Positions 1 through 64,000 of a stretch of DNA of 64,000 bases are shown here, piece after piece. The position numbers and the translations under genes were made by a program. The notes beneath the pieces are model-generated. The model was given only the letters and a program-made list of their open reading frames with translations. It made no database searches and was not told the DNA's origin. The stretch's first letter is position 1; each line of letters begins with the position of its first letter. Location: positions 1 through 64,000 of the forward strand of contig CALLMF010000010.1 of assembly GCA_938006335.1 (NCBI GenBank), given 5' to 3'. Source of the stretch: an uncultured Granulosicoccaceae bacterium (GTDB lineage: Bacteria; Pseudomonadota; Gammaproteobacteria; Granulosicoccales; Granulosicoccaceae).

Positions 1-28
1 GTAACCGGTCATTTAAGACCGCTCTTGC
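1..28 (+). repeat. IS66 element, left terminal inverted repeat
   Basis: It starts GTAACCGGTCATTT and pairs with the right end at 2412-2439 at 19 of 28 positions. It lies downstream of tnpC. Confidence 0.75.
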
Positions 29-37
29 TATGACCTG

Positions 38-1642
38 TCAGCTCGCGTAAGCGAGCTCCGAGAGCATCGGTTCGGCGGCGTGGTGTTGCTTCCACAATCG
101 CGGCGTCAGCGTCTCGATGTCCTTCGCCGGATGTATCGCCACTCGCTGTAGTACATCGGTCAGGTACACCATTGGATCCACGCCATGCAGTCGGCATGTC
201 GAGATCAATGACTGGATAACACCGACCTGGCGAGCCCCCGTCTCACTCCAGCAGAACAGCCAGTTCCGTCTTCCCATCGGGATCGCTCGTATCTCCCGCT
301 CGATATGGTTCGTATCCATCGGCACATCCGGCTCTTCGAGGAACACTGAGAGTTCGGTGGTCCGTGCATGCAAGTACCCGAGCGCCTTCGCGTACGGATC
401 CGACGGCAGGAGTGTCATACGCTGCAGTTGGTCCTCCACGTGTTCGAACAACCGATCCACGATCGGTTTGGCGTGCTGCAGGCGCGCCGTGCGTTTGGCC
501 TCCGCTTCCAGGCCTTGTTCCCGAATGGATTTCTCCACGGCATACAAGGCACCGATCACGTCCAGGATCTCGTCGGTAGCCACAGGCTCGCTGTCGCGCG
601 CCTCGACGAACTGCCGGCGCGTGTGCGCCCAGCACTGAGCGTGAGTGACGCCGTCGGTCGCCTTAACGTACGCGGTGTACGCCGAGTACCCGTCCGAGAG
701 CAGCGTACCCTCGAACCGCTGGTTCAGTATCTGCTCGATCACACGGCGTGCACGACTCTCCGAGTAGGTGAACACCACCTCGTTCTGATCGCCGTACAGT
801 GGCCAGTAGTAGCCTTGATGCATCTTGCCGCGCTTGGACTTCGACTTCCCGACCTTGATCGGTGTCTCGTCCATCGCAAGCACTCGGCTGCGAAGCACCG
901 ACTCGAGCTGTGCATCGACGATCGGCTCAAGCAGAGCGATCGCGCGTCGTACCAGGTTCGTGAGGGTGGAGCGTGCGATCGTGATGCCCGCAGCCTCCAT
1001 GCGCTGATGCTGTCGGTACAGCGGTAGGTGGAACCGGAACTTGTCGACGAGTAGTCCAGCCAACACACTTGCCTCAGCGATGCTTCGATCGAGTACGGGT
1101 GTCAAAGTGATGCCCTGGCAGATCTCTCCAGTGGCGCGCAGCTTGACTACCGGTGTCTCGTAACGGATCACGACGTAGCTTGCCGGCCGTTGTGCCAGCT
1201 TGTGCACCACCTTCGTATCGATCAACTCCCATGCAATGTCGTCCAGGCCCTCGATACCCGGCACTGGCAGTCGGATTGTCTTGACCGGCACATCGGGACC
1301 GAAGCGCAGCCCCTCCTCGGTCACACAGTCCTCAGGGCGCACCTTCGGGCCGATGCCGCGCTTGTAGGTAATCGTCTTCTTCGGAGTGTCCGGCTCGGGC
1401 TCTGGCGGCGCGAAAGCCTCACCGAGCACCATCTGGTGCGGGTTCGGATCAACGCGCTTCTCCGACTTCTGTCCGAACAGCTGGTTCTTGAACCATTCCA
1501 GCTGACGGGTCAGTTCGGCGACTTGGCTTTCGAGCTTCTGTTGTTTACCGACAAAGTGTTCACAGGCAACCAGTAGCTCGTCATGAGACAGCGATGACAG
1601 CGGTGTCCTGTTCGGTGTTGTTGATGGTGCGCTGTCCGGCAT
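38..1642 (-). CDS. tnpC: IS66 family transposase TnpC
   Basis: This is the DDE transposase of the IS66 element, 534 aa from the ATG at 1642. A longer reading from 1735 would overlap tnpB, so the internal ATG, 8 nt after the tnpB stop, is preferred. The N-terminus has a leucine/glutamine-rich coiled coil followed by the FKNQLFGQKSEKR block typical of IS66 TnpC. The acidic catalytic residues are visible as MDETP, LLSDGYSAY and the late NHIERE. The coding sequence runs uninterrupted to its stop near the left terminal repeat, so the protein appears functional. Confidence 0.93.
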   Translation of the reverse strand: MPDSAPSTTPNRTPLSSLSHDELLVACEHFVGKQQKLESQVAELTRQLEWFKNQLFGQKSEKRVDPNPHQMVLGEAFAPPEPEPDTPKKTITYKRGIGPKVRPEDCVTEEGLRFGPDVPVKTIRLPVPGIEGLDDIAWELIDTKVVHKLAQRPASYVVIRYETPVVKLRATGEICQGITLTPVLDRSIAEASVLAGLLVDKFRFHLPLYRQHQRMEAAGITIARSTLTNLVRRAIALLEPIVDAQLESVLRSRVLAMDETPIKVGKSKSKRGKMHQGYYWPLYGDQNEVVFTYSESRARRVIEQILNQRFEGTLLSDGYSAYTAYVKATDGVTHAQCWAHTRRQFVEARDSEPVATDEILDVIGALYAVEKSIREQGLEAEAKRTARLQHAKPIVDRLFEHVEDQLQRMTLLPSDPYAKALGYLHARTTELSVFLEEPDVPMDTNHIEREIRAIPMGRRNWLFCWSETGARQVGVIQSLISTCRLHGVDPMVYLTDVLQRVAIHPAKDIETLTPRLWKQHHAAEPMLSELAYAS

Positions 1643-1650
1643 ACGCCGGA

Positions 1651-2016
1651 TTATACCGAGCCTGCCGCCACCGTCCGCAAAGAGAAGCGCTTGGACTTCG
1701 GTGCGTTGCGGATATCGATCCCTTCGAGCAAGCACTGCAGTTCGGTAAAGTTCAACGCACGCTTGATGCAGTCGCGAGGCTGCTCGGCGAACTGGCCACG
1801 CTCCAGTCGTTTGGCCCAGACGGCGTAACCGGTGCGATCAAAGTAGAGGATTTTGATCTGGGTGCGTCGCCGGTTGATGAAACAATACAGGTGACCAGAC
1901 AGAGGATCATCATCGAGGTGGTTCTTTACGAGTGCGGACAGTCCGTTAAAACTCTTGCGCATGTCCGTAGGTGTCGTACAGAGCCAGACGCGGACACTGC
2001 CTTCGGGAAGGAACAC
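1651..2016 (-). CDS. tnpB: IS66 family accessory protein TnpB
   Basis: This is the small conserved second protein of IS66 elements, needed for transposition together with TnpA and TnpC. The family core is clear: FLPEGSVRVWL, TDMRKSFNGL, GHLYCFINRRR and KILYFDRTGY. The reading frame is open upstream to 2226, but that part overlaps tnpA and does not resemble the family. A GTG at 2016, 8 nt after the tnpA stop, gives 121 aa, close to the usual family length. It lies between tnpA and tnpC, with 8 nt to tnpC. Confidence 0.9.
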   Translation of the reverse strand: MFLPEGSVRVWLCTTPTDMRKSFNGLSALVKNHLDDDPLSGHLYCFINRRRTQIKILYFDRTGYAVWAKRLERGQFAEQPRDCIKRALNFTELQCLLEGIDIRNAPKSKRFSLRTVAAGSV

Positions 2017-2024
2017 CGTTGAGC

Positions 2025-2357
2025 TTAATCGGGCTGCCGGACGCGAAGCTGGACACCGTTGCCAAGATCGAGCTCGACGAGCCAGTCGTTTGCGCTCACG
2101 GTTGCGGTGTCCTTTTGCGCCACCCCATCTCCGCTGTGAGCGACACCCAGTTCGATGAAGGTCGGCACCGGAACGTCGACGGAATCGGTCACTGACGACG
2201 AGATCGACAACGCTTGTGTTCGACACCGGGCTGCGAGGCTTTGGTACGGCACGCTTTCCTGGCGTGCGAAGGCGGCAACGCTCAGACCAGACTCGCGCTG
2301 ACGGCGAACGAGATCAGACCATTCTTCGGAAGATCGGCGAATGTAGCTACGGGGCAT
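2025..2357 (-). CDS. tnpA: IS66 family protein TnpA (helix-turn-helix)
   Basis: This is the first gene of the IS66 element, 110 aa. The N-terminal half (EEWSDLVRRQRESGLSVAAF) fits the TnpA helix-turn-helix that probably binds the element ends; the C-terminal half ends in a short beta-rich block (LDLGNGVQLRV) seen in the family. It starts 82 nt inside the right end of the element. Its promoter should lie in that gap, but I cannot point to clear -35 and -10 boxes. Confidence 0.85.
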   Translation of the reverse strand: MPRSYIRRSSEEWSDLVRRQRESGLSVAAFARQESVPYQSLAARCRTQALSISSSVTDSVDVPVPTFIELGVAHSGDGVAQKDTATVSANDWLVELDLGNGVQLRVRQPD

Positions 2358-2411
2358 GAAAGCAGTCCGGTGTGGAAGTGCTGCTCATGATCCACGCTCG
2401 CTACGCGCGAA

Positions 2412-2439
2412 GGAAGAACGGCTCAGGATGAACGCTTAC
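2412..2439 (-). repeat. IS66 element, right terminal inverted repeat
   Basis: Read on the minus strand it starts GTAAGCGTTCATCC. It lies upstream of tnpA and marks the junction with the interrupted transporter gene. Confidence 0.75.
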
Positions 2440-3172
2440 TGCACAGCAGCCACGTCAACAATCCGTAGGCGAGCAGGGAGACGGCGAGTGCAAGCCAGAG
2501 AATCACACCAATTGACCGGGCGGTCAGCACCGGCCACGTCTCTGCGCTGATGACCGCCGCCACGAGCAGCACCGAGAACGCCGCGAGCACCTGCAACAGC
2601 AAGGCCTGCAACAGCGGCAGCGACGCCCGTCCGGCGGCAGCATCGGTCAGCACGATACGTCGATGCAATACCGTGCCGAGCGCCAGTGCAAGCACGCTGC
2701 CGAGTGGTAGCAGGACCGCCACCGGCGAGAAGCCGATCCACATCTTCTCGGAGATCACGAGCAGCACCGCAGCAAGCCCTAGCGCAAGACCGGACCATTC
2801 GCGCAAGCTGATGCGCTCGTGCGTGATCGGGGCCGTGAGGCCCGCGGTGATCATCGGCTGGAGCGCAGTCACGAAAGCGACGAGTCCGACGCTGGCGCCA
2901 AACGCGAACGCGCTGAGTCCGAACACGAGATACAAGGCGTGCGACAGGACCCCGACAATGAGGTACGGCACGCTCTCGCGCAGACCGATCGCACGCCAGC
3001 GATCGGTCGCGATGACCAACACGCCGAGCACGGCCGCCACGATGCCGTAGCGTATCGCGAGCAAGGTCAGCACCCCGATGTCGCCCGTGCCGATGTGACC
3101 GGCGATCCAGCCGGAACTCCACAACATCACGAACGCGGCAGCGACCGCGTATGTTGTCACGCTCCCTTTCAT
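2423..3172 (-). pseudogene. DMT/EamA-family transporter truncated by IS66
   Basis: The reading frame encodes 249 residues with repeated hydrophobic helices and the EamA-type arrangement (SSGWIAGHIG, ALRYG-like RYGIVAAVL, AFVTALQPMITAGL, GLALGLAAVLLV), as in drug/metabolite exporters. Intact family members have about ten helices and 280-300 residues. Here residues 1-244 are native and the last few codons and the stop come from the IS66 end at 2439. The lost part corresponds to roughly the last two helices and would lie beyond the left edge of the window. Loss of function is an inference. Confidence 0.85.
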
Positions 3173-3423
3173 TCGTTACAGCTCCCAACTAACCCCGACC
3201 GCAACCGCAGGCCGAGCGGCCGGCGCACTCCTGGTGCGTGACCTGAGCGAAGGCTATCGCAACGCAGGCGCGCTGTCGGCAGCCGCCGACTGCACTTTGG
3301 TTGCAGTTGTCGGTGATTTGCTAGCGTTTCATCTCATAGTGCAAATCGATGTCGGGAAGGCATCGGGGTATCGCGGCTCTTGGGTGTTGAGTCCGTAGCC
3401 GGAAATGTTTTGCAAAAACGGTC

Positions 3424-3454
3424 TTGACCTGGAGCGCACTCCATGGGGCATGCT
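3424..3454 (+). promoter_or_regulatory. MerR-type promoter/operator of the MerR-AKR operon
   Basis: A TTGACC -35 box (3424-3429) is followed 19 bp later by CATGCT (3449-3454). The spacer carries the dyad CTGGAG-CGCA-CTCCAT. A 19 bp spacer containing a palindrome is the hallmark of MerR-activated promoters, so the adjacent MerR protein probably controls its own operon here. The predicted transcription start falls on or next to the ATG at 3461. Confidence 0.7.
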
Positions 3455-3460
3455 GGATTC

Positions 3461-3874
3461 ATGAGCTCAGCAAATCCAGAGAACACACCACGGACCCATG
3501 GCGCTTTGACACCGGCAGAAATGGCGGTGCGTACCGGAGTGTCAGTGGATACCTTGCGCTACTACGAGCGCGAATCCCTCTTGCGTCCGGTGGCGCGGGA
3601 CGCCAGCGGGCACCGGCGCTACAGCGCTGATGATGTCGCCTGGGTACAGGTGCTGCGTTGCTTGCGGGACACCGACATGTCGATCGAGCAACTGCGCCGT
3701 TATTGCGAGATGGGAGAGCAGGGCGACCATACGGTGTCGGCACGTCTGGCGATGTTGCGTGAGCATCGCAACACGGTCGTGCAGCGGATGGCAGCGCTAG
3801 AGGCGTCGCTGAAGCTGATCGATCACAAGATCGATTTCTATGAATCCACTGTTGCCGGGGAGGGTGAGGAATGA
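3461..3874 (+). CDS. MerR family transcriptional regulator
   Basis: A 137 aa regulator with the N-terminal winged helix of the MerR family ([18 protein letters not shown], then [16 protein letters not shown]) followed by a long dimerisation helix with ERMAALE-like heptads. No C-terminal metal-binding cysteine cluster is visible, so the signal is probably not a heavy metal. The ATG at 3461 is preferred over 3443, which lies inside the operator. There is no Shine-Dalgarno sequence and the predicted transcript starts at about this ATG, so the mRNA may be leaderless. The stop overlaps the aldo/keto reductase start by 4 nt. Confidence 0.88.
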
Positions 3875-4926
3875 GTTTTGGAGCTAACGATACTGCGCCG
3901 TACGTTCAACTTGGCGATAGCGGTCTGTTCGTCTATCGGGTAGGGCTCGGCACCATGCAGTTCGGATGGTCGGTGGATGAGGCCGGTGCCTTCGAGGTGC
4001 TTGACGCCTATGTGGAGCGCGGTGGCAACTTCATTGACACTGCCGATTGCTACAGCTGCTGGTCATCGCAACTCGGTGGGCCCGAAAACGCGGGTGGCGT
4101 CAGTGAGGCAATCATTGGGCGGTGGCTTGCGGCGCGCGGGCATCGCGCCAACATCGTGTTGGCGACGAAGGTGCGCGCAGCAATGGGTGTGTGTTTTGCC
4201 GACTCGCGAGCCACGTTCCGTCAGCGTGAAGGCCTGTCGCGACGCTGGATCACGCAAGCCTGCGAAGACAGCCTGCGACGACTACAGACCGACCACCTTG
4301 ATATCTACTACGCGCACTTCATCGATCCATTGATACCGATCGAAGAGACGCTATCTGTGTTTACCGATCTTGTCCGGCAGGGCAAGGTGCGTTACCTCGG
4401 CTGCTCCAACTACAGCGCCTGGAGGCTGATGCAGGCGCTCTGGGCATCTGACAGGGGAGGGCTAGAGCGCTTCGTTTGCTTGCAGCCGGAGTACAACCTG
4501 CTGCGACGTGTGCGCGCCAGTTTTGAAACAGAGCTTGCTCCACTTTGCGAACACTACAAGCTCGGGGTGGTTCCGTATAGTCCCTTGGCTGGTGGTGTGC
4601 TCAGTGGCAAATATCGCCCGGGGCAGGCACTACCGGACAGCGTGCGTGCCGAAGAGAACACCGAGCATCGTTTTGTTGCCGAAAATCACGACATCATTCA
4701 GGCTCTGCTCAATGTTGCCGAGCGCACCGGGACCACGGCCGCGCAGGTCGCCGTCAACTGGGTGCGTGCAAAGCCCGGTGTCAATGCACCACTCATCGGT
4801 GCCAACAGGCCAGAGCAGCTGGCCGGTGTGATGGACGGGCTGGACCACGAGCTCACCGCCGAGGACGTGGCGACACTGGATGCGGTCAGTGATTTCGACA
4901 AACCAAGGACCATGCTGGAGACCTGA
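3871..4926 (+). CDS. Aldo/keto reductase
   Basis: A 351 aa NAD(P)H-dependent oxidoreductase of the aldo/keto reductase superfamily, probably cytosolic. The catalytic tetrad is readable: Asp and Tyr in FIDTADCYS, Lys in LATKV and His in YYAHFIDP. The cofactor-binding C-terminal part includes [17 protein letters not shown] and [11 protein letters not shown]. It overlaps the MerR gene by ATGA and is therefore translationally coupled to it and probably induced by it. The substrate is unknown; related MerR-linked reductases often act on reactive carbonyls, which is only an analogy here. Confidence 0.92.
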
Positions 4927-4933
4927 GTGTGGA

Positions 4934-4974
4934 TTTCAGGTGGACGTGGAAATATCGAATTCAAGAACCTGAAA
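4934..4974. repeat. Inverted repeat after the aldo/keto reductase gene
   Basis: TTTCAGGT (4934-4941) and ACCTGAAA (4967-4974) form perfect 8 bp arms around a 25 nt loop, just after the reductase stop. No T-run follows, so it is either a weak terminator or an mRNA 3' stabilising hairpin. Confidence 0.35.
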
Positions 4975-5037
4975 CGGGAGGGGTTCAAGCACGCGCTGCA
5001 TTAGCCTGAGGCCTCTGGAGCTACCGGTGTAACCGAC

Positions 5038-5676
5038 ATGATCACCTTGTATGACTATCTGCCATCACAGAACGCCTGGAAGGTGCGACTGCTGTTGAAC
5101 CAGCTGGAACGGCCTTTTGCTCAACAGTTCGTGAGCATATTCGAAGGTCAGGGGCAACGCTCCGACTATCTATCGATCAACCCGACCGGCGCCGTCCCCG
5201 CAATACGAGAAAAGAGTGGATACACGCTCGCAGAGTCGAATGCAATACTTCTCTATCTGGCTTCTGGCACCGAGTACCTGCCATCTGATCGACGAGCGCA
5301 AGCGCACGTTGTGCAATGGCTGTGCTTCGAAGCGGACTATGTACAGTCGAGCGTCGCAACACTTCGACACTGGGTGTGTACAGGGAAGGATAAGAATCGG
5401 TCTAGTGACGTTCTGGCGAGCAAGCGCGCCGCTTCTGTCAAAGTACTTTCAATTCTCGACAGTTGGCTGGGTGTCCACGAGTTTCTGGCGGCTGATGCGT
5501 ACTCGATTGCAGATATGTCGGTGTTCGCTTACGTTCATCTGGCAGAGGATGCGCGGATTCCCTTGAGTGGTTTCCCCAACGTGAGGCGGTGGATAGGGAC
5601 GGTACGAGAGCAGCCTCGTTTTCTGGAGGACCTGTTTCCATATTCCATGGATGAGTATTCGTATCGGGAACTCTAA
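5038..5676 (+). CDS. Glutathione S-transferase family protein
   Basis: A 212 aa cytosolic GST-like protein. The N-terminal thioredoxin-like domain (residues 1-80) contains the SQNAWKVRLLLN helix, the cis-proline region TGAVPAI and the glutathione-binding AESNAILLYLA. The all-helical C-terminal domain includes the N-capping motif YSIADMSVFAYV. It lies 111 nt after the aldo/keto reductase on the same strand and may extend that detoxification cluster, but it is separated by an inverted repeat and may have its own promoter. The substrate cannot be told from sequence. Confidence 0.92.
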   Translation: MITLYDYLPSQNAWKVRLLLNQLERPFAQQFVSIFEGQGQRSDYLSINPTGAVPAIREKSGYTLAESNAILLYLASGTEYLPSDRRAQAHVVQWLCFEADYVQSSVATLRHWVCTGKDKNRSSDVLASKRAASVKVLSILDSWLGVHEFLAADAYSIADMSVFAYVHLAEDARIPLSGFPNVRRWIGTVREQPRFLEDLFPYSMDEYSYREL

Positions 5677-5942
5677 GCGGGTCAACATCATTGATACCCT
5701 ACTAGGCGCACGCTGCGACCGACCGCACCGGACACACCCCCTTTGCGCACTTCCAGCGCTCGACAAGGTACTCGCAGAACACATCACGGTCGGTAGGAGC
5801 ACGTGTTGATATGACTGCACGATAGCCTACCGTGCAGCAATGCTGTGGTCGGGCCGTGGCCCGTATTGCTTGCGTGAGGGCGCAGCCGGAGGACCGCTGG
5901 TGGGGATTGAGGCGACATCGAAGGCGAGCGGCACACAATGAT
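5677..5942. other. Intergenic region with one hairpin, no gene seen
   Basis: This 266 nt gap separates two convergent genes. Short reading frames here have no recognisable motif. A perfect 7 bp hairpin CTGCACG/CGTGCAG (5815-5837, 9 nt loop) is the only structure seen; it lacks a T-run but could help end transcription from either side. Confidence 0.4.
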
Positions 5943-6830
5943 TCACTCTGTCGACACGCGAGCCTTTCGCCAGGCAGTTGGTGTCAGACCGACCTGCTTC
6001 TTGAACATCCTGATGAAAGCCACATCGGATTCATAGCCGACACGACTGGCGATTTCCGACAACGACAGCTGTGACTCACTCAGCAGCGCACGTGCGCGCT
6101 CTATACGCAGTGCGGTCAGATAGGCGAACATCGGCTGCTCGACCCTGTCTCGAAAGCGAGATGCAAACCCGGCGCGTGACAACCCGACATGATGGGCGAC
6201 TTCCTCCAACGTCCAGGATCGCTCGAGATTGGCGTGCAGGGCTTGCAGTGCCGTTGCTATGGGCGGATCGGCCAGCGCGCGCAGAATCTTGCCTTGCCCG
6301 GTATCGCCAAAGCTCATCCGGATCAGTTCGACGACGAGCACTTCGGTCAGCCGATTGACGACGAGTGATGAGCCCGGAGCCCGGGACAGATACTCATTTC
6401 CGAGTTGATCCAGTACACCAGCCAACCACGCCCGTTCACTCAATTGCTCGTGACGCAGTAGGGTGAACGCTGGAAACAATGACGCTGACGGTCCCGCCTT
6501 CTCACCGAGTTCGAACTGACAATAGCCACACAGCAGTAGCGTATCGCTTGAATGCTCGATTGCCCCCGGCACATCGCTGTTCAGCTGATGCTCGGTGCCC
6601 GGACCGACGAATACCAGATCGCCGGGTCTGAGTACTCCTCGATGCTCACCGACGACAAACCGGCAACTACCACGACGAACCTGATGGAAACTCGCAGTCG
6701 CTGGCTCGAGGAGTGATTTTGTCCAGGGGGCAGTGAGCTGATCGCAGAAGTAGACCGTTCCGACCGCACGCAAGGTGTGCAGCACATCGCTCAGCACGTC
6801 GGGATTGTCCGCTCGTCTTGAGTCAATCAC
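5943..6830 (-). CDS. AraC family regulator with cupin domain (RclR-like)
   Basis: A 295 aa regulator starting at GTG 6830 behind an AAGG box. The N-terminal part is an AraC-type cupin (APWTKSLL, FHQVRRGSCRFV, LRPGDLVFVGPGTEH) and the C-terminal part has two helix-turn-helix units (WTLEEVAHHVGLSRAGF and LSEIASRVGYESDVAFIRMF). It has cysteines at residues 29, 56, 101 and 104. It is divergent from a DUF417/RclC-like gene; in E. coli RclR, a cysteine-containing AraC regulator, controls rclC in response to reactive chlorine. Control of the neighbour by oxidation is therefore a reasonable inference. Confidence 0.88.
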   Translation of the reverse strand: MIDSRRADNPDVLSDVLHTLRAVGTVYFCDQLTAPWTKSLLEPATASFHQVRRGSCRFVVGEHRGVLRPGDLVFVGPGTEHQLNSDVPGAIEHSSDTLLLCGYCQFELGEKAGPSASLFPAFTLLRHEQLSERAWLAGVLDQLGNEYLSRAPGSSLVVNRLTEVLVVELIRMSFGDTGQGKILRALADPPIATALQALHANLERSWTLEEVAHHVGLSRAGFASRFRDRVEQPMFAYLTALRIERARALLSESQLSLSEIASRVGYESDVAFIRMFKKQVGLTPTAWRKARVSTE

Positions 6831-6847
6831 AGATTTAGACCTTCTGT

Positions 6848-6870
6848 GCCTGAATTATCGACTATCGGAT
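6848..6870 (+). repeat. Possible operator, copy 1
   Basis: GCCTGAAT, then TAT, then CGACTATC and GGAT, in the divergent promoter region between the AraC and DUF417 genes. A near copy lies at 7605-7624 without the TAT. It could be the AraC regulator binding site. Confidence 0.4.
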
Positions 6871-6993
6871 ATGGACGCGCCATGGATAGATCGCCATCAT
6901 GCCTTCGATTTTCGCCGTCCCGGAGCTCCGCGGTGTCGGCTCCACACTTTGCATATCTGATCAACACAAGCTCACTCACCAGAGACACAGGAA

Positions 6994-7491
6994 ATGAACG
7001 CGACTGGACAGGAAATTCGCCAGACCACAAGCAAAACGGCACGAATGGGCGCTCGGATCGAAGCGCTGTCGGAACACGGAATCAGACTCTCGATCGTTAT
7101 CGTGCTCCTCTGGATCGGCGCCATGAAGTTCACAGCCTACGAAGCTGGAGCAATCGAGGGACTCGTTGCGTCGAGCCCATTGTCCTCGTGGTTGTACGGG
7201 CTGTTTTCGCTGCAAGGCGCGTCGAACGTGATAGGCAGCATCGAGATTGCCGTTGCTGCACTACTGCTCGCAGGCTTTGCCAATCGGACCAGCGCCATTC
7301 TTGGAGCACTGGGTGCGATTGCAACCTTCGCCATAACACTTTCGTTCCTGTTCACGGCGCCTGGCTGGGAGCCGAGCCTCGGCGGATTTCCCACACTTTC
7401 GGTCGTGCCCGGACAATTCCTGCTCAAGGACGTCGTACTTCTGATTGCGGCGATCTCACTGCTCGGCAATGCGCTGTCACGCGATCGCTGA
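6994..7491 (+). CDS. DUF417 family inner-membrane protein (RclC/YkgB-like)
   Basis: A 165 aa protein with about four membrane helices. Family signatures are clear: WIGAMKFTAYEA, GLVASSPLSSWLYGL, GSIEIAVAALLLAGF, ITLSFLFTAPGW and GQFLLKDVVLL. In E. coli the homologue RclC contributes to survival of reactive chlorine stress; its biochemical activity is unknown. The start ATG at 6994 has an AGGA box 3 nt upstream. It is transcribed divergently from an AraC regulator with RclR-like features. Confidence 0.85.
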   Translation: MNATGQEIRQTTSKTARMGARIEALSEHGIRLSIVIVLLWIGAMKFTAYEAGAIEGLVASSPLSSWLYGLFSLQGASNVIGSIEIAVAALLLAGFANRTSAILGALGAIATFAITLSFLFTAPGWEPSLGGFPTLSVVPGQFLLKDVVLLIAAISLLGNALSRDR

Positions 7492-7604
7492 TCCGAAGCC
7501 GGCGTACGGCGATCACCGAAGCCGCTCGCCGGTACTTCCAGCTACCACCGTCGTAGTGTCCTGCAAGGATGATGTGATCAAAACTCATCAGCAAGACCAT
7601 GCAT

Positions 7605-7624
7605 GCCTGAATCGACTATCCGGT
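7605..7624 (+). repeat. Possible operator, copy 2
   Basis: GCCTGAAT followed directly by CGACTATC and CGGT, nearly identical to the motif at 6848-6870. It lies just before a short membrane-protein remnant. Confidence 0.4.
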
Positions 7625-7775
7625 AGCCATTTTTCTGCTCGTCGCACCTTTGGTGCTGGGCTTTCAGGGCATCGACATGTGGTTCTACCTCGTTATCGGT
7701 TTGACTGTGATAGTGGTTGTCTCCCTGCACAAGCCAGACGAGCAGATCGTGATGGCAGCTGAAGAATCCTCCTGA
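7611..7775 (+). pseudogene. Fragment of a small membrane protein gene
   Basis: After an in-frame stop at 7608-7610 the frame reads 54 codons with two hydrophobic stretches (AIFLLVAPLVLGF and MWFYLVIGLTVIVVVSL) and a polar tail to a TGA at 7773-7775. The only ATG (7677) would leave out the first helix, so an upstream start appears to have been lost. The pattern resembles small two-helix proteins of the SPW-repeat type, but that is a guess. It may instead be a 32-residue small protein from 7677. Confidence 0.35.
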
Positions 7776-7970
7776 GGCTGCAGAATCTCTGCCGCCACGT
7801 TCTGACGCAATGACTCTCCTGTCGCGGCAGCACGCTCACGACCGGCAAACGTTCGTAAGCAAGCTGTACGCTTCACCCTTGACTTCATGAGACGTCAAGT
7901 CGACAGCTTCGTCCGTGTAGGCCCTGTCCGCTGCTGTGCCCGTTCTCGCGATGGCGAAAGGATCATCATT

Positions 7971-8327
7971 TCACTCAACCAGGATTTCGCCTTGCATTTC
8001 GGGGTGATAGCGACAGTGATAGGTCAGGGTTCCCGACGCTTGCATCTCGAGACTGCCCTCGTTCGATAGCAGAATCGGGCCGGTGCCAACGTCTGAAGCC
8101 GATAGCGTTGCTGTATGGGGCACGATATCGTGGTTCGTCCAGGTAACGGTGTCGCCCACCTTCACCTTGATGGAATCGGGATTGTAGAGAAAGTCCCTGA
8201 TGTCGACCTTGTGCTCGGCTGATGGTGACGCATCTTCCCCAGCGATCGACGCCGTAGCGTATCCGATGATGGCGGCGCTGATGCACAGCGCCGTCGTCAC
8301 GGTACGTTTGACTGTGCTCGGACTCAT
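7971..8327 (-). CDS. Cupredoxin (plastocyanin/amicyanin-like) domain protein
   Basis: A 118 aa exported type 1 copper protein. A signal peptide covers about residues 1-29 (ending ASIAG). The blue-copper ligands are readable: His in IVPHTAT, then Cys-His-Met in YHCRYHPEM. It probably shuttles electrons or holds copper in the periplasm. It lies 10 nt downstream of the DUF4142 gene and is surely cotranscribed with it; a divergent AraC regulator sits upstream of the pair. Confidence 0.88.
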   Translation of the reverse strand: MSPSTVKRTVTTALCISAAIIGYATASIAGEDASPSAEHKVDIRDFLYNPDSIKVKVGDTVTWTNHDIVPHTATLSASDVGTGPILLSNEGSLEMQASGTLTYHCRYHPEMQGEILVE

Positions 8328-8337
8328 CGCCAGCTAT

Positions 8338-8892
8338 TCAGGATCCGTTGACTTTCTTGACCATCATCTCGGCATGCTTTTCATGCGCCTTGAAAATGGT
8401 GAGACCCGATTCGAAAAGCGCTTTCACCTCGGCATTTTCGATATTCGGGATGAACGAGTTTCCGACGAGATCGTTCACGGCCTTGTGGTAAGTCAATTCG
8501 TTTTCTGCGTAGCGCTTGTCAAACTCTGCGCCTCTGAGCTGGCTCATCTCATCGATCAAATCCTTGCTGTCGGCGATCAGTGATTGACTGAGAAAGTTGT
8601 CCTCGGGCTGCGCGCCGAGCTTTTCAAGCAAGGCGAGAGCCTGTGCATTCACCGCTTCATGATCGCGGATCATGGTCATGGCAAATTCCCGAATCTCGGG
8701 GGTTTCGGAGATGGCAAGTGCCAGATGAGCGTACTGAATGTCGATGTTGTCAGCGGTGTAGGCAACGTGCGCAATCTCAAGGTCGTTAAGATCTGCGGGG
8801 GTCTGGGCTGAGGCGGGTGTGATCGCGCACGCTGTCGAGGCTAGAGTGACGGCGCTCAGAGACAGGGCCAGGACGAGGGACTTGAATTGCAT
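8338..8892 (-). CDS. DUF4142 domain-containing exported protein
   Basis: A 184 aa protein with a signal peptide (cleavage likely after ITPASA, near residue 29) and a ferritin-like helical DUF4142 domain. Family features include EIAHVAYTADNIDIQYAHLA, FAMTMIRDHEAVNAQALALL and the late HEKHAEMM. The role of DUF4142 proteins is not established. It is the first gene of an operon with the cupredoxin gene. The conserved His and Glu residues might bind metal, but this is inference. Confidence 0.85.
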   Translation of the reverse strand: MQFKSLVLALSLSAVTLASTACAITPASAQTPADLNDLEIAHVAYTADNIDIQYAHLALAISETPEIREFAMTMIRDHEAVNAQALALLEKLGAQPEDNFLSQSLIADSKDLIDEMSQLRGAEFDKRYAENELTYHKAVNDLVGNSFIPNIENAEVKALFESGLTIFKAHEKHAEMMVKKVNGS

Positions 8893-9076
8893 GGGATGCT
8901 CCGGTGTGTTGTCAAAGAACTGCGCGCCATTCGCTCGCAGGGTGCTCGATGATTGGACGTCATACCAGCTGAGTCTTGAATGATCGAAATCCCGCGATTC
9001 TTGACTGATCGTTCATTTCGACGCAATTTCCGGTGCGAACGGTGTAGTTTTGACACGGCAAACCGGGAGAGCCGAT

Positions 9077-10030
9077 GTGGACGTGCTGAGCGACATTCTG
9101 GGCAAGCTCAAGCTGATGAGCGCCCTGTACTTCCGCACCGAGTTCACCAGCCCATGGAGTATCCGGGTGCCGGACTACGAGAGCGTCGCGCGGTTCCACT
9201 ACGTGCATCGCGGTAGTTGCCTCGTACGAATCGGACTGAGCGACGAACCTGTGCATCTGGCTCAAGGCGATCTGGTAATCATCACCCGGGGTGCCTCACA
9301 CACATTGTTCAGCTCGGTTGAAGCCGAGCATCCCATCGTTCCGCTTGATCGGGTGCTCGCCGAAACAGGCTTCAGTGGTTCCGGCACTCTGGTGTATGGC
9401 GCCAACAACGCCAGTCAGGACACTCAACTGGTTTGTGGTCACTTTTCTTTCGATCCGAACGCGCATCACCCCTTGTTGGACGCGCTACCCAAGTTTATTC
9501 ACATCAAGGACTATGGCGTTGAAGCTGCTGACTGGATGGAAAGCACGCTGCGGGTGATCGGGGCGGAGGCAGGGCGGGAAAACATGGGTGGTGACCTGAT
9601 CGCACTGAAGATGTCGGAGATCATCTTCGCGCAAGCTCTGAGGCACTACCTGAGACATGTCGGTTCCGATGAGCCGGTGCTGGCTGCCTTTGCCGATGAA
9701 CGAATCGCGCAGGTACTCAAGGCCATTCATGACGATGCCTCCTACCCGTGGACATTGGACAATCTTGCGAAAATTGCCGGGTTGTCCAGAACCACCTTTG
9801 CCACGACGTTTTCCAACTACATGTCCACAACGCCGCTCGGCTACGTAACCCAATGGCGGATGCAGATAGCGCGACAGCTTCTTCTCGAAACCAGGGATCC
9901 GATCATCAAGATCGCCGAGAGCGTGGGCTATCAGTCAGAAGCCGCGTTTGGGCGGGCGTTCAAGCGATACTTCGATATTGCGCCAGCGCGCTACCGGCGA
10001 CAGCACGTCGAGGGGGAGGGGCCGGCCTGA
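9077..10030 (+). CDS. AraC family regulator with cupin domain
   Basis: A 317 aa regulator. GTG 9077 is chosen because GGGAGA lies 6 nt upstream; a TTG at 9050 would add nine residues. The N-terminal cupin reads SPWSIRVPDYE, FHYVHRGSCLVRI and LAQGDLVIITRGASH. The C-terminus has the paired AraC helix-turn-helix motifs (WTLDNLAKIAGLSRTTFA and IAESVGYQSEAAFGRAF). It is divergent from the DUF4142-cupredoxin operon, which is the likely target. It is a paralogue in architecture of the regulator at 5943-6830. Confidence 0.88.
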   Translation: MDVLSDILGKLKLMSALYFRTEFTSPWSIRVPDYESVARFHYVHRGSCLVRIGLSDEPVHLAQGDLVIITRGASHTLFSSVEAEHPIVPLDRVLAETGFSGSGTLVYGANNASQDTQLVCGHFSFDPNAHHPLLDALPKFIHIKDYGVEAADWMESTLRVIGAEAGRENMGGDLIALKMSEIIFAQALRHYLRHVGSDEPVLAAFADERIAQVLKAIHDDASYPWTLDNLAKIAGLSRTTFATTFSNYMSTTPLGYVTQWRMQIARQLLLETRDPIIKIAESVGYQSEAAFGRAFKRYFDIAPARYRRQHVEGEGPA

Positions 10031-10164
10031 GGTATCGCGCTCGATGTGAACCCTCTCTACGCTCGATCACGCGCGTGACACCCGCCGGACCTAGACCTCA
10101 TGCCCTGTGTCAGTGATTCATTGGACTTCCTGACAGACCATCGGTGTGGAAGCTTGCCTCATGT

Positions 10165-10941
10165 TCAGGTGCTGATCACGGCAATCAGCTCCGCCACCCT
10201 CTCCGCATTACTGGCAGCCATCCGCCCGTCTCGATGCCACAGCGAATTCTCAAAGCCGATTCTTGCCTTGCCACCGAGTTCCACAGTACGTTTCAGGCAG
10301 TCGGTTTCTGCGGTGCCGAAGGCGCACATCATCCAGTCAAAGCTCAGATCGTTTTCAGGGTGAATCAACGGGTCTGCAAACACTGCGACATCCTCGGGGC
10401 GGCTGATGCGTGAAGCGTCGTAGGATCCGAGCACGAGCTGCACGTGGTGATGCATACCGGGGATCACGCCGTCGTTGATAAACCTCAGCAGACGTGCGAG
10501 TTCTTCAGCGCTGTAGCAGATGTGCTGGATGTGTACGCCCTGTTCGTGAGCACGGTGATAACACTCACCGGCGATATCGATTGACGCCTCATCCGGAACG
10601 AATTCGCGCAGCGCCACCGATACGGATGTCGGCAGAATCTTGTCGATCAGCGCGCGTTGCTCCGCGGCTGAGTAGCGGCCCGCGCTTTCGCTTGTTATTT
10701 GAATGAAGAAGTCCGGCAAGCGTGCGCGTATTGCATCGATGGTCTTCTGGTAGCGTTCCGCATCCAGGGAGTGCGTGCCGTCATCTTCGCGGATATGCAA
10801 GTGAACCCCGGTAGCACCTGCCACTTCCGATTCCACGCAGGCGTCAACGATTTCGGTCAGAGACGTGGGCAGCTGTGGGTGATCGGACTTGGTGCGGCGT
10901 GCGCCGGTCGGCGACACCATGATGTCGGGGAGTTCGATCAT
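10165..10941 (-). CDS. Beta-keto acid cleavage enzyme (BKACE, DUF849)
   Basis: A 258 aa enzyme of the 3-keto-5-aminohexanoate cleavage family, zinc enzymes that condense a beta-keto acid with acetyl-CoA and release acetoacetate plus a CoA ester. Signatures are IMVSPTGARRTKSDHP, the metal-binding GVHLHIR, ESAGRYSAAEQRAL, SVALREFVPDE and VQLVLGSY. The ATG at 10941 matches the family N-terminus; the frame is open back to 11016. It is divergent from an alpha/beta hydrolase. The substrate is unknown. Confidence 0.87.
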   Translation of the reverse strand: MIELPDIMVSPTGARRTKSDHPQLPTSLTEIVDACVESEVAGATGVHLHIREDDGTHSLDAERYQKTIDAIRARLPDFFIQITSESAGRYSAAEQRALIDKILPTSVSVALREFVPDEASIDIAGECYHRAHEQGVHIQHICYSAEELARLLRFINDGVIPGMHHHVQLVLGSYDASRISRPEDVAVFADPLIHPENDLSFDWMMCAFGTAETDCLKRTVELGGKARIGFENSLWHRDGRMAASNAERVAELIAVIST

Positions 10942-11215
10942 CGTGTGAGATGAGCTGTCTTGCGATTCATGGCAGTCATTGGCAGTCGCGTTCGAGACCT
11001 CGATGGTATGCATCATTGATTCATGTGTAAATCGATGGAGCGGTCCATCGAGGCTGGCTATCTCATATCTGCTTTGGCGAGTGGGAAGCTTGACTGGCAG
11101 AACATCGCAAACAGGCCTACGCTCGGTGTACAGCCAGCCCGTGCGTCCTTTTTTGCAGGCTGTTGCTCACCGGGACGCGAGCGGTTGGACGAGTCGATCT
11201 AGTCAAGGAGACAGG

Positions 11216-12052
11216 ATGAGATACGAAGCGACGCAGCAGAGCCATGTGACCCCGAGCTCGGTCACACTAAACTATCGGATAGACGGACGTGAAGATGGTG
11301 ACTGGATTGTATTGTCCCATTCACTGGCGACCGATCTACGCCTGTTTGACCATGAGGCGGGTTACCTCTCCAAGAGCTTTCGCGTGTTGCGGTACGACAC
11401 GCGTGGGCACGGGCAAAGCCACGCGACTGCCCCTCCGTACCGTTTTTCCGAACTCTGCGCTGATCTGGTCAGTCTGATGGATCACCTGGAGATCAGGCAG
11501 GCTGACATCCTCGGGGTCTCGCTCGGAGGGATGACCGCTCTGGCGATGGGTGTCACGCATCCCGATCGGGTACGCCGCATCGTCTGTTGCGATGCACGGG
11601 CAGACGCCCCAGACGCTTACAAGGCCCTCTGGGAAAGCAATATCGACAGGCTGTATGTCGAGGGGATAGTGGCCTTGTGTGAATCGATGCTCGCGCGCTG
11701 GTTTACTGCCGGATTTCTTGCACACCCGGCAAACCGGGAAACAGTGGACCGGGTACGGGCCATGTTTACTGCGACCTCCAACGACGGTTACGAAGGCTGC
11801 GCTCGTTGCCTGCAAACGCTGGACCTGCTGCCGTCACTATCATCTCTTGAGCATGAGACTCTGTTCATGACCGGTGAATACGATATGGCCGCGCCGGTAG
11901 CTGTAATGCAGGCGATGGCGGATGCCTCGCCCAATGGCTCATTTGCAATGATCCCGGATGCGTCGCATTTGTCAAACCTCGAGCAGCCGGAGCGTTTCGC
12001 GCACACGCTGTGTGCTTTTCTCGGAATCTCTGGTGACAACACAAATCAGTGA
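11216..12052 (+). CDS. Alpha/beta hydrolase (3-oxoadipate enol-lactonase-like)
   Basis: A 278 aa alpha/beta hydrolase. The start at 11216 is fixed by a perfect AAGGAG at 11205-11210. The nucleophile elbow is GVSLGG, the acid lies in GEYDMAAP and the catalytic His in PDASHLSNLEQPE. RYDTRGHGQS gives the oxyanion-hole region. The overall pattern is that of PcaD-like lactonases and related esterases. No other beta-ketoadipate genes are nearby, so the real substrate is open. It is divergent from the BKACE gene; the pair may act on the same catabolic route. Confidence 0.87.
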   Translation: MRYEATQQSHVTPSSVTLNYRIDGREDGDWIVLSHSLATDLRLFDHEAGYLSKSFRVLRYDTRGHGQSHATAPPYRFSELCADLVSLMDHLEIRQADILGVSLGGMTALAMGVTHPDRVRRIVCCDARADAPDAYKALWESNIDRLYVEGIVALCESMLARWFTAGFLAHPANRETVDRVRAMFTATSNDGYEGCARCLQTLDLLPSLSSLEHETLFMTGEYDMAAPVAVMQAMADASPNGSFAMIPDASHLSNLEQPERFAHTLCAFLGISGDNTNQ

Positions 12053-12067
12053 TGTCGCTGATAGCGG

Positions 12068-12520
12068 TCAGCCAGAATCCGCGCTGAACGGCTGCTTGAA
12101 TGTGAATGCATCCGCTGACGGGCCATGTTCGCGCAGCGTCGAAAGCTTTCGAGATGCCTGAACCAGCGTTGGGTGCTGTCCCTCAGGCACCCACCACAAC
12201 ACATGGTATGCCTCGCGCATGTGCTGGAACCATTCCTTGCGCCTGGCCATGATCTCTGCATGTGCGCTGCGATAGACGTAGTTGTGCAACGCGTCGATGT
12301 CGGTCCAGACGCTCATGTTGACGATGTGATCATCGCCGAACAGGCGGGCTTCTACCGCTGACTCGCCAAGCGATGAAATGAAGCGCCACACAAAGCCTGG
12401 TGCATCGTCAGCCAGTGCGTTGATGCGTTCGAGGTTGGCGACGAATTCGGACAGGGCAGGGGACTCGATGGGGGCTGCCAGCCGGGCGATGTTCAACTGG
12501 GCGATGTGGTGGGTTGCCAT
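12068..12520 (-). CDS. DUF3291 domain-containing protein
   Basis: A 150 aa protein starting at ATG 12520, where the family pattern begins (HIAQLNIARL). Other signatures are FVANLERINALADDAPGFVWR, NMSVWTDIDALHNYVYRS and HAEIMARRKEWF, then YHVLWWVPEGQHP. The fold is a dimeric ferredoxin-like barrel similar to antibiotic-biosynthesis monooxygenases; no activity has been established for the family. It is convergent with the alpha/beta hydrolase, with only 15 nt between the stops. Confidence 0.85.
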   Translation of the reverse strand: MATHHIAQLNIARLAAPIESPALSEFVANLERINALADDAPGFVWRFISSLGESAVEARLFGDDHIVNMSVWTDIDALHNYVYRSAHAEIMARRKEWFQHMREAYHVLWWVPEGQHPTLVQASRKLSTLREHGPSADAFTFKQPFSADSG

Positions 12521-12525
12521 GGGTG

Positions 12526-13534
12526 TCAGTCTATGGGATCCCACGCCACCCGGAATCTCCTATGGGTGGTTGTACGGTCCGCTGGGTTTCTGATACGGGC
12601 GGCGATGCAGTACCGGAAGCAGGAGCTTTTGTGACACAAGAACGAGCCACCTTTGGCCAAGCTGTTCGGTGTTGTTGTCAGGGAACTGGCCTTGCCAGAT
12701 GTTGCGTGGCATGGCTTTGCCGTCGTTGGGCTCGTCGCCAGGTTCGACATCACCCCACGGAAATCTCACATCTCCCAGGCCACCGGGAGCCGCATGTTCC
12801 CACTCGGCCTCGGTTGGCAATCGTCTACCTGTCCACGAGCAACAGGCGCGAGCGTCGTTCCAGGACACGTGTACTACGGGGTGGTCGGGTAGCGCTTCTA
12901 CAAGTACGCAGTCGTGTCCGTTGATGTGTTTCCAGCAGCTGCTGTTGACACGACGCCACCTTGGCGCTCCGGATACGCTGTGCGCAGAGGTCCTTCGCCA
13001 TCGCTTCGGATGGGCGGATGTGCCGTGCCGAGTAAGGGTCTTGCGCCCGGTATCGAATGCCGCGAGCCTGTGCTCAATGGCGGCAACTGCCTGGCGGAGG
13101 GCCTGGATGTGATACGCCAGACAGAGTTGCCAGCGGCCGGCGAGCCAGGCGGCGTAGCCGGCCTGCGCGAGGATGGACGGGAAAGTTGTTTCGTGGCCCG
13201 GCAGCGCGACGCCATTGGTCCATACTCCGTGGACACAGGGATCGAGACCGGTGAACAGACTGGCGCGGGCCGGGCTGCCCTCGAGGCACGCTGTATACGT
13301 GTTGGGGTATTGCCGGCTGCATTTTTGCAATTGGCCACACGCTGGCAGGCACGCCGCCTGCATTGCCTGTTCACAATCCTGGCGGCTGAGCGAATCGAAC
13401 ACGCAACACAGGATGTTCGGGCGGTGCAAAAGAGGCACGGTATGTGTCTTCAGCCGGCGGGGCAGGGCCTCGATTATGCAATTATGTTCGGGAACAAGAG
13501 TTCGGAGCGGACGTGCGCGTAGCAACGTACACAC
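12526..13534 (-). pseudogene. Decayed sulfatase / formylglycine-generating enzyme fusion
   Basis: The first part (about 13423-13121) matches a sulfatase N-terminus: [14 protein letters not shown] and [12 protein letters not shown], then [15 protein letters not shown]. The formylglycine motif C-S-P-A-R reads G-S-P-A-R here, so the essential Cys is lost. After an unrecognisable linker, about 12949-12662 matches the middle of a formylglycine-generating enzyme ([35 protein letters not shown]). About 90 residues are then missing, and the enzyme's C-terminus continues in another frame (12660-12526), with [15 protein letters not shown] still carrying both redox cysteines. One 324-residue frame covers most of it, but it is clearly a degraded composite. 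Confidence 0.75.
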
Positions 13535-15495
13535 AACCTACTGCAGTAACGCACAGCTCGCTGGCCGCGCTGCTCGTGCTCGTGATGACCATTTTTCTTG
13601 GCAGTTCGGCCGTGCCACGCCTCACCGAGTTCTTTCAGCCCAACGCGGCCGGCCTGGTCACCTTGCTGTGGCTGGCAACCTACTGCGCTGCGATGCTCGG
13701 CTTGATGCTGACCCAGGGGATCAACTGGATCTCCTGGCTCGTGCGCTATCGCATATTGCTGGTCGTGCTGATGCTCGGCACGATCCTGTCGATCACCTGG
13801 GCCTTTGATGTTCGTCTGTCATTGGAGCGCACGGTGCATCTGGTGGGTTCGACCCTGGTTGCGATCTACATCGGTTTTACGGTGCCCTTGCTGAAGACGC
13901 TGCGAGTGCTCGCCGTGGTGCTTGGCATCCTGTTGCTGGCGAGTGTGGGTGCGGCCTTGTTCATGCCGGATCTCGGTATCGAGAGCTATGAAGGCAGCCA
14001 GGTGTGGAGTGGCATCCTCAACTCCAAGAACGCGCTTGGCTTCTGGTCTGCGGTGGGTGTGCTTCTGTACATCAGTTTGAGTGACTCGGTGCGTACATCA
14101 TCGGCTCGTTTGCTCTGTTACCTGATGGCAGCCTTGAGTCTTGTGGCACTCGTTTTCAGCCAGTCGGCCACCTCCCTGCTGGTCATGATCGTGGCGGGTG
14201 CCTTGTCGCTCTACATGTTCGTTGCTGCGCGCTTCAAGCTCGGGTTTGCGCGCATGGTGGTGCTCGCTTTGCTGATGGTCGGTATCGTCGTCATGATCGG
14301 TTCCAACATCAGTACCGCAGAGCTCGTGGGTCGCTCGGACGACCTTACCGGTCGTGGCGAGGTGTGGCGTCAAACCTGGAACCTGATCATGGAGCGTCCG
14401 GCCACAGGCTATGGCTACGGCGTGTTGTGGTTTCCCACGCCTGATACCAGCTGGATTCAGGAGACCTTGACCGACTTCACCTGGACGGTGTTTCACGCGC
14501 ACAACGGCTTTCTGCAGGTGGCCTCGGAGATCGGCCTGCCACTCGCGGTCATCGCGCTCTTGTGGGTGGTGCAGCAACTGATCGAAATTCTCTACTGCCA
14601 GTATCAGCGCCAACAGGTCGGGGTGTTGTTCGTGCTGGCGTTTTCAGTGACGTATCTGTTGAGCAACTTTTCCGAGGCGCGTTTTCTGGTGAATCGCGAG
14701 CTCTTCTGGATACTGTTTGTCGCCTTGCCGATCAGCATGCTGCGTCAGATCAATCTCGTTGCCCCGACACCCGAAGAGCAGGATCCACGGGCCGAGAGAG
14801 CCGCTCAGCGGCCTGGCATGTGGGAGACCGCGGCGGCCAATCTGGCTGATGTGGCACCGGGCGGTGCAACCGCTGCCGGTATGGCCGCCGCCGGTTTATC
14901 AGCCGGGGCCGCTCAACCGCGCGCCGCTGCCGCGCCACCGCTTCCCGCGAACCTGACGGCTCCGCCTGCAGACGACGATGCTGATGACTGGACCGAAGAG
15001 GACATGAACGCGACGCTCGACGGCCTGACCATGTCCGATGCAGACATTGACCTCGGGCTCAGCGCCGGCGCGCCGGCAGCCAACGATGATGACGCGGTGG
15101 ATGTGCCTGCTGCATCATCTGCTGCGGGTGACTATGGGGATCAAGCCGACCCGGCAGGTCCGCCGACCGAGCAGGATGCGGTGATGCTCAACGCGCTTGA
15201 TGAGCTGTTTGCCACTGAGGCGCCCGCTGCAAGCTCTGCGATGCCCCAAGCCGAGCGCATGCAGGATGTCACGGGCAACACCGAATCGACTGATCACTTC
15301 GCGGATGATCTGGTCCAGCTCTTCAGTCAGCAGGATAAGAAGGCAAACGCGAGCGAAAACGAAGACCCGTTCGAGAAAACCTTGTCGGATGACACGTCGG
15401 AGCTGTCGCAAGCGAGTCGCAAGCCGGACGATACGGACACGGACGCCGGGCCGGACGATGATGACGAGCAGCGCTCCGGAGCTGCCGGCTCGTGA
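13513..15495 (+). CDS. O-antigen ligase family (WaaL/Wzy-like) membrane protein with long acidic tail
   Basis: A 660 aa inner-membrane protein. GTG 13513 has GGAG 5 nt upstream; an ATG at 13444 would overlap the sulfatase remnant. About residues 20-420 form roughly ten helices with the Wzy_C/ligase signatures [23 protein letters not shown] and a periplasmic [16 protein letters not shown]. Proteins of this type polymerise or transfer lipid-linked glycans. After the last helix come about 230 residues rich in Ala, Asp and Glu, predicted disordered and cytoplasmic, which is unusual for the family. No other glycan genes are adjacent. Confidence 0.83.
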
Positions 15496-15523
15496 TGGGT
15501 AACGTGTCAGGCCTTGCGCCGGC

Positions 15524-16801
15524 ATGAAAGAGAACGTCTACCTCGACAACGCCGCAACGACCTGGCCAAAGCCGGAAGCGGTGTATCACTTCATGGATCG
15601 CTTCAGCCGTGATGTGGGTGTCAACGCCGGGCGCGGCTCGCATGCCCTGGCAGCCGATGCCGAGCAGCTGGTGTTACAGACACGACGGCTACTGGGCGCG
15701 TTTGCCGGCTGCTTCGGGCCCGCCGACCGGGTGGTGTTTGCATCCAACGGCACCGATGCACTCAACACCGCGATCAATGGGCTCGTCGCACCTGATAGCC
15801 ACGTAGTCACCACCGGGCTTGAGCACAATGCGGTGGCGCGCGTGCTGAACCACGCGCGGCGAGACAAGCGTGTTGAGGTGACAGCCGTACCAGGCATGCC
15901 GGATGGCTACGTCGACGTATCTGCAGTAGCTGCTGCGTTGCGCAGTGATACCGCAGCCCTGATCGTGAATCATGCGTCCAATGTCGTCGGTACCGTACAA
16001 GCGTTGGATGAGCTAGCCGTCATGGCGCGCGGTGCGGGTGTACCGATGATTGTCGACGCGGCACAAACGATCGGTGTGCTGCCCATCGACATGGACAAGC
16101 ACGGGTTTGCTGTCGTGGCCTTTCCGGGGCACAAGGGCTTGTTCGGTCCGATGGGTAGCGGTGGTCTGATCGTCGCCGAGGGCGTCGAACTTGAGGGGTT
16201 GCGCTTCGGTGGCACCGGCGTGGATTCAGCATCGGAGTTCCAGCCCCGGGCACTTCCGTGGCGGCTCGAGCCTGGCACCCTTGGCATGCCAGGCATCGCA
16301 GGTTTGCACGCCGCGCAATTGTGGTTTCGGGCGCTGGGAGAGCAGCTGGATGCAGGTGATCTCGAGCCGCCGTGGCAGTACACGCCGCCGGCGGATGTCG
16401 AAGCGGCGTTGGAGCGTGCGCTCGATGTGTCTGCCATCGAACATGCGCGGCTGTGCCGTCTGGCCATGGCGCATATCCATTCGGTCGAGTGTGCTCACAT
16501 CGCGACGATCGAGCAGGTGCTCCGATCGTATGCCGATGTCACGGTATTGGGCTGCGCGCGAACCTCGGCGCAAGTCGCCACGCTCTCATTTGTTCACGCA
16601 CACATTGACGCACAGGAGGTGGCGGATCGGCTTGATGCGGACTTCGGCGTCTGTTGCCGCGCCGGACTGCAATGTGCCCCGTGGGCACATCGCTCGCTCG
16701 GTACGCTGGACACGGGCGGCACGGTAAGACTGTCGCCCGGCTTCTTCACCGATGAGCAGGACCTTGCGCAACTGTCAGCGGGTCTTGCCGAGATCTTCTA
16801 A
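15524..16801 (+). CDS. Aminotransferase class V / cysteine desulfurase-like PLP enzyme
   Basis: A 425 aa pyridoxal-phosphate enzyme. It opens with the family motif YLDNAATTWPKP. The PLP-contacting DAAQTIG and the Schiff-base Lys in PGHKGLFGP are present, and the loop Cys sits in GLQCAPWAHRSLGT, as in group II cysteine desulfurases that take sulfur from cysteine. The loop and the GTLDTGGTVRLSPG ending fit the uncharacterised EGID-type subfamily. No Suf or Isc partner genes are adjacent, so it is probably an orphan desulfurase or selenocysteine lyase-like enzyme. Confidence 0.88.
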   Translation: MKENVYLDNAATTWPKPEAVYHFMDRFSRDVGVNAGRGSHALAADAEQLVLQTRRLLGAFAGCFGPADRVVFASNGTDALNTAINGLVAPDSHVVTTGLEHNAVARVLNHARRDKRVEVTAVPGMPDGYVDVSAVAAALRSDTAALIVNHASNVVGTVQALDELAVMARGAGVPMIVDAAQTIGVLPIDMDKHGFAVVAFPGHKGLFGPMGSGGLIVAEGVELEGLRFGGTGVDSASEFQPRALPWRLEPGTLGMPGIAGLHAAQLWFRALGEQLDAGDLEPPWQYTPPADVEAALERALDVSAIEHARLCRLAMAHIHSVECAHIATIEQVLRSYADVTVLGCARTSAQVATLSFVHAHIDAQEVADRLDADFGVCCRAGLQCAPWAHRSLGTLDTGGTVRLSPGFFTDEQDLAQLSAGLAEIF

Positions 16802-16869
16802 CGGGCCGCACTCGTGGACAGACCACCAGCCCCGCCGAAAGAGAATGCCAGGGCGACGCGTGCTGTTGC

Positions 16870-17400
16870 CTACTGCTCGAGTTTTTCCTGCAAGGCTTGT
16901 CCGGCTTCCACGGCGGTACCGACCGCTTGACCTGCGACTTCGCGCGCCTTGTCGCCGGCCTGATCAGCGAGTTCACGTGCCTTGTCGCCGGCTTCGTTGG
17001 CAAATTCGCGCGCGGCTTCGGCGGTGTCAGCTGCGGTGCCGGCAATCAGCTCCTTGCTGGCGGCAACACCGGCGGTGAGCAGGGTCTTGCGATCGACGGG
17101 CTCGCCGTTGAAGCGAACGGTTTCAGGGCCTGTGGCGACGTTTCCTTGCTCGTCTATCGGGTAGCTGCAACGGATGCTGCCGCTATTGTCATCGACGGTC
17201 GAGAAGTCGATGTCCACGTGACGGAAGCGCGTCTTGTCTTCCTGGCTGGTGCGTTCCCAGCCTGCGATGCCGTTGGTCGAGAGCTGTTTGGCCACTGCCT
17301 GGCACATGGACAGCTGTGGATCCTTGGTGTTCTCACTGCAGGCCGCGAGGACGATCGTCGCAGTGATGGCGGCGCTTGTGGCTATCCGTGACAGTTTCAT
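16870..17400 (-). CDS. Putative lipoprotein with LEA-like helical repeats
   Basis: A 176 aa protein of unknown function. The lipobox VLAAC at residues 17-21 predicts a lipid anchor. Residues 30-110 contain a paired-Cys domain (SMCQAV and SIRCSYP). Residues 118-176 are repeats of an Ala/Glu/Lys-rich 11-residue pattern (AGDKARELADQ, AGDKAREVAGQ) typical of amphipathic helices of the LEA or apolipoprotein type. It lies convergent to the desulfurase-like gene and is followed upstream by the CAP lipoprotein on the same strand. Confidence 0.75.
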   Translation of the reverse strand: MKLSRIATSAAITATIVLAACSENTKDPQLSMCQAVAKQLSTNGIAGWERTSQEDKTRFRHVDIDFSTVDDNSGSIRCSYPIDEQGNVATGPETVRFNGEPVDRKTLLTAGVAASKELIAGTAADTAEAAREFANEAGDKARELADQAGDKAREVAGQAVGTAVEAGQALQEKLEQ

Positions 17401-17519
17401 GACGTATGCAAAGGCGTTTGATCCGCCAGATTATACGGTCGCAGGAGGTCAACGCAGCCTGGTATTTTCTGATTGGTCACCAAGGGCCGCACTTGTGTTA
17501 AGCGAGGCCCTTGTGAAGG

Positions 17520-18305
17520 TCAGAATTCATCGCCCAACACTTGAGTCCAGTAGCTCCTGTAGGTGGACGATGCATTGAAGTCGCAGGCGAGTCCCATCTC
17601 GGTGTAGCCCGGCTGCATGATATTCTGGCAGTGGCCGGGGCTCTCCAGCCACGCGTTGATCGACCCCTCCGCGGTATTCCGGCCTGCGGCAATGTTCTCT
17701 CCGACTCGACGCCATTGATAGCCGGCATCGTCAGCCCGTTGGCTGGCCGAGCTGCCATCACTGCCCGTGTGGCTGAAGATGTCGTGGGTGGCAAGATCTA
17801 CCGAATGGCGCAAGGCAGCCTGTTCCAGGCGGTCGTTCCACGCCAGTTCACCGGTGGCCGGGTACCACTCGTTGCCACAATAGCGGGCGGTCGCTCGCGC
17901 CTCGTTGACGAGCTCCAGTACGCGTAGTCTCGCGACCAGATCGATCGGACCGCAGGTCACCGGTTCATCGCTGCTTTGCGCAGGCGTTGCAGGCCCGTCA
18001 GGTTGGTCTGCACCGTCGCCGTCGCCCGCGTTGCTGCTGTCATTGTCATCCGTTGACGGGTCGGCGGGCTCGACCTCAGTGGGCGTGGCATCGACAGGCT
18101 GCTGTTCGCCTGATGCGGTGGACGAGGCTGTGGTGCTCTCGTTTGTGCTGCCGAGGTCCGGGTTGACCGGGGAGCCTGAGCCGCATGCACTGAAGAGCGC
18201 ACCTGCCAACAAGGTCAAAACCGTGGAGCTCAGTGATCGTGATTGATCGAGCTCATCGGTCTTTGCGCCCCCGGCCATCGACTTGCCTGCGTTGATCATT
18301 AGCAT
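17520..18305 (-). CDS. CAP-domain (SCP/PR-1-like) putative lipoprotein
   Basis: A 261 aa exported protein. A hydrophobic segment ends in LFSAC near residue 41, probably a lipobox, although Phe at -3 is not ideal. Residues 45-115 are a Ser/Thr/Asp/Pro-rich linker. Residues 120-261 form a CAP domain with the diagnostic blocks FSHTGSDG, GENIAAGRNTAEGSINAWLESPGHCQNIM and GLACDF. Bacterial CAP proteins are extracytoplasmic; their enzymatic role is mostly unknown. The ATG at 18299 is an alternative start. Confidence 0.85.
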   Translation of the reverse strand: MLMINAGKSMAGGAKTDELDQSRSLSSTVLTLLAGALFSACGSGSPVNPDLGSTNESTTASSTASGEQQPVDATPTEVEPADPSTDDNDSSNAGDGDGADQPDGPATPAQSSDEPVTCGPIDLVARLRVLELVNEARATARYCGNEWYPATGELAWNDRLEQAALRHSVDLATHDIFSHTGSDGSSASQRADDAGYQWRRVGENIAAGRNTAEGSINAWLESPGHCQNIMQPGYTEMGLACDFNASSTYRSYWTQVLGDEF

Positions 18306-18494
18306 TTACCTCGGTTGCCACCCGCTATGGCGGCGGATGAGCCGCAAAACTGATGAGCCTCGTACCGAGTGCAAGACGCGACGCAAGTCACGCTTCGGGC
18401 TTCAAAGAGCGGATAACCAGACTCACTTGGCGCCGATCATGTGTCATAGCGTTGTATTGTTCGACCATTAGATAACGTTTCTGTAACCACAAAG

Positions 18495-18956
18495 ATGGGC
18501 CAACCGATCTTCCGCAGGACTTCGTCAGTCTGCTCTGCCGTCCTTGTCGTCATCGTTTTGGCGCTTCAGGCCTGTGCTACCGATCCGCTCAACGAGCGAC
18601 CGCTGCCACCACCGGATGTGTTGTCGCCAGAGACGGGTGTCGACGTCGTCGTGAATGCACCGATGACCTACCGCTGGACAGCCGTTCCGGGTGCGATGAA
18701 GTACGAGTTTCATCTGTTTGACCGTTCCAACGGGGATTATTCGCGCTACTACTTCGATGAGCTTGCGCCGGGCGACGTATGCAGTGATGGCGTTTGCGAG
18801 CTTGAAGTCGCCGCTGCGCTTCCGTACATGTCCGGGCATGCATGGCGGGTACGAGCGGGCAACTACGCCGGTTGGTCAAACTGGACGCGCCGCGAGTTCA
18901 CCATGGTCGAGGCTGCTCCGGCCAACCGCCTAGGCGTAGCCGATCGTCCGCAATAG
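18495..18956 (+). CDS. Putative lipoprotein with Ig/FN3-like domain
   Basis: A 153 aa protein with a signal sequence ending in the lipobox LQAC near residue 27. The mature part starts with a Pro-rich stretch (RPLPPPDVLSPETG) and then shows an all-beta pattern with RWTAVPGAMKYEFHLFD and HAWRVRAGNYAGWSNWT, which resembles fibronectin type III-like repeats used in cell-surface proteins. Function is unknown. Its 3' end overlaps the convergent AEC transporter gene by 27 nt. Confidence 0.75.
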   Translation: MGQPIFRRTSSVCSAVLVVIVLALQACATDPLNERPLPPPDVLSPETGVDVVVNAPMTYRWTAVPGAMKYEFHLFDRSNGDYSRYYFDELAPGDVCSDGVCELEVAAALPYMSGHAWRVRAGNYAGWSNWTRREFTMVEAAPANRLGVADRPQ

Positions 18957-19856
18957 GGCCAGACCTGCGGTAAATGTCAGCACGCCGAGGGCTGTGGTCA
19001 CAGCGATGATCTCAGCGGCCAGTTGCCCGTGGCGAGTCAGACGACTCGCCACCACGTAGCTCGCTGTGGCCGTCGGAGCTGCGGCAAGAAAGAACACGAC
19101 GCCGATGCGCTCGTCGCGCAAGCCGAACAACAGCCCGAGGCCGACGAGTACCAATGGCGAGATGATCAGCTTGAACGTTGCTGCAAGTGCCAGTGATCGC
19201 TTGTGCTGAGTCAAGCTCTTGATTTCCAGTGTTGCGCCAATGCACAACAGTGCCACCGGCAAGGTCATCGCGCTCAGGTAGCCACTGGTGTTGATGAGCA
19301 CGTCAGGAGCCGGAAGCTTGAGCAATGAGGCAACCGTACCGGCGACAATCCCGATGAGGATGGGGTTACGCAGCAGCGGGCGCAAGGCTCCCGAGGAATC
19401 GAGCAGCCATACCGCTATCACGTTGTAGACCGTGGTGACCACAGCGATGTACACCGCCACCAGTGGCAGTATGTCGGTGCCGTAGGTGGCCAGTGCCAGC
19501 GCGATACCGAGTATTGCGAGATTGCCCCGATAGCTGCCCTGCACGAATACGCCGCGCTGATCTTGTGGAACCAGCCTGCCTACTACGAGAGCCAGCCCGA
19601 TGATGACGAGCGTGCCGATCACACCGGTCGCACTGAGTGATAGATCGAAAGAGGCACTGATCGGTCGCGTCGCAATGGCGAAGTACAGCATCACCGGTAG
19701 CGCGACGTTGTAGACCAGTGCGTTGGCCTGGCGCACGAATTCCTGATCGATCAGGCCAACGCGTCGCACCACGGCGCCGAGTGCGAGCAGGAGCAGGATG
19801 GGGCCGGTAACACCAAACGCAAATGCCAGATCTGCCAGCAGGGCGCTAGCGCTCAA
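18930..19856 (-). CDS. AEC family (auxin efflux carrier-like) transporter
   Basis: A 308 aa protein with ten predicted helices. The AEC pattern is visible: PILLLLALGAVVRRVGLI, ANALVYNVALPVMLYFAIA, the mid-protein SYRGNLAILGIALA and FKLIISPLVLVGLGLLFG, with AAAPTATASYVVA near the end. Family members move malate, malonate or other small acids, but substrate cannot be read here. It overlaps the PqiA-like gene by 4 nt and is the last gene of a three-gene operon with it and an MFS protein. Confidence 0.88.
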   Translation of the reverse strand: MSASALLADLAFAFGVTGPILLLLALGAVVRRVGLIDQEFVRQANALVYNVALPVMLYFAIATRPISASFDLSLSATGVIGTLVIIGLALVVGRLVPQDQRGVFVQGSYRGNLAILGIALALATYGTDILPLVAVYIAVVTTVYNVIAVWLLDSSGALRPLLRNPILIGIVAGTVASLLKLPAPDVLINTSGYLSAMTLPVALLCIGATLEIKSLTQHKRSLALAATFKLIISPLVLVGLGLLFGLRDERIGVVFFLAAAPTATASYVVASRLTRHGQLAAEIIAVTTALGVLTFTAGLALLRTIGYA

Positions 19857-20578
19857 CGCGCCGCCCCGGGAGCGCGCCCGCGGTTTGCCGAGACACGTTT
19901 TTTCGAGGCCTTGGCCGTTGTGCTGGGCTTGCGGCTACCTGCCTTGCGTAAGGCACGTTTGGGCTCGGTGCGCGATGCCGACAACAGCTGACCACCAAGA
20001 ATCGACAGCAGGCAGTAACTCAGAAACCACCAGAAACCAACACCGATGTGAGCGGTGAAATCCACAAGGCCACTGTTTTCCGACATGCCGTTACCAGCAA
20101 GAAAAGCGATGAAGATCGCGATCACGAAGACATCGGCCATCGACCATTTGCCGCTTGCGTCAGCGATCGAGGCGACGCGCTTGCGCAGACCGGCTGACAG
20201 CGGCAGAAAGGATGCGATGATCAGCAAGGCCTTGAAAGCCGGAACGATGACGCTGAAGCTCACGATCAGCACCGCGACGAAGCGGCTGTTGCCGATCCAG
20301 AGTTCATGGGCAGTGCCCAGGATGCTGTTGGTCTTGTCGAAGGCCTCGATACTGCCGCTTGTGTCGAGCCCGCCGATAAAGCGATCTGCCAGCGAACGCA
20401 CCAGCGCGGACGTGGTTTCACTCTCGCGCAGGATCTCGCGTCCGATATCCACCAGCTTGGCCTTCTGCACACTGCCTTTCAGGCTCAGCATCGGCTCGGT
20501 CAGGCCGGGCCACAGCATGGCGTAGGCGACCAGCAGCAAGACGATACCGGCGATCGCCAGCGAACGATTGTGGATCAT
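19853..20578 (-). CDS. Paraquat-inducible protein A (PqiA)-like membrane protein
   Basis: A 241 aa inner-membrane protein with about four helices and a basic C-terminal tail (RKAGSRKPSTTAKASKK). The PqiA signature GKWSMADVFVIAIFIAFLAG is clear. Classical PqiA/YebS proteins have two such domains and work with MCE proteins in lipid traffic; this is a single-domain version without an adjacent pqiB. It overlaps both neighbours by 4 nt, so translation of the three genes is probably coupled. Confidence 0.82.
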   Translation of the reverse strand: MIHNRSLAIAGIVLLLVAYAMLWPGLTEPMLSLKGSVQKAKLVDIGREILRESETTSALVRSLADRFIGGLDTSGSIEAFDKTNSILGTAHELWIGNSRFVAVLIVSFSVIVPAFKALLIIASFLPLSAGLRKRVASIADASGKWSMADVFVIAIFIAFLAGNGMSENSGLVDFTAHIGVGFWWFLSYCLLSILGGQLLSASRTEPKRALRKAGSRKPSTTAKASKKRVSANRGRAPGAAR

Positions 20579-21843
20579 GCGGTGCTTGAGGAATTTCGGG
20601 GTTCGGTAACGCGCGACAAGAACAGCATGCCCGCAGCAAACAGCACGATGATGGACAGAATGCCGAGTCTTGGGCTGTTGGTCATTGCTGCAACAAAGCC
20701 GACAAGCACAGGGCCCAGAACCGCAGCGGACTTGCCCAACATGTTGAGGAAACCATAGTACTCCCCGGCCCGTTCAGCAGGAATGAGTTGGCTGAACAAG
20801 GAACGGCTCAGCGCCTGCACGGCACCTTGGACGAGCCCCAGTGCTACCGCCAATGCATAAAACTCGACAGCGGATGACATCAGGGCCGCGCCGATCGTTG
20901 CGAGCAGATACACGCTCAATGCGATCAGCAGCGAGACGCGCGCACCGATGCGCTCACTGATACGCCCGAAGGCGAGGGTAGCTGGAAAGCCGATGAACTG
21001 AACCAGCAGCAGGGCAATGATCAAGCTGTTGGACGGCAGGCCGATTGACATGCCGTAATCCACCGCCATGCGAATGATGGTGGCCACACCGTCGATATAC
21101 AGCCAGTAACCGATCAGAAACAGCATCAGATTCCGTTGGCCACGAATGTCGCGAACCGTCGCGATCAGCCCCCGCAGCACCTTGCCGACGCGAGTGGCAA
21201 GCGGCGTCGTGGTCGGTACCCGTGAGTGCTGCTGTTTGCCCGTCAGTAGCGGCAGTGCGAACAAGGCCCACCAGACAGCCACGCTTAGGAAGGCATAGCG
21301 AACCGCCTCACCTGCGTCCGCGAGTCCGAACCAGGCGGGTTTGAGCGTCATGACAACGTTCACGAGGAACAACAGTCCGCCACCGAGGTAGCCGAGCGCG
21401 AAGCCGAAGGCGGAAAGCCTGTGCCGTTGGTCCGGGGACGCGAGTCCGGGGAGCATCGCGTCGTAGAAGAGGTTGGCCCCGCTCCAGCCGATTACAGCAA
21501 TGACATAGATGACAGCCGCGAAGGCCCACTGGCCCTGGCCCACCAGAAAGAAGCCGATAGTGGCGAGGATGCCGACCAGAGCAAACGCGCCCAGCCAGCG
21601 CCGATGTGAGCGGTCGACATCTGCCAGTGCGCCGAGCAATGGGGCGAGGAGCAACACGGTGAAGCTCGCCGTGGAGTTGGCGACACCTAGCCAGAAGGTG
21701 CTGGTGGTCGCCTCGAGATCGCTCGCCCAGTACTGCTTGAAGAACAGCGGGAAGAAGCCTGCGATGACAGTTGTGGAAAAGGCCGAGTTGGCCCAGTCGT
21801 ATAGCGCCCAGTCGCGTTGTGCGCGGGTCTCGGGTCGGGCCAT
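20575..21843 (-). CDS. MFS transporter, UMF1/Atg22-like
   Basis: A 422 aa, roughly twelve-helix transporter. The N-terminus (RDWALYDWANSAFSTTVIAGFFP) is diagnostic of the UMF1/Atg22 branch, which in fungi exports amino acids from the vacuole. FGRISERIGARVSL is the MFS loop motif. The substrate in bacteria is unknown. It heads an operon with the PqiA-like and AEC genes, linked by 4 nt overlaps. Confidence 0.88.
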   Translation of the reverse strand: MARPETRAQRDWALYDWANSAFSTTVIAGFFPLFFKQYWASDLEATTSTFWLGVANSTASFTVLLLAPLLGALADVDRSHRRWLGAFALVGILATIGFFLVGQGQWAFAAVIYVIAVIGWSGANLFYDAMLPGLASPDQRHRLSAFGFALGYLGGGLLFLVNVVMTLKPAWFGLADAGEAVRYAFLSVAVWWALFALPLLTGKQQHSRVPTTTPLATRVGKVLRGLIATVRDIRGQRNLMLFLIGYWLYIDGVATIIRMAVDYGMSIGLPSNSLIIALLLVQFIGFPATLAFGRISERIGARVSLLIALSVYLLATIGAALMSSAVEFYALAVALGLVQGAVQALSRSLFSQLIPAERAGEYYGFLNMLGKSAAVLGPVLVGFVAAMTNSPRLGILSIIVLFAAGMLFLSRVTEPRNSSSTA

Positions 21844-21958
21844 GGGAGCGAGCCTCCGGAGCGAGGCCGCATGCTAGCAAGTCCGGGCGGCTTGTACGAC
21901 GGCTACGGACGTTCGGTAGTCCGGGATTCGGTTGAGAGGGACGCCGGGCGCGTTGGTA

Positions 21959-22165
21959 TCAGGCGCCCAGGAAGCTCACAGGATCAGGCTGTGCGGACTC
22001 CATCTGGATGCGCGCTTCGCGGATCATGTCCTCGGTGATCGGCAGGCGTGCCGCGTGCCGGTCCTTGAGCTCGGCGAAGGTCAGGGGCCTGGTCACTGGA
22101 CCTTTGGATAGATCGACGGTATCCGCGGTGGGAAAGTCGACCGGGTAGTCTCGTGGTGGGTGCAT
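21959..22165 (-). CDS. Small hypothetical protein (68 aa)
   Basis: The ATG at 22165 gives 68 residues, mostly polar and acidic, with no signal peptide or membrane helix. Visible blocks are PVDFPTADTVDLSKGPVTRPLTF-like N-terminal prolines and an amphipathic helix ITEDMIREARIQME. The frame is open back to 22222. It lies between the ABC permease and the MFS gene on the same strand. I do not recognise the family; coding status rests on typical codon use and a helix-rich pattern. Confidence 0.55.
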   Translation of the reverse strand: MHPPRDYPVDFPTADTVDLSKGPVTRPLTFAELKDRHAARLPITEDMIREARIQMESAQPDPVSFLGA

Positions 22166-22312
22166 GTCGTGTGCTTCCTGGCGCGGTGACAATCTTTTAC
22201 CTTCTTGAGATAACCGCAGCACGACTCATGCAAATTTGCTATTCCGAATTGAGAACGACCGCACACTCGTCATCGTGGACGTGCTCGGAGGTCGGGAGCA
22301 ACGCGCAGAAAT

Positions 22313-24892
22313 TCAGTCTTCGCGCAGACCGCGGGCAAGATTTGATCGGTTGACTCGCCAGGCTGGCCACAGTCCAGCGAGCAAGGCGGCAACAAGTGCC
22401 AGAAAGATCGCGGCGGCCACCGAACCGTCCGGCACCACGCCCTGCATCCGCCACCCGAACGAGCGCAGGTTGATCACGTGAATCAGCAACTGCGACATGA
22501 CGAAGCCGAGCGGCAAGGCGAGCACGCCTGCCAGGAGTCCCATCAGACCGCTTTGCAGCAGCACCAACGTCGTGATTTGACGCTGCGTGCCGCCGCTCGC
22601 CCGCAGCACGGCAAACTCGCGGGCACGCTCCAGGTGCAGCGCCAGCAATGCGCTGAAGATGCCGACGAACGCCACACCGATGGTGAGCCAGCGAAGCACT
22701 CGGGTCACCTCGAACGTCTGATCGAATACCGCGAGCGACTCGGTGTGGATGGCGCGCCCGGAGCGGATCTGCAGCGGTAGATCGGTGAGCGTGTTGAGGC
22801 TCTCGCGCAAAGTGCTCGACACACCGGTGGCGGCATCGCCGAATCGCGCAGGGTCATTCAACAAGATGCCGAGAGTACTGATGCCGTTGTCCTGCCAGTA
22901 GTCATCGAAGGTGTTGCGCGCCAACATCAGCTTGCCGTGGCTGGAGGCGTAGTCGCGAAATACACCGGCAATCGCGAAAGGGCGATCACCTTCGGCAGTG
23001 GTAAACAGCATGAGATCATCGCCTGCCTGCAGCCCATGCTTGGTTGCCAACGGTTCACTGATCAGCAGGCCGCCATCGTGCAGCCAGGTTTGCCAGGCCG
23101 ACTCGGGGGTACCTGCCAGCAGCTCGAAGCTCTGATCACTGGTGTCGTGCGGGTCGAGCACCAGTGTGTCGAGCGGGCCGATTTCGGTGACGACGTACAG
23201 CTCACGTCCGCTGCTGACGGCGCGAACCTCGGGCAGCTGCGCCACACGTGCGGTGATGTCCGCGTTCAGCAATGCGTCGCCTCCGCCCGCGATGGAAGGC
23301 GCAGAGACGTATATATCGCTCGAAAGGGTATCGCCGAGCCACCGATCCACGCTGCTTCTGAAGCTCCCGATCATCACTTCCACGCCAAAGGTCGCCGACA
23401 CCGCGACCGCGAGTGCCGCGATGGCAACGCCCGTTCGGCTGATGTCGCGTTCGATGCTGCCGAGCGCAAGTGTCGACAAGCTACCGCCGCGGCGCGCCAG
23501 TGGCGCGCTTGCCCGTGCCACGGCGTGGATCAGCCAGGGAAGGGTCAAGCCGTAGCCAACGATCAATAGCATCAATGCGGCAAAGCCCACCAGCAGCGAC
23601 AAGGACGGCAGCCAGGCCAGCACACCACCCGAGCACATCAACGCGACACCCGCCGCCGCCAGAGGTCGAGTGAGCGTGCGTGTGCGCTCCTCGGTGAGTG
23701 ACCGCTGGCGTGCCGCGACCGGACTGGTGGACGCGGCGTCCAGTGCGCTCGCGGTAGCCGCAATGAGGCTGGTACCGATGCCGGCGAGCAATCCGAGTAC
23801 GACGACCCCCGGTCCGAGCACCAGCTCCTGGACGTGCAACACGAAATAGAGATCGTTGATCGTGCGTGTGGTCATGCTGATCAAGCCTTCGGCGATCAGG
23901 CGACCGAGCACCACGCCGAGAACCGACGCGATGACACTGATGGCCAGTGCTTCGCCGAGGATGCTGGCAAGCACCTGCCGCGCCGTGACGCCACTGATTC
24001 GAAGCGCCGCATACAGCTCACGTCGCTGCAAGACCGCAAAGCTCATCGAGTTGTGGATAAGGAATCCGCCCACCACCAGCGCCAGCAGGCTCATCGCCGT
24101 CAGGTTGATCTGGAAGCCTCGGGTCATCGCCTGCATCGTCGACCGGCGTGTGTTGGCGGACACCAGCTTTTCGGTGGCCGGCAGACTCTTCGACAGGGCC
24201 GATGCCTCGTCATCATCGAGCACAAGTTCGACGCGATCAATGGTTGCGCCGCGAGCCAACCATGACTGCGCGCGGGCAATGTCAGTCACGATCAGGCCGT
24301 CCGTGGCAGCCGAGTTGACGCTGGAAAACGTGCCGGCCTGGGTCAGTTGCAGCTGGCCTTGCGGCAGGTCCACGGTAAAGGTGTCGCCGTCTGCCAGCTG
24401 CAGTCGCTCAGCCAATGGGGCGGCCACGATGACCGCCCTGGGGTCTTCGAACAGACGCAGTGCACTCGATAGGCTGGCCGCCTGCGCACTGTCGGCACTC
24501 GCGCCGAAGCGTGCGAATTCAGACTCGGCCAATGGATCGAGACCGATCAGCGTCAGCACACGGTCGCCTTGACCGACGTAGCCTTCAATGATCGGCGCCA
24601 TGTCCAGGTCGGGCCGTGCAATACGCAGTTCGGCATAGCGGGCATCGGTAATGCCCTCAGCGGCCACGATGGTGTGTGTGCTGCGCCCGTACAGGGCCTC
24701 GGTCGTGAGCGCAAACGCGCGCGATGCGCTCGCGTTTGTGATCAGCACTGCAGTGACAATCCCGACGCCAAGCACGATGCCGAGCACGGACAGAAGCAGT
24801 TGCGCAGGATGCCTTCGGAAAAACTGCAGGCTCGAGCGCGCCAGCAGTCCGATGGCGGAGCCGCTGTGACTACCTTGTGCGGACTTCCTCAT
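22313..24892 (-). CDS. ABC transporter permease (FtsX-like, two modules)
   Basis: An 859 aa inner-membrane protein with the layout of type VII ABC permeases: an N-terminal helix (LLSVLGIVLGVGIVTAVL), a periplasmic domain, three helices with an FtsX pattern (about 260-390), a central helix pair, a second periplasmic domain and a final FtsX module (about 740-850, WLTIGVAFVGIFSALLALHLERAREFAVLRASG). Such proteins use ATP to drive periplasmic events or lipid/lipoprotein extraction, not simple transport. The ATPase gene lies 26 nt upstream. Confidence 0.9.
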   Translation of the reverse strand: MRKSAQGSHSGSAIGLLARSSLQFFRRHPAQLLLSVLGIVLGVGIVTAVLITNASASRAFALTTEALYGRSTHTIVAAEGITDARYAELRIARPDLDMAPIIEGYVGQGDRVLTLIGLDPLAESEFARFGASADSAQAASLSSALRLFEDPRAVIVAAPLAERLQLADGDTFTVDLPQGQLQLTQAGTFSSVNSAATDGLIVTDIARAQSWLARGATIDRVELVLDDDEASALSKSLPATEKLVSANTRRSTMQAMTRGFQINLTAMSLLALVVGGFLIHNSMSFAVLQRRELYAALRISGVTARQVLASILGEALAISVIASVLGVVLGRLIAEGLISMTTRTINDLYFVLHVQELVLGPGVVVLGLLAGIGTSLIAATASALDAASTSPVAARQRSLTEERTRTLTRPLAAAGVALMCSGGVLAWLPSLSLLVGFAALMLLIVGYGLTLPWLIHAVARASAPLARRGGSLSTLALGSIERDISRTGVAIAALAVAVSATFGVEVMIGSFRSSVDRWLGDTLSSDIYVSAPSIAGGGDALLNADITARVAQLPEVRAVSSGRELYVVTEIGPLDTLVLDPHDTSDQSFELLAGTPESAWQTWLHDGGLLISEPLATKHGLQAGDDLMLFTTAEGDRPFAIAGVFRDYASSHGKLMLARNTFDDYWQDNGISTLGILLNDPARFGDAATGVSSTLRESLNTLTDLPLQIRSGRAIHTESLAVFDQTFEVTRVLRWLTIGVAFVGIFSALLALHLERAREFAVLRASGGTQRQITTLVLLQSGLMGLLAGVLALPLGFVMSQLLIHVINLRSFGWRMQGVVPDGSVAAAIFLALVAALLAGLWPAWRVNRSNLARGLRED

Positions 24893-24918
24893 CGGTCAGC
24901 AAGAGGGATCACCGCGCG

Positions 24919-25632
24919 CTACCAGGCACCGGCGGCACGAGTGGCCTGCATGTCGACAGGAGACACGACGCCTGCGCGCAGTGCACAGACACGATCGGCG
25001 AAGCCCGCCACTTCGAGACTGTGGGTCACGATGATCAGCGTTGTCTGCTGCTCGGCCACCAGACCAGCGAGCAGACGCATGACGTTTTGTCCGCTGGTCG
25101 CGTCTAGGTTGCCGGTGGGTTCGTCGGCGAGGATCACCGGCGGGCGGGCGGCAAGTGCACGGGCTATCGCGACACGTTGTTGCTCGCCACCGGAGAGTCT
25201 GTCGGGCCAGTCGTTGCCGCGACCATCGAGGCCTACCGAATCCAGCAGCTGCGCGGCGCGCTCGTGTCGCGATGCGGTGGAGACGCCAGCAAGCGCCAGC
25301 GGCAGACTGACGTTGTCGACCACGCTGAGTGTGGAAATCAGGTTGAAGGCCTGATGGACGAAGCCGATGGTGGAACGTCGCAGCAGGGTCCGGGCGTGAT
25401 CGTCGAGCGCACCCAGCGAATGGCCGAGCACATGAACTTCCCCAATCTGTACGGGCTCCAGGCCGCCGATCACGTTGAGCAAGGTCGACTTGCCTGAGCC
25501 ACTCGCGCCGAGCAGGGCGAGGGTCTCGCCGCGGCCGACCTCAAGGTCGATGTTGTCGAGAATGGTCTGGAGTGAACCGGCGCGATGGTAGGCGTGGCCA
25601 AGGCCTGACACGACGACCGCAGGCTCGCTCAC
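24919..25632 (-). CDS. ABC transporter ATP-binding protein (LolD/MacB-like)
   Basis: A 237 aa ATPase with Walker A GASGSGKST, a Q-loop FVHQAFNLI, the signature RLSGGEQQRVAIARAL, Walker B VILADEPTGNLD and the switch His in VTHS. The sequence is closest in style to LolD/MacB-type subunits that pair with FtsX-like permeases, and it lies directly upstream of one. It overlaps the small upstream gene by 4 nt. Confidence 0.92.
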   Translation of the reverse strand: MSEPAVVVSGLGHAYHRAGSLQTILDNIDLEVGRGETLALLGASGSGKSTLLNVIGGLEPVQIGEVHVLGHSLGALDDHARTLLRRSTIGFVHQAFNLISTLSVVDNVSLPLALAGVSTASRHERAAQLLDSVGLDGRGNDWPDRLSGGEQQRVAIARALAARPPVILADEPTGNLDATSGQNVMRLLAGLVAEQQTTLIIVTHSLEVAGFADRVCALRAGVVSPVDMQATRAAGAW

Positions 25633-26036
25633 GACTCCTGCGAAAAGCGTTTCAGCGATTCCCAGAGACTCGCAGCACCGGTTTTGCCGAGCATCTTTTC
25701 AAAGTGCTTGGGATGAACGTAGGCGAGGTCATGAAGATCTCTGGCGTGGTATCGGGTGCGCAAAGGGTCAAGACCCTCCGCTGGCACGCAGCGTTCGAGC
25801 GATGCGGCGAGAAACGCGGGGTTCCAGCCGACCCGGTTGTAGAAGGCGAGCATGCCTTCGGTCCTGGCGATGGCGATACCTTGCAGCGCGGCTGGTAGAT
25901 CAGCGAAAAACGCTCCGGTGAGGACGTCAGCCTCGACATCAACGCCCGCAATCACATCGGGCTTGATACGGCCGATGCTGTTGAAGGCGTCCATTTTGAG
26001 CCGCCGCTCCAGTTCGTCGGCGTCGGGACTTGCCAC
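25629..26036 (-). CDS. Hypothetical protein upstream of the ABC exporter
   Basis: About 135 aa from GTG 26036. The frame stays open for about 24 more codons upstream with protein-like sequence (SRIEVLIDTQPSDPLRHAAEL) but offers no ATG, GTG or TTG, so the true start is unclear. The protein is soluble, with mixed helices and a HARDLHDLAYVHPKHF block. I do not recognise a family. Its 4 nt overlap with the ATPase gene suggests a dedicated partner of this ABC system. Confidence 0.6.
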   Translation of the reverse strand: MASPDADELERRLKMDAFNSIGRIKPDVIAGVDVEADVLTGAFFADLPAALQGIAIARTEGMLAFYNRVGWNPAFLAASLERCVPAEGLDPLRTRYHARDLHDLAYVHPKHFEKMLGKTGAASLWESLKRFSQES

Positions 26037-26203
26037 CAGCTCCGCAGCGTGGCGCAGTGGGTCGCTGGGTTGAGTGTCGATCAGAACCTCGATCCGGGAG
26101 AGCAGGTGTTTCCGTAGTATACGAAGTCACCGGCCATTCAGCCGAATCTCTATATGAGGACTTGCAGATCGTCACCGAAGCCGATGGCAGCGAGGCTGTT
26201 GTC

Positions 26204-26692
26204 ATGCAACGCACCACCGCGTGGTCGCAGGTGCAGCGCCGATTGCACTGGGCAGTGGCTGCAGTGGTGCTGGTCCAGTATCTCAGTCAGGACGCCATGC
26301 ACGACGCCATGGCGCTGGTCGCCGCGCAGCAAACGCCTGGGGTCGGCACCTTTCTGGTGACGACCCTGCACGTCTGGGGTGGTGCGGCGGCTGGCGCCAC
26401 GGTGCTTTGGCGGCTGCGATTGCGGCAGTTTTCACGTACAAGCAGGGCCCGCGGAGTTCGCGCACGGATCGCCCTGGTCAATCATCTACTGCTATACCTG
26501 TTGCTACTGATGATGGCGGTAAGCGGTGCGCTCCACTACGGGCTTGACTTCGAGCCCGCCGCTCGTTGGCACAACGTGGGCAAATGGCTGTTGGCAGGCT
26601 GCTTGTTCCTGCATGTTTCAGGCGCGATGTGGCACGGATTCGTACGTCGCGATGGCGTTTTGTCTGCAATGCTGGGCACTCGGCCTCGATAG
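26204..26692 (+). CDS. Cytochrome b561 family protein
   Basis: A 162 aa four-helix membrane protein. The ATG at 26204 begins just before the family start (WSQVQRRLHW). The haem-ligand histidines are placed as expected: RRLHW in helix 1, LHVWGG in helix 2, NHLLLYLLLLMM in helix 3 and LFLHVSGAMWH in helix 4. Such proteins pass electrons between quinol and periplasmic acceptors. The next gene encodes a membrane-anchored dihaem cytochrome c, a plausible partner. Confidence 0.85.
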   Translation: MQRTTAWSQVQRRLHWAVAAVVLVQYLSQDAMHDAMALVAAQQTPGVGTFLVTTLHVWGGAAAGATVLWRLRLRQFSRTSRARGVRARIALVNHLLLYLLLLMMAVSGALHYGLDFEPAARWHNVGKWLLAGCLFLHVSGAMWHGFVRRDGVLSAMLGTRPR

Positions 26693-26822
26693 GGGTGCCG
26701 CCAGCGCATGCCGCTGATAGAATTCGGCGCTTGCTTGTCCCGGAGTGTGCCGCCCAGCGTGCGGCACACCCTGTCTATTCACGAAATCGGGCGCACGCCC
26801 GCGCAGAGATATCACTAACTCA

Positions 26823-27911
26823 ATGAGCAGCACCGAGGAGTTCACCGAAGACAGCAGCATGATCAAGGTCATGTACATCGTCATTGCTGCTCTCATTGTT
26901 CTGGCCTTTCTCATCTTTGGCGCAGCGCGCCTGATGGGTGGTGGTGACGCGGGCGCCAGCGACACCTTGCTGCGTAACGCGATGCTGGAGCGGATTGCCC
27001 CGGTGGGTGGTGTGCGCACGTCGGCCGATGAGCTGCCAGCGGCGTCCACTGCGGTGGCAGTCGCTGATGCGGGTGGTGCCGAACGCAGCGGCGCCGAGCT
27101 GGTTGAAGGCGTGTGCGCTGCCTGCCACGCCGCAGGGGTTGGCGGTGCGCCGCTGCTCGGTGACGAAGAAGCTTGGGCTACTCGACGGGAAGCCGGTCTC
27201 GATGCGCTGGTTGCGAGCGTGATCAACGGCAAGGGCTCGATGCCTGCGCGGGGTGGCAGCGATTACAGCGATGACGAAATCCGTCGCTCGGTGCAGGCCA
27301 TTGCCTTGTTCGAGGAAAGCGGTGATGCCGAGGGTGATGACTCAGCCGCCGCCGACGCGGCACCGCAAGGCGCAGCAGCAACCGATCAGGCGGCAACTGA
27401 CGCTCCGGCTGACACCGCCGCAGACACTGATGCCGCTACCGACGTAGCTGCGGCCAGCGAAGACGACGCGGCAGCTGCGGAAGACACCGCAGCAGCAGAA
27501 GAGGCGCCAGTCGAGGACACCGCAGCGCCCGCCACCGAAACGGCAACAGCCGAAGCCGCGCCCGCCGCCGAGGAAGCGCCTGCGGCCGAGGAAGCACCCG
27601 CCGCTGACACAGCCGTCGCTGATGCGGCGCCTGCCGCGATCGTGCCGGCAGCCATCGGCGTAGCGCCCGAAAACCTCCCGGATCACGTCAAGGTCACTGT
27701 CGATGGCGTGTGCTCCGGTTGCCATCTGGCAGCGGTAGCGGGCGCACCCAAAACGGGTGACGTTGCGGCTTGGGAGCCGCGCGCAGCGCTGGGCATCGAA
27801 GCATTGACCGCCAGTGTCATTGCGGGCAAGGGCGCCATGCCGGCGCGAGGCGGCTCGAACCTTTCCGACGAAGACATCGCCATCGCGATCCAGTATCTAA
27901 TGAGCAAGTAA
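26823..27911 (+). CDS. Membrane-anchored dihaem cytochrome c (c5-like domains)
   Basis: A 362 aa protein with one N-terminal membrane helix (VMYIVIAALIVLAFLIFGA) and two cytochrome c5-type domains: CAACH at about residue 98 and CSGCH at about residue 297. Each is followed by a GAPLLGDEEAW or GAPKTGDVAAW block and a distal KGSMPARGG or KGAMPARGG Met-ligand segment. They are joined by about 130 residues of Ala/Glu/Asp/Pro-rich low complexity. The start at 26823 is preferred over 26745. It probably accepts electrons in the periplasm. Confidence 0.88.
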   Translation: MSSTEEFTEDSSMIKVMYIVIAALIVLAFLIFGAARLMGGGDAGASDTLLRNAMLERIAPVGGVRTSADELPAASTAVAVADAGGAERSGAELVEGVCAACHAAGVGGAPLLGDEEAWATRREAGLDALVASVINGKGSMPARGGSDYSDDEIRRSVQAIALFEESGDAEGDDSAAADAAPQGAAATDQAATDAPADTAADTDAATDVAAASEDDAAAAEDTAAAEEAPVEDTAAPATETATAEAAPAAEEAPAAEEAPAADTAVADAAPAAIVPAAIGVAPENLPDHVKVTVDGVCSGCHLAAVAGAPKTGDVAAWEPRAALGIEALTASVIAGKGAMPARGGSNLSDEDIAIAIQYLMSK

Positions 27912-27944
27912 GCGACGACCACGCGTCTCGACAGGATCCGTTAC

Positions 27945-28370
27945 ATGGCTCAGTTCAGTGAATTCGTCGGCAATCACACGTTGCTGTTCATCGCATTCTT
28001 TGCGGTGCTCGGCATGATCATTTACACCGAGTGGACGCGGTTCCAGGGAGCGGGAACGTCCCTGTCTCCGTTTGCCGCGACACGCATGGTCAACGGCGGC
28101 GAAGCGCTTCTGCTTGATGTGCGGGCGGCTACGGAGTTCAAGACGGGCCACGTGCTCAACGCGATGAACGTGCCCGTCGGGGACCTCGACAAGCGAATGC
28201 ATGAGTTGCAGAAGTACAAGCAGAAGGACGTGCTCGTCTACTGCGACAATGGCATGCGTACCACGCGTGCCATGGCTCGACTCAAGAAGAATGGCTTCGA
28301 GCAGCTGCACACGCTCGCGGGTGGTCTGGCTGCCTGGGAAAAAGCCAATCTTCCGGTTGTCACCAAATGA
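27945..28370 (+). CDS. Rhodanese-like domain protein, membrane-anchored
   Basis: A 141 aa protein with an N-terminal membrane helix (LLFIAFFAVLGMIIY) and one rhodanese domain (LLLDVRAATEFKTGHVLNAMNVPVG). The catalytic loop VYCDNGMRT has the active Cys followed by a rhodanese-type loop, and GGLAAWEKANLPV closes the domain. It overlaps grxC by 4 nt and is followed by secB, an order also found in Pseudomonas. A role in sulfur or redox handling near the membrane is inferred. Confidence 0.9.
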   Translation: MAQFSEFVGNHTLLFIAFFAVLGMIIYTEWTRFQGAGTSLSPFAATRMVNGGEALLLDVRAATEFKTGHVLNAMNVPVGDLDKRMHELQKYKQKDVLVYCDNGMRTTRAMARLKKNGFEQLHTLAGGLAAWEKANLPVVTK

Positions 28371-28639
28371 TCACCATCTACGAATCATCCTGGTGCGGCT
28401 TCTGCCGCGCGGCCAAGCGCCTGTTACAGAACAAGGGTTGGGAGTTCGAAAGCCGCAATGTCGACGGCAATGCTGCCCTGCGTGCGGAAATGACCGAAAA
28501 GGCCGGCCGGACATCCGTGCCGCAAATCTGGATTGGCGAGACCCACGTCGGTGGTTACGACGACCTTGCCGAGCTGGAATCAAACGACGAACTCGATGCA
28601 CTCTACGAGCGTGCAAAGAACAGCTCACAATCACACTGA
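28367..28639 (+). CDS. grxC: Glutaredoxin 3
   Basis: A 90 aa glutaredoxin that reduces protein disulfides and mixed disulfides with glutathione. The dithiol active site is WCGFC, followed by the TSVPQIWIG cis-proline block and HVGGYDDL for glutathione binding. It overlaps the rhodanese gene by ATGA and lies 11 nt before secB. Confidence 0.95.
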   Translation: MITIYESSWCGFCRAAKRLLQNKGWEFESRNVDGNAALRAEMTEKAGRTSVPQIWIGETHVGGYDDLAELESNDELDALYERAKNSSQSH

Positions 28640-28650
28640 GTAGACTATAA

Positions 28651-29157
28651 ATGGCCGACACAGACGGTGCCGCACCGGCCCCCGCCGCTGCGCCCGACGC
28701 GCAGCAGCCCGTTTTCCGAATCCAGCGTGTCTACTTGAAGGACGTGTCCTTCGAGTCGCCTCAAACACCCAAGGTGTTTGTTGGTAACACGCCGTGGAAA
28801 CCCAATGTTTCCTTGCACCTCAACACGGAAAGCTCGCGTCTCGAGAACGACTTGTTCGAGTGCGTACTCGTGGTTACCGCGACAGTCAAGATGGAAGAAG
28901 AGACGGTATATCTGTGCGAAGTCAAGCAGGCAGGGTTGTTCACGGTCAAGGGCTTCCCCGATGCTGAGCTGGGCAAGATGCTCGGAAGCTTCTGCCCCAA
29001 TATCCTCTTTCCTTTCGCGCGAGAGGAGATCGGCACGCTGGTGCAGAAAGGTGGATTCCCGCAACTGCTGCTGGATCCGGTGAACTTTGATGCGCTGTAC
29101 GTGCAGCACTTGCAGCAGGCGCGTCAGAATGCGCCGGCGCCTGAAACCCCTCAATAG
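28651..29157 (+). CDS. secB: Protein-export chaperone SecB
   Basis: A 168 aa cytosolic chaperone that keeps preproteins unfolded and delivers them to SecA. The family core is clear: FRIQRVYLKDVSFESPQTP, LEVVLVVTATVK-like VLVVTATVKMEEETVYLCEV, FPDAELGKMLGSFCPNILFPFAREEI and KGGFPQLLLDPVNFDALY. An Ala/Pro-rich 20-residue N-terminus precedes the domain. The stop lies 2 nt before the end of an insertion sequence. Confidence 0.96.
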   Translation: MADTDGAAPAPAAAPDAQQPVFRIQRVYLKDVSFESPQTPKVFVGNTPWKPNVSLHLNTESSRLENDLFECVLVVTATVKMEEETVYLCEVKQAGLFTVKGFPDAELGKMLGSFCPNILFPFAREEIGTLVQKGGFPQLLLDPVNFDALYVQHLQQARQNAPAPETPQ

Positions 29158-29159
29158 CA

Positions 29160-29182
29160 CCTAACTGGCCTACTTGGCTGTT
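29160..29182 (+). repeat. Left terminal inverted repeat of the 1 kb insertion sequence
   Basis: CCTAACTGGCCTACTTGG followed by CTGTT. It matches the complement of 30156-30178 except at one base. Confidence 0.85.
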
Positions 29183-29203
29183 GTTATCGCTCGACACGAA
29201 CGT

Positions 29204-30100
29204 TCAGCCATCGCAGCCCGCCATCGGCAGGTTCTTGGACGCTTTCGTGTTGAGCAGCACGGTGTTGTGATAGTGCAGATAGATTGCGATCACATCCTCT
29301 AGCGCGCTCGTCTTCTTGGTAGTGCACCAGGTGCGGCGGGCAAAGCGCTTGATGTTGTCGCGCAACATCGCCAGCGTGTGGTTGATCCAGTACAAGGGAT
29401 CATGGCCGGTGCGCTTCAGCTCGCCTTGCCCGGTCAAGGAGCCGCGCACGGAGCGGTAGGTGCGATGCGTCGCGCCGGGCAGGGTCTTGCGAATTTCACC
29501 GGGATAGCGCCCGTGCTCATCGGAGTCGATCACGACGTCTTGGGGCATATGGTCGGCCGCGGCGCTCAGCACACGTTTGCGCATTGAGGCGCTGCGATCG
29601 CGCCTGTGGCCGTATCGTTCCCGAGCCCGCTGGGCTGAGGGCCCGGAGGCAGGGATGGCTGCCACCCCGAAACCGATGATGAAACGCTGATCGAACGCAC
29701 AGAGCACGGCGACTGACAGCGGCTTCAGGCGGGAGTGCTCGAAACTGATCAGCTCATCCCACTGCACGTGCTCGAACGGCCCGTTGGCTTCTAGCCAAGC
29801 GGCATGCTTCAGCCGCGCTTGTGCGCCAAGGTAGGCGATCTTGCGCGCAACAGTCTGCCGGGTACACCCGAGCTTGATGGCGATACGCCGCTGCGAGGTG
29901 CTGCAGGAGATGTCGACCTCAATGGGACGATTCAACCGGCGTCGCTTTTGGCGGTAGGTCGGTGTGGTGGTGGCGCTGGAGTGGCAGGCACCACACGTTT
30001 TGCAGCGAAAACGTTGGATGAGTTGGGCATCGTCGGCACGACGATAGCGTCCAAAACGAATGGAGCATCCGGCTCCGCAGCGGGGGCAGTCAGGGTTCAT
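29204..30100 (-). CDS. Transposase with zinc ribbon and DDE-type domain
   Basis: A 298 aa transposase from ATG 30100; the frame is open further but the repeat end at 30178 limits the gene. The N-terminus has a zinc ribbon (CPRCGAGC and CKTCG), then a helix-turn-helix (SQRRIAIKLGCTRQTVARKI). The nuclease domain begins HVQWDELISFEHS, with a second acidic residue in VIDSDEHGRYPG and a late INHTLAMLRDNIKRFARRTW helix. No frameshift or stop is seen, so it is probably active. Confidence 0.88.
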   Translation of the reverse strand: MNPDCPRCGAGCSIRFGRYRRADDAQLIQRFRCKTCGACHSSATTTPTYRQKRRRLNRPIEVDISCSTSQRRIAIKLGCTRQTVARKIAYLGAQARLKHAAWLEANGPFEHVQWDELISFEHSRLKPLSVAVLCAFDQRFIIGFGVAAIPASGPSAQRARERYGHRRDRSASMRKRVLSAAADHMPQDVVIDSDEHGRYPGEIRKTLPGATHRTYRSVRGSLTGQGELKRTGHDPLYWINHTLAMLRDNIKRFARRTWCTTKKTSALEDVIAIYLHYHNTVLLNTKASKNLPMAGCDG

Positions 30101-30155
30101 ATCCGTTGAACCAGGTTGTTTAGTCAGGCCGGGACTATACGCCAGAACGTTGACC

Positions 30156-30178
30156 AACACCCAAGTAGGCCAGTTAGG
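30156..30178 (-). repeat. Right terminal inverted repeat of the 1 kb insertion sequence
   Basis: Read on the minus strand it is CCTAACTGGCCTACTTGG followed by GTGTT. It contains the TAA that now ends trmL. Confidence 0.85.
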
Positions 30179-30644
30179 GGAAGCCAAGCTGCCGCCAAGC
30201 CTCATACACAACAACCGCCACCGAGTTGGACAGATTGAGACTCCTGTTGCCCGGTCGCATCGGCAGGCGTAGCTTGGCGGCGACGTCTTTGCGCGATCTG
30301 ACCGAGTCCGGGAGACCGCTTGACTCCGAGCCGAATACCGCGATGTCTCCTGCTTGCCACTCAACATCCGTATGCCTCCGGTCTCCTCGTGTCGTGATCA
30401 GAAACAGGCGCAGGGTGTGGTTCTGCTGTGCGTCGATGGCCGCAATACACGCATCGAGATTTTCATGCACATGAACATTGGCCGTATCTCGGTAGTCGAG
30501 TCCGGCACGTCGTAGTGCTTTCGTATCCAGCGAAAAACCAAGAGGTTCGATCAGATGCAAGGTAACGCCGGTGTTGGCTGCGAGGCGCATGGCGTTGCCG
30601 GTATTCGGAGCGATCTCCGGTTGATGTAGTACGACGTGAATCAT
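30174..30644 (-). CDS. trmL: tRNA (cytidine/uridine-2'-O-)-methyltransferase TrmL, C-terminus clipped
   Basis: A 156 aa SPOUT methyltransferase that 2'-O-methylates the wobble base of tRNA-Leu. Family motifs are [50 protein letters not shown] and the knot region [31 protein letters not shown]. The native protein normally has a few more residues after RQLGYPG. Here the reading frame enters the insertion-sequence repeat and stops immediately, so the last few residues are missing or replaced. The knot is intact, so activity may be kept. Confidence 0.92.
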
Positions 30645-30780
30645 GAAGATCTACTCGTGGCGCCGGAATATTGTCGGCGATGTGTATGCCGTGGAATGTA
30701 TGGGTGCCGACAGGCACGTGCTCGCGACGAGGTTGCCTGAAACTGATTGTTTGCAATGCTTATATGTGACAAGAGCTACT

Positions 30781-30811
30781 TTGACCTTGCCGTAGTGCCT
30801 GCGGCGCACTA
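30781..30811 (+). promoter_or_regulatory. Possible promoter/operator of the pilus-like operon
   Basis: TTGACC (30781-30786) resembles a -35 box and is followed by a perfect dyad TAGTGC-(7 nt)-GCACTA (30793-30798 and 30806-30811). CACTAT at 30807-30812 is a poor -10 at a long spacing. The dyad could be a regulator site about 100 nt upstream of the operon start. Confidence 0.35.
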
Positions 30812-30912
30812 TGGTTTCTACAGTGGCCATCAAGCGTTCTGACAAGCTTCGTGGCAACACGGGTCTCATCAGGAGTCTGATGGGTTACGTGATCTGTAGG
30901 GGATAGTCTCGC

Positions 30913-31914
30913 GTGAACAATGAGCTGAGCAGTCCGGGTGGCATGGGTGTCGATCTTGATCGACGCTACGAGCATGTGTCAGCGGAAGTTCCGTTCGCAC
31001 CGGTCGGTAGCGTGTTCGGATTTTTCGGTGGCGGCGGTCGTGCTGCGGTACTCGATGCAATAACACTTGCACTGGGTAATGACGATGCCTGCATCCTGGT
31101 TCAAGGTGAGCCCGGTAGCGGAAAGACGACCCTTTCATCCGTGCTTGGTGAGCGTTGCAAGGCAACGCACAACATCATCCGCTACGAGCGCGACGAACTG
31201 TCGGTCGCTCATGTGTTACATCAATTGGTTGTGGAGCTTTGCCCGCGTCAAGTGTCTGCGCCGGACGGCAAGGCCGACAGCGGCAGCGTGGATGTCCGTC
31301 AAATTGATGCTTACAAGGATGCGGTTATCTCTCGCCTGGAGCTCAAGACGCCAGGTGGCAGGCCTGTATTGTTGCTGCTCGATTCGCGCACACGCATGCG
31401 GCCGCCCGTGCGACGGCTGTTGGACGAGCTCACTTCGGTGCGTCGGCTTGGCAATCGCATGTTTCAGGTGGTGGTGTTCGAGCAGGTAGATACATGGTCC
31501 AGGCATACCGGACAACACGCTCCGGAAGCGACGCGTGCAGTCAATCATCACAGGTTGAGAAGGCTGACCCTCGCCGAGATTGGTGAATATCTACATCACA
31601 ACATGCTGTTGTTCGATTTCAATCGACGGCATGTGTTCAATCGGGAGATGGCGTACTTCATTGCGGATCGTTCGCAAGGCGTATTCCGGTCGATCAATAC
31701 GATCGCGCGCAACGCTTTCACCATTGCGCGGCTCGAGGGGCTTGATCGCCCGAGCATGTCGCATCTGCTGCTCGCGGGCCTCCCACCTGCAGAAGACGAG
31801 CCGACGCCAGGTCCCAAATTTATCGTGCGTAACCGCAAGGCAGTTATTGCATTGCTAGGTTCGAGTGTTGTAGCCTCTGCAGCAGCGCTTGTCCTGCTAG
31901 CACTTCGCCAGTAG
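30913..31914 (+). CDS. AAA ATPase, ExeA/MshM-like, membrane-anchored
   Basis: A 333 aa protein starting at GTG 30913 with AGGGGAT upstream. Walker A GEPGSGKTT lies at residues 65-73. The Walker B strand is PVLLLLDS, lacking the usual Asp-Glu pair, so hydrolysis may be altered. RLRRLTLAEIGEYLHHNM and FIADRSQGVFRSINTIARNA are typical of ExeA/MshM proteins, which help secretins or pili assemble at the cell wall. A single C-terminal membrane helix covers about residues 310-331. It is the first gene of the pilus-like operon, ahead of the secretin. Confidence 0.82.
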   Translation: MNNELSSPGGMGVDLDRRYEHVSAEVPFAPVGSVFGFFGGGGRAAVLDAITLALGNDDACILVQGEPGSGKTTLSSVLGERCKATHNIIRYERDELSVAHVLHQLVVELCPRQVSAPDGKADSGSVDVRQIDAYKDAVISRLELKTPGGRPVLLLLDSRTRMRPPVRRLLDELTSVRRLGNRMFQVVVFEQVDTWSRHTGQHAPEATRAVNHHRLRRLTLAEIGEYLHHNMLLFDFNRRHVFNREMAYFIADRSQGVFRSINTIARNAFTIARLEGLDRPSMSHLLLAGLPPAEDEPTPGPKFIVRNRKAVIALLGSSVVASAAALVLLALRQ

Positions 31915-31985
31915 CGACAAGTATCCAAGGGGCAGGAAGCCCCGGTGAGTTTCGGCCATGCTGGCCGGGCAGGACAAGGACAGTC

Positions 31986-33662
31986 ATGTGGGAACACCGC
32001 CATTGGCAAGCCATCGCTGCTTGCTTCGTATACATCGCTCCGTCTGCTGCCGAGTTGCGAGGCAGTTCACGGTTTTTGATGCTGGCCGCGACAGCGCTTG
32101 TGTTCGCATCTGCATGCGAGCTCGCGCCGGTGGACGAGCCGGGCGCGTTGTCGCTGCGCCAGGAAGTCGCTGACTGGCAGCTTGATTCCGGTCTCAAGCC
32201 CGACAAGGCCCCATCCGATGCTCGCGGCTCGGCGGTCCGTGCTGACGCCCGCCCTACCGATGCGTCGGTTGTCGATGCGTTGCAAGCGGAGGCCTTGGCT
32301 CATCGGGTCAGTGTTGACGCAGCGCAGGTTCCGGTTTCCTCCTTGCTGTTCTTGTTGACGCGTGAGGCGGATCTCGATCTTGTTCTGCTCTCCGAGCTTG
32401 ATCAGGCAGTCACGTATCGCGCAGCGGATCAGCCGCTGTCGGAGGTTCTTGATGCACTAGCCACCCAGGTTCCCTTCGACTGGCTTGTCGATGGACGGTC
32501 TCTGAGAGTGCGGGACCATGCACTGTATTCCGAAAGCTACGCGATCGACTACATCGACATGCAGCGAAGCACACGCAGCCGTGTGGGTCTCGCTACGCGT
32601 GTCGGTACGCTGAGTAGCTCGGCGACGTCGTCGGATGGTTCTGCCGTGGCTAACGGCTCAGAAACACTGATCGAGAATCACAGCGATCATCGCTTCTGGG
32701 AATCCCTCGCTGACGATCTGGAAGGCCTGCTCCAGGCAAGTGTGGAGTCTGCTGCACGCTTCTCCCTAAATCAGGAAGCTGGGCTAGTGACCTTGCATGC
32801 GGGCCCGACATTGCACCGGCGTGTACGTCGTTATCTCGATCGCATGCATGACAGTGTTGGCCGGCAAGTATTGATAGAGGCGAGCGTCGTCGAGGTCACG
32901 TTGTCGGATAGCTACGAGACAGGGATCGACTGGCAGTTGCTTGCCAACGGGCTCAATGGTTTTAGTGCCGCACAGATTCTTGGCGCCTTGCCTGTGGTGG
33001 ATGCGGATTCGGTCGGCCGTCTGCCAGCTCCGTCGGCGCTCTTCAGTGTGGTGCAGAAAACCGAGTACGGCGATGTGTCTGCCACCTTGTCACTACTGGA
33101 ACAGTTTGGTGATGTGCGTATTCTGTCCCGACCCCGGATTATCGCGATGAACAATCAGGCTTCGGTACTCAAGGTCGTTGATAACCGTGTGTACTTCACC
33201 GTCAATGTCGAACGCCGTAGTACTGATGATCGCGATGAGATCGTCACTGAATCGGAAATCCATACGGTGCCGGTGGGTCTGGTAATGAACGTGACGCCAC
33301 AGATTGGTCGTGACGATCAGGTCATGCTCAACGTCAGACCGACGCTGTCGCGCATTCTGGGATTTGTCGATGACCCCAATCCCGAGCTTGCCTTGGCCAA
33401 TGTCAGTAACGGCGTGCCTGAAATTCAAGTACGTGAGCTCGAATCGATGTTGACCGTGAAGAGCGGTAACGTCGCGATCATCGGCGGTTTGATGCAGGAC
33501 GCCACGCGTAATCGCGATCGTGGTGTAGCGGGGCTGGCGCGTTTGCCGCTGATCGGTCCCTTGTTTTCCTACCGCACACGCGCACAGGAGCGTAGCGAGC
33601 TATTGATCGTGCTGAAACCTACGGTGCTCTCCCGAGTGTCATCCAGTGAATTCGTGCGATAG
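31986..33662 (+). CDS. Secretin (MshL/PilQ/GspD family)
   Basis: A 558 aa outer-membrane channel protein. ATG 31986 has AAGGA upstream; an internal ATG at 32079 would start directly at a lipoprotein-like signal (VFASAC), so the true N-terminus is uncertain. Residues 95-175 form an STN/N0 domain, 230-290 an N1-like domain, and the C-terminal half is the secretin barrel with VLIEASVVEVTLSD, the LLEQFGDVRILSRPRI segment and VKSGNVAIIGGLMQD followed by PLIGPLFSYR. The compact form fits MSHA-type or type IV pilus secretins. Confidence 0.9.
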   Translation: MWEHRHWQAIAACFVYIAPSAAELRGSSRFLMLAATALVFASACELAPVDEPGALSLRQEVADWQLDSGLKPDKAPSDARGSAVRADARPTDASVVDALQAEALAHRVSVDAAQVPVSSLLFLLTREADLDLVLLSELDQAVTYRAADQPLSEVLDALATQVPFDWLVDGRSLRVRDHALYSESYAIDYIDMQRSTRSRVGLATRVGTLSSSATSSDGSAVANGSETLIENHSDHRFWESLADDLEGLLQASVESAARFSLNQEAGLVTLHAGPTLHRRVRRYLDRMHDSVGRQVLIEASVVEVTLSDSYETGIDWQLLANGLNGFSAAQILGALPVVDADSVGRLPAPSALFSVVQKTEYGDVSATLSLLEQFGDVRILSRPRIIAMNNQASVLKVVDNRVYFTVNVERRSTDDRDEIVTESEIHTVPVGLVMNVTPQIGRDDQVMLNVRPTLSRILGFVDDPNPELALANVSNGVPEIQVRELESMLTVKSGNVAIIGGLMQDATRNRDRGVAGLARLPLIGPLFSYRTRAQERSELLIVLKPTVLSRVSSSEFVR

Positions 33663-33664
33663 GC

Positions 33665-35101
33665 GTGGTGCATACCTCCATCGACATGGCCTTACCTTCG
33701 CTGACACATCCCGACGATTGGATTGCTGATCCGGTCGCTGTGAGCGCTCTGGACAAGGCGGTAGCGGTGCGTCACTCGGTACTGCCCATCGGATTCAATG
33801 CCGCAACAGGGCATCTGCATCTTGCGATGACTCGGCCCGAGGACAGCCTGCGACGCCGGGAGCTTGATGCCGTGGTCAACCCGCGGCATACACTGCGCTG
33901 GCACAGGGCGACAGATGATGTCGTGCGAGAGGGGCTGCAGCGCTGTTATGGAGCGTCGGCTGATGCGTTTGCGAGCCCACAGACCGAAGTCACCAGCGGT
34001 GATGCAGATGAAGACCAGCGAGCGGTACGCCTGGTCGATGAGCTCTTGCACGGGGCAGTCGCGTGGAGAGCGTCTGATCTGCACGTGCTGCCGGGTCCTC
34101 GCGTTACTCGCGTACGTACTCGTGTCGATGGCCATCTGCGTGATTTCAGGGAGGTGGACGGTAGCGATACAAGCGCGGTGATCAATCGAATCAAGGTGAT
34201 GTCATCTCTCGATGTTGCGGAGACGCGGCGCCCTCAGGATGGTCGCATGCAGCGATTGGTATCAGCGCGCCCTGTCGATATGCGGGTATCTACGTTTCCG
34301 CTGTTGCATCAGGAGAGCGTCGTTGTGCGTCTGCATGACAAAGCGTGCGCACCCGGGTCCTTGTCCGCACTCGGACTTGATGCGGCCACGCTTGCTGATA
34401 TCCATGCAGTGCTGGATGGGCCGCCCGGATTGGTGATTTCTTGTGGGCCTACGGGTTCGGGCAAGACGACGACCTTGTATGCCTTGCTCAAGTCCATGGA
34501 CGATGGCACGCGCTCCTTGATGACACTTGAAGACCCGGTTGAGCATGCGCTGGAGGGGGTCGCCCAGGCCTCAGTGGATCCATCTCGCGCGATTGATTTT
34601 GCCAGTGGCATTCGCGCCTTGTTGAGACAGGACCCCGATGTGTTGCTGGTTGGCGAGATCCGCGATGCGGAAAGTTGCCGCATGGCGGTACGCGCCGCCT
34701 TGTCGGGCATGCGGGTGCTCGCAACCTTGCATGCGGACAGTAGTAGTCTGGCTGTCACTCGGCTCGTCGAGCTCGGCGCCGACCCTAACGAACTCGCATC
34801 GACACTCGTTGCTGTGCTTGCACAACGCTTGCTACGTCGACGTGATCAGGCGGGTAGAAGCTTGTTGCTCGAAATTCTGCGTGTGTGCCCTGAGATTCGT
34901 ACAGCCATCAAGCGTGCTGCGGATGCCGACACTATCGCAAGGCTTGCGTTTTCCCATCGACCCCGATTGGAGCAATTGGCATGGGATGCCGTCCGCTCGG
35001 GTGATATCGATCGCGCTGATGTGGTGCGCACCTTTGGTCATCAGACACTTCACTTGAACAAGGAGGCGCAAGGATGCGCATACCCCACTACCGATACCTG
35101 A
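33665..35101 (+). CDS. GspE/MshE-type assembly ATPase without zinc motif
   Basis: A 478 aa cytoplasmic ATPase that powers pilus or pseudopilus assembly. The start is GTG 33665, 2 nt after the secretin stop; ATG 33686 is an alternative. Walker A GPTGSGKTTTLYALL is near residue 263, the Asp box is RVRTRVDGHLRDF, Walker B is VLLVGEIRDAES and the His box is LATLHAD. The tetracysteine zinc motif usual in GspE/PilB is absent; after AQRLLRRRDQ the sequence goes straight to the C-terminal helices. The N-terminal domain is also short. Confidence 0.9.
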   Translation: MVHTSIDMALPSLTHPDDWIADPVAVSALDKAVAVRHSVLPIGFNAATGHLHLAMTRPEDSLRRRELDAVVNPRHTLRWHRATDDVVREGLQRCYGASADAFASPQTEVTSGDADEDQRAVRLVDELLHGAVAWRASDLHVLPGPRVTRVRTRVDGHLRDFREVDGSDTSAVINRIKVMSSLDVAETRRPQDGRMQRLVSARPVDMRVSTFPLLHQESVVVRLHDKACAPGSLSALGLDAATLADIHAVLDGPPGLVISCGPTGSGKTTTLYALLKSMDDGTRSLMTLEDPVEHALEGVAQASVDPSRAIDFASGIRALLRQDPDVLLVGEIRDAESCRMAVRAALSGMRVLATLHADSSSLAVTRLVELGADPNELASTLVAVLAQRLLRRRDQAGRSLLLEILRVCPEIRTAIKRAADADTIARLAFSHRPRLEQLAWDAVRSGDIDRADVVRTFGHQTLHLNKEAQGCAYPTTDT

Positions 35102-36156
35102 TTTCCACTCGTCGTCGTGCGTCGCTCACTGACGTTGATCTGTCAATGGCCTTTGGTCAGCTTGCCGTGCTGCTTGGCGGCGGTGTTGCCCTCATCGATG
35201 CGGTGAGGAGTCTTGCCGAGTTCGAGCCGCGCCCACGTGTGCGTGCGGTGTGGCACCGATTGGCCGAGAGCCTCGAGCAGGGTGAGAGCTTGTCCGCGAC
35301 TCTGGCCACAGACACGCTGGCACGTCACAGTGATGTGTTGGCTGTCGTCAAGGCCGCAGAGATCGACGGCTCTCTGGTGGATGCATGCCAGTCATTGGAA
35401 CGCAGTCTCGCCACGCGTGTGGAGCATGCGCAGCGCATGCGGGCTGCCTTGACCTATCCCGTGATCGCGGGGGTGTCGTTGATTCTCGCGTGTGGCTTTG
35501 TGCTGTGGCAGCTCGTGCCCGCCTTGTCCGATGCGACGAGTCAGTCTGCGCTGGCTTGGCACGCCGCGCCGTTGGTATGGGTGTCACGCGTGTTGAATGC
35601 AGTGGCTCCCGGCGTGGGCGCTTTGGGCTTTGTTGCTGCGGCCTTGATGGTTGCGTATCTGCTTGTCGCCGCTGATGGTACTCGCGGTCACGTGAGGCAA
35701 CGGTTGCCTCTGATCGCTACAACCGATCGCCTGATTCAGTTGGCAACGTATACGGATGTCATGCGTCGCTTGCGAGTACACGGTACTCCGCTGGTGGACT
35801 CGATGCGCGATGCCGAAAGCTGTATCGCCTTTCCGGCCTTGCAACGGCAGCTGTCACAAGCACGTCATCAGGTGCGATTTGGAAAGCGACTGGCTGCAAG
35901 TCTCGCCGATGCTCCTCTGGTGCCTCCATTGGTGTGCCGGCTATTGGCAGTGGGTGAGTCCACGGGTGCCCTGGATGCGTCCCTACAGCGCGTATCGACG
36001 CTGCTGGACCGCCAGGCGCAGCATCGACTGGAGCGACTGCAAACGCTTGCGCCGGTGGTGGTGTTGGTAATGGTTGGCGGTCTGCTGCTATGGGTGATCG
36101 TGTCGATCGTATTGCCGATTTACGACAACGCTATTTCCGGGCTGAGCGGATCATGA
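35074..36156 (+). CDS. GspF/MshG/PilC-type inner-membrane platform protein
   Basis: A 360 aa protein with two repeated T2SSF domains (about 22-145 and 215-348) and three membrane helices. The repeats show AFGQLAVLLGGGVALIDAVRSL and a second RLRVHGTPLVDSMRDAE, each ending in a long hydrophobic helix (PVIAGVSLILACGFVLWQLV; VVVLVMVGGLLLWVIVSIVLP). It is the membrane platform on which the neighbouring ATPase acts. Its start overlaps the ATPase gene by 28 nt. Confidence 0.9.
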   Translation: MRIPHYRYLISTRRRASLTDVDLSMAFGQLAVLLGGGVALIDAVRSLAEFEPRPRVRAVWHRLAESLEQGESLSATLATDTLARHSDVLAVVKAAEIDGSLVDACQSLERSLATRVEHAQRMRAALTYPVIAGVSLILACGFVLWQLVPALSDATSQSALAWHAAPLVWVSRVLNAVAPGVGALGFVAAALMVAYLLVAADGTRGHVRQRLPLIATTDRLIQLATYTDVMRRLRVHGTPLVDSMRDAESCIAFPALQRQLSQARHQVRFGKRLAASLADAPLVPPLVCRLLAVGESTGALDASLQRVSTLLDRQAQHRLERLQTLAPVVVLVMVGGLLLWVIVSIVLPIYDNAISGLSGS

Positions 36157-37718
36157 GCGCAAAGCGAATCAAGGTCTGGATCAGCAGTGGCGAAGTCGTG
36201 TGGACACGGTGGGCGTCGGGTCAGTGTGTCGGCTTGTGCAGAACACCCATTGACGAGACACCGATGTGTCCGTGGCCAAGCCGTTCGGCTTGCCGCATCG
36301 ACGTGCTCGTTGATTCCGGCATGGAAGAGATCGAGCGTATCGCGTCGCCAGGGTTTGGGCCTGGACTGCTCGGGCGATGGCAGCGGTACCTGTTCGAGCG
36401 TCAGCGCCGTACTGACTCACCGCTGAGCGAGGTCAGGTGGCTAGGCGCACATGCATCGCCGCTCGCGCGCGCCAGTGTCATCCAGGATCACTGGCCAGAG
36501 TCTGTGACGCGCTGGGTGCGCAGCGCACGCACGCATGGGATTGACGTTGCAACCGCAAGGCCGGTATCACCTGTCCTTGCCGGGTCGATGCCGCGTAGGG
36601 CCAGACCCCGGTTGTTCGTTTACCAGCAAGGCGGTGTTGTGCGCCATGTCGTGTGTGCAGATAGCGCGGTATGTTTCAGCCGCATCGTGGATGACAACGA
36701 AGACTCGGACGATGCGGTGACAGCATCACTTGCACACGTCGCGGAGCGATGGGGGTTTACCAGCGTGGATGTCAGTCTTCCACCAGGCAAGGTGTTGTCT
36801 GACAAGGCAACGCGTGACATTCAGGCTATCTGCCCGGGTGAGCATGTTCAGCGCCAGTTGCCGAGCAGTGACATCGGATCGACTGAAATTGATCCATTGG
36901 TGTCAGATGTACTCTGTGCCATACCGTCGGTATTGGAAACCGTCATACACGCTGTCGGTCTTTCGCATATGGGTGGTGAGCTATCGGAAGACGCAAGGGT
37001 CGCGTTGGCTGACGCACGCCAACGATGCAGGATGCGACGACTCAAGCTTATCGTTGCCTTGTCACTCGTTACCGCCGTTGTATTCGCTGCCTATGCAGGG
37101 ATAGTTGGCTATGAGCATGCGCGGCGGGTAGCGAGCGTCAAGAGGGACAATGCATCCCTGTTGTCCGAGCTCTCGAATTTGCGCGCCGTCGCGCTTGGCA
37201 TGGACGAAACACCGCTGACAACAGCGCGCACTCTTGAACACGCAGCGCTGCTTGACGGCTTATCAGTCTTGCCTGCATCAGACTTCCTTGGCTTGATTGC
37301 GAGTGTGCTTACTGACCACCCTGGTATCGAGCTCGATCGGATTGCCTGGCGCACCGTGCACGACGATACGATAGGCACTGAAAGCCTGTTGTCCAACGAT
37401 GGCGTCATGCGGGTTGAGCAGCAGTCCTGGTTGCGTTTCCCGACTGCGGCTTCGGACTCGGTCGTGCCTTCCCGTGGCGTATTCGAATTGTCCGGACGTA
37501 GCAGGTCCGAAGGCACCTTGGAGCAACTGCAGGATGCGGTACAGCGGTTTTCGAGGAGTATCGATGAACAAGATCGGGTTGGTGAGTGCACGCTTCTGGA
37601 ATCTCCGTTAACGGGAGTTGCCGATGGGCCGGTGTCGGAGTCCAACGGATTTGCTGCATGGAGACTGCGATGTCTGCTGTTGCCTGACGTTGCGAGTGAT
37701 CGCCGAGTGGCTCTTTGA
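36153..37718 (+). CDS. GspL-like / fused PilM-PilN-like bitopic protein
   Basis: A 521 aa protein from the ATG at 36153, which overlaps the upstream stop by 4 nt. About 295 cytoplasmic residues are followed by one membrane helix (LIVALSLVTAVVFAAYAGIVG, near 297-318) and about 200 periplasmic residues beginning with a short coiled coil (KRDNASLLSELSNLRAV). This topology is that of GspL, or of PilM and PilN joined. Sequence similarity is weak, so the call rests on topology and its place between GspF-like and PilO-like genes. Confidence 0.65.
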   Translation: MSAKRIKVWISSGEVVWTRWASGQCVGLCRTPIDETPMCPWPSRSACRIDVLVDSGMEEIERIASPGFGPGLLGRWQRYLFERQRRTDSPLSEVRWLGAHASPLARASVIQDHWPESVTRWVRSARTHGIDVATARPVSPVLAGSMPRRARPRLFVYQQGGVVRHVVCADSAVCFSRIVDDNEDSDDAVTASLAHVAERWGFTSVDVSLPPGKVLSDKATRDIQAICPGEHVQRQLPSSDIGSTEIDPLVSDVLCAIPSVLETVIHAVGLSHMGGELSEDARVALADARQRCRMRRLKLIVALSLVTAVVFAAYAGIVGYEHARRVASVKRDNASLLSELSNLRAVALGMDETPLTTARTLEHAALLDGLSVLPASDFLGLIASVLTDHPGIELDRIAWRTVHDDTIGTESLLSNDGVMRVEQQSWLRFPTAASDSVVPSRGVFELSGRSRSEGTLEQLQDAVQRFSRSIDEQDRVGECTLLESPLTGVADGPVSESNGFAAWRLRCLLLPDVASDRRVAL

Positions 37719-38263
37719 TGAGCGCCTCGAACTCGGCCCGGTGGGGGATGTGGAGCAAGGTGTCGGCCGCCGCTGCGGCGAGCAGTCTTGCTGCGGGAAC
37801 CGCGTTGATGCATACCTTGGGCAGTCGCAGTGTGTCTGCCGAAGAGGCGTTGAGACTGACGCGGGTATCGCATCAGCGGGCTGCAGAGGATCTCCAGTGG
37901 TTGCAACAGCACGGCCACCGCAAGCAGGCGCTGGCGATCAACGCGGAGGGACTCGGGGTGCAGATCGTGGACGCGGTAACCGAACTGGCGCAGCAGGGTG
38001 GGGTGCTCGATTGGCGCATCGAAGGAATTGATACGGTGGCGACTGAGCAGGCAGCCTCGAGTGTCCGTTTGGTGGTGGAGCTGGCATCCGCTCACGGTGA
38101 GGACTTCCTTGAGCAGCTCGATGTATTGATGCAGGCGGCGGGCCCACGACCTGTTCAGGTCACGGCGTGTGCATTGAATCGTGCACGCGATGAGGCGTCA
38201 GCCTCACGTGCACCGTTGTTGACCCGGTGTACGCTCGATTGGCCATGGTGGCCCGAGTCATGA
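37718..38263 (+). CDS. PilO/GspM/MshJ-like bitopic protein
   Basis: A 181 aa protein starting at ATG 37718, whose A is the last base of the previous stop (TGATG). One N-terminal membrane helix (VSAAAAASSLAAGTALMHTL) is followed by a helical segment and a ferredoxin-like periplasmic domain with VRLVVELASAHGEDFLEQLDVLMQ and CTLDWPWWP near the end. Size, topology and position after the GspL-like gene fit PilO/MshJ; no strong motif exists for this family. Confidence 0.65.
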   Translation: MSASNSARWGMWSKVSAAAAASSLAAGTALMHTLGSRSVSAEEALRLTRVSHQRAAEDLQWLQQHGHRKQALAINAEGLGVQIVDAVTELAQQGGVLDWRIEGIDTVATEQAASSVRLVVELASAHGEDFLEQLDVLMQAAGPRPVQVTACALNRARDEASASRAPLLTRCTLDWPWWPES

Positions 38264-38538
38264 GGCTGCCTGCGGTCGTGTGCAGCATCAGCCTGCTGTT
38301 ACTGCCATCGGTTCAAGCATCAAGCACGCTCGATGGTCTGCGCCTGTTCCTTTCGCCAGAGCAGCGAGGTGCCACCGCACCGGTCGATGCCCAACCACGT
38401 CCCCGATTGCCTGTACGCGTTGCGCCGGTGGCCACCGCTCCTCCGTCGCCGGGGGATACCACGCCGGGACATGCGGTTGTGCGTGGCGCGCGCGGGGTGC
38501 ACTACATCGTCGACGGTATCCCGGTGCAGTCGCCGTGA
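38260..38538 (+). CDS. Small exported pilus-locus protein (MshK/PilP-like)
   Basis: A 92 aa protein. ATG 38260 overlaps the previous stop (ATGA). A signal peptide (VVCSISLLLLPSVQA) is followed by LRLFLSPEQR, a motif shared by small proteins of MSHA-type loci, then a Pro-rich linker and a short C-terminal beta domain (AVVRGARGVHYIVDGIPVQ). That tail resembles the minimal homology region of PilP/GspC proteins that contact the secretin. The family call is tentative. Confidence 0.6.
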   Translation: MRLPAVVCSISLLLLPSVQASSTLDGLRLFLSPEQRGATAPVDAQPRPRLPVRVAPVATAPPSPGDTTPGHAVVRGARGVHYIVDGIPVQSP

Positions 38539-39452
38539 TGATATCGACCGTGCCACCGTCATCGCGCGGCACGTCTCGCGGGTTTGTTGCTTTGTCCGTG
38601 TTACTGCTGTTGCTTGGCACGGGCGGTGTCCTGGCGGGCTTGTCTCTGGAGCTCGCCGAGCCGCGAACCCACGAGCGTAGTCAGCGTGCCTTGATGCTGG
38701 TATCCCGAAGTGCTCGCGCAGCGACTGCCCTGATGGCGCATACCAGCTTGTATCCGGATCTCTATGGTCCGGGAGGTGCCGGGCCCGGGCATCTGCCTTG
38801 TCCGGATACCGATACCGCGGCGGGACAGCGCCCGACACGCGTCGGCTTGTCGCGAGCAGGTCCCAACCCGCCTTGTGCGGCGCGTCCGTCTGTCTCGGGT
38901 ACCGTTCCGGCGCACATCACGCTGACGGGTTTTCGTGCTGGTATTGATAGTGATGCTGCCAGCGAACCGACCCTTGCTTTACGTGTAGATGCGGATGTGG
39001 TCAACAACCCCTTGGGTCGTGTTGTCAATTCGGTATCGTTTGGTGCGGGTGCGGTCGAGCCGATGGCAGAAATAGGCATCGATCAGCGGCTGCCCGACGC
39101 GCGGCCTGTGGCGATTACTCGGGATCAGTTGATGCCGGTGGTCGAGCGACGGGTAATCATATGGATTGACGAGCAGCTACTGCCGGAGTTGAGTCGTCGC
39201 GTTCCTGCAGATGGATCGTGGTCGCAGTGCCGCGACAAACAGCCGTGCGCACTTGATGCGGCACTACCTGATACCGCGTCATTGATGGAGGGTGTGACAC
39301 GGAGGCGTCATTGGTTCTGGCGAAATCAATGGGACCGCCTTGTCAATGTCAGTGTCGAGACGTCTTGCCTGCAAGCGGTGGCGTCTTGTGTGTGGGCATC
39401 ACGTGGTGAGCTGCCCGTGACGCTACGCCTGGCACGGGCGCTCGTCGAATGA
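38538..39452 (+). CDS. Pilin-like minor subunit (PilX/MshP type), LPCP motif
   Basis: A 304 aa protein whose ATG at 38538 shares its A with the upstream stop (TGATG). After a short basic leader, GFVALSVLLLLLGTGGVLAGLSLELA has the length and position of a pilin transmembrane helix, but without the canonical Glu at +5. Residues 86-89 read LPCP within GPGHLPCPDTD, a motif also present in the next protein. The large C-terminal domain has several Cys pairs. It is probably a minor pilus component. Confidence 0.6.
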   Translation: MISTVPPSSRGTSRGFVALSVLLLLLGTGGVLAGLSLELAEPRTHERSQRALMLVSRSARAATALMAHTSLYPDLYGPGGAGPGHLPCPDTDTAAGQRPTRVGLSRAGPNPPCAARPSVSGTVPAHITLTGFRAGIDSDAASEPTLALRVDADVVNNPLGRVVNSVSFGAGAVEPMAEIGIDQRLPDARPVAITRDQLMPVVERRVIIWIDEQLLPELSRRVPADGSWSQCRDKQPCALDAALPDTASLMEGVTRRRHWFWRNQWDRLVNVSVETSCLQAVASCVWASRGELPVTLRLARALVE

Positions 39453-40174
39453 ACGGGCGATCAATGCGGCTTTTGCGCTCCCAGAGTCGACGGGATGTCC
39501 GCGGTTTCAGCCTGGTTGAACTTGCCATTGTATTGATCGTGTTAGCGGTGCTCGCTCGTGCCAGCCTGGTGCCGTTGGCGGCGCTCGATGCGTCACGTCG
39601 TGAGCGTCATGCCGAGCGCGACATTGCGATGATCAGGGATGCGCTGGTGGCCCATCTGGTAAGCCATGGCGAGCTGCCGTGCCCACTGGATCCTGTCGAG
39701 TCGAGCAGCTGCCGCGTAAGAGGGCATGTTCCAGCAGCGGTGCTTGGGCTGGATATGGCCGTTGATGGCAACGGTGCTGCGCTGGACCCATGGGCCAATC
39801 CTTATCGGTATGCACTTGGTGACAGCGATTTCGCCGATGGCGGTGTGCAAGGTGCGGCTGATTGGTCATCTGCCGAGGAGATTGCCGTTGCGGGTATCGG
39901 AGATCTACGTGGGTCACTCGCCGTGTGCCGCGAAGCACGAGACCCCTGTGTATCCACCGACGTGCTGGCCGAGGATCTGGTGTTCGTGATTGCGTCTCTT
40001 GGAGCTGACACGTCCGCGGCGGGCCTGCAAGTCTTGAATCGTGCTGAGAACGGATACGTGTTCACGCGTGCATCACCGTCGACGGTCGACGCGTATCGTT
40101 ACGACGACAAACTCGCCTGGTTGTCGCGTAGCGAGGCGGTGTGGTGGTTGTTGCGCGCGCAGCGTTTGCCTTAG
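39449..40174 (+). CDS. Prepilin-type cleavage/methylation protein, large C-terminal domain
   Basis: A 241 aa protein with a classical type IV prepilin signal: a 19-residue basic leader ending in Gly, then FSLVELAIVLIVLAVLARA with Glu at +5. A prepilin peptidase should cut after Gly19 and methylate Phe20; none is encoded in the window. GELPCPLD at 74-81 matches the LPCP motif of the preceding protein. The C-terminal domain contains paired Cys and DPWANPYRYAL, as in large pseudopilins. It is the last gene of the operon (4 nt overlap). Confidence 0.85.
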   Translation: MNGRSMRLLRSQSRRDVRGFSLVELAIVLIVLAVLARASLVPLAALDASRRERHAERDIAMIRDALVAHLVSHGELPCPLDPVESSSCRVRGHVPAAVLGLDMAVDGNGAALDPWANPYRYALGDSDFADGGVQGAADWSSAEEIAVAGIGDLRGSLAVCREARDPCVSTDVLAEDLVFVIASLGADTSAAGLQVLNRAENGYVFTRASPSTVDAYRYDDKLAWLSRSEAVWWLLRAQRLP

Positions 40175-40224
40175 CGGGTGGGGATCATGCTGCACGGCGA
40201 CGTCTGCGCCGTGTTGACAACCCC

Positions 40225-41301
40225 TTACTGGCAACCAAAGGTGTTCAGCCCTATGCACTCCACCTGGAATCCGTCGCTCCAGGGACGCTCGAATGTCTCG
40301 CCATCCACCTCGATGCGAAGCATTGCTGGATCGTCGGCAACAGGCTCCGCATTGATACTGCTGCCGTCCGGTGCATCGACACGGATGCCACCACTCGCCC
40401 ACTGACCAATCGGTAGCTCTGGCAGCGTCAGCCCGTCGCTGCTCTCGTCGAGGGCAAGATCGATAGTGACAGTCAGCGCTTCTGCGCCGAGGCTTGCGGA
40501 CGTCGCGCTGAAGGTGATGTCGGCGCTTGCGCGACGGATGTAGCGGTTGTCGTCGATGAGCGGGTTGTACTCGCTTGCAAGTACGGCTGAGTAGTTTTCT
40601 ACCGTGCTCGCGATTCCATCCGATGTGATCAGGGAATAGCTCGACACGGTTTTGGAGGCGTTGGCGGTAAAACGTCCGGCAGACGGCGCGTTGATCACGT
40701 TTTGCGCCTGGCCGTCAATCGACATCAGGAGCCCATCGTTGGTGACAGCGAAATCGTCATAGCTGACGACCTCGGCTCGCCCGCGGCCGGCTCTTGGAAT
40801 CATCTGTGCTCTGCCGTCGAAGGTTGCGATGGCACCGAGAGTGCTCGAGGGCGTGACACATGCGTCGAAACTGACCGTGAAGCCTTGCCCGTTCTCACCA
40901 TCAAACGGGTTGATCAGAGCGGCGGACCCGTCACCTACACACGTGTAGCGTCCTCCGTTGGTGATGAACTCGCTCCCGGAGGGTTCGTCGGTCGAGCCTT
41001 CGATCAGCACGTAGTCGGACGCGAGTGTCGAATCGGTGCCGCTGATCAAGTCGAGGAAGACCGCGCGCATCTCCAACGCCTCCTCGGTTGCGATCGGGGC
41101 AAATTGCGGAATGAACTCGCCGTTGGCAACAGATACGATGTCTCGCAGGATGGACTCTGCGTTGTCGGGCGTCAGCAGGTCGGCTTCGTCAATCGCAGTC
41201 CCTTCGTCCTGATCGTCGGCGTTACCTGATTCGCTTGAGCTACAGGAGAACAGCAGGCCGGTTAATGACAGAATCGCAAGAAGTGCTGCACCAGTTTTCA
41301 T
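40225..41301 (-). CDS. Putative lipoprotein of unknown function
   Basis: A 358 aa exported protein. ATG 41301 precedes a clear signal (LLAILSLTGLLFSC) with lipobox LFSC, then an acidic Asp/Glu/Ser-rich linker. The remainder is beta-rich, with three cysteines (GRYTCVG, FDACVT, VECIG) and repeated Asp/Ser/Thr turns. No domain is recognised. It is convergent with the pilus-like operon and could be an outer-membrane lipoprotein related to it, but nothing shows that directly. Confidence 0.75.
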   Translation of the reverse strand: MKTGAALLAILSLTGLLFSCSSSESGNADDQDEGTAIDEADLLTPDNAESILRDIVSVANGEFIPQFAPIATEEALEMRAVFLDLISGTDSTLASDYVLIEGSTDEPSGSEFITNGGRYTCVGDGSAALINPFDGENGQGFTVSFDACVTPSSTLGAIATFDGRAQMIPRAGRGRAEVVSYDDFAVTNDGLLMSIDGQAQNVINAPSAGRFTANASKTVSSYSLITSDGIASTVENYSAVLASEYNPLIDDNRYIRRASADITFSATSASLGAEALTVTIDLALDESSDGLTLPELPIGQWASGGIRVDAPDGSSINAEPVADDPAMLRIEVDGETFERPWSDGFQVECIGLNTFGCQ

Positions 41302-41394
41302 GGTTGACTCCACGGACCGATCGTTTGAGCCACGATACCGCAGGGAGATCATGGAGTCACGCAAGCAGGGCGGTAACAGTGCCTGTCCCGACAG

Positions 41395-42225
41395 TCAGCC
41401 CGGCTGCAACTGGCGCCCCGCATCCGCCTTGGCAAACAGACGAAAGAAATTCTCGGTACTCGCCTCCATCAGTTCCTCGTAGGCGATCCCGCGTAACTCG
41501 GCCACGTGGCGCGCGGTGTGACTGACATACGCCGGTTCATTGCGCTTGCCGCGTTTGGGCACCGGTGCAAGATACGGTGCGTCAGTTTCCACGAGCAAAC
41601 GATCAAGCGGCACGCGGCGCGCAACGTCTTGTACGTTTGCTGCACTCTTGAATGTGACGATGCCGCTGAACGACACATAGAAGCCGATGGCAAGCGCGCG
41701 CTCGGCGACGGCCCAGTCTTCGGCAAAGCAGTGCATCACGCCGCTCGTCTCCCTGTCGGCGTGAGCTTCCAGCGTGTCCATGGTGTCGTCGGCGGCGGCT
41801 CGGGTGTGGATGATCAGCGGCAGGCCGCTGCGCGCTGCGCAGTCGATGTGACGTCGGAAGCGTTGGTGCTGCCAGGCGAGGGCGCCGTGTTGGCGCGCAT
41901 CGAGGTCGGCTTCCAGCTCGCCTTCGAAGCGGAAGTAATCCAGCCCGGTTTCTCCCACGGCCACGACCAGCGGGTCCTCCGAGGCTGCCACGAGCTCATC
42001 GGTGTCCGGTTCGTGTCCGCCTTCGGTGGTCGGGTGCACGCCGATGGAGGCACTCAGACCCTCGTGGCTACGTGCCAGCGTGAGTACCTTGTCGCGGTTC
42101 TCCCAGCGGGTGGTAATGCACAGGGCATGTGCCACGTCGTGCTCGACGGCGTTCTGTAGAATCTCGGTGTGGTGGTTGTCGAAGTCGGGGAAATCGAGAT
42201 GACAGTGCGAGTCGACGAGGGGCAT
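41395..42225 (-). CDS. tatD: TatD family hydrolase (metal-dependent DNase)
   Basis: A 276 aa TIM-barrel metal hydrolase. It starts at ATG 42225 with the metal-binding VDSHCHLDF; other ligands lie in [29 protein letters not shown] and [12 protein letters not shown]. TatD enzymes have 3'-5' exonuclease activity and help DNA repair. Proteins of this length may be TatD or the YcfH/YjjV paralogues. It is divergent from proA, and the long open frames at the two starts overlap. Confidence 0.92.
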
Positions 42226-42309
42226 GCGAGCGAAGTGAGTCAGCCGAGTGTGGCCAGCGAGTCTACCTCTCCGGCACCGGCCGTCGACGTCTCGTCTGCA
42301 GAGCCTGGA

Positions 42310-43578
42310 ATGGATCCGGTAGCGCACGTGCAGGGCCTGGGCCGTGCGGCTCGCAAGGCATCTACGCGGCTCGCGACGGCCGACACCGATACGCGCAACC
42401 GGGCGCTGCTGGCGGCTGCCGATGCGATCGACGCTGCGGCGCTCGATCTGCTCAACGCCAATACCGCAGACATGATCGCCGCGCGCGAACGCGGTTTGAG
42501 TGCTGCCTTGCTCGACCGCCTGGAACTCACCGAAGCGCGTGTCACTTCGATGGCTCAGGGTCTTCGCGACGTCGCCGCTCAGCAAGACCCTGTCGGTGCC
42601 ATGTCTGCTGCCGAGCGGCGTCCGTCCGGCTTGCAGATCGCGCGTATGCGCGTGCCCATCGGCGTCATTGGTGTGATCTACGAGTCGCGGCCGAATGTCA
42701 CCGCTGATGCGGCGGGTATCTGTCTGAAGTCAGGCAATGCGGTGATTCTGCGTGGCGGCACGGAAGCGGCAAGATCGAACGCGGTGATTCATCAGTGCAT
42801 CGTCGCTGGCCTCGATGCGGTAGGTCTTGATCGCGCTTGTGTGCAACGCGTCGCGACGACCGACCGTGCGGCAGTCGGTGCCTTGCTTGCGATGCATGAA
42901 TACGTCGATGTGGTGATTCCCCGCGGCGGCAAGGGGCTGGTCGAACGTATTGCCAGCGACGCGCGCGTGCCGGTCATCAAGCACCTCGACGGGATCTGTC
43001 ATGTCTATGTCGATGAACATGCGGATATCGAAAAAGCGGCGGCCGTCGCCTTCGATGCCAAGACCTATCGCTACGGAATCTGCGGTTCGATGGAAACCCT
43101 GCTGGTCCATGCGGCGATCGCCGGGCAATTGCTGCCGCCACTCGGTCAGTCCTTCATCAACAAGGGTGTCGAGTTGCGGGTGTGCGCCGAGGCGCAGGCG
43201 GTACTTGAGCGCGCCGGCGTCGCGTGTACCGCAGCCACCGAAGAAGACTGGGGCACCGAGTACCTTGGCCCGATTCTCTCCGTGCGTGTCGTAGAGTCCA
43301 TGGATGAGGCCATGGCGCACATCGCGCACTACGGCTCGGGTCATACCGATGCGATCGTTACCGATCACATCGGGTGCGCACAGACGTTCACCCGGCAGGT
43401 GGATTCGAGTTCGGTCATGGTGAACGCCGCGACCTGCTTTGCCGACGGTGCCGAATACGGGCTGGGTGCGGAAATCGGTATCAGTACTGATCGCTTGCAT
43501 GTGCGCGGGCCGGTGGGTGTGCTCGGCCTGACGACAGAAAAATACGTTGTGACCGGCGACTACAGCACGCGCAGCTGA
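42310..43578 (+). CDS. proA: Gamma-glutamyl phosphate reductase
   Basis: A 422 aa enzyme that reduces gamma-glutamyl phosphate to glutamate semialdehyde in proline synthesis. ATG 42310 gives the usual family length; in-frame GTG 42235 would add 25 residues of Ser/Ala/Pro-rich sequence. Signatures include [46 protein letters not shown], the catalytic Cys in [15 protein letters not shown] and [16 protein letters not shown]. It is followed by nadD after 23 nt, as in several gammaproteobacteria. Confidence 0.95.
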
Positions 43579-43601
43579 TCGCATCCGGTCCGCACAGGGA
43601 G

Positions 43602-44246
43602 ATGTCGGTGCCACAGAGAATCGCCCTGTTGGGCGGAACCTTCGACCCTGTGCATTTCGGGCATCTGCGCACCGCGCTCGAGCTGCTCGAGAGCACGGCG
43701 GCGGATGTGCTGCACCTGCTGCCCAATCATCAGCCTGCCCACCGCGGCGCGACAACCGCTAGTACGGCAGACCGACTCGCCATGCTCGAGTGTGCCGTGC
43801 AGGGCGCGTCGGGTCTGGTCGTGGACGGGCGCGAAGCGCAGCGAACGGGTCCGAGTTACACCGTGGACACGCTGGCGGAATTCCGCGAGGCGATGCCGAG
43901 CGCAACGCTGGTGTTTTGCATGGGGCTCGATGCGTTTTCAGGCTTCACACGCTGGTATCAGCCTGAGCGGATTCTGGAGCTGGCCAATCTCGTGGTGGTC
44001 GATCGCCCGGGCGCCGAGCTGTCGGAGGCGTCCGAAGCGCTGCTGACCCGACAATGTGAACGGTTGGGCACTCATATCAGGAACGGATCGACAGGCGTGA
44101 TCGCGCGGCGTAGCGTCACATCGCTGGCGATTTCGGCCACACGTCTCAGAGCAGACCTCGCGCAGGGCAGATCGGTACGTTTTCTGGTCCCCGAGGCCGT
44201 TCGTGAGTATATTGAGCAGCACGGCTTGTACGACGAGTCATCCTAG
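43602..44246 (+). CDS. nadD: Nicotinate-nucleotide adenylyltransferase
   Basis: A 214 aa enzyme that adenylylates nicotinate mononucleotide in NAD synthesis. The nucleotidyltransferase motif GGTFDPVHFGHL (with HxGH) and the second ATP motif ISATRLRADL are intact, as is the PLLVV-like VLHLLPNHQPAHRG loop. The C-terminus ends YIEQHGLY, as in most NadD proteins. It lies between proA and rsfS on the same strand, and its end overlaps the assigned rsfS start. Confidence 0.94.
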   Translation: MSVPQRIALLGGTFDPVHFGHLRTALELLESTAADVLHLLPNHQPAHRGATTASTADRLAMLECAVQGASGLVVDGREAQRTGPSYTVDTLAEFREAMPSATLVFCMGLDAFSGFTRWYQPERILELANLVVVDRPGAELSEASEALLTRQCERLGTHIRNGSTGVIARRSVTSLAISATRLRADLAQGRSVRFLVPEAVREYIEQHGLYDESS

Positions 44247-44739
44247 CGCTTCGTCGTCAGCTCACACACTATCCACACAGACCGCGCGCGCGGTTGCCAC
44301 GCCAAGGCAAGATGGCAGGAGAATTTCAATAGCTCGTTCCACCAGAAGTACGTCCGGTCTGGACAGTCGCTCGGTCATTGCGCTGGTAGTCGAGGCGTTG
44401 GAAGCGCTCAAGGGTGTCGATGTCGTCACCATCGATATCGAGGGTAAATCCAGCATTGCCGACGCCATGATCATCGCCACGGGTACCAGTCAACGCCACG
44501 TCAACTCGCTCGCTGAAAGCGTGCGCCTGGCCGCCAAGGATGCCAATCACCCACCGCTCGGTATCGAAGGAGATTCCGGCAGTGACTGGGTCCTCGTCGA
44601 TCTCGGTGATGTCATCGCCCATGTAATGACCGAGGAAAAACGGGAGTTCTACGAACTCGAGAAGCTCTGGTCAGTGGGTCCGGCAGAGAGCGACTCTTCG
44701 GAATCCGCAGCTCCCCGGCCACTGTTGCACTCGGTCTGA
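44203..44739 (+). CDS. rsfS: Ribosome silencing factor RsfS
   Basis: RsfS binds ribosomal protein uL14 and blocks subunit joining in starvation. The conserved core is VVEALEALKGVDVVTIDIEGKSS-like, then MIIATGTSQRHVNSLAESV, DWVLVDLGDVIAHVMTEEKREFYELEKLW. The only ATG in frame is 44203, which gives about 45 extra Ser/Thr-rich residues and overlaps nadD by 44 nt. A GGAG at 44318-44321 instead faces non-standard ATT or ATA codons just before the family domain, so the true start is doubtful. It is followed by rlmH, the usual order. Confidence 0.88.
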   Translation: MSILSSTACTTSHPSASSSAHTLSTQTARAVATPRQDGRRISIARSTRSTSGLDSRSVIALVVEALEALKGVDVVTIDIEGKSSIADAMIIATGTSQRHVNSLAESVRLAAKDANHPPLGIEGDSGSDWVLVDLGDVIAHVMTEEKREFYELEKLWSVGPAESDSSESAAPRPLLHSV

Positions 44740-44753
44740 TCGGCTGACGAAGC

Positions 44754-45215
44754 ATGCGCGTCGTCCTGCACGCCGTCGGACGGCGGATGCCTGCCTGGAC
44801 GGTGTCTGGCAGTGATGAGTATGCGCGTCGCTTGCCCAAGGCCTGGGGATGGCGCGTGGTCGAGTACCCGCAAGGCAAGGGCGCGACGGCCGAGGAGCGC
44901 AAGTCTCGTGAGGCTGTCACCTTGCTGGATGCGCTCGATCCTCGAGAGCACGTGGTCGCTCTCGACGAGCGCGGAAAGTGCCATGCCACCACAGGCGTTG
45001 CACAACGCCTGGAGCATTGGCAGTCTCTTGGAAAGTCACTCGCCTTCGTCATCGGTGGGCCGGACGGGCTCGACGAACGCCTGCGCCAGCGCGCCGATGA
45101 GCAGTGGAGCCTCTCGGCGCTGACGTTTCCTCATCCCCTCGTGCGTGTGCTGCTGGTCGAGCAGCTGTACCGCGCCTGGTCATTCAACTCCGGCCATCCG
45201 TACCACCGTGAATAA
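44754..45215 (+). CDS. rlmH: 23S rRNA (pseudouridine1915-N3)-methyltransferase RlmH
   Basis: A 153 aa SPOUT methyltransferase. Signatures are VVALDERGK, the SAM-binding knot FVIGGPDGL and the end HPLVRVLLVEQLYRAWSF followed by GHPYHRE. It modifies helix 69 of 23S rRNA. The last codons overlap the maf start, and rsfS lies 14 nt upstream. Confidence 0.95.
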   Translation: MRVVLHAVGRRMPAWTVSGSDEYARRLPKAWGWRVVEYPQGKGATAEERKSREAVTLLDALDPREHVVALDERGKCHATTGVAQRLEHWQSLGKSLAFVIGGPDGLDERLRQRADEQWSLSALTFPHPLVRVLLVEQLYRAWSFNSGHPYHRE

Positions 45216-45807
45216 GCCCCGTCCGCTGGTGCTCGCTTCAGCGTCACCCCGGCGTCGCGAGTTGTTGGCGCAAATTGGCGTGGAACCGGTCGCCTGCCAC
45301 TCACCGAACATCGATGAGTCGGCACGGGCGCAGGAGTCAGCGGCCACGATGGTGGAACGTCTTGCCCGTCTCAAGGCGCAAGCCGCCGCCGAGACCCTCG
45401 ATGCCGAGGCGCTGAGTGACGCAGTGGTGCTCGCCGCCGACACCGTGGTGTCCGTTGATGATCGAATCCTTGGCAAACCGCTGGACAGGCCCGATTTCCT
45501 GAGTACCTTCACCACATTGTCCAACCGCGAGCATCAGGTGATCACGGGTGTTGCGCTGCGAGACGGCGGCGGAAAGCTGACATGCGTCGTGGTGGAGACC
45601 GATGTCTGTTTCGGGCCCGTCACCCGGACACAGGCCGAGGCCTATTGGGAGACCGGTGAGCCCCTGGACAAGGCAGGGGGTTACGCATTGCAAGGATTTG
45701 CTGCACGGTTTGTCGAGGGCATCCGGGGCAGCTACAGTAATGTTGTCGGCTTGCCCTTGTATGAGACCACCCGACTGCTCCGGGCAGCAGGTGCAATCAG
45801 TGACTGA
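45208..45807 (+). CDS. maf: Maf family nucleoside triphosphate pyrophosphatase
   Basis: A 199 aa enzyme from GTG 45208, overlapping the rlmH stop. The Maf signature SASPRRRELL opens the protein; AADTVVSVDDRILGKP and GGYALQGFAARFVEGIRGSYSNVVGLPL follow. Members with this ending hydrolyse dTTP, UTP and modified pyrimidines (YhdE type). Order rlmH-maf-rng is common in gammaproteobacteria. Confidence 0.93.
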   Translation: MNKPRPLVLASASPRRRELLAQIGVEPVACHSPNIDESARAQESAATMVERLARLKAQAAAETLDAEALSDAVVLAADTVVSVDDRILGKPLDRPDFLSTFTTLSNREHQVITGVALRDGGGKLTCVVVETDVCFGPVTRTQAEAYWETGEPLDKAGGYALQGFAARFVEGIRGSYSNVVGLPLYETTRLLRAAGAISD

Positions 45808-45897
45808 TGTCATGACTTGCCGTTTCTTCACTCCATCTTCTCCTGCTGCGATACTCGTTGCCGTGTCTTCGCGAACATCCTGGTCCGGCCTGAGCGC

Positions 45898-47385
45898 ATG
45901 AGCGAAGAATTCCTGATCAATGTCACCCCGCAGGAGACGCGGGTGGCCACCGTCGAGAACGGCATGCTCACCGAGATCTGGATCGAAAGGATCCAGAAGA
46001 TCGGTCTTGTCGGCACGATGTTCCAGGGCAGTGTGAAGCGTGTACTGCCGGGTATGGAGGCGGCCTTTGTCGATATCGGGCTCGAAAAAGCGGCCTTTTT
46101 GCACGTGTCTGATCTGATTGGCGCGGTAGAGACCGATGAGCACGGCACGCGCATCACGTTGCCGATCACGCAGCTGCTGAGTGAGGGCCAGGCAATCACC
46201 GTGCAGGTCGTCAAGGATCCACTGGGCACCAAGGGGGCGCGGGTCACCGCCAATCTGACCGCCCCTTCACGCTACCTCGTGCTGATGCCTTACGACTCGG
46301 CCATCGGTATTTCCACGCGCATTGAAAGCGAAGAGGAGCGAGAGCGCTTGCGTTTGCTGATCGCGGAGTTGCGCGCGACCAGCGGCGTCGGAAGCGATCT
46401 TGCCGATCAGTACGGTTACATTGCGCGTACCGCTGCTGAGGGCGTCGAGCGCGAAGCGCTGGAAGCGGACATGCGCTACCTGGAAAAAGTCTGGGCGCGC
46501 ATCGTCCGCAACCGGGGAAGCACACCACCTGGTCGCGTGATCTTCCGTGACCTGCCGTTGGTGCAGCGCATGTTGCGCGATGGCTCGCGACGCGATATCG
46601 AACGCGTCCAGATTGATTCGCGCGAAACCCTGCAACGCTGCAAGGCGTTTTGCGACGAGTTCGTACCGGAGCTCGCTGATCGCATCGAACATTACCCGGG
46701 CGAACGTCCGATCTTTGATCTGCACGGTGTGGAAGGCGAGATAGAACGCGCGCTCAATCGCAAGGTTCATCTGAAGTCAGGTGGCTATCTGATCTTCGAT
46801 CAGACCGAGTCGATGACCACCATCGACGTGAACACGGGGGCTTTTGTCGGGCGTCGCAATCTCGAGGAGACGATCTTCAAGACCAACCTCGAAGCGGCTC
46901 AGGCCATTGCACGGCAACTGAGGTTGCGCAATCTCGGCGGTATCATCATCATCGATTTCATCGACATGACGGTCGAGGACCATCGGCGTCAGGTCATGCG
47001 CGCGTTCGAGAAGGTACTGGAGAAGGACGCGGTGCGTACGCAGGTCAGTGAAGTGAGTGCACTGGGTCTCGTCGAAATGACTCGCAAGCGCACGCGCGAG
47101 AGCCTCGAGCAAGTACTGTGTGGTGAATGCCCTACCTGCAATGGTCGAGGCATGATCAAGTCGGTACACACGGTGGGTTTCGAAATCACCCGCGAGATCA
47201 TTCGTCAGGTGCGCCAGTTCGATATCGACTCCGTTACCGTGCTCGCGTCGGTCGAAATCGTTGACTGGTTTACCGAAGAGCGTTCCGATGATCTCGCGGC
47301 GCTCGAGGATTTTGTCGGTGTACCGATCCGCCTGCAGGGCGAGCAGTTCTACGCACGCGAGCAATACGACGTGGTGCTCAAGTGA
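45898..47385 (+). CDS. rng: Ribonuclease G
   Basis: A 495 aa endoribonuclease that matures the 16S rRNA 5' end and degrades mRNA. ATG 45898 is preferred over 45817 because the family begins EFLINVTPQETRVA. The S1 domain covers about 38-125 (GSVKRVLPGMEAAFVDIG); the catalytic DVNTGAFVGR and IIIIDFIDM hold the metal Asp residues, and CGECPTC is the zinc link. It is followed by yhdP with a 4 nt overlap. Confidence 0.95.
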   Translation: MSEEFLINVTPQETRVATVENGMLTEIWIERIQKIGLVGTMFQGSVKRVLPGMEAAFVDIGLEKAAFLHVSDLIGAVETDEHGTRITLPITQLLSEGQAITVQVVKDPLGTKGARVTANLTAPSRYLVLMPYDSAIGISTRIESEEERERLRLLIAELRATSGVGSDLADQYGYIARTAAEGVEREALEADMRYLEKVWARIVRNRGSTPPGRVIFRDLPLVQRMLRDGSRRDIERVQIDSRETLQRCKAFCDEFVPELADRIEHYPGERPIFDLHGVEGEIERALNRKVHLKSGGYLIFDQTESMTTIDVNTGAFVGRRNLEETIFKTNLEAAQAIARQLRLRNLGGIIIIDFIDMTVEDHRRQVMRAFEKVLEKDAVRTQVSEVSALGLVEMTRKRTRESLEQVLCGECPTCNGRGMIKSVHTVGFEITREIIRQVRQFDIDSVTVLASVEIVDWFTEERSDDLAALEDFVGVPIRLQGEQFYAREQYDVVLK

Positions 47386-50300
47386 CCACCGCGGCGACTG
47401 CAGGACCAGGCCAAGGTCACGGCGAGGGGCACGGCGAGGGGCACGGCGAAGAGCGCGGTAAGGCGCCTCACCGACCGATGCGGTGGCGGCGTGGGTCGGG
47501 TTTTGCTCTCAAGGCCTTGCGATGGCTGCTCACCGGCATCGGCATACTCATCATCATCTTTGCAGTGCTCACCTTGCTGGTGCGTCTTGCACTGCCATTG
47601 GTGGACGGTTACAAGAGTGATATCGAGGCGGGCCTCGGTGATTATCTGAAGCGCCCGGTCGCCATCAATGAGCTTGCCGTGCGCTGGCAGGGGCGTGGCC
47701 CGCAGCTGACCGCGACTGGCGTGGAAGTGATCGGCGACGGTGACACGCGCGTGGCATTGGATGAAGCGCTGGTCGATGTCGACTTGTTGGGCTCCTTGCT
47801 CAAGCGCAACCTCGTCATCAATGAACTCACCCTGGTGGGGGCTGATCTCGACGTCGAGAGGCTCGACGATGGTTCGATCGTGGTGCACGGTCTATCTCCG
47901 GATTCCAGCAGTGCCGACAGGGCGGAAGCGAGCGATCCGGGTTCCGCCCTGGATGCGATATCCTGGTTGTTCAATGCGCGTCGCGTCGGCCTTCTCGACA
48001 CGCGTTTCAGAATCATCAATGATGCGACATCCGCCGATACGGCTGATCTGCTCGTCGGGCCGGTCGATTTTCGCGCCGAGTACTCCGATGGCGAGCATCG
48101 ATTGCGTGTGGATCTGCAACTGGACGAGTCGTCCGATAGCCGGATTGCACTGGCGGTCGATCTGACATCCACGCCGACACGTGCATTCGAAGGGCACGCC
48201 AATGGCCGATTTCTCGTGCAGTCCGAAGCGCTGGACCTGAAACAGGCCGTGGACACGCTCAACGCGCTGCTGGGTTTGCAGGCCGGTGATCCTGCCGCAG
48301 CCGATGCGGTCGATTGGGAGGCGCTGCTGGACATCGGCGGTGGTCAGATGTCGATGCAGGTGTCCGGTGCTCTTGAGGACGGTGACGTTCGTGATGCCGA
48401 TGGATCATTGACATTGGATGGTGTGATGGCGACATCGGGCGCGGTGATCGCAGATCGCCTGGACGCCACGCTACGCGTGCGCCCGGAAGGTGCTGACGGC
48501 TGGCGGATGACAGCCGATGGGCTTGAGGTCACGCGTGGCGACGAGCGCTTGAAAGCGGAGCGCCTGCAGCTGAGCCGCTTGTCGGACGGAATGCGCTTCG
48601 AGGCAAGTGGTAATGAAGGTTCGTTGCAGCTGGCGGCTTCCCTGGCGCAGCTGGTACCTGCCGTTGATGCGATTGGCTGGGTTGATGCGTCAGCGCCGAC
48701 AGGCCGCATCGCCGCCTGGCGTACCCAGGTCGACTTTGGCAGCGACGATCCGCAGATCGATATCGTGGTCTCGGTGCCAAGCTTGTCTTTTGCTCCCGCG
48801 CTCGGCGCACCGGGCCTGACGGCACTTGCGATGTCGTTGATCGTTGATGACAACACCGGGTTTATCGAGATGAGGTCTCCGGATCTGACCTCGGTCGAGA
48901 TGACCTGGCCGGACTACTACTCCAGACCGCTGGCTCTACAGAATCTCGACACCGTGCTTAGCGTGGGACCTGGGGCTGACGGGATTCGCATCGAGGGCCC
49001 GTTGTCACTGACCAGTGACTCTTTGAAACTCGCAACGCGTGTTGCCGTCGATCTCGATGCTTCGCTGACGCCCTATCTCGACATACAAGGCAACTTCTCG
49101 CTGGATCAGGCCAGTGAGGTGGCCGGTTTTCTGCCGGATCGACTGCTGGGTGCCGGCACCTTGCAATGGTTTGAGGAAGGCCTGCGTGAGGGCCGGGTGC
49201 AGGAAGGCACGTTGAGTCTCAACGGGCGCGCCTCCGACTTTCCGTTCGATGAAGGGCGCGACGGCGAGTTCCGGGTAGAGATGCAAGCGCGTGGTGTCGA
49301 CCTGAAGTGGATGGACGATTGGCCAGCCGCGACCGCGCTTGACGGTACGGTGGTATTCGATGGCTTTGGCTTCAGCACCCGCGTGGCCCGTGGGCGCATC
49401 GCGAGTATGTACATGGCGGGCGGCACGATATCCATTGGCGATCTGCGGGTGCCCCAACTCGTGATTGATGCCTCCGGCAAGGACGAGCTCGGGCGGATGC
49501 TCGACTTTGCAACGACGGGCCCCCTGCGCGACATTCTGGAGCCTGCGCTCGGCGACATGACGGGGTCCGGACCCGCGCAGATGGATCTCATCGTCAAGGC
49601 GCCGCTGTCCGAGCGTGCGCGCAGAGAGGGCTCCGAGCTGTCGGTCGATGGCAGCGTGTATCTGCGCGACAACCCGCTGAGCCTTGGACGGGCAGGTATC
49701 GACCTGAGCTCGGTGACAGGTGCGGTGCGCTTTAGTGAAGAGGGTGTGGCGGTTCGAAGCCTCAAGGCGCAATGGATGGATCGGCCGGTGTCGTTTCTGG
49801 CGTCGATGACGGGTGAGGGCAGGGACCGCGCCTTGCGTGTCCGGATGAACGGCGCCCTTGAAGGGGCGGACGTACTATCGACTTACGGACTGCCTCTGGA
49901 TCGCTTTGTGCGCGGTGCATCGCAGTGGTCCACCGAGCTCGTGATTCCTTTTGATGCCGGGCGCCAACAGCGCGACGGCTTTCAACTGGTCGCCAGAAGT
50001 GACCTGCGGGGAAGCGAGCTACGTCTGCCGGCTCCGTTGTACAAGTCATCGCAAGTCTCTCGTCCCATGACCGTGTCCACACGCTTGTACCCGGATGAGC
50101 CGGTCACGCGGTGGACTGTGCGTCAGCAGGGTTTTGCGGATGTCATAGCCGATGTGTCGGACGGAAAGCTGTTGTCGCTATCCATGGGGCTTGGCACACG
50201 GAAGGCACGCACGGAAGGCACGCGCGGTATTCGAATCGATGGGCGCGTGGACGTGCTCGACATTGATGGTTGGGTAGAGGCGCTTGCCACGCTGATCAGC

Positions 50301-51470
50301 GACTTGCCCGTGTCGGAGACAAGTGACGAGCCGATGCCCGCTATTTCGGCTGACATCGTGGCCGAGCGTTCGGTGCTGCGGAACATGCCATTGGGTGAGT
50401 TGCACCTGAATCTCAACAGCGACCCGGCATACCTCAACATCGCGGTACAAAATCGCTACCTGGAGGGTAACGCGCGCTATCCGCGACTGGTAAGACCGGG
50501 TGGCAGCACTCCGCTGAAGATCCGTCTTGCACGTGTCGAGGGTCGCATCGTGGATGCGCTTCGCGGCAAGGCCATACCCGATGAGAGTGATGATGACCCC
50601 GCCCGCGAAGGTGGGCTTGACCCGAGGCGCTTGCCGCCGATCGAGGCGTACGTCGCCTCGCTCGGCTGGGAGAAGCTGCTGCTCGAAGGGGTTGGCCTGC
50701 GTACCGAGCCGGACATCGCCGGGCTGAACGTGGTGGCACTCGGCTTTTCCCACGACAATCTCAATCTGATCGGCGAGGGCTACTGGCGTTTGTCGGACCC
50801 GCAGCGCGTCTCGCCCACACGAGCCAATCAGCATGAGACCTATCTGTCGCTGGTACTGCAAAGCAGCGACTTCGGAAAAGGACTGGCGGGTATCGGGCTC
50901 GACGGCATCATCGGCGGTGGAGCGGGTCGTGCGAGTGCGATCATCCATTGGCCGGCGCCGGCATGGTCGCCCGATATCGATCGTCTGAGCGGTAGCGTGA
51001 CCGCGACGCTCAAGCGCGGCCGCCTCAGTAGTCTCGAACCCGGGGCTGGAAAACTCATTGGTCTGTTCGCGCTACAGGCCTTGCCACAACGCTTGAATCT
51101 TGATTTCTCGGATGTCACCAATGACGGCCTGGCTTTCTCCACCTTGAACGCTGACGCAACGATCGACGGTGGTGTTGTCAATAAAAGGCTGGTACGTCTC
51201 GAAGGTCCCATCGGCGTCGTTGACGTTACCGGCGAAACCAACCTTGCGACTCAGCAGATGGATCAGCGCATCACGGTGCTGCCACGCATCAGCGCCGCCT
51301 TGCCGGTCATCGGTGCGATAACCGGCGGCGCGAGTGCGGGTATCGGCGTGTTGCTTGCCGGCGGTTTGCTCAAGGCCCTGGGTGTGGATTTTGACCGGAT
51401 CGGCCTGCGCGAGTATCGCCTGCATGGCAGTTGGGAAGATCCCACGCTCGACCCTTGGAAAAAGCGCTAG
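47382..51470 (+). CDS. yhdP: YhdP family AsmA-like protein
   Basis: A 1362 aa protein starting at GTG 47382 (GTGA overlap with rng). An Arg-rich cytoplasmic end with three GHGE repeats precedes a membrane helix (LLTGIGILIIIFAVLTLLVRLALP); the rest is a long periplasmic repeat-beta-groove protein with DUF3971 and AsmA-type segments, ending GGASAGIGVLLAGGLLKALGVDFDRIG. YhdP, TamB and YdbH carry phospholipids to the outer membrane in E. coli. The usual downstream tldD is not present here; a convergent lipoprotein overlaps by 4 nt. Confidence 0.92.
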   Translation: MTTAATAGPGQGHGEGHGEGHGEERGKAPHRPMRWRRGSGFALKALRWLLTGIGILIIIFAVLTLLVRLALPLVDGYKSDIEAGLGDYLKRPVAINELAVRWQGRGPQLTATGVEVIGDGDTRVALDEALVDVDLLGSLLKRNLVINELTLVGADLDVERLDDGSIVVHGLSPDSSSADRAEASDPGSALDAISWLFNARRVGLLDTRFRIINDATSADTADLLVGPVDFRAEYSDGEHRLRVDLQLDESSDSRIALAVDLTSTPTRAFEGHANGRFLVQSEALDLKQAVDTLNALLGLQAGDPAAADAVDWEALLDIGGGQMSMQVSGALEDGDVRDADGSLTLDGVMATSGAVIADRLDATLRVRPEGADGWRMTADGLEVTRGDERLKAERLQLSRLSDGMRFEASGNEGSLQLAASLAQLVPAVDAIGWVDASAPTGRIAAWRTQVDFGSDDPQIDIVVSVPSLSFAPALGAPGLTALAMSLIVDDNTGFIEMRSPDLTSVEMTWPDYYSRPLALQNLDTVLSVGPGADGIRIEGPLSLTSDSLKLATRVAVDLDASLTPYLDIQGNFSLDQASEVAGFLPDRLLGAGTLQWFEEGLREGRVQEGTLSLNGRASDFPFDEGRDGEFRVEMQARGVDLKWMDDWPAATALDGTVVFDGFGFSTRVARGRIASMYMAGGTISIGDLRVPQLVIDASGKDELGRMLDFATTGPLRDILEPALGDMTGSGPAQMDLIVKAPLSERARREGSELSVDGSVYLRDNPLSLGRAGIDLSSVTGAVRFSEEGVAVRSLKAQWMDRPVSFLASMTGEGRDRALRVRMNGALEGADVLSTYGLPLDRFVRGASQWSTELVIPFDAGRQQRDGFQLVARSDLRGSELRLPAPLYKSSQVSRPMTVSTRLYPDEPVTRWTVRQQGFADVIADVSDGKLLSLSMGLGTRKARTEGTRGIRIDGRVDVLDIDGWVEALATLISDLPVSETSDEPMPAISADIVAERSVLRNMPLGELHLNLNSDPAYLNIAVQNRYLEGNARYPRLVRPGGSTPLKIRLARVEGRIVDALRGKAIPDESDDDPAREGGLDPRRLPPIEAYVASLGWEKLLLEGVGLRTEPDIAGLNVVALGFSHDNLNLIGEGYWRLSDPQRVSPTRANQHETYLSLVLQSSDFGKGLAGIGLDGIIGGGAGRASAIIHWPAPAWSPDIDRLSGSVTATLKRGRLSSLEPGAGKLIGLFALQALPQRLNLDFSDVTNDGLAFSTLNADATIDGGVVNKRLVRLEGPIGVVDVTGETNLATQQMDQRITVLPRISAALPVIGAITGGASAGIGVLLAGGLLKALGVDFDRIGLREYRLHGSWEDPTLDPWKKR
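47415..47450 (+). repeat. Three tandem 12 bp repeats in yhdP
   Basis: Three in-frame units of GG(T/G)CACGGCGA(G/A) at 47415, 47427 and 47439 encode GHGE three times, just before the membrane helix of YhdP. Copy number probably varies between strains. Confidence 0.85.
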
Positions 51471-52516
51471 CGAAAGAAGGGTGGAAGTCCGTCTATCGGC
51501 GCAAACTTTCCTTCTGATGTGTACACGACCACGCCGTCGTTGCTTACCGCCAGTGCTTCCGCTTGCTGGAGTCCGTGCGAATAGCGTGCAGCAGGCTCAC
51601 GCGACAAGGTACGAGACCAGGGCTCAGCGCCTTGTCGATCAAACCGCCTGACATCAAGGTAGGTCAGTAGCCAGGCCACGCCGCGTGTTTCATCGATATC
51701 CAGTGCAGTTGCCTGATCGAGATCCACGTTGGCGAACGAGAGCGCGAGGCGTGCCGTCAACGACGGGCGTGGCTTCCATACGACTCCCGCATAGCGTGCG
51801 ATGGGAAGCTCCGCCGGCGCAGTGGTCATCGCGTCGCGGATCACGCTCAGTGGAAGTTCATACACATGACCCGCCTGAGGGGTGCCCGCCGCTGGTGCTT
51901 CCTTGCTGATCAACCAGAGCGCGTCGCCTGCGACAGCGACCGATTCGACATCGCGCGGACCATCTTCGTAACTGAAGCGCAGCTCCCGGGGGCTTGACGG
52001 CGAGAGCGCGTCCGATGGCGATGGCGTGACCATCCAGAGGCGCGCCCATGCGTTGCGACGCAGATTGTCCCCGGTGTCCGCGATGATGAGTGTCTCGACA
52101 CCGTTGATGAACGCGCTGTCGAGATCTTCCCAATCACGGTTGCTTGCCTCTATCGGCAACTGCGCCAGTGCCTTGCCGCTCGTATCCATGGCATAGATGA
52201 CCGGATCGTTGCCGCTATCGTTGATGGCCCATAGATGGTTGTTGTCCGCTTGTGACACGGCAAGGCCGCTGGTTTCCAGCTGCTCTGCGAGCTCCAGCCT
52301 GCCGAGTCGTGTCGGGCCATCGAGTTGCGGTGCGCGTGTCCGGGTCGACGGCGCTGACGGGACTATCGGCGCCTCCTCGATGAAAGCATCGGTTACGGCA
52401 GGCGCAGTGCTGCATGCTGCGAGCCACGCGAGGAGCAGCGATGTCCCACCGGTTCTCTTGATGAGGTCTTGCGACGTGCGCCCGTCCTGGCGGGCGTGCA
52501 TTGCCTGCGAGGTCAA
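51467..52516 (-). CDS. Putative lipoprotein, beta-propeller-like
   Basis: About 349 aa from ATG 52516, which overlaps the darP stop; ATG 52501 is an alternative. The signal sequence ends in the lipobox LAAC. The rest has repeated four-strand blocks such as NHLWAINDSGNDPVIYAMD, TLIIADTGDNLR and DALWLISKE, and ALDIDETRGVAWLL, as in six- or seven-bladed propellers of the NHL or SdiA-regulated type. Function unknown. Its end overlaps yhdP by 4 nt on the opposite strand. Confidence 0.78.
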   Translation of the reverse strand: MTSQAMHARQDGRTSQDLIKRTGGTSLLLAWLAACSTAPAVTDAFIEEAPIVPSAPSTRTRAPQLDGPTRLGRLELAEQLETSGLAVSQADNNHLWAINDSGNDPVIYAMDTSGKALAQLPIEASNRDWEDLDSAFINGVETLIIADTGDNLRRNAWARLWMVTPSPSDALSPSSPRELRFSYEDGPRDVESVAVAGDALWLISKEAPAAGTPQAGHVYELPLSVIRDAMTTAPAELPIARYAGVVWKPRPSLTARLALSFANVDLDQATALDIDETRGVAWLLTYLDVRRFDRQGAEPWSRTLSREPAARYSHGLQQAEALAVSNDGVVVYTSEGKFAPIDGLPPFFR

Positions 52517-53124
52517 TTCTGCTCGCGTTCCAGGGCGAGGTGAGTGCGCACGAGTTTGAACAGTTTGCGCGCCGCGGCTGGCGGCTTTTCCGCCTTGCGC
52601 TCTGTGAGCGCGCGTTGCTGAAGCTGACGCAGTTCCTGCCGGTCGGCACTGCGGTGTTCGTCGAAGAACGCGGTGAGTGCCTCGGCGGGTGTTTCCGCTG
52701 GACCATCACCCAGCAAGCGATCTCGCCAGGACTCTGCAAGATGCAGATCCGCGGTGGACGCGCGGGCGCTCTGGCGAATGCTCTCCAGAGCCTCTTCTAT
52801 GACGCCGGTGTCGGTCTGGCGCAATCGCTTGGCCAGCCACCCCAGTTGGCGCTTGCGTGCGCCATTGGCCGAAGGCCGGATCCGGTTCAGCTCCTCGATG
52901 GCGCCGCGTACGTCGTCGTCGAGCGGAATACGCAAGCGCTCGCTATCGCCCAGGCCAGCGAGCTCTGCTCCGAGATCGCGGACGTGGTGGGCATCACGCT
53001 TCGCCTGGCTCTTGCTCGGCTCGAGACCCTCGCCATGACCCGAGGCATCGTCACCACTACCGCCCTCGTTCAGGGCGCGATCAGCGGAAGGGTCGTCGGC
53101 CGGGTCGTCGCTTGTGTGGGTCAT
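52513..53124 (-). CDS. darP: Ribosome biogenesis factor DarP (YjgA, DUF615)
   Basis: A 203 aa protein from ATG 53124; the frame is open to 53208. An acidic N-terminal region is followed by the DUF615 core: PSKSQAKRDAHHVRDLGAEL, LDDDVRGAIEELNRIRPSANGARKRQLGWLAKRLRQ-type helices and RQLQQRALTERKAEKPPAAARKLFKLVR. DarP binds late 50S precursors. It usually sits beside pmbA, which is not seen here. Confidence 0.92.
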   Translation of the reverse strand: MTHTSDDPADDPSADRALNEGGSGDDASGHGEGLEPSKSQAKRDAHHVRDLGAELAGLGDSERLRIPLDDDVRGAIEELNRIRPSANGARKRQLGWLAKRLRQTDTGVIEEALESIRQSARASTADLHLAESWRDRLLGDGPAETPAEALTAFFDEHRSADRQELRQLQQRALTERKAEKPPAAARKLFKLVRTHLALEREQN

Positions 53125-53226
53125 TTCTCCGGTGGAATTCCTGTTGTGACTCGACGGATGGTTAACTTGTATGAAACAGTCTACGAAGTCGTTGTTTTTC
53201 TGCGACAACCGGGGTTTAATCGTAGT

Positions 53227-54081
53227 GTGTCGAAGAACCTCACCCAGATCGCCATCATAGCGCCGCTCGCAGCGGTGGCGATGGTGGGTGTGTGCTCATC
53301 TGCGCTGGCTGATGACATCGATATCGGCAGCGATTACGGTCTGCTGTCCGTGGATGCGCTCGACAATCCCTTCGAGCTCGACGCTCGCGCGTTGGACCCC
53401 ATCCAGTTCTCGCGTGTGCCGGATGTGCCGGAGGATGTTCCTTTGTCTGGCATCGAGCACCTCACCGAGTTCTCTTTCGAACTCAAGCCACAGCGCCCGG
53501 ACTTTTCGCGTCGAGGCTTGTATGGACTTGGCCTGATCGGTCGACCCAGTGTGGAGATCCACAGCAGCGTGGCAGGTGCCGATGACGCTCGCCTGGACCT
53601 GAACGACGGGTTTGCCTACTCGGCCGGTGTGCGGGTCGAGCACGAGGATGCAGTGATCGACGGCACGGCCTATGTCAGTTCGAGCCTGCTCGGTCTGTCC
53701 TATGGCCGGCTTGGGCGTCTGTGGTACGGCGGTATCGATGTCAACGTCGAGCAGTTTCGTGAGGGTATCGGCGGTGAAGAGCCCGCCGAGATCGTTTCGC
53801 TGGACCTCACCACCGGTCGACGCCTCGGATTTACTGGCCTCGACTCGACTTCGCCGTTGTGGCTTCTGAGCCTGCAGGGCAACGTCGACCTTCAAGAGGC
53901 CGAGCAGAGCGAGGATGAAGAACTCAAGCCGGAGTGGTTCCTGAATCCGAGCTTGTTCTGGGAGCATCCGGGATTCACGTTCTCTGCGGAAATGCAGGTT
54001 CCCGTGACTCCCCACTTCGATGAAGACGCGGACGATCCGGACTACCGCCTGCGCGCCATCTTCGAAAAGCGCTTTCGCTAG
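53227..54081 (+). CDS. Exported protein of unknown function, possible outer-membrane barrel
   Basis: The reading frame is open from 52501, but the upstream part is the antisense of darP. GTG 53227 begins a signal peptide (LTQIAIIAPLAAVAMVGVCSSALA, cut before DD), giving 284 aa. The mature part starts with an acidic linker and then shows alternating beta strands with Trp/Tyr/Phe (RLGRLWYGGIDVNVEQF, PSLFWEHPGFTFSAEMQVPV) and ends RAIFEKRFR, a terminal Phe-Arg typical of outer-membrane barrels only loosely. No family is recognised. Confidence 0.68.
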   Translation: MSKNLTQIAIIAPLAAVAMVGVCSSALADDIDIGSDYGLLSVDALDNPFELDARALDPIQFSRVPDVPEDVPLSGIEHLTEFSFELKPQRPDFSRRGLYGLGLIGRPSVEIHSSVAGADDARLDLNDGFAYSAGVRVEHEDAVIDGTAYVSSSLLGLSYGRLGRLWYGGIDVNVEQFREGIGGEEPAEIVSLDLTTGRRLGFTGLDSTSPLWLLSLQGNVDLQEAEQSEDEELKPEWFLNPSLFWEHPGFTFSAEMQVPVTPHFDEDADDPDYRLRAIFEKRFR

Positions 54082-54149
54082 TTGCCGGTACGGTCAGGCG
54101 TTGTTTCTCGGGCGTCGTTTCTCGGGCGGCCCCAGCCGCCAACGAACAC

Positions 54150-55025
54150 TCAGTCAGCGACTGGCGCTTCGGGTTCGATCAGTGGCTCGTCGAGTTCGGC
54201 CTTGCGATTCTTCAGGCTCTTCAATGTCAGGCGGGCAACAAGCTCGCCGCGCTTGAGCTGCTCGATCTTGACTGGTACATAGTCCAGCTCGGGAGCAAAC
54301 CAGGTAAGGGTCGTGCGCGTTGAGCCCTCGGCGTTGCTTCGTAGTACACGAATCGTGTCCATCGGCCCGAGCGACGTCTCCAGACGTTCGGTCCCTTGTA
54401 TCTCGAACACCACGTTCTTGAGCTTGCCGTTGTCAAACACGCGATAGCTGGAGGTATCGATGCTCTGGCGGAGTGCGCTCATGACAGCGAGTGTCACTGA
54501 CAGGCGGTCGATCACGGGCTCCTCGTCCATCGAGACCGATTCGGTCGTGCCGCGGCGCGACCATTCCAGTGTGTTGTTGTCCCAGTCGAATGCTGCATCA
54601 ACGGCGCGGCGCCGCTCATTGTCCTGTCGGTACGTGTAGTTCTCGGTACGCAGCAGCAAGCCGCCGTCCGGAGCGTCATCAAAGCGCAGAAGACTGCTCT
54701 CTGTGATGTTGCCCTTGCCGGTCAGCTTGAAGACGCCGGTCGGATTGGTGCGCAGCTGATAGAGCCATCCGTCGTCGGTTTCTGACAGCTCCAGCGTGGC
54801 ATTGCCGGCGCTCAGGAGATTGTTGCCAACGGTGAAAGTGATGCTGAAGGGCAGGGTGTCCTCAGCGCGCAGCACGGTTTCTGCGTACGCCGCGGGAACG
54901 CTGCCGAGGCAGAGCACGGCCGCAAGCACCGCTGTGGAGCGACGTTTTGGTGTGGTCGGGATGAGGCGCTGCAGTGCTCGAACAGCGTGACGGCCCACCA
55001 GGCGTGCATTCATGGACAGATTCAT
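54150..55025 (-). CDS. DUF3108 domain-containing exported protein
   Basis: A 291 aa protein starting at ATG 55025, 20 nt after the purN stop. The signal peptide ends VPAAYA. The DUF3108 pattern is readable: PFSITFTVGNNLLSAGNATLELSE, WLYQLRTNPTGVFKLTGKG and RTTLTWFAPELDYVPVKIEQLKRGE. The family is periplasmic and beta-rich, related to LolA-type folds, with no proven role. It regularly follows purN in gammaproteobacteria, as here. Confidence 0.88.
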   Translation of the reverse strand: MNLSMNARLVGRHAVRALQRLIPTTPKRRSTAVLAAVLCLGSVPAAYAETVLRAEDTLPFSITFTVGNNLLSAGNATLELSETDDGWLYQLRTNPTGVFKLTGKGNITESSLLRFDDAPDGGLLLRTENYTYRQDNERRRAVDAAFDWDNNTLEWSRRGTTESVSMDEEPVIDRLSVTLAVMSALRQSIDTSSYRVFDNGKLKNVVFEIQGTERLETSLGPMDTIRVLRSNAEGSTRTTLTWFAPELDYVPVKIEQLKRGELVARLTLKSLKNRKAELDEPLIEPEAPVAD

Positions 55026-55045
55026 CGGGCGTCTCTTGGAGCGGA

Positions 55046-55645
55046 TCAGTCGACTGGATTTGCAAGGGGCGCGCCGCTGGTGGCAAGGCACTGTGCCAGA
55101 GCATCGACGTACAGTGCATGTTCGCACGCGAGCACCCGTTGAGAGAGGGTAGCTGCAGTATCGTCAGGAAGCACGGGAACACGGACTTGGGTAATGATTG
55201 GTCCGGCATCCAGCTCTGGCGTCACGAAGTGCACGGTGGCGCCATGTTCCTGGTCGCCCGCCGCGAGAGCCTTGGCATGCGTATCGAGGCCGGGGTATCT
55301 GGGCAGCAGCGATGGATGAATATTCAGCATCCTGCCGGCCCAGCGTTCCACCAGATCGGCTCCGAGTACCCGCATGAAGCCTGCAAGCACCACCCAGTCC
55401 GGTGCGACGCGCTCGAGCACCTCGCCCACGGCTCGGTCAAAGTCCGAGCGCACCGCGTAGTCATCGTGGTCGACCACGGCGACAGGAATCCGCCGCTCCC
55501 GCGCGGCCTGCAATCCTCCGGCATCGGGGCGGTTGGACAGAACCAGCACAACCTCGGCATCGAGCCGGCCGTCGCGACAGGCATCGTCGATGGCGAGAAA
55601 GTTGGAGCCGCGTCCTGATATCAGCGTGGCAATACGGGCGCTCAC
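55046..55645 (-). CDS. purN: Phosphoribosylglycinamide formyltransferase
   Basis: A 199 aa enzyme of purine synthesis that formylates GAR using 10-formyltetrahydrofolate. Motifs are ISGRGSNFLAI for phosphate binding, the catalytic set HPSLLPRYPG with GATVHFVTPELDAGPII, and MRVLGADLVERW. It overlaps purM by 4 nt. Confidence 0.95.
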   Translation of the reverse strand: MSARIATLISGRGSNFLAIDDACRDGRLDAEVVLVLSNRPDAGGLQAARERRIPVAVVDHDDYAVRSDFDRAVGEVLERVAPDWVVLAGFMRVLGADLVERWAGRMLNIHPSLLPRYPGLDTHAKALAAGDQEHGATVHFVTPELDAGPIITQVRVPVLPDDTAATLSQRVLACEHALYVDALAQCLATSGAPLANPVD

Positions 55646-56733
55646 GCCGACTCCACGATCTCGCCGATGATGTGTGATTGTTCGCCGCTTGCAGACAATT
55701 GCGCGACAACCGCTTCGGCCTTGTCGGCGGCTACCACCAGCACGAAGCCGATGCCGTCGTTGAAGGTGAGTCGCATGTCTGCTTCGGAAATATTACCGGC
55801 CTGCTGCAACCACGAGAACACGGCGGGCCGAACCAGTTGTTGTTCGTCGTAGCGTGGTTCGAGTCCGTCGGGCACGACGCGAGGCAGGTTCTCGGTCAAG
55901 CCGCCGCCGGTGATGTGGGCCATCGCGTGCACCGATTCGCGCAAGGGCTCGTGATTCAGCAGCGCACGCACCGGTTTGACATAGAGCGTGGTGGGGGCGA
56001 GCAAGGCATCGCCAAGCGTGCGGTCGGTCGCGGCTTGTGCGCTGGTGTCTGTCTGGCCTGCCACGGCGTGCAGCGGGCGCGACAGAATGTCGGCATGCTG
56101 CTGTTCGAGCACCTTGCGAATCAGCGAATACCCGTTGGAGTGAGGTCCGCTGGAGGCGATACCGATGAGCGCATCTCCGGCGGCGACGCGGCTGCCATCA
56201 ATGATGTCGTCGTATTCGACAACGCCAACCGCAAAGCCTGCAAGGTCGTAATCACCGGGTGCGTAATGCCCCGGCATCTCCGCGGTTTCCCCGCCGAGCA
56301 GGGCCATGTCCGAGCGCACGCAGCCTTCGGCGATCCCTGCAACCACCTGCTCGGCAACGTCTATGTCGAGCGTGGCGCTGGCGTAGTAGTCCAGGAACCA
56401 GAGCGGTTCCGCACCGCACACAAGAATGTCATTGGCGCACATGGCAACCAGATCGATGCCGATGGTGTCGTGTCGCCCCAGTGTCGTCGCCAGGCGCAGC
56501 TTGGTGCCGACGCCATCCGCACCACTCACCATGACCGGTCGGCGGTAGCGGTCTACCGGCAGCTCGAACAGCCCCCCGAAACCACCGATGCCTCCCAGTA
56601 CACCCGCGCGGCGGGTGCGAGCAACATGGGGGCCGATGCGCTTGACCAGCGCGTTGCCGGCAGCGATATCCACGCCGGCGTCGGCGTAGCTCATGCCTTT
56701 GCCCGCGGCGGAACTGGAACGTGACTCAACCAT
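55642..56733 (-). CDS. purM: Phosphoribosylformylglycinamidine cyclo-ligase (AIR synthetase)
   Basis: A 363 aa enzyme making AIR from FGAM and ATP. ATG 56733 precedes the family start (SYADAGVDIAAGNALV). Diagnostic parts include GTKLRLAT, the metal- and ATP-binding GIDLVAMCANDILVCGAEPLWFLDY and LLGGETAEMPG, and MAHITGGGLTENLPRV. It is cotranscribed with purN and the DUF3108 gene and divergent from the DUF2066 gene, a typical arrangement. Confidence 0.96.
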   Translation of the reverse strand: MVESRSSSAAGKGMSYADAGVDIAAGNALVKRIGPHVARTRRAGVLGGIGGFGGLFELPVDRYRRPVMVSGADGVGTKLRLATTLGRHDTIGIDLVAMCANDILVCGAEPLWFLDYYASATLDIDVAEQVVAGIAEGCVRSDMALLGGETAEMPGHYAPGDYDLAGFAVGVVEYDDIIDGSRVAAGDALIGIASSGPHSNGYSLIRKVLEQQHADILSRPLHAVAGQTDTSAQAATDRTLGDALLAPTTLYVKPVRALLNHEPLRESVHAMAHITGGGLTENLPRVVPDGLEPRYDEQQLVRPAVFSWLQQAGNISEADMRLTFNDGIGFVLVVAADKAEAVVAQLSASGEQSHIIGEIVESA

Positions 56734-56820
56734 GAAAATGAAACTATTGATTACGCCGATGTGAGGCCCGTGGCACGTCGTATGTTCGGGCGCGGGCGGT
56801 CGCCGTGCGATGATACGCAC

Positions 56821-58182
56821 ATGAACGCTGCACGACCTCACTATCGCTACACAGTAGCTTGTCCACTGCGCCTGTCTTCACGGGCGCTGACGGCCATCTG
56901 CCTGAGCGCGGGGCGCGGCCTCCTGGCCGCTGTGCCGCTACTGCTGGGCGCGGGCCTGCTGACGCTGGCCCCGACCCACCCGGCAGTCGCCCAGACCGAC
57001 GCTTACAGCGTCGAGGTGGCTGTTGCCAGCCGCAGTCCGGACGAGCGCCAGGATGCCTATCAGGTGGCTCTGCGACGCGTGCTGCTCGCGAACAGTGGCG
57101 ACAAGACCTTGATGAATCGCGACGATGTGCGTGAGGCTCTGCAACAGGCCGAGGCCTATGTCGAGACGTACCGTTTTCGTATTCCGGAGCCCGGCACGCT
57201 GATTCCGTCCGACACCCCGATCACAGCGGTCGTTCGCGATTCAGGTGAAGCCATCGGGCTGTTGATGGTGCGTTTTGATCGCGACAGCGTGCTTGCGCTG
57301 ATCAATCAGGAATCCTCCACCGTCGCCGCCGATCAGGAAGCTCAAGACGGCGAGGCGGTTGATCCCTTCGCGCAAGTCGATCAAGCGCTGGTATGGCTGC
57401 TCATCGACGATACCGACCGTGCCATTCGCGGCGTGGACCGCGTCGCCGGAAAGGTGCGCGAACGCCTGCGCGAGATAGCCGGTGGTGGTGGCGTTGCACT
57501 GGTGTTTCCGACGGACGACGCCGTGGCGGACGGTGTGCCCGACAACGCCCTGCGCTCCTTGAATATCGATCTCATTCGTGAAGCATCCGTGCGCTACTCG
57601 GCAGACGTTGTACTCGTTGGCCATCTGACACGCGCGGAAGCGGCCGACGCGGGTATCGATGCGAACGACGAGGTCTCCACGTTGGCGGATCAGCAAGGTG
57701 GCGTCACGGTGTCACCTCCTACCAATGGGTCAGCCTCGGGTGGCTGGGTGGGCAGCTGGGTCAAGTTTGCAGGCGATCAATCGCAGTCGGTGCAGACGGG
57801 CGGGGAAACCCTGGACGACGTGCTGCGCGGCGGTATTGCCTGGCTTGGCTCGGATCCCACGCTCGGCCAGCCAGCGGAATACGTGTATGGCGGCAGCGGA
57901 TCCAGTACCGAAGGCCTGGTGCTGATCGATGGTATTGAATCCTTGCGTGACTATGCGCAGCTAAACCGCTTGCTGGCGTCGGTGCCTGGAGTGTCCGCCA
58001 GTTGGGCGAGAGAAATCAGCGGCAACTCGATGGTCTTTGCGGTGTTGCCGCGGGGCGCACTCGGAGCGGTGTCCTCGGCACTGGATACCACCAGTTGGTT
58101 GCGACGTGGCGGTAGTGCTGCGGACCGTCGCTTGAGCGACGTGGCGCGCAACGCCGAACTGCTCTATGACGTCGTGCGTTGA
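56821..58182 (+). CDS. DUF2066 domain-containing exported protein
   Basis: A 453 aa protein starting at ATG 56821 with a signal sequence ending AVAQ. The DUF2066 block is clear: YSVEVAVASRSPDERQDAYQVALRRVL, VETYRFRIPEP and LLMVRFDRDSV, then ALVWLLIDD. A later region (about 250-330) repeats a TolB-like nucleotide-sugar fold pattern. Function unknown; the gene is conserved between purM and hda in gammaproteobacteria. Its stop overlaps the hda start. Confidence 0.88.
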   Translation: MNAARPHYRYTVACPLRLSSRALTAICLSAGRGLLAAVPLLLGAGLLTLAPTHPAVAQTDAYSVEVAVASRSPDERQDAYQVALRRVLLANSGDKTLMNRDDVREALQQAEAYVETYRFRIPEPGTLIPSDTPITAVVRDSGEAIGLLMVRFDRDSVLALINQESSTVAADQEAQDGEAVDPFAQVDQALVWLLIDDTDRAIRGVDRVAGKVRERLREIAGGGGVALVFPTDDAVADGVPDNALRSLNIDLIREASVRYSADVVLVGHLTRAEAADAGIDANDEVSTLADQQGGVTVSPPTNGSASGGWVGSWVKFAGDQSQSVQTGGETLDDVLRGGIAWLGSDPTLGQPAEYVYGGSGSSTEGLVLIDGIESLRDYAQLNRLLASVPGVSASWAREISGNSMVFAVLPRGALGAVSSALDTTSWLRRGGSAADRRLSDVARNAELLYDVVR

Positions 58183-58916
58183 GCATCAGCGACAACAATC
58201 CCGCGGTCGGTTTTGCACAACTGACCTTACCGCTGGATACCGCGCCAGCGACGTCATTCGATACCTTTCATGCCAGCGGTGCAGATGAGTCCGGGCGCTT
58301 GCTTGCCAGCCGCAGTATCGAAGCCTTTGCCAACGGCACGCTCGACGAACGACAACTCTACGTCTGGGGCGAATCCGGATCCGGCAAGTCCCATTTGCTC
58401 ACTGCGGCATGCCGCAGCGTCAATGAATCCGGTCTGCGGGTTGCCTACCTGCCGGGAGAGCTAGCCAATCAACCCAACGCCACTGATGGTCTCGAAGCCT
58501 GTGACATGGTCTGTGTTGATGATCTGCAGCGTCTGGATCATGCGGCTGAAGCCGATCTCTTCCACTGCATCAACCGATGCCGTGAAGTGGGCACACGTTT
58601 GCTGTTTGCCGCGGATCGACCGGTGGAGCGCCTGGGACTCGCCTTGCCGGATCTGGCCACACGCTTGAACTGGGGACCGGTCTTCCACATCGAACCGCTG
58701 ACGGGCGTGGAGATACTCGATGCCTTGAAGCGCGAATTCGAGTTTCGATCGCTGGACGCGGGTGACGACGTGCTCGCCTGGATCATCCGCCGCTACCCGC
58801 GCGACATGCGCGCGATGAAACAGCTCGTCGAGAAGCTCGACACGGCGTCACTCAGTGAGCAGCGTCGCTTGACCGTGCCGTTTGTTCGTCAGGCAGTCGA
58901 AACTGACGGCGTATAG
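58179..58916 (+). CDS. hda: DnaA regulatory inactivator Hda
   Basis: A 245 aa AAA+ protein that, with the sliding clamp, makes DnaA hydrolyse ATP and so limits initiation. TTG 58179 overlaps the previous stop (TTGA). The clamp-binding motif AQLTLPL lies near residue 13; Walker A is GESGSGKSH, Walker B CDMVCVDDLQ, and sensor regions ADRPVERLGL and RRYPRDMRAMKQLVEKLD follow. Its end overlaps the convergent DUF2069 gene by 28 nt. Confidence 0.94.
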   Translation: MSISDNNPAVGFAQLTLPLDTAPATSFDTFHASGADESGRLLASRSIEAFANGTLDERQLYVWGESGSGKSHLLTAACRSVNESGLRVAYLPGELANQPNATDGLEACDMVCVDDLQRLDHAAEADLFHCINRCREVGTRLLFAADRPVERLGLALPDLATRLNWGPVFHIEPLTGVEILDALKREFEFRSLDAGDDVLAWIIRRYPRDMRAMKQLVEKLDTASLSEQRRLTVPFVRQAVETDGV

Positions 58917-59305
58917 CGCGCATACATCACGCAGCCGACGAACTGCAGTAGCGAGAGCAGGACTGCCAGCGCGCCGAGGGCTGCTGCACCCGCGGCCGGA
59001 TTCATCCACAAATCGATCGCTATGGCGAAGTACAGCATCGACAGGAAGCTTGTCCATTGATGCGTGTAACGTCTGCCGTGCAGGAGACCCCGCAGTGGCA
59101 ACAACAGCGGGGTCAGCACCAGAATCAACACCAGTGCACGTGGCACGGTCTGCGGTGGCGAGAGCCACGTCAACCAGTTGAGAAACAACACGATAAGGCC
59201 GAGGTGTCCGATCAGGGTGAGTACGCGGCCAACGCGCGCTCGGCCCGGGTCCTCCAGACGCTTGGGTTTTTTTGGAGTGTGCTGCTCGGATGGGGTGTTG
59301 TTCAC
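58889..59305 (-). CDS. DUF2069 family membrane protein
   Basis: A 138 aa protein with four helices: VLTLIGHLGLIVLFLNWL, ALVLILVLTPLLLPLRGLLHGRRYTHQW, FLSMLYFAIAIDLWM and ALGALAVLLSLLQFVGCVMYARY. The RRYTHQW loop is typical of DUF2069. No function has been established. It overlaps wrbA by 4 nt upstream and hda by 28 nt at its 3' end. Confidence 0.88.
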   Translation of the reverse strand: MNNTPSEQHTPKKPKRLEDPGRARVGRVLTLIGHLGLIVLFLNWLTWLSPPQTVPRALVLILVLTPLLLPLRGLLHGRRYTHQWTSFLSMLYFAIAIDLWMNPAAGAAALGALAVLLSLLQFVGCVMYARYTPSVSTA

Positions 59306-59901
59306 GATGCTGTTGCCAGAGTGTGCGCGATGCGTGCGACTCGTTCACCCAGGGCGGTGCACAGCAGTGCTTCGGTGTCGTCGAGCGCACGCTCGCCATC
59401 GGCGCCCGCTACATGACTTGCGCCATAGGGCGTGCCGCCTGTGGTCGTGCTCGAGAGCTCGGGCAGGTTATAGGGCAGGCCGGTGATCAACATGCCATGG
59501 TGCAGCAGCGGCAGCATCATCGAAAGCAATGTGGACTCCTGGCCGCCGTGCATGCTGCCGGTAGAGGTGAACACGGCGGCGGGCTTGCCAATCAGCTTGC
59601 CCTGCATCCAGATGCTGGTGGTGCTATCCAGAAACAGCTTCAGTGAGGCTGTCATGTTGCCGAAGTGGGTAGGCGTGCCGAGGATCAGGCCGTCGCACTC
59701 CTCAAGATCCTGAAGCTCGGCGAAAGGTGCGCCGCTGTTGGGTACGGGCGGTGCGCGATCCGCTGATGTGGAGCCCGCCTGGGCGACACTGCGTACCCGC
59801 GCTTCGCATTGTGCGACCGATTCCACACCACGGGCCACGCGTTGCGCCATGGAGCGCGTGTGATTGCTGTTGGAGTCGTACACGATGAGGATGACGGACA
59901 T
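59302..59901 (-). CDS. wrbA: NAD(P)H:quinone oxidoreductase WrbA-like flavoprotein
   Basis: A 199 aa flavodoxin-fold quinone reductase. The FMN loop is YDSNSNHTRSMAQRVARG; LGTPTHFGNMTASLKLFLD and FTSTGSMHGGQESTLLSMMLPLLHHGM are the standard WrbA blocks. It reduces quinones by two electrons to avoid radicals. It overlaps the DUF2069 gene and is divergent from a GspE-type ATPase gene. Confidence 0.9.
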   Translation of the reverse strand: MSVILIVYDSNSNHTRSMAQRVARGVESVAQCEARVRSVAQAGSTSADRAPPVPNSGAPFAELQDLEECDGLILGTPTHFGNMTASLKLFLDSTTSIWMQGKLIGKPAAVFTSTGSMHGGQESTLLSMMLPLLHHGMLITGLPYNLPELSSTTTGGTPYGASHVAGADGERALDDTEALLCTALGERVARIAHTLATAS

Positions 59902-60051
59902 GGTGTCAGCTGTGACCAGGGTGGGTGAAGTGTGTCACAGGGCGGGCGCGCTTCGTGACCTGGCCGATACCTCGAGCAAGACTTGCCGGTATTCATTCAC
60001 GCTGACGCTGCAAGAGCCGCTATTTGCGCTGTTGCGACAAGGAAGACTCTC

Positions 60052-61851
60052 TTGCTCACCGAAAATGCCCGACGTTTTGCCGACCCGGCAACAGGCAAGC
60101 TCGACTTCGAGGCCATCCTTGATGGCCTGCTGATCGATGGCCTGGTTGAAGAGTCCTCGGTACAGCTGCTGCGATCCATCTCGCGCCAAGGGGCGAGCAA
60201 TGGCAGCTCCGGGCCGCTTGAGCGTATCGCCGCGAGTGGGTGGAAGTCAGCACGTGACCCCGAGCAGCCCATCAATCTCGACTTCCTGAGCCGATGGCTG
60301 GCGGACAAGGTGGCGTTGCCCTGGGTCCGTATCGATCCTCTGAATATCGATGTGACCGAAGTCACCAGCGTGATGTCGAGCGCGTATGCCACGCGCTTCA
60401 ATGTCATCTGTCTGGAGACCAGCAAGGATCATGTTCTGGTCGGAACCTGTGAGCCGTTTCATGAGGAATGGCAGCGCGAGTTGTCCAATGTCCTGCAGAA
60501 GGACATCAAGCTTGCGATCTGTAACCCGGAAGACATACGGCGCTATCTCGCAGAGCTGTATCAGATGTCCCGATCGGTGCTCAGCGCCAAGAAGGAACAC
60601 GCCAATCAATCGAGCGCGGTGCAGAACCTCGAACAGCTCATGCAGCTTGGGCGCGGTGGCAAGCTCGAGGCCAACGACAGCCATGTTGTCAGCATCGTCG
60701 ACTGGCTGCTGCAATACGCCTACGAACAGCGCGCCAGTGATATTCATGTCGAGCCGCGTCGCGAGACCGGCGCAGTACGTTTTCGTATCGATGGCGTGAT
60801 GCAACAGGTGTACGAGATGCCGTCCGCCGTCATGGGTGCGGTCACATCACGCTTGAAGATCCTCGGCCGGATGGATGTGGCTGAAAAACGCCGTCCACAG
60901 GACGGGCGCCTGAAGACCGTCAATGACCAGGGCAAGGAAGTCGAACTGCGTATCTCCACGATGCCTACCGCCTTCGGCGAAAAGATGGTGATGCGAATCT
61001 TCAACCCGGAAGTTCTCGTCAAGGACCAGAGCGCGCTCGGCTTCGAGGAGCAGGAGGCGGACACCTGGAACGGCATGATCCGGCAACCCAATGGCATCGT
61101 GCTGGTTACCGGTCCCACGGGTTCGGGCAAGACGACGACCTTGTATTCCTCCCTGCAGCTACTGGCCACGCCTGATGTCAACGTCTGCACGATCGAAGAC
61201 CCGATCGAGCTCGTTGTTCCTGCGTTCAATCAGATGCAGGTGCAACACAACATCGATCTGGACTTCGCGGCGGGTGTACGCACACTGCTGAGACAGGACC
61301 CCGACATCATCATGATCGGTGAGATACGTGACCAGGAAACGGCGCACATGGCGGTTCAGGCAGCGTTGACCGGTCACCTCGTACTTGCCACCCTGCACAC
61401 CAACGATGCGGCCTCGGCGGTAACCCGTCTGCTTGAGTTGGGTGTGCCGTACTACCTCATTCGATCCACGCTCATCGGCGTCATCGCGCAGCGCCTCATC
61501 CGTACCTACTGTCCGCATTGCGTGGAGACCGAGACTGCGGACAAGGAAGAATGGAACAGCTACATGGCGCCGTGGAAGGCGCCAGCACCAGAGGTTTTGC
61601 ACAAGGCTGCAGGTTGCCTTGAGTGCCGCGATACCGGGTTCCTGGGGAGAGCGGGCATCTATGAGCTGCTCAAGATGTCGCAGGCCACCAAGGATCTCGT
61701 GTTGCCGGACACCAACCTCGAGCTGCTTCGCAAGCAGGCCTTTCGTGATGGGATGCGACCCTTGCGGGTCAGTGGTCTGTCCAAGGTGGCTCAGGGCAAG
61801 ACGAGCTACACAGAGGTTCTGAAGGTCACGCCGGCACCTTTGATAGGCTAA
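60052..61851 (+). CDS. GspE/PilB-family assembly ATPase with zinc motif
   Basis: A 599 aa cytoplasmic ATPase. TTG 60052 is chosen because AAGGA lies 8 nt upstream; TTG 59983 lacks this. An N-terminal MshEN/T2SSE-N-like domain (about 60-190) precedes the ATPase core: Asp box VRFRIDGVMQQVYEM, Walker A GPTGSGKTTTLYSSL, DPIELVVPAFNQMQVQ, Walker B IIMIGEIRDQET and His box LATLHTND. The tetracysteine CPHC ... CLEC is present, unlike the ATPase at 33665. No pilus or secretion gene is adjacent, so it is an orphan. Confidence 0.9.
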   Translation: MLTENARRFADPATGKLDFEAILDGLLIDGLVEESSVQLLRSISRQGASNGSSGPLERIAASGWKSARDPEQPINLDFLSRWLADKVALPWVRIDPLNIDVTEVTSVMSSAYATRFNVICLETSKDHVLVGTCEPFHEEWQRELSNVLQKDIKLAICNPEDIRRYLAELYQMSRSVLSAKKEHANQSSAVQNLEQLMQLGRGGKLEANDSHVVSIVDWLLQYAYEQRASDIHVEPRRETGAVRFRIDGVMQQVYEMPSAVMGAVTSRLKILGRMDVAEKRRPQDGRLKTVNDQGKEVELRISTMPTAFGEKMVMRIFNPEVLVKDQSALGFEEQEADTWNGMIRQPNGIVLVTGPTGSGKTTTLYSSLQLLATPDVNVCTIEDPIELVVPAFNQMQVQHNIDLDFAAGVRTLLRQDPDIIMIGEIRDQETAHMAVQAALTGHLVLATLHTNDAASAVTRLLELGVPYYLIRSTLIGVIAQRLIRTYCPHCVETETADKEEWNSYMAPWKAPAPEVLHKAAGCLECRDTGFLGRAGIYELLKMSQATKDLVLPDTNLELLRKQAFRDGMRPLRVSGLSKVAQGKTSYTEVLKVTPAPLIG

Positions 61852-61895
61852 GGCTATCGCCCATGCGAGGCGATCACGTTCACGAGTGAAATCAG

Positions 61896-62927
61896 ATGAC
61901 AGTCAGACGCATCAATCTTGCGTTGCAGGGTGGCGGTGCGCATGGCGCGTTCACGTGGGGCGTACTGGATCGATTGCTCGTTGATGAGTCGTTGGAGATC
62001 GCTGCGATCTCGGGTGCCTCAGCGGGTGCGCTCAATGGTGCCGCATTGAAAGCAGGGCTGGTGCGAGGTGGACGTGAGGCGGCCAGGGAGAATCTCGCCT
62101 GGTTGTGGGAGAACGTGTCCAAGGTGTCGGACTTGCGCTTCAATCATTGGATGACGGCGCTGATGCCTGAGTCGATCGTGCATGCACTACAAGTGACACC
62201 CGCATTTTCTGCGATGGATTGGGCATCGCGAGTGTTCAGCCCCTACGACTATGGAGTGGCTTACCGCAACGCATTGGCGCCTGTTGTCGAGCACATGCGG
62301 TTTGACGAGATCTGCAGCGCGCAAGGCCCAGCACTGCATGTCTGTGCGACCAATGTGCGCACCGGAAAGATTCGCTTGTTTACCGGCGCCCAGATCTCCC
62401 CGAATGCCTTGCTCGCCTCCGCCTGCTTGCCGACCTTGTTCCGCGCTGTGGAGATCGAGGACCCCGAGACCGGCCGCATGGAGGCCTACTGGGATGGGGG
62501 GTATACCGGTAACCCGGCCCTGTTCCCCCTGTTTGATCCGTCACTGCCGGCTGATGTCGTGATCATCAACATCAATCCCCTGGAGCGGGAGCAGGTACCG
62601 ACCTCCGTACGAGACATCCAGAATCGCATCAACGAGATCAGCTTCAACACGAGTCTGCTGCGAGAACTTCGTGCGATAAATTTCGCTCAGCGACTACTTG
62701 CCGAGGGCTCCTTGACCGAAGGGGCGATGAAACAGGTGCTGGTACACATGATCGCTGACGATGCGCTCATGAACCGGCTGTCGGTCGAGAGCAAGTCGGT
62801 TCCCGTGCGGCGAATCATCGATGAGTTGTTCGAGGCAGGACGCCAGGCAGCCGACCGGTTCCTCGAGGCGCACTCGCACCGGATTGGTGTCGAGAGTTCC
62901 GCGGACTTGCGCGAGATGTTCGGCTGA
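61896..62927 (+). CDS. Patatin-like phospholipase
   Basis: A 343 aa lipid acyl hydrolase. The oxyanion-hole glycines (LALQGGGAHGAFTWGVLDRL), the nucleophile Ser in GASAGAL and the catalytic Asp in DGGYTGNPAL complete the Ser-Asp dyad. The C-terminal part is a helical cap with RELRAINFAQRLL. No signal peptide, so it is probably cytosolic or membrane-associated. It lies 44 nt after the ATPase gene on the same strand and may be cotranscribed. Confidence 0.92.
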   Translation: MTVRRINLALQGGGAHGAFTWGVLDRLLVDESLEIAAISGASAGALNGAALKAGLVRGGREAARENLAWLWENVSKVSDLRFNHWMTALMPESIVHALQVTPAFSAMDWASRVFSPYDYGVAYRNALAPVVEHMRFDEICSAQGPALHVCATNVRTGKIRLFTGAQISPNALLASACLPTLFRAVEIEDPETGRMEAYWDGGYTGNPALFPLFDPSLPADVVIININPLEREQVPTSVRDIQNRINEISFNTSLLRELRAINFAQRLLAEGSLTEGAMKQVLVHMIADDALMNRLSVESKSVPVRRIIDELFEAGRQAADRFLEAHSHRIGVESSADLREMFG

Positions 62928-63094
62928 TTCGGGTTGGGTTGAGTCACGGACGGTAAACCCCTCAATTTTTTGCCTGTCCGCATGTCGAATCTGGTGCTGC
63001 GATAGGCGCAAAGAGTGAGACTCAGTTCCGGAAAGTGTGAATATTCAGAAAATTCCTAGGAAAGTTGACGCAAGTTCTGTCTGCTTATGCCGTT
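62928..63094 (+). promoter_or_regulatory. Upstream region of the candidate small RNA
   Basis: No gene is seen here. It holds palindromes TTCCGGAA (63026-63033) and TGAATATTCA (63038-63047) and a TTGACG -35-like box (63065-63070) with a weak TATGCC (63086-63091). It may be the regulated promoter of the RNA that follows. No perfect GacA box was found. Confidence 0.4.
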
Positions 63095-63287
63095 CCTTCT
63101 TATATCGCCGAGACGGTGGTGAGTGGATACTTCCACTGCGCCAACGGATTGGCGCTGCGAACGGACGGCAGGAGCTGTTGCGCGAGACCAGGACTCGATT
63201 GGAAACGGACACCAATCGCTCGCGACGGTCGTTGTCAGGGAAGACAGGTAACCCCGGTTCGCGGAGGCGGGCCGGGGTAGCTTTTAA
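63095..63287 (+). ncRNA. Candidate CsrA/RsmA-sequestering small RNA (CsrB/RsmZ-like)
   Basis: No protein is supported here, yet the strand folds into consecutive hairpins: AGTGGA/TCCACT (63122-63137); GCGCCAA/TTGGCGC with a CGGA loop (63138-63155); ACGGC/GCTGT with an AGGA loop (63165-63178); CGATTGG/CCAATCG with an ACGGA loop (63196-63218); TGTC/GACA with an AGGGAA loop (63233-63246); and a terminator-like stem tipped by GGAG (63251-63278). About nine GGA triplets occur in 160 nt, five of them in loops. CsrB/RsmY/RsmZ-type RNAs bind CsrA through exactly such loops. Exact ends and expression are inferred. Confidence 0.6.
63251..63285 (+). terminator. Terminator-like hairpin of the candidate small RNA
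   Basis: ACCCCGG (63251-63257) pairs perfectly with CCGGGGT (63272-63278); the loop contains an inner CGC-GGAG-GCG hairpin. AGC and then TTTT follow. The strong stem and T-run suggest an intrinsic terminator, with a rather short T-run. Confidence 0.6.
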
Positions 63288-63368
63288 CGCAGTCGCCACG
63301 CTGCGCGTCATATGTGCCTCAGGCACACCTTCGATTCGGCATGCACGCCGTGCCGCCATACCCGGCCA

Positions 63369-63707
63369 ATGAGCCCCGACGCGGGAGTCACCTCTGACGT
63401 GTGTTCCCTGTCTTTACCCGGCAGGGCGGAGCTCTTTCGACTCTGGCTGAAGATCGCGCTTCTCTCATTCGGTGGGCCTGCCGCACAGATGGCGCTGCAT
63501 GTGTAGTTCTTGAGTGTCGTACGGGTGGACATGGGCTGGTCAAGCACCTGATATCCGATACTGTCCTCGATCAATCCGGTGACGGTAGTGCTGACGGGGC
63601 TGTGCGCTGTCACGGTCCCTATATTGCGATGGAATATGTTCGTCGTACTGGCTGCACCTGCCGGCATGGGGCTGATCATTGGTGTGGTCCCGGGCCCTGC
63701 ACCATAG
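63369..63707 (+). pseudogene. Chromate transporter (chrA) remnant with internal deletion
   Basis: From ATG 63369, 45 codons end in LFRLWLKIALLSFGGPAAQMAL, the first helix of a CHR-family chromate transporter, then a stop at 63504-63506. In another frame, 63552-63707 reads PVTVVLTGLCAVTVPILRWNMFVVLAAPAGMG-type hydrophobic sequence, similar in style to the last ChrA helix, and ends in TAG. An intact gene would need about 390 codons, so most of the middle is gone. The N-terminal match is fairly clear; the C-terminal part is a weaker call. Confidence 0.55.
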
Positions 63708-63741
63708 ACAGCGAATATCGCAATCGAGAGTACAAACGGAT

Positions 63742-63773
63742 ATGACGGTGTGGCATCAACCGGGCTCTATACT
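63742..63773 (+). promoter_or_regulatory. Possible promoter of the RND adaptor gene
   Basis: TATACT (63768-63773) is a good -10 box; ATGACG (63742-63747) lies 20 bp before it as a weak -35. The -10 ends only 6 nt before the ATG at 63780, and no Shine-Dalgarno sequence is seen, so a leaderless transcript is likely if this promoter is used. Confidence 0.4.
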
Positions 63774-63779
63774 CGGCGC

Positions 63780-64000
63780 ATGAAATCCTCGTGGCTCGCG
63801 GCGGCTGGCGTTACCTTGATCCTGGTCCTGTGGATGGCCAGTGGGTTGCTCAGTGGCAATGACGATCAGTCACCGGAAGACGCGTTTGCCAACAATGGAT
63901 CAGGTGCCGATACCTCGCTGATGAGGGTTGAGGTTCTGGTGGCCGAACCCATGATCGAGGAACGGACTCTCGAACTCCGTGGTGAGATATCGGCCGCCCG
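63780..64000 (+). CDS. RND efflux periplasmic adaptor (HlyD/MFP family), partial
   Basis: The gene runs off the window; 73 codons are visible from ATG 63780. An N-terminal membrane anchor or signal (SWLAAAGVTLILVLWMASGLL) is followed by an acidic linker and RVEVLVAEPMIEERTLELRGEISAA, the standard first beta strand of adaptor subunits before the biotinyl-lipoyl domain. Such proteins bridge an RND pump to an outer-membrane channel. The pump gene would be expected downstream. Confidence 0.78.
   Translation, partial: MKSSWLAAAGVTLILVLWMASGLLSGNDDQSPEDAFANNGSGADTSLMRVEVLVAEPMIEERTLELRGEISAA

Follow-up and report, generated by a model that had tools for sequence, protein, structure and literature searches.

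Based on its fold, its GGA accessibility and its conservation, the segment 63138–63285 on the + strand of the window (the whole 64,000-nt stretch of DNA analysed, from contig C10 of a 3.8-Mb genome of 66 contigs, G000) is very probably the gene of a CsrA-sequestering small RNA (sRNA) of the CsrB/RsmZ type, predicted to have its own promoter and to be under UvrY/GacA-type control. The first-pass annotation had placed a candidate of this type at 63095–63287; its reading is supported by GGA accessibility, compensatory changes in the relative G017, covariation of the first hairpin and the presence of csrA genes, and its borders are probably to be corrected to 63138–63285 (148 nt). The CsrA site is GGA in loops (PMC7652899), and sequestration of CsrA by such sRNAs is established (PMC7652899; PMC4682653). 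In the mechanism proposed, an untranslated sRNA would be transcribed from its own promoter with a start near 63138, and a UvrY/GacA-type response regulator at the upstream box would activate this transcription. About six unpaired GGA, as judged from structure prediction and conservation, would be presented in hairpin loops, several CsrA dimers would be bound by the RNA, and mRNAs repressed by CsrA would be freed from it. Such an RNA would extend the RNA branch of Gac/Csr regulation into Granulosicoccaceae, a family belonging to the Gammaproteobacteria.

Folding of 63138–63285 predicted four hairpins and a terminator-like stem, each with GGA in the loop, and an extra short stem around hairpins B and C. 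Hairpin A (63138–63155, GCGCCAACGGATTGGCGC) carries CGGA in its loop (63145–63148), and hairpin B (63165–63178, including one G-U pair) has an AGGA loop (63170–63173). Hairpin C (63181–63224) consists of an outer stem (63181–63186/63219–63224) with AGGA in a bulge and an inner stem (63196–63202/63212–63218) with CGGA in the loop (within 63203–63211), and hairpin D (63232–63247) displays an AGGGAA loop (63237–63242). The terminator-like stem (63251–63278) comprises 12 pairs and a GGAG loop (63263–63266), GGA being present in the terminator loop of several, not all, of the relatives as well; this stem is strong, yet the T-run that follows is short (TTTT, 63282–63285). The first-pass annotation had named the same five loop motifs at these positions, and all of them fell in loops in our fold; its five hairpins plus terminator stem were reduced to four plus the terminator, the earlier first hairpin probably being promoter. 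Folding, which it had suggested as a check, gave a minimum free energy (MFE) of −68.5 kcal/mol (z −3.48), with none of 200 shuffles as low, and the counterpart RNA of G017, a relative counted as the same genus, gave z −3.20, with 2 of 200 shuffles as low.

The stretch 63095–63137 with its first hairpin is probably promoter rather than RNA, because it contains a −10-like hexamer (GATACT, 63126–63131, + strand; start inferred near 63138) and because the alignment with relatives extends across the promoter as far as the hairpin at 63138. GATACT was found at the equal place in G017 and G027, and GATAAT in several of the relatives linked to dtd (see below). A consensus scan of 62500–64000 called neither promoter nor terminator, although the hexamer and the terminator-like stem are conserved in relatives.

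Neither the number of GGA nor the strict count of GGA hairpins is exceptional; the unpaired presentation of GGA is. Nine GGA are located within 63095–63287 and eight within 63138–63285. The earlier count of about nine was therefore correct, but the claim that this is several times more than chance was too strong, the number alone being modest: at least nine GGA occurred in 47 of 2000 mononucleotide shuffles of 63095–63287 and in 17 of 3191 overlapping + strand windows. A strict hairpin counter gave 3 non-overlapping GGA hairpins, a number reached by 75 of 1000 dinucleotide shuffles; this counter is not specific alone, since two unrelated loci (L091 and L097) gave 4 and 5 GGA hairpins without matching either of our covariance models, R1 and R2. 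The computed unpaired probability was at least 0.97 for 6 of the 8 GGA of the predicted RNA, and the summed GGA accessibility was 6.4, compared with a mean of 2.49 and a maximum of 5.05 in dinucleotide shuffles (0 of 300 reached it). The RNA of G017 gave a sum of 6.16, likewise reached by 0 of 300 shuffles. Several unpaired GGA in loops, a class feature of CsrA-sequestering sRNAs, are thus found in the predicted RNA; the antisense strand of 63138–63285 contains no GGA.

A DNA search of 57 genomes detected the window RNA in its own genome and in G017 only. The MAFFT alignment of window and G017 was almost gapless, with 114 of 196 columns identical (58%), and 7 of the 9 window GGA were at the same columns in G017, compared with 49 of all 192 trinucleotides. 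For the RNA alone, 7 of its 8 GGA were kept, versus 36 of 137 other trinucleotides (Fisher p 0.0009). An sRNA that base-pairs with mRNAs and does not titrate CsrA would also be structured and intergenic, as this RNA is, but the far stronger retention of loop GGA than of other trinucleotides makes that reading extremely improbable.

The stems of the predicted CsrA-sequestering RNA were compared pair by pair, a full-length structural comparison that rests on one close relative, G017: of 41 stem pairs, 27 were unchanged, 7 had changes at both positions, 5 had a change at one position and 2 were broken, as counted hairpin by hairpin after hairpin B and the outer stem of hairpin C had been shifted by one base manually. 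With the register so set, hairpin B had both-sided changes in 2 of 5 pairs and a one-sided change in 1, its AGGA being kept, and hairpin C (13 pairs; outer register by hand) had 2 double changes, 1 single change and 2 broken pairs. Hairpin D showed 1 double and 1 single change among 5 pairs with none broken, and all 12 pairs of the terminator-like stem were kept with 2 one-sided changes. The shifted stems appear disrupted in the raw alignment; unguided RNAalifold on the two sequences recovered A, D and the terminator and drew B and C otherwise. In the MFE structure of G017, hairpin C retained five outer-stem pairs, and its inner stem was changed. Both loop GGA and stems are conserved as structure, in the pair with G017 and, for hairpin A, over 10 loci. 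The alignment of homologous loci that had been recommended earlier thus revealed stems and GGA loops kept in G017 with compensatory changes, together with covariation of hairpin A over the 10 loci.

Two open frames overlap the region, encoding 71 aa (63065–63280) or 111 aa (63037–63372), so that a small protein gene had to be considered. Its probability is next to nil: in G017, all three forward frames of the aligned stretch are interrupted by one or more stops, single-base indels separate window and G017, and coding does not explain both-sided changes in the stems.

The order of features in the window is a secretion ATPase gene, a patatin gene, the predicted sRNA gene, a chrA remnant and a fusion-protein gene, all on the + strand. 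The Type II/IV secretion ATPase (T2SSE) gene (60163–61851; Pfam PF00437) is the upstream neighbour common to G017, in which the order is ATPase gene, RNA and fusion-protein gene (L006), so that the G017 RNA lies between the same two neighbours. The patatin-like phospholipase gene (61896–62927; Pfam PF01734) looks inserted, because it is absent at this place in G017 and its best relative there (46% identical) is on another contig. The chrA (chromate transporter) remnant (63312–63506) matched Pfam PF02417 at 17.4 bits (cut-off 28.6) over profile positions 2–24 only; the earlier placement of the RNA between a patatin gene and a chrA remnant agrees with these Pfam results, the PF02417 match being weak and below its cut-off. 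The start of an RND-type membrane fusion protein gene (63780–64000, running off the window end; Pfam HlyD_3/HlyD_D23) encodes a product 69% identical in G017.

Since this downstream fusion-protein gene is common to G017, the RNA may instead be considered a leader or attenuator that controls the downstream efflux genes in cis and is itself the target of CsrA. Such a leader is given a very small chance, as the strong terminator-like stem ends the RNA about 500 nt before the fusion-protein gene and the same design occurs at other loci in relatives. The secretion ATPase gene was present in 46 of 48 genomes, and 30 downstream loci were read (L028 and L040 being short at a contig end and L035 mis-framed); BLAST downstream of the ATPase gene found the RNA in its own genome and G017 only. 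A GGA-rich stretch at one of these loci (L021, in G023) was dropped, as it lies about 60 nt past a long frame, by eye a transposase, and matched neither R1 nor R2.

Upstream of the predicted sRNA, a palindrome-like box (ATTCAGAAAATTCCTAGG, 63043–63060, + strand; core TCAGAAAATTCCTA, 63045–63058) is proposed as a UvrY/GacA-type operator. The core or a close variant was found at the corresponding place in 10 aligned loci, in which the relatives have TC(A/G)GAANNTTCCTA or a similar sequence before a GGA-loop hairpin; the distance from box to GGA hairpin is 93 nt in the window and G017, compared with about 71 nt in the other relatives. The Legionella LetA consensus served as a comparison for this box. 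The strict GacA box, TGTAAGN6CTTACA according to PMC8523701 and PMC4682653, was not matched, the window box agreeing at 6 of 12 positions (background level) and the ten aligned loci at 6–9 of 12. Direct UvrY control of the window RNA is therefore a prediction. The 14-mer box is not specific alone, since its 26 sites, spread over 17 of 48 genomes, did not outnumber the 31 of a reversed control (summed from listed counts); at 8 of the 26 sites the next 306 nt contained at least 3 strict GGA hairpins, and two of these 8 sites were new (G019 and G027). The suggestion in the first-pass annotation that upstream palindromes hint at regulated transcription is supported, as the box is conserved before related RNAs, but the box of the window RNA does not match the strict GacA consensus.

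The window box lacks the ACA end that 7 of the 10 aligned loci keep; together with the short T-run and the nearby chrA remnant, this would fit a former Csr-type sRNA that is decaying or silent after patatin insertion upstream, with chrA debris downstream. We give decay a small chance, because the hairpins and 7 GGA are kept at 58% identity with compensatory changes and the fold remains as stable as its z-score indicates (−3.48).

A functional CsrA-sequestering RNA would act together with the Csr/Gac genes of the same genome. Four CsrA matches above the Pfam cut-off were found there, and the presence of csrA, which had been named earlier as a check, is confirmed by Pfam and NCBIfam. The CsrA proteins on contigs C7 and C2 passed both NCBIfam CsrA models and kept the VHREEIY stretch, the arginine of which we take to be an RNA-binding residue. 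Of the two CsrA-like proteins on contig C11, one passed one NCBIfam model narrowly and the other none. It was also noticed that these two diverged csrA-like genes lie close together beside a RadC-domain gene (L102, G000:C11, 1700–3712); the pair may belong to an accessory region that has CsrA variants of its own. A LuxR-type response regulator gene lies immediately upstream of uvrC, and a frame taken by eye for pgsA comes after uvrC; the same order of genes is found around gacA elsewhere. The best NCBIfam model for this regulator was UvrY/SirA/GacA (199 bits, below the cut-off of 280). Two hybrid kinases had BarA as best or second-best model, far below the cut-off, and neither was assigned as BarA/GacS.

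The RNA had been thought to be an unannotated family member, which holds for Rfam: PrrB/RsmZ (RF00166) matched in the window at only 17.8 bits against a cut-off of 44, and no family reached threshold. A genome scan with RF00166 under stricter filters gave no match in the own genome at E<=1, and Rfam on 20 member loci (E<=0.5) gave no Csr/Rsm family and only three unrelated sub-threshold matches. Over 48 genomes, RF00166 matched 14 times at E<=1, in 11 genomes and never above the cut-off, and 5 of 14 control genomes matched too. These matches were set aside as noise, 5 of the 14 loci having no GGA at all (three contig-end loci being counted over their whole length) and several being plain terminators; the best of them (G031, 1.8e-5) has no GGA, a likelier G031 RNA lying on its contig C4.

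Comparison with known systems revealed that 1) like PrrB/RsmZ of pseudomonads, the predicted RNA has a chain of GGA hairpins, a terminator and a similar length (model 133 positions), and its 5′ hairpin has ACGGAU (model UGUGcCCACGGAUAGGCACAG, window UGCGCCAACGGAUUGGCGCUG, the alignment starting at model position 1), whereas its middle hairpins were unaligned, GGA lies in its terminator loop and its genomic place is different, 2) like CsrB/CsrC of E. coli, it has several loop GGA, an upstream inverted-repeat-like box, and CsrA and a UvrY-like regulator in the genome, whereas it has no Rfam CsrB/CsrC match, the strict TGTAAGN6CTTACA box is absent from the window, and it is shorter, the CsrB of Marinomonas being counted over 456 nt (PMC8523701), and 3) a related RNA in G024 matched rsmX (RF02144) at 21.5 bits, below the cut-off of 56, whereas the window RNA gave no match and the G024 match did not recur at E<=0.5 in a larger search. 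CsrB/CsrC homologues occur in Marinomonas (PMC8523701). In the literature searched, no paper was found joining Granulosicoccus and CsrA, and neither Granulosicoccus nor dtd was mentioned among the matches listed. Current covariance models can miss such RNAs, in which the sequence turns over fast and the loop GGA persist.

Model R1, a covariance model of the window/G017 pair, was searched in 48 genomes and, beyond its own two, matched G024 (25.8 bits, E 1.7e-4); a match in G061 was rejected, being inside a coding frame and without loop GGA. In G024, two tandem RNAs of the same design were found (L105, 1064–1350 and 1468–1755), each with its own box and terminator-like stem, and DNA relatives of these occur in G018 (two, tandem), G011 and G023; weak DNA matches in G062 and G019:C44 were dropped, having no GGA hairpin chain by the strict counter. 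In a 10-locus alignment (A3), 59 of 60 cells of hairpin A were paired and 4 of its 6 pairs had changed on both sides, a number reached by 2 of 500 shuffles; the covariation score was 0.600, compared with 0.194 for shuffles, and 0 of 500 reached it.

Model R2, built from promoter and hairpin A only, gave 24 matches at E<1e-3, distributed over 15 of the 48 genomes, 10 being its own rows and 14 new. The 200 nt after the 14 new loci contained 2–5 GGA hairpins and 4–10 GGA, versus 0–1 GGA hairpins and 0–6 GGA in the 200 nt before them and 0–3 GGA on the other strand. R2 rows totalled 65, made up of the model's own 10, 32 read and 23 unread; the rows G025b, G008b, G027b and G033 look like chance. 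A scan for the conserved 3′ pattern returned 6 stretches in the genome collection, one being G017, and 1 in the viral collection; neither R1 nor R2 detected an RNA in the viral stretch or in the remaining five.

Of the 32 R2 rows read, 22 (from 21 genomes) have as neighbour an opposite-strand gene with the deacylase N-terminal motif, and 10 of the 14 strong new loci lie divergently beside a dtd-like gene. R2 matches beside the dtd-like motif thus occur in 21 of 48 genomes, some of them weak, and several dtd-linked rows (G007, G021 and G025 among them) have 0–1 strict GGA hairpins in the next 200 nt. Two tandem dtd-linked copies are present in G016:C85 (L161 and L179), the farther being counted among the 22. 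In the own genome, Pfam identifies the product of the neighbouring gene as D-Tyr-tRNA deacylase (177 bits), and the dtd-like genes outside this genome were named by the N-terminal motif alone. Among 18 read R2 rows, mostly dtd-linked, the best GacA-like site in the 100-nt promoter stretch scored 8 or 9 of 12 in 15, compared with 127 of 2000 random window stretches; this excess gives weak support, because base composition was unmatched and some best sites lie off the box. Of the 32 read rows, 11 carry a perfect palindrome, TAGGAAAATTCCTA, in their promoter stretch.

Divergent from dtd in the own genome, a candidate second RNA runs on the − strand of G000:C18 from about 30374 down to 30225 (L181, about 975 down to 826), with 7 GGA over roughly 154 nt, a 3′-terminal hairpin that has GGA in its loop and an R2 match of 17.2 bits (E 1.37). 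A similar candidate, with a weak R2 match (17.4 bits, E 1.22), is located on contig C11 of G017. From these sequence comparisons, the window RNA is probably one of at least two Csr-type RNAs in its genome, the other being that on C18. We lean towards the view that Granulosicoccaceae have a Csr sRNA set of their own that escapes Rfam, consisting of a dtd-divergent locus and copies at changing loci, including that of the window, and that a palindrome (TAGGAAAATTCCTA or a similar sequence) departing from the GacA box recurs in many of the promoters of these sRNAs, in which case UvrY would read a different operator. The divergent box would make co-evolution of UvrY and its operator testable, and the loci collected would suffice for building a new RNA family. 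It was also noticed that, in two stretches without the dtd motif (L175, G006:C292; L176, G001:C280), related RNAs have terminators with GGA in the loop.
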